Of a stretch of DNA of 5,342 bases, positions 1 to 5,342 are shown one piece after another. The position numbers were made by a program, and so were the translations under genes. How positions within the stretch are numbered: position 1 is the first letter of the stretch; every line of letters starts with the position of its first letter. This stretch comes from an uncultured Holophagales bacterium (GTDB lineage Bacteria; Acidobacteriota; Thermoanaerobaculia; UBA5066), in assembly GCA_937864895.1 (NCBI GenBank), contig CALMDF010000455.1, positions 1-5,342 on the forward strand, given 5' to 3'. The notes under the pieces were generated by a model, which was given only the letters and a program-made list of their open reading frames with translations, was not told the DNA's origin and searched no databases.

Positions 1-307
1 TCACGGGGTCCGTGTTCGGCATGCAGCAGACGGTCGTGAAGCCGCCCGCCGCCGCGGCGTCGGAGCCGGAGGCGATCGTCTCCTTCCACTCGAAGCCGGG
101 CTCGCGGAAGTGAACGTGGAGGTCGACGAACCCGGGAGCCACGACGAGGCCGGAAGCGTCGACGACGACGGCCCCGCGGGGCGGGGCGATCCGCTCGTCG
201 ACCTTCGCGACGACGCCCCCCTCGAGGAGGACGTCCATCGTGGAGTCGAGGTCGCGGGACGGGTCGACGACGCGCCCGCCGGAGATCAGGACGGGGGCGT
301 CACTCAT
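1..307 (-). CDS. pyrC: Dihydroorotase, N-terminal part (runs off left edge)
   Basis: Catalyses the reversible cyclisation of N-carbamoyl-aspartate to dihydroorotate, step 3 of UMP synthesis, in the cytoplasm. Only the first 102 codons are in the window; class I dihydroorotases are usually about 420-430 residues. Seen here: a beta-rich N-terminus ending in [17 protein letters not shown] (residues 55-71), where H64 and H66 are the metal ligands of the amidohydrolase HxH motif and R68 is the substrate-binding Arg; the [14 protein letters not shown] stretch (88-101) carries the conserved substrate-contacting Asn (N98). The ATG start is preceded by GGAGTG with 7 nt spacing and overlaps the end of pyrB by 8 nt (ATGAGTGA), so translational coupling is likely. 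The carboxylated Lys and later metal ligands lie outside the window, so activity cannot be fully judged. Confidence 0.95.
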
Positions 308-1262
308 CGCCGCTCACTCCGATCAGGAGGTAAAGCACGGCCATCCTCACCGCGACGCCCGCCTCGACCTGGTCGAGGATCACGGAGCCCGGGCCGTCGG
401 CGACGGACGAGTCGATCTCGACGCCGCGGTTCATGGGACCGGGGTGCATGACGATCGCGTCCTTGCGGGCCAGCTTGCGCCGCTCGGGGGTCAGGCCGAA
501 GAGCTCGAAGTACTCGCGGTCGGAAGGGAACCCGAGGCCGCCGCCCCGCTCCTTCTGGACCCTGAGCATCATGACGACGTCGGCGCCGTCTATGGCTTCC
601 TCGATCCGCGTCGTGACGCGGGCGCCGGTCCGCTCGATCTCGGGCGGGAGGAGCGTGCGCGGCCCCGCGAGCGTGACCTCGGCGCCCATCTTGGGAAGGA
701 GCGCCAGGTTCGACCGGGCGACGCGGCTGAAGCGGACGTCGCCGCAGATGGCGACGCGGAGGCCCTCCAGCTTCCCTTTCGCCCGGCGCATCGTGAAGGC
801 GTCGAGGAGGGCCTGCGTCGGGTGGGCGTGCGTCCCGTCGCCGGCGTTGATGACCGCGCACTTCAGGTTGCGGGCGAGGAAGTGGGGCGCCCCTGAGGCC
901 TGGTGGCGGATGACGATGGCGTCGGGAGCCATCGCCTCGAGGTTCCGGCAGGTGTCGAGGAGCGTCTCCCCCTTGACGGCCGACGAGGTGGCCGCGGCGA
1001 AGGAGATCGAGTCGGCGGTGAGGCGCCGCTCGGCGATCTCGAAGGAGAAGCGGGTCGGCGTCGAGTTCTCGTAGAAGAGGTTCGCGACGAGCCGGCCCCG
1101 GAGGGTCGGCACCTTCTTGATCGTCCGCTTGTTGATCTCGGCCATCGACTCGGCCGTGTCCAGGATTGCCTGGATCTCGGCCTTCGTGAGGGACTCGATG
1201 TCGAGGAGATCCTTCTTCGTGAAGGAGGCGGGATCGCCGGGGGCTTCCGGTTTCCTGCTCAC
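300..1262 (-). CDS. pyrB: Aspartate carbamoyltransferase catalytic chain
   Basis: Condenses carbamoyl phosphate and aspartate, the committed step of pyrimidine synthesis (cytoplasm). It is 320 aa, normal for the family. The start is GTG, overlapping the pyrR stop as GTGA, with GGGAAG inside pyrR as a possible ribosome binding site. By alignment to E. coli PyrB from memory: S93 and K97 of the SSAVKGETL loop (equivalents of S80/K84), R119 in VIRH (R105), HPTQ at 147-150 (H134/Q137), R180 in FSRVARSN (R167), LRVQKER with R234 and Q236 (R229/Q231), and [11 protein letters not shown] at 273-283. The oddity is the carbamoyl-phosphate loop at 67-71: it reads STPTR instead of STRTR, so the equivalent of catalytic Arg54 is Pro69 (codon CCG at 1056-1058). 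The rest of the active site looks intact. No pyrI regulatory-chain gene is seen in the window. Ornithine carbamoyltransferase is unlikely given the pyr context and the LRVQKER motif. Confidence 0.96.
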
Positions 1263-1966
1263 CGCTTCCCGCGAGCCCGAGCCTTCGGGGCGCTTCTGCC
1301 GGCCGCGCCGCGGGCGGCCTTCTTCGCGGGGGCCTTCTTCACGGGCGTCTTCCGGGCGGGCGTCTTCTTCACGGGCTTCCGGGGCGCCTGCGGGACCGGC
1401 TTCGTCTCGAGATGCCGGTCGAGGAGCCAGACGTCGTCCTCGCCGTCCGTCTCCCTGAACGTGACGGACACGACCTCGGTCGCCGAGGTGGAGATCTTCT
1501 TGCCGACGAGCTGGGCCTCGATCGGCAGCTCGCGGCGCCCGCGGTCGACGAGGACCGCGAGGAGGATCCGGCGCGGACGCCCGAAGTCCAGGACGGCGTC
1601 GATCGCGGCCCGCACCGTCCGGCCCGTGTAGAGGACGTCGTCGCAGAGGACGATCGTCTTCGTCTCCACCGGGAAGGAGATGTCGGTCCGCTTCAGGACC
1701 GGCGACGAGGCGACGGTCGTCAGGTCGTCGCGGTAGAGCGTGATGTCGAGGAGCCCGACGGGGACCCGGACGCCCTCGGCCTTCTCGACCTCGAGCGCGA
1801 GCCGGCGCGCCAGGGGCACGCCGCGCGTCCGGATGCCGACGAGCGCGAACCCGTCGACGCCGCCGGCGGCTTCCACCACCTCGCGGGCCATCCGGGCGAT
1901 GACGCGGGACATCCCGGCGGGATCCATCAACCGGAGCTTTCGGTAGGTGCCGTTCGCTTCGCCCAT
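1259..1966 (-). CDS. pyrR: PyrR regulator / uracil phosphoribosyltransferase with basic tail
   Basis: PyrR proteins use a phosphoribosyltransferase fold to sense UMP/PRPP, often regulate pyr genes by binding RNA, and have uracil phosphoribosyltransferase activity. I start at ATG 1966 (235 aa): it gives an N-terminus like Bacillus PyrR, and a promoter lies directly upstream, whereas a longer reading frame would cross that promoter. The core (residues 10-187) has [12 protein letters not shown] (42-53), ITLYRDDL (75-82), the PRPP loop [15 protein letters not shown] (106-120) and [14 protein letters not shown] (136-149). Residues 188-235 are an extra tail rich in Lys, Arg, Ala and Pro, with four degenerate five-residue repeats; Bacillus PyrR is about 181 aa and ends before this tail. 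Relative to Bacillus PyrR, T18, H22 and R146 (which I recall as linked to RNA binding) are A24, R28 and E150. It is the first gene of the pyr operon and overlaps pyrB by GTGA. Confidence 0.93.
1313..1372 (-). repeat. Four imperfect 15-bp tandem repeats in the pyrR tail
   Basis: Read on the minus strand, four in-frame 15-nt units follow each other: GTGAAGAAGACGCCC, GCCCGGAAGACGCCC, GTGAAGAAGGCCCCC and GCGAAGAAGGCCGCC. They encode [15 protein letters not shown] and AKKAA (PyrR residues 199-218). The unit resembles the Lys/Ala/Pro repeats of histone H1-like bacterial tails. Expansion by slippage is a plausible origin. Confidence 0.85.
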
Positions 1967-1982
1967 CTTCAGAACCGGCGGG

Positions 1983-2011
1983 ACACTACACGGGCGGACT
2001 CCCGGCGTCAA
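1983..2011 (-). promoter_or_regulatory. Predicted sigma70-type promoter of the pyr operon
   Basis: On the minus strand, TTGACG (2006-2011) is followed by a 17-nt spacer and TAGTGT (1983-1988). The -35 matches the consensus at five of six positions; the -10 is weak (three of six). The expected transcription start near 1976 lies only about 10 nt before the pyrR ATG, so no attenuator could fit in the leader. Confidence 0.55.
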
Positions 2012-2031
2012 CGCGGCACGAGGGACGCCGG
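2002..2031. promoter_or_regulatory. Inverted repeat over the pyr -35 box, possible operator
   Basis: CCGGCGTC (2002-2009) and its perfect complement GACGCCGG (2024-2031) are separated by 14 nt. The left arm covers part of the -35 hexamer of the pyrR promoter, and the half-sites are 22 bp apart centre to centre, about two helical turns. This geometry suits a dimeric DNA-binding protein. The region is very GC-rich, so a chance repeat is possible. Confidence 0.3.
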
Positions 2032-2090
2032 CCCGGCCGGGCGGGGCTTCGCCAGTCGCGCTCGGGGCGCCGAACGGACAGAATCCACCC

Positions 2091-3125
2091 GTGAACGTCT
2101 CGGACTTCGACTTCGACCTGCCCCCGGAGGCGATCGCCCAGCGCCCGGCGCCGCGCGGCACCTCGCGTCTCATGACGCTCGACCGGGCGACCGGGGTGTT
2201 CGCTCACGGAAACGTCGCCGACCTCCCTTCCTTCCTCTACCCGGGAGATCTCCTCGTCGTCAACAACACGCGGGTCGTCCCGGCGCGCCTCTTCGGGACC
2301 GACGACGAGGGGCGCCGCACGGAGTTCCTCCTCGTCGAGAAGACCTCGGACCCCTCGACGTGGGATTGCCTCGCCAGGCCGGGTCGGCGCGCGAAGGAGG
2401 GCCGGGCGTTCGACTTCGGCGAAGGCCTCGTCGGTACCGTGGCCGGGAAGGGCGACCCGGGGCACTACCTGCTCGCCTTCTCCGGGACGCCCCTCGAGGA
2501 GGCGCTCCCCCGGGTCGGGACGACTCCCCTTCCCCCCTACATCCACCGGGAGGGGGGAGTCGCCGACGCGCGCGACGAGGAGGACTACCAGACCGTCTAC
2601 GCGAAGGAGCCGGGCGCGATCGCCGCCCCGACGGCCGGCCTGCACCTGACGCCGGAGATCCTCGAGAGCCTCCTCCACCAGGGGGTCTCCGTCGCCTCCG
2701 TGACGCTCCACGTGGGGATCGGGACCTTCAAGCCGGTCAAGTCCGAGAGGGTCGAGGACCACCGGATGGAGGCGGAGCAGGGCGTCATCTCCTCCGGCGC
2801 CGCGGCCGCGATCCGGCTCGCGAAGGAGGAGGGCCGCCGGGTCGTCGCCGTGGGAACGACGAGCGTCAGGACCCTCGAGGCCTCCGCGCGCGAGCACGGC
2901 GGAAGGGTCGAGGCGGGGCCGTTCAGGACGCGGCTCTTCCTCGTCCCGGGGGCGGAGTTCCAGGTCGTCGACGCCCTCCTGACGAACTTCCACCTCCCCC
3001 GCTCGACGCTCCTGATGCTCGTCAGCGCGTTCGCCGGCCGGGAGAACGTCCTCGCGGCCTACCGCGAGGCCGTGGCCTCCGGCTACAGGTTCTTCTCGTA
3101 CGGCGACGCGATGTTCATCGCCTGA
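2091..3125 (+). CDS. queA: S-adenosylmethionine:tRNA ribosyltransferase-isomerase
   Basis: QueA transfers and isomerises the ribosyl part of S-adenosylmethionine onto 7-aminomethyl-7-deazaguanine in tRNA, giving epoxyqueuosine, a late step of queuosine synthesis. I start at GTG 2091 (344 aa) because VNVSDFDFDLPPEAIAQRP aligns with the E. coli N-terminus MRVTDFSFELPESLIA; the frame is open 48 codons further upstream, but that stretch looks like intergenic sequence. Family motifs: GDLLVVNNTRVVPARLFG (52-69), LPPYIHRE (147-154), YQTVYAKEPGAIAAPTAGLH (166-185), VTLHVGIGTF (204-213), VAVGTTSVRTLE (252-263), LLTNFHLPRSTLLMLVSAF (296-314) and the terminal YRFFSYGDAMFIA (332-344). No clear Shine-Dalgarno is present; CAGAAT (2079-2084) sits 6 nt before the start, so the transcript may be leaderless. 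It is divergent from the pyr operon and convergent with the thioredoxin-like gene, overlapping it by 11 bp. Confidence 0.96.
   Translation: MNVSDFDFDLPPEAIAQRPAPRGTSRLMTLDRATGVFAHGNVADLPSFLYPGDLLVVNNTRVVPARLFGTDDEGRRTEFLLVEKTSDPSTWDCLARPGRRAKEGRAFDFGEGLVGTVAGKGDPGHYLLAFSGTPLEEALPRVGTTPLPPYIHREGGVADARDEEDYQTVYAKEPGAIAAPTAGLHLTPEILESLLHQGVSVASVTLHVGIGTFKPVKSERVEDHRMEAEQGVISSGAAAAIRLAKEEGRRVVAVGTTSVRTLEASAREHGGRVEAGPFRTRLFLVPGAEFQVVDALLTNFHLPRSTLLMLVSAFAGRENVLAAYREAVASGYRFFSYGDAMFIA
2521..2562 (+). other. Inverted repeat inside queA
   Basis: CGACTCCCC (2521-2529) is perfectly complementary to GGGGAGTCG (2554-2562), with a 24-nt loop that itself contains C and G runs able to form alternative pairings. 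It lies in codons 144-158 of queA (around LPPYIHREGG). No function is evident, and codon choice in a Pro/Gly-rich stretch may be the whole explanation. Confidence 0.4.
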
Positions 3126-3672
3126 GGGCGCTCACCTGGGCCGCCCGGAAGGCGGCGCGAACGACTTCGGCCTCGGCCTCGGTCATCCGGGGAGCCCCCT
3201 TCCGGAGCATCCCGACGAAATGGTCGACCTCCTCCCCTTTGGACGGGAAGCCGACGTTCGTCCCGGGCCCGCCCGTGTTCGACGTGGCGATGGGGAGGCG
3301 CGACTTCCTGTCGAGGACCGCCGTGAACGGAAGACCCGCGTCCCTCCCCGCCAGCGAGTCGAGGAGGTCCTCGGCCCCCTCGTTCTCCAGGGCCTGCTTT
3401 TCCCCTCTCTCGAGGACGGTCAGGCCGACCTTCTCGAAGTGGCGGTCGAGGACCTCTTTCGCCTCCGGCGTCGAGAGGACCGTCTCGAGCTTCCGGCACC
3501 AGCCGCACCAGGAAGCGTGGAAGACGACGAGGAGGTTCTTCTTCCCCGATCGCCCGGCCCTGGACGCCGCGGAGAGGGCCGCGTCGGCGGCCAGAGGCTC
3601 GGCCACGGCCCCCGGCCCGAAGAGGAGGGCCGCACCGAGGAGGAGCGCGAATATGGGACGTCGTCTCGACAT
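3115..3672 (-). CDS. Exported thioredoxin-fold protein (CGWC)
   Basis: This is a 185-aa protein with a Sec-type signal peptide (MSRRR basic start, hydrophobic core about 7-20, likely cleavage after AVA at 22-24), so it should act in the periplasm. A thioredoxin-like domain follows: LLVVFHASWCGWCRKLE (47-63) has the redox pair C56/C59, and GLPFTAVLD (113-121) supplies the expected cis-Pro (P115) facing the active site. This resembles the Thioredoxin_7 type of thiol-disulfide proteins, which work in reduction or isomerisation of exported proteins; the exact partner is unknown. The ATG has no Shine-Dalgarno, but a promoter ends 8 nt upstream. Its last 11 bp overlap the end of queA tail to tail. 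The immunity-like gene lies 52 bp upstream on the same strand, but a separate promoter in that gap argues for its own transcript. Confidence 0.85.
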   Translation of the reverse strand: MSRRRPIFALLLGAALLFGPGAVAEPLAADAALSAASRAGRSGKKNLLVVFHASWCGWCRKLETVLSTPEAKEVLDRHFEKVGLTVLERGEKQALENEGAEDLLDSLAGRDAGLPFTAVLDRKSRLPIATSNTGGPGTNVGFPSKGEEVDHFVGMLRKGAPRMTEAEAEVVRAAFRAAQVSALRR

Positions 3673-3680
3673 GACGTCGG

Positions 3681-3709
3681 AGTGTACCCGCGCCCTGGGT
3701 CGCGGTCAG
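3681..3709 (-). promoter_or_regulatory. Predicted promoter of the thioredoxin-like gene
   Basis: On the minus strand CTGACC (3704-3709), a 17-nt spacer and TACACT (3681-3686) match sigma70 boxes at four of six positions each. The expected start of transcription, near 3674, falls within a few nt of the ATG at 3672, implying a leaderless or nearly leaderless mRNA. Confidence 0.5.
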
Positions 3710-3724
3710 CCTCCGGGGCGGACC

Positions 3725-4048
3725 CTACTCGCCCGAGAAGATCCTGAGGACCCGGTCCGCTTCTGCCGCCGTCGACGGCCTCCAGCCGGAGCCGAACCCT
3801 GCGCCGAGAAGCTTGCGGAGGTCCCGCACCTCCATCCCGGCCAGCGCGGCGCGGAGCTTCTTCGCCTCGGCGGCGACCAGCTGCGCCTCGTCCGCCGCCG
3901 CGTCGCGCCGGAACGCGCGGGCCGCGTCCTCGGAGTCGGCGTACTCGGTCGTCCAGTCCTCGTTGAGGTAGGCGCGGAGGGCTTCCCGGAGGGCCGGGTA
4001 GCCGCGGGGGTCGACTGCTGCGGGCGGTTTCTGCGAGGTCGCGCTCAT
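3725..4048 (-). CDS. CdiI-like immunity protein
   Basis: This is a 107-aa protein with no signal peptide or membrane segment, so it is probably cytoplasmic. GYPALREALRAYLNEDW (16-32), followed by an acidic/helical stretch SEDAARAFRRD (39-49), a helix of about 50-70, and DLRKLLGAGFGSGW (76-89) with a short C-terminal helix, resembles the CdiI_2 immunity family, whose members typically read like YPALxxFLxxYFHQDWD near the N-terminus. The assignment is from memory of the family pattern, not a search. The ATG overlaps the toxin-like gene's stop (ATGA), and a strong GGAGG (4056-4060) sits 7 nt upstream, so it can be translated both by coupling and independently. The inferred role is to bind and neutralise the RNase-like product of the upstream gene. 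The stop is TAG. Confidence 0.75.
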   Translation of the reverse strand: MSATSQKPPAAVDPRGYPALREALRAYLNEDWTTEYADSEDAARAFRRDAAADEAQLVAAEAKKLRAALAGMEVRDLRKLLGAGFGSGWRPSTAAEADRVLRIFSGE

Positions 4049-4533
4049 CGGGAAGCCTCCGGATAGGACGTCAGTACGTAGTAGATCTCCGAGTCGTTGT
4101 TCCACTTGAGGACGACGAGAGCGCCCTTGCACGGGACCGGGGCCTTGTCTCCCCGTCGCAGCGAGCGGCCGATGACGGTCCTGCCGTCGCCCTTCCACTC
4201 GATGACGAGGTTCGCGCGGGAGCCTTCGCGACTCACCCAGCGGTCCACCCTCTTGCGGTCCGCGGCGATCGCCGCCGTGACCACCTTCTCGGCGGTGGCG
4301 CGGTCGGGGTAGGTGGAGGCGGCGGAAATGCGGGAGTCCTTCTGAAGGCGCTCCCGGAGCTGGGCGTCGGTCAGTCCGACGTGGCGGGAGAGGGTGTGCC
4401 CGCCCCTCTTCTCGTCACGGGCGAGGTCTCTCGGTTGGGCGCCGTCCGCCGGGATCGTGGCTCCGGCTGCCGTGGCGAGCGCGAGGAGGAGGAGGATCGT
4501 AGAGCGGAGGGACGGGGGGAGGCAAAGACGCAC
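4045..4533 (-). CDS. Small exported RNase A-like toxin (CdiA-CT type)
   Basis: This is a 162-aa protein from GTG 4533. Residues 1-10 are a positively charged start and 11-24 (STILLLLALATAAG) a hydrophobic core, together a likely Sec signal peptide with cleavage near 25 or 32. The rest (about 43-159) matches the bacterial RNase A-like toxin domain found at the C-terminus of CdiA proteins: RGGHTLSRHVGLTDAQLRERL (43-63), SRISAASTYPDRATAE (67-82), VIGRSLRRG (120-128) and IYYVLTSYP (150-158). In the Yersinia kristensenii toxin the reported catalytic residues are H175, R186, T276 and Y278; here H51, R62, T155 and Y157 keep the 11-residue and 2-residue spacings, with 104 instead of 101 residues between His and Thr. 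No other in-frame start gives a signal peptide. There is no Shine-Dalgarno; TAACCT (4541-4546) lies 7 nt upstream. About 160 bp upstream show no gene. It is followed by an overlapping immunity-like gene. It could instead be a secreted housekeeping ribonuclease. Confidence 0.8.
   Translation of the reverse strand: MRLCLPPSLRSTILLLLALATAAGATIPADGAQPRDLARDEKRGGHTLSRHVGLTDAQLRERLQKDSRISAASTYPDRATAEKVVTAAIAADRKRVDRWVSREGSRANLVIEWKGDGRTVIGRSLRRGDKAPVPCKGALVVLKWNNDSEIYYVLTSYPEASR
4056..4060 (-). promoter_or_regulatory. Strong ribosome binding site of the immunity gene
   Basis: GGAGG on the minus strand lies 7 nt before the immunity ATG, inside the last codons of the toxin-like gene. The toxin gene itself has a GTG start and no such site, so more immunity protein than toxin would be expected from one mRNA. 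Confidence 0.7.
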
Positions 4534-4694
4534 GAGGCGGAGGTTAGCCGAAGCGTGACCTTTGCGCCCGTCGCCCGTGATCCGGGGACGAACGGCCCCC
4601 CATGCTCGACCGGCCGCTCCGTTTCGACCTCCTCGCGGCCGCCGCCACCATCCTCGGCCTCGTTCTCTCCAATTCGGCTCTCGTCCGCAACGGG

Positions 4695-4868
4695 CTATTT
4701 CCGGCGGCTCCGGCCGCGACCCCGCCCGGCGCCGGCGGGGGGCTTCGTCCTGCGGGGAGGAGCCTCGACCGATGCCGGGGCGTCTCCGAGAACGGTCTTG
4801 AGGGGGCAGATCGGGAGGGCGGGGCATTTCCCGCACCCGACGGCGAGGGCGATTGGGCAGAGCGTCAT
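4695..4868 (-). CDS. Short Cys-rich protein, unknown function
   Basis: This is a 57-codon ORF from ATG 4868 to TAG 4695, preceded by AAGGAG (4876-4881) at an ideal 7 nt. The first half, MTLCPIALAVGCGKCPALPI followed by CPLKTVLGD, has four cysteines (C4, C12, C15, C21) in the pattern C-x7-C-x2-C-x5-C, each of the last two followed by Pro; this could bind a metal or an iron-sulfur cluster. Codons in this half are mostly G/C-ending. The second half (about 30-57) is Pro/Arg/Lys/Gly-rich and probably disordered. I have an uncertain memory of similar ~30-50 aa cysteine proteins (MxLCPIA...GCKKCP...CPLK) in other bacteria, which supports a real gene, but I cannot name a function. A promoter and hairpin lie just upstream. 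Confidence 0.6.
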   Translation of the reverse strand: MTLCPIALAVGCGKCPALPICPLKTVLGDAPASVEAPPRRTKPPAGAGRGRGRSRRK

Positions 4869-4875
4869 CGCGGCT

Positions 4876-4881
4876 CTCCTT
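4876..4881 (-). promoter_or_regulatory. Ribosome binding site of the Cys-rich ORF
   Basis: AAGGAG lies 7 nt before ATG 4868, the clearest ribosome binding site in the right half of the window. It starts one nt after the base of a hairpin, so the hairpin does not directly cover it. It is the main reason for calling this short ORF a gene. Confidence 0.65.
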
Positions 4882-4908
4882 CCCCGGGACGTTCGCGGAA
4901 CGCCGGGG
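4882..4908 (-). promoter_or_regulatory. Stem-loop between propeller gene and Cys-rich ORF
   Basis: CCGGGG and CCCCGG at the outer ends plus CGTTC/GAACG inside form an 11-bp stem with a 2-nt bulge (4888-4889) and a CGC triloop (4895-4897). There is no T-run after it on the minus strand, so it is a poor intrinsic terminator. If the promoter at 4917-4946 is used, the transcript would begin almost at the foot of the stem, which would suit a 5'-end stabilising or regulatory structure. Confidence 0.5.
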
Positions 4909-4916
4909 GTTCTCGT

Positions 4917-4946
4917 CTCATATCACGTCGCGCCCGGTCCTCTCAG
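4917..4946 (-). promoter_or_regulatory. Predicted extended -10 promoter of the Cys-rich ORF
   Basis: On the minus strand TGATATGAG gives an extended -10 (TG-n-TATGAG, hexamer 4917-4922); CTGAGA (4941-4946) lies 18 nt upstream as a four-of-six -35. Transcription would start near 4910. The -35 overlaps the stop codon of the propeller-like gene. No better promoter was seen for the downstream toxin gene, so read-through from here is possible. Confidence 0.4.
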
Positions 4947-5342
4947 CGATTCGGGCCGAGCTCCACCGAACGCGAGAGGAGCGGCGGACCGTCGAGGAGC
5001 CGGCTCTCGTAGCGGACGAGCTCGCCCTTCGTCGTCCCCGCCCACAGCGAGCCGTCGGGAAGGAGGGTGGCCGTCTGGAGTCCCGAGCCCGTCTGCCGGC
5101 CCGACCACGCGCGGTACGAGAGAGTTCGCCGGCCGGAGGCGTCGGGGAGGAGGGCCGCGAAGGCGTAGCGCGAGACGCCGTCCAGCCCCACGGCGATCAC
5201 CTCGTCCCTCTCCGGGACCGGAACGACCCACATCGCGTCGAGCCCGGCAGCGTCGAGCGGAACGAACGCTCCCGACGCGAGGTCGAAGGCGGAAAGACCC
5301 GACGGGTAGATCCCGGCCGCGACGACCAGGCCGAGGCGCGGG
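4943..5342 (-). CDS. C-terminal part of a beta-propeller-like protein
   Basis: The frame is open from the right edge to TGA at 4943, giving 132 residues; the N-terminus is outside the window. The sequence alternates short beta-type stretches with turns: GLVVAAGIYPSGLSAFDLASG, then a segment with MWVVPVPERDEVIAVGLDG, then LQTATLLPDGSLWAGTTKGELVRYE. Such repeating 'value / DG or SG turn / hydrophobic strand' blocks are typical of beta-propeller blades, as in sensor or ligand-binding propellers. An internal ATG at 5233 could start a 96-aa product, but the open frame upstream has the same character, so a longer protein is more likely. No catalytic residues can be recognised and no function is claimed. 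Confidence 0.6.
   Translation of the reverse strand, partial: PRLGLVVAAGIYPSGLSAFDLASGAFVPLDAAGLDAMWVVPVPERDEVIAVGLDGVSRYAFAALLPDASGRRTLSYRAWSGRQTGSGLQTATLLPDGSLWAGTTKGELVRYESRLLDGPPLLSRSVELGPNR

Follow-up and report, generated by a model that had tools for sequence, protein, structure and literature searches.

The window, that is, the whole stretch of 5,342 nucleotides analysed here, carries on its reverse strand a free-standing pair of overlapping genes, one for a small RNase A-type toxin with a predicted signal peptide of its own and one for a CdiI_2-type immunity protein. The pair is patchy across the phylum yet core in at least one genus (g244), and its two genes are under purifying selection, the opposite of what marks an arms-race locus. 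On balance, the pair probably works in the manner of barnase and barstar: an exported RNase would attack the RNA of neighbours, and a cytosolic inhibitor would protect the maker. The pair comprises the following features.

4045..4533, reverse strand: toxin gene P0001, for a 162-aa protein with a predicted RNase A fold; GTG start
4438..4533, reverse strand: predicted Sec signal peptide and short leader, toxin residues about 1-32, from sequence reading and a hydropathy scan
4060..4401, reverse strand: RNAse_A_bac domain, toxin residues 45-158, by profile match
4381..4383, reverse strand: codon of His51, equivalent to Ykris (Y. kristensenii toxin) His175 by alignment to 5E3E
4348..4350, reverse strand: codon of Arg62, equivalent to Ykris Arg186 by the same alignment
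4069..4071, reverse strand: codon of Thr155, equivalent to Ykris Thr276 by the same alignment
4063..4065, reverse strand: codon of Tyr157, equivalent to Ykris Tyr278 by the same alignment
4045..4048, reverse strand: ATGA shared by the toxin's stop and the start of P0002, read from both frames
3725..4048, reverse strand: immunity gene P0002, for a 107-aa CdiI_2 protein, predicted to be all-helical, with an N-terminus that is not hydrophobic
3794..4000, reverse strand: CdiI_2 profile match, P0002 residues 17-85

The coordinates and lengths of the two genes and their ATGA overlap had been given in a first-pass annotation of the window and are as read from the sequence. The mechanical open frame around the toxin measures 263 aa and begins at 4836; the start was put at the GTG at 4533 because many relatives are 157-162 aa in size. 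By profile match, the toxin is assigned to PF18431 (RNAse_A_bac; E 1.7e-30, 106.6 bits at a cut-off of 27, profile positions 1-113 of 113) and its partner to PF18593 (CdiI_2; E 3.8e-7, 31.2 bits, narrowly over the cut-off of 26.7), and the HMM search that the annotation had proposed as a check thus returned both families. When the Pfam scan was extended to E 1, RNAse_A_bac was the sole entry for the toxin, and CdiI_2 was joined only by a sub-threshold match to PSD5 for P0002. All eight related immunity proteins scanned pass the PF18593 cut-off (30.7-51.8 bits).

As had likewise been anticipated, the predicted folds of the toxin and P0002 match the RNase A-type toxin chain and the CdiI chain of one solved complex, 5E3E, the CdiA-CT/CdiI complex of Y. 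kristensenii. The two chains of 5E3E are also the only solved relatives found by sequence at E up to 1 (E 7.5e-11 and 0.025). The catalytic signature first noted for the toxin (H51, R62, T155, and Y157, with family-like spacing) aligns with the active site H175, R186, T276, and Y278 described for the Y. kristensenii toxin in passages of PMC9086364; the spacings are 11/93/2 in the window toxin versus 11/90/2 in the Y. kristensenii toxin. The four residues are invariant in all 39 loci with a toxin-immunity pair, and in a protein alignment of 49 rows H51, R62, and Y157 are invariant while T155 is present in 90% or more. We infer that the toxin is an active RNase and that P0002 binds it. The lone cysteine of the toxin domain, Cys135 (4129-4131, reverse strand), is kept in 35 of the 39 paired loci; the Y. 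kristensenii toxin is without disulfides according to passages of PMC9086364.

The window pair thus shares toxin family, predicted fold, active-site residues, and immunity family with the Y. kristensenii system, whereas the RNase of the latter is the C-terminal part of CdiA and that of the window is a protein of its own with a putative export signal. CdiA is a large protein exported by CdiB. A CdiB-like gene (PF03865) scored over the cut-off in none of the 14 genomes of the window's family, the window's own, 75% complete, among them; sub-threshold matches were seen in four of the 14, all of which are without the pair. Because a CdiA carrier and a CdiB transporter were both looked for and neither was found, the window unit is no CDI system (cdiBAI). 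The earlier description of the toxin as free-standing agrees with the single toxin match in its own genome, a 3.1-Mb MAG in 565 contigs, of which the window is one whole contig.

Overlap of the immunity start with the toxin stop was observed in 38 of the 39 paired loci, L025 being the lone exception; it measures 4 nt in 21 loci and 1 nt in 17. These counts use the immunity start nearest to the junction; a GTG is also present 6-9 nt upstream of it in some loci. Over the 38 loci with a usable start, hydropathy at the N-terminus of the immunity protein peaks at 1.23, so that strong hydrophobicity is absent there. The distances of toxins and immunity proteins are correlated (r 0.895 over 39 loci, a value reached by 0 of 2000 permutations), which shared ancestry alone can produce.

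The predicted leader of the window toxin has a basic n-region and a hydrophobic core, is without a lipobox cysteine, and reaches a maximum of 2.47 in the hydropathy scan, in line with the signal peptide that had been proposed for it. A strict lipobox scan was positive in 27 of 40 loci, a set that consists of 37 GTDB loci, the family loci L012 and L014, and the window, and in which 39 have an immunity gene. Among control ORFs, which are mechanical and many of which are not genes, a lipobox was found in 14 of 874, or in 12 of the 116 with a hydrophobic N-terminus. The lipid cysteine lies 33-51 residues ahead of the domain (76 in L035). The 13 lipobox-negative loci were sorted by eye into borderline cases (L017, L023, L028, and L033), unreadable N-termini (L026 and L037), a carrier-like copy (L050), membrane-anchor-like copies (L045 and L046), and copies that seem to have a plain signal peptide (the window, L015 and L016 of the same genus, and L014). 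In the window lineage the leader is hydrophobic, and both the lipid cysteine and the long linker are missing. In L035, L038, and L044, open frames of 561-659 aa enclose the toxin, and longer protein products are possible there.

The tree has 54 rows, 14 of 50 inner branches starred, an outgroup that is not one clade, long carrier branches, and an insecure root. On this insecurely rooted tree, at least seven changes between lipoprotein and plain signal peptide are needed when borderline labels are set to the nearest state and unreadable rows are left out. The first-pass annotation had the toxin domain detached from a CdiA carrier in the window's lineage; with such a root, with the stand-alone form spread over several Acidobacteriota families, and with a lipoprotein-like N-terminus in 27 of the 40 loci, this part of it is unsupported.

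PF18431 was found in 7 of 60 genomes searched, including the window's own; all seven belong to the window's family, which contributed 14 of the 60, and have one match each. The immunity profile matches exactly the same seven, as expected from the co-occurrence that had been predicted. None of the three outcomes named in the annotation as refuting was seen. In a draw of 396 genomes from the phylum, 17 have PF18431 over the cut-off. In family f21, which includes an Acidobacteriaceae copy (L023/L056), the toxin is over the cut-off in 31 of 250 genomes, at least one of these copies being carrier-like (G186/L054). Of the 24 genomes of genus g244 in this family, 22 have the toxin and 23 match the immunity profile; in the 22 genomes, to which all ten of good quality belong, the genes lie side by side on one contig. 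Of the two exceptions, G639 matches the immunity profile alone, and in part, and G636 matches neither. It is the difference between 17 of 396 genomes in the phylum and 22 of 24 in g244 that makes the pair patchy but core, and the pair is no stray fragment. One g244 genome, G644, is the only one of the 24 with two copies of both genes, one of the immunity copies having an internal TAG.

The 37 GTDB loci come from a pattern scan of contigs, which finds only relatives sharing one of two conserved peptide patterns; 34 are from Acidobacteriota, two from Dehalococcoidia, and one from a member of the Neisseriaceae. A search for similar cassettes had been suggested, and an immunity ORF lies directly downstream in 36 of the 37; the exception is the Neisseriaceae locus L050, which looks like a part of a carrier. 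In the Dehalococcoidia copies (L045 and L046) the toxin of the same pair begins with a segment resembling a membrane anchor, followed by a long linker rich in Thr and Pro; transfer between phyla is possible for them. Of 16 further loci from the phylum (L052-L067), 14 match the toxin profile, 12 of these with an immunity match too; L067 matches both profiles weakly, L062 and L064, with long frames, are without an immunity match, L065 matches the immunity profile only, and L066 neither. Long-frame copies occur elsewhere in the phylum, e.g., in a frame of 2510 aa in G335. The last ~84 residues of the database protein P0097 are identical to those of the window toxin and its first part is seemingly unrelated; this protein is probably a chimeric assembly. 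P0171 joins the C-terminal half of the toxin and the immunity protein in one frame, either naturally or through a sequencing error.

Of 194 pairs of loci whose toxins are at least 70% identical, dS was measurable in 156, which are not independent of one another; over these, dN/dS has a median of 0.15 in the toxin gene and 0.09 in the immunity gene. The toxin type is unchanged across genera, and no polymorphic tip was seen. No phage record matching the pair was found, and the 11 plasmid records that match are all distant (under 60% identity). With loci that are syntenic within clades in addition, a recent mobile arrival of the pair is unsupported. The label of weapon or defence module that had been put on the pair is unsupported in that form; polymorphic weapons would be expected to be variable and mobile, and the pair is neither.

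Several known systems resemble the window pair in part. With barnase and barstar it shares the toxin-first order and the monomorphic character; passages of PMC3482391 present barnase-barstar as an incipient form of this gene order in which polymorphism is not notable. The leader on the toxin and its absence from P0002 would fit an exported RNase with a cytosolic inhibitor, as in that system. The difference lies in the RNAse_A_bac and CdiI_2 families of the window pair; going by the Pfam scan, which returns other families, the two systems are not related by descent. SitA/SitI consists of a lipoprotein nuclease toxin with a disordered stretch past the lipobox and an immunity gene directly downstream (passages of PMC8546572 and PMC5562445), and the lipobox and linker in 27 of the 40 loci related to the window toxin are reminiscent of it. 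SitA of myxobacteria is a polymorphic protein, often encoded on mobile DNA, with ~375 aa of escort domain, whereas the loci of the window type are stably located and have a single toxin type with a linker that spans 33-51 aa (76 in one locus). The window protein, at 162 aa, has neither a lipobox nor an escort domain, and the unit is not SitA/SitI.

A free-standing lipoprotein family with the same domain has been named in NCBIfam (NF041883, RNase_A_lipo). Its cut-off is 200 bits; the window toxin scores 63.3 and all nine relatives tested fall short of it as well (51.8-81.6 bits). MafB2-CT/MafI2 of Neisseria combines a polymorphic toxin domain of RNase A fold with an immunity protein, but this toxin is carried by MafB and has ~12% sequence similarity to that of Y. 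kristensenii (passages of PMC9970974). Both protein families and the free-standing lipoprotein form (NF041883) are therefore already known; a description of a carrier-free core-genome pair in Acidobacteriota was not found in the open-licence literature, among the matches listed.

If the pair acts like barnase and barstar, synthesis of the RNase would come first, and Sec would export it in an unfolded state. The inhibitor would be translated off the same mRNA via stop-start coupling and would occlude the active site of RNase that is retained in, or gets back into, the cytoplasm, while exported RNase would attack the RNA of neighbouring cells. Export, outer-membrane crossing, translational coupling, and target are all putative here; a Sec signal peptide is listed as a default export route for polymorphic toxins in passages of PMC3482391. 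The explanation builds on the families, active-site residues, gene overlap, co-occurrence, and purifying selection observed, and on predicted folds. An action on other cells is favoured by what the domain is known to do, by the lipoprotein anchor of relatives, and by an inhibitor that is conserved and leaderless. Against the explanation count the absence of a receptor-binding or cytoplasm-entry domain from the toxin, the incompleteness of the MAG (75%, in 565 contigs), the patchy distribution, the long frames in L035, L038, and L044, and genome G639. Intercellular weapons are not usually monomorphic, vertically kept, and fixed in their loci as this pair is, and these traits would also suit a nutritional role.

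Such a role is the main rival: the toxin could be an extracellular or periplasmic RNA-degrading enzyme for phosphate or nucleotide scavenging, with the inhibitor as a safety catch for enzyme that has not been exported. We consider this conceivable, though rather unlikely. Barnase is a secreted single-domain RNase with an intracellular inhibitor, and purifying selection, retention in 22 of the 24 g244 genomes, a toxin without a delivery domain, and stable neighbourhoods beside housekeeping genes all agree with scavenging; an Aas-like (AMP-binding/acyltransferase) gene or citrate synthase is present in the fetched stretch of 22 of the 37 GTDB loci, and both are in 13. A lipoprotein tether on a linker, as in 27 of the 40 loci, would be odd for a diffusing scavenger, and the domain family is known from toxins (passages of PMC9086364). 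The two-gene overlapping layout and the membrane-anchor-like N-terminus of the two Dehalococcoidia copies would also suit a cytosolic toxin-antitoxin or phage-defence module in which the hydrophobic leader is a membrane anchor only. This is improbable, as the lipoboxes point to the far side of the membrane, none of the PADLOC models searched fits (best E 0.025), the toxin gene comes first, and the inhibitor has no DNA-binding domain by Pfam.

It is very improbable that the pair is an orphan CDI cassette, unexpressed and held available to recombine with a cdiA gene. The same two domains do form the CdiA C-terminus and CdiI in Y. kristensenii, long-frame copies such as that of G335 exist within the phylum, and solo toxin cassettes lie beside polymorphic toxin genes according to passages of PMC3482391. 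The toxin has its own leader, however, and selection on it is strongly purifying; ShlB/CdiB is over the cut-off in none of the 14 family genomes, and with one PF18431 match in each of the seven family genomes there is no carrier with such a tip to recombine with. Hardly any weight is given to a cargo effector of a type VI secretion system (T6SS) with its immunity protein, even though the sheath component VipB occurs in 10 of the 14 family genomes and the RNAse_A_bac domain is listed among Klebsiella T6SS effectors in a passage of PMC12469244. VipB is also present in genomes without a pair match (G003, G004, G005, and G013), and the incomplete genome of the window itself yielded no VipB match. 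A Sec or lipoprotein leader is not normally expected on T6SS cargo.

We tentatively propose that Acidobacteriota have domesticated a CDI warhead. It would have become a monomorphic RNase A lipoprotein on the cell surface, without carrier or escort, with a coupled antidote, and core in at least one genus; the window lineage would have lost the anchor and linker, which would leave a freely secreted RNase. If true, this would add a further mode of deploying toxins of the RNase A type to those that use CdiA, MafB, or T6SS. Bacterial RNase A-type enzymes have been described mainly as the tips of large delivery proteins (passages of PMC9086364). From a small exported RNase that a lineage retains as it does its housekeeping genes, one could learn how such a toxin acts in the absence of a carrier, and whether anchoring alone suffices for delivery. 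Since lipoprotein and soluble forms both occur naturally, what the anchor contributes is directly testable. P0002 may be a compact inhibitor of RNase A folds for laboratory use.

In the genus of the window (the window, L015, and L016), the pair stands between a regulator-like gene and, in this order, thioredoxin-like, queA, pyrR, pyrB, and pyrC-like genes, the names being inferred from Pfam domains. The thioredoxin-like gene just downstream of the pair (3115-3672, reverse strand) has a signal-peptide-like start and a CGWC motif. It was considered as a third part of the unit and rejected: it adjoins the pair only in the window, G001, and G002, and in the four other pair-bearing family genomes the best thioredoxin-like match is on another contig than the pair. 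Neither RNA families nor tRNAs were found in a scan of the window, and no sigma-70-type promoters in positions 3000-5342. The window, L012, L015, and L016 all have a regulator-like gene upstream of the pair that could control its expression; the homologue in L015 has Trans_reg_C and WD40 domains. The same-genus genome G003 has no pair, and its match to the upstream regulator (C572:3-1916) ends at residue 638 of 788 beside a contig edge, so that the pair may simply be unassembled there. In the window, the regulator-like gene is truncated at the edge of the contig, and its C-terminal end is what is present (4943-5341, reverse strand). The rest of this gene is probably the piece of a homologue (query residues 2-669) with which another contig of the genome, C269, ends.
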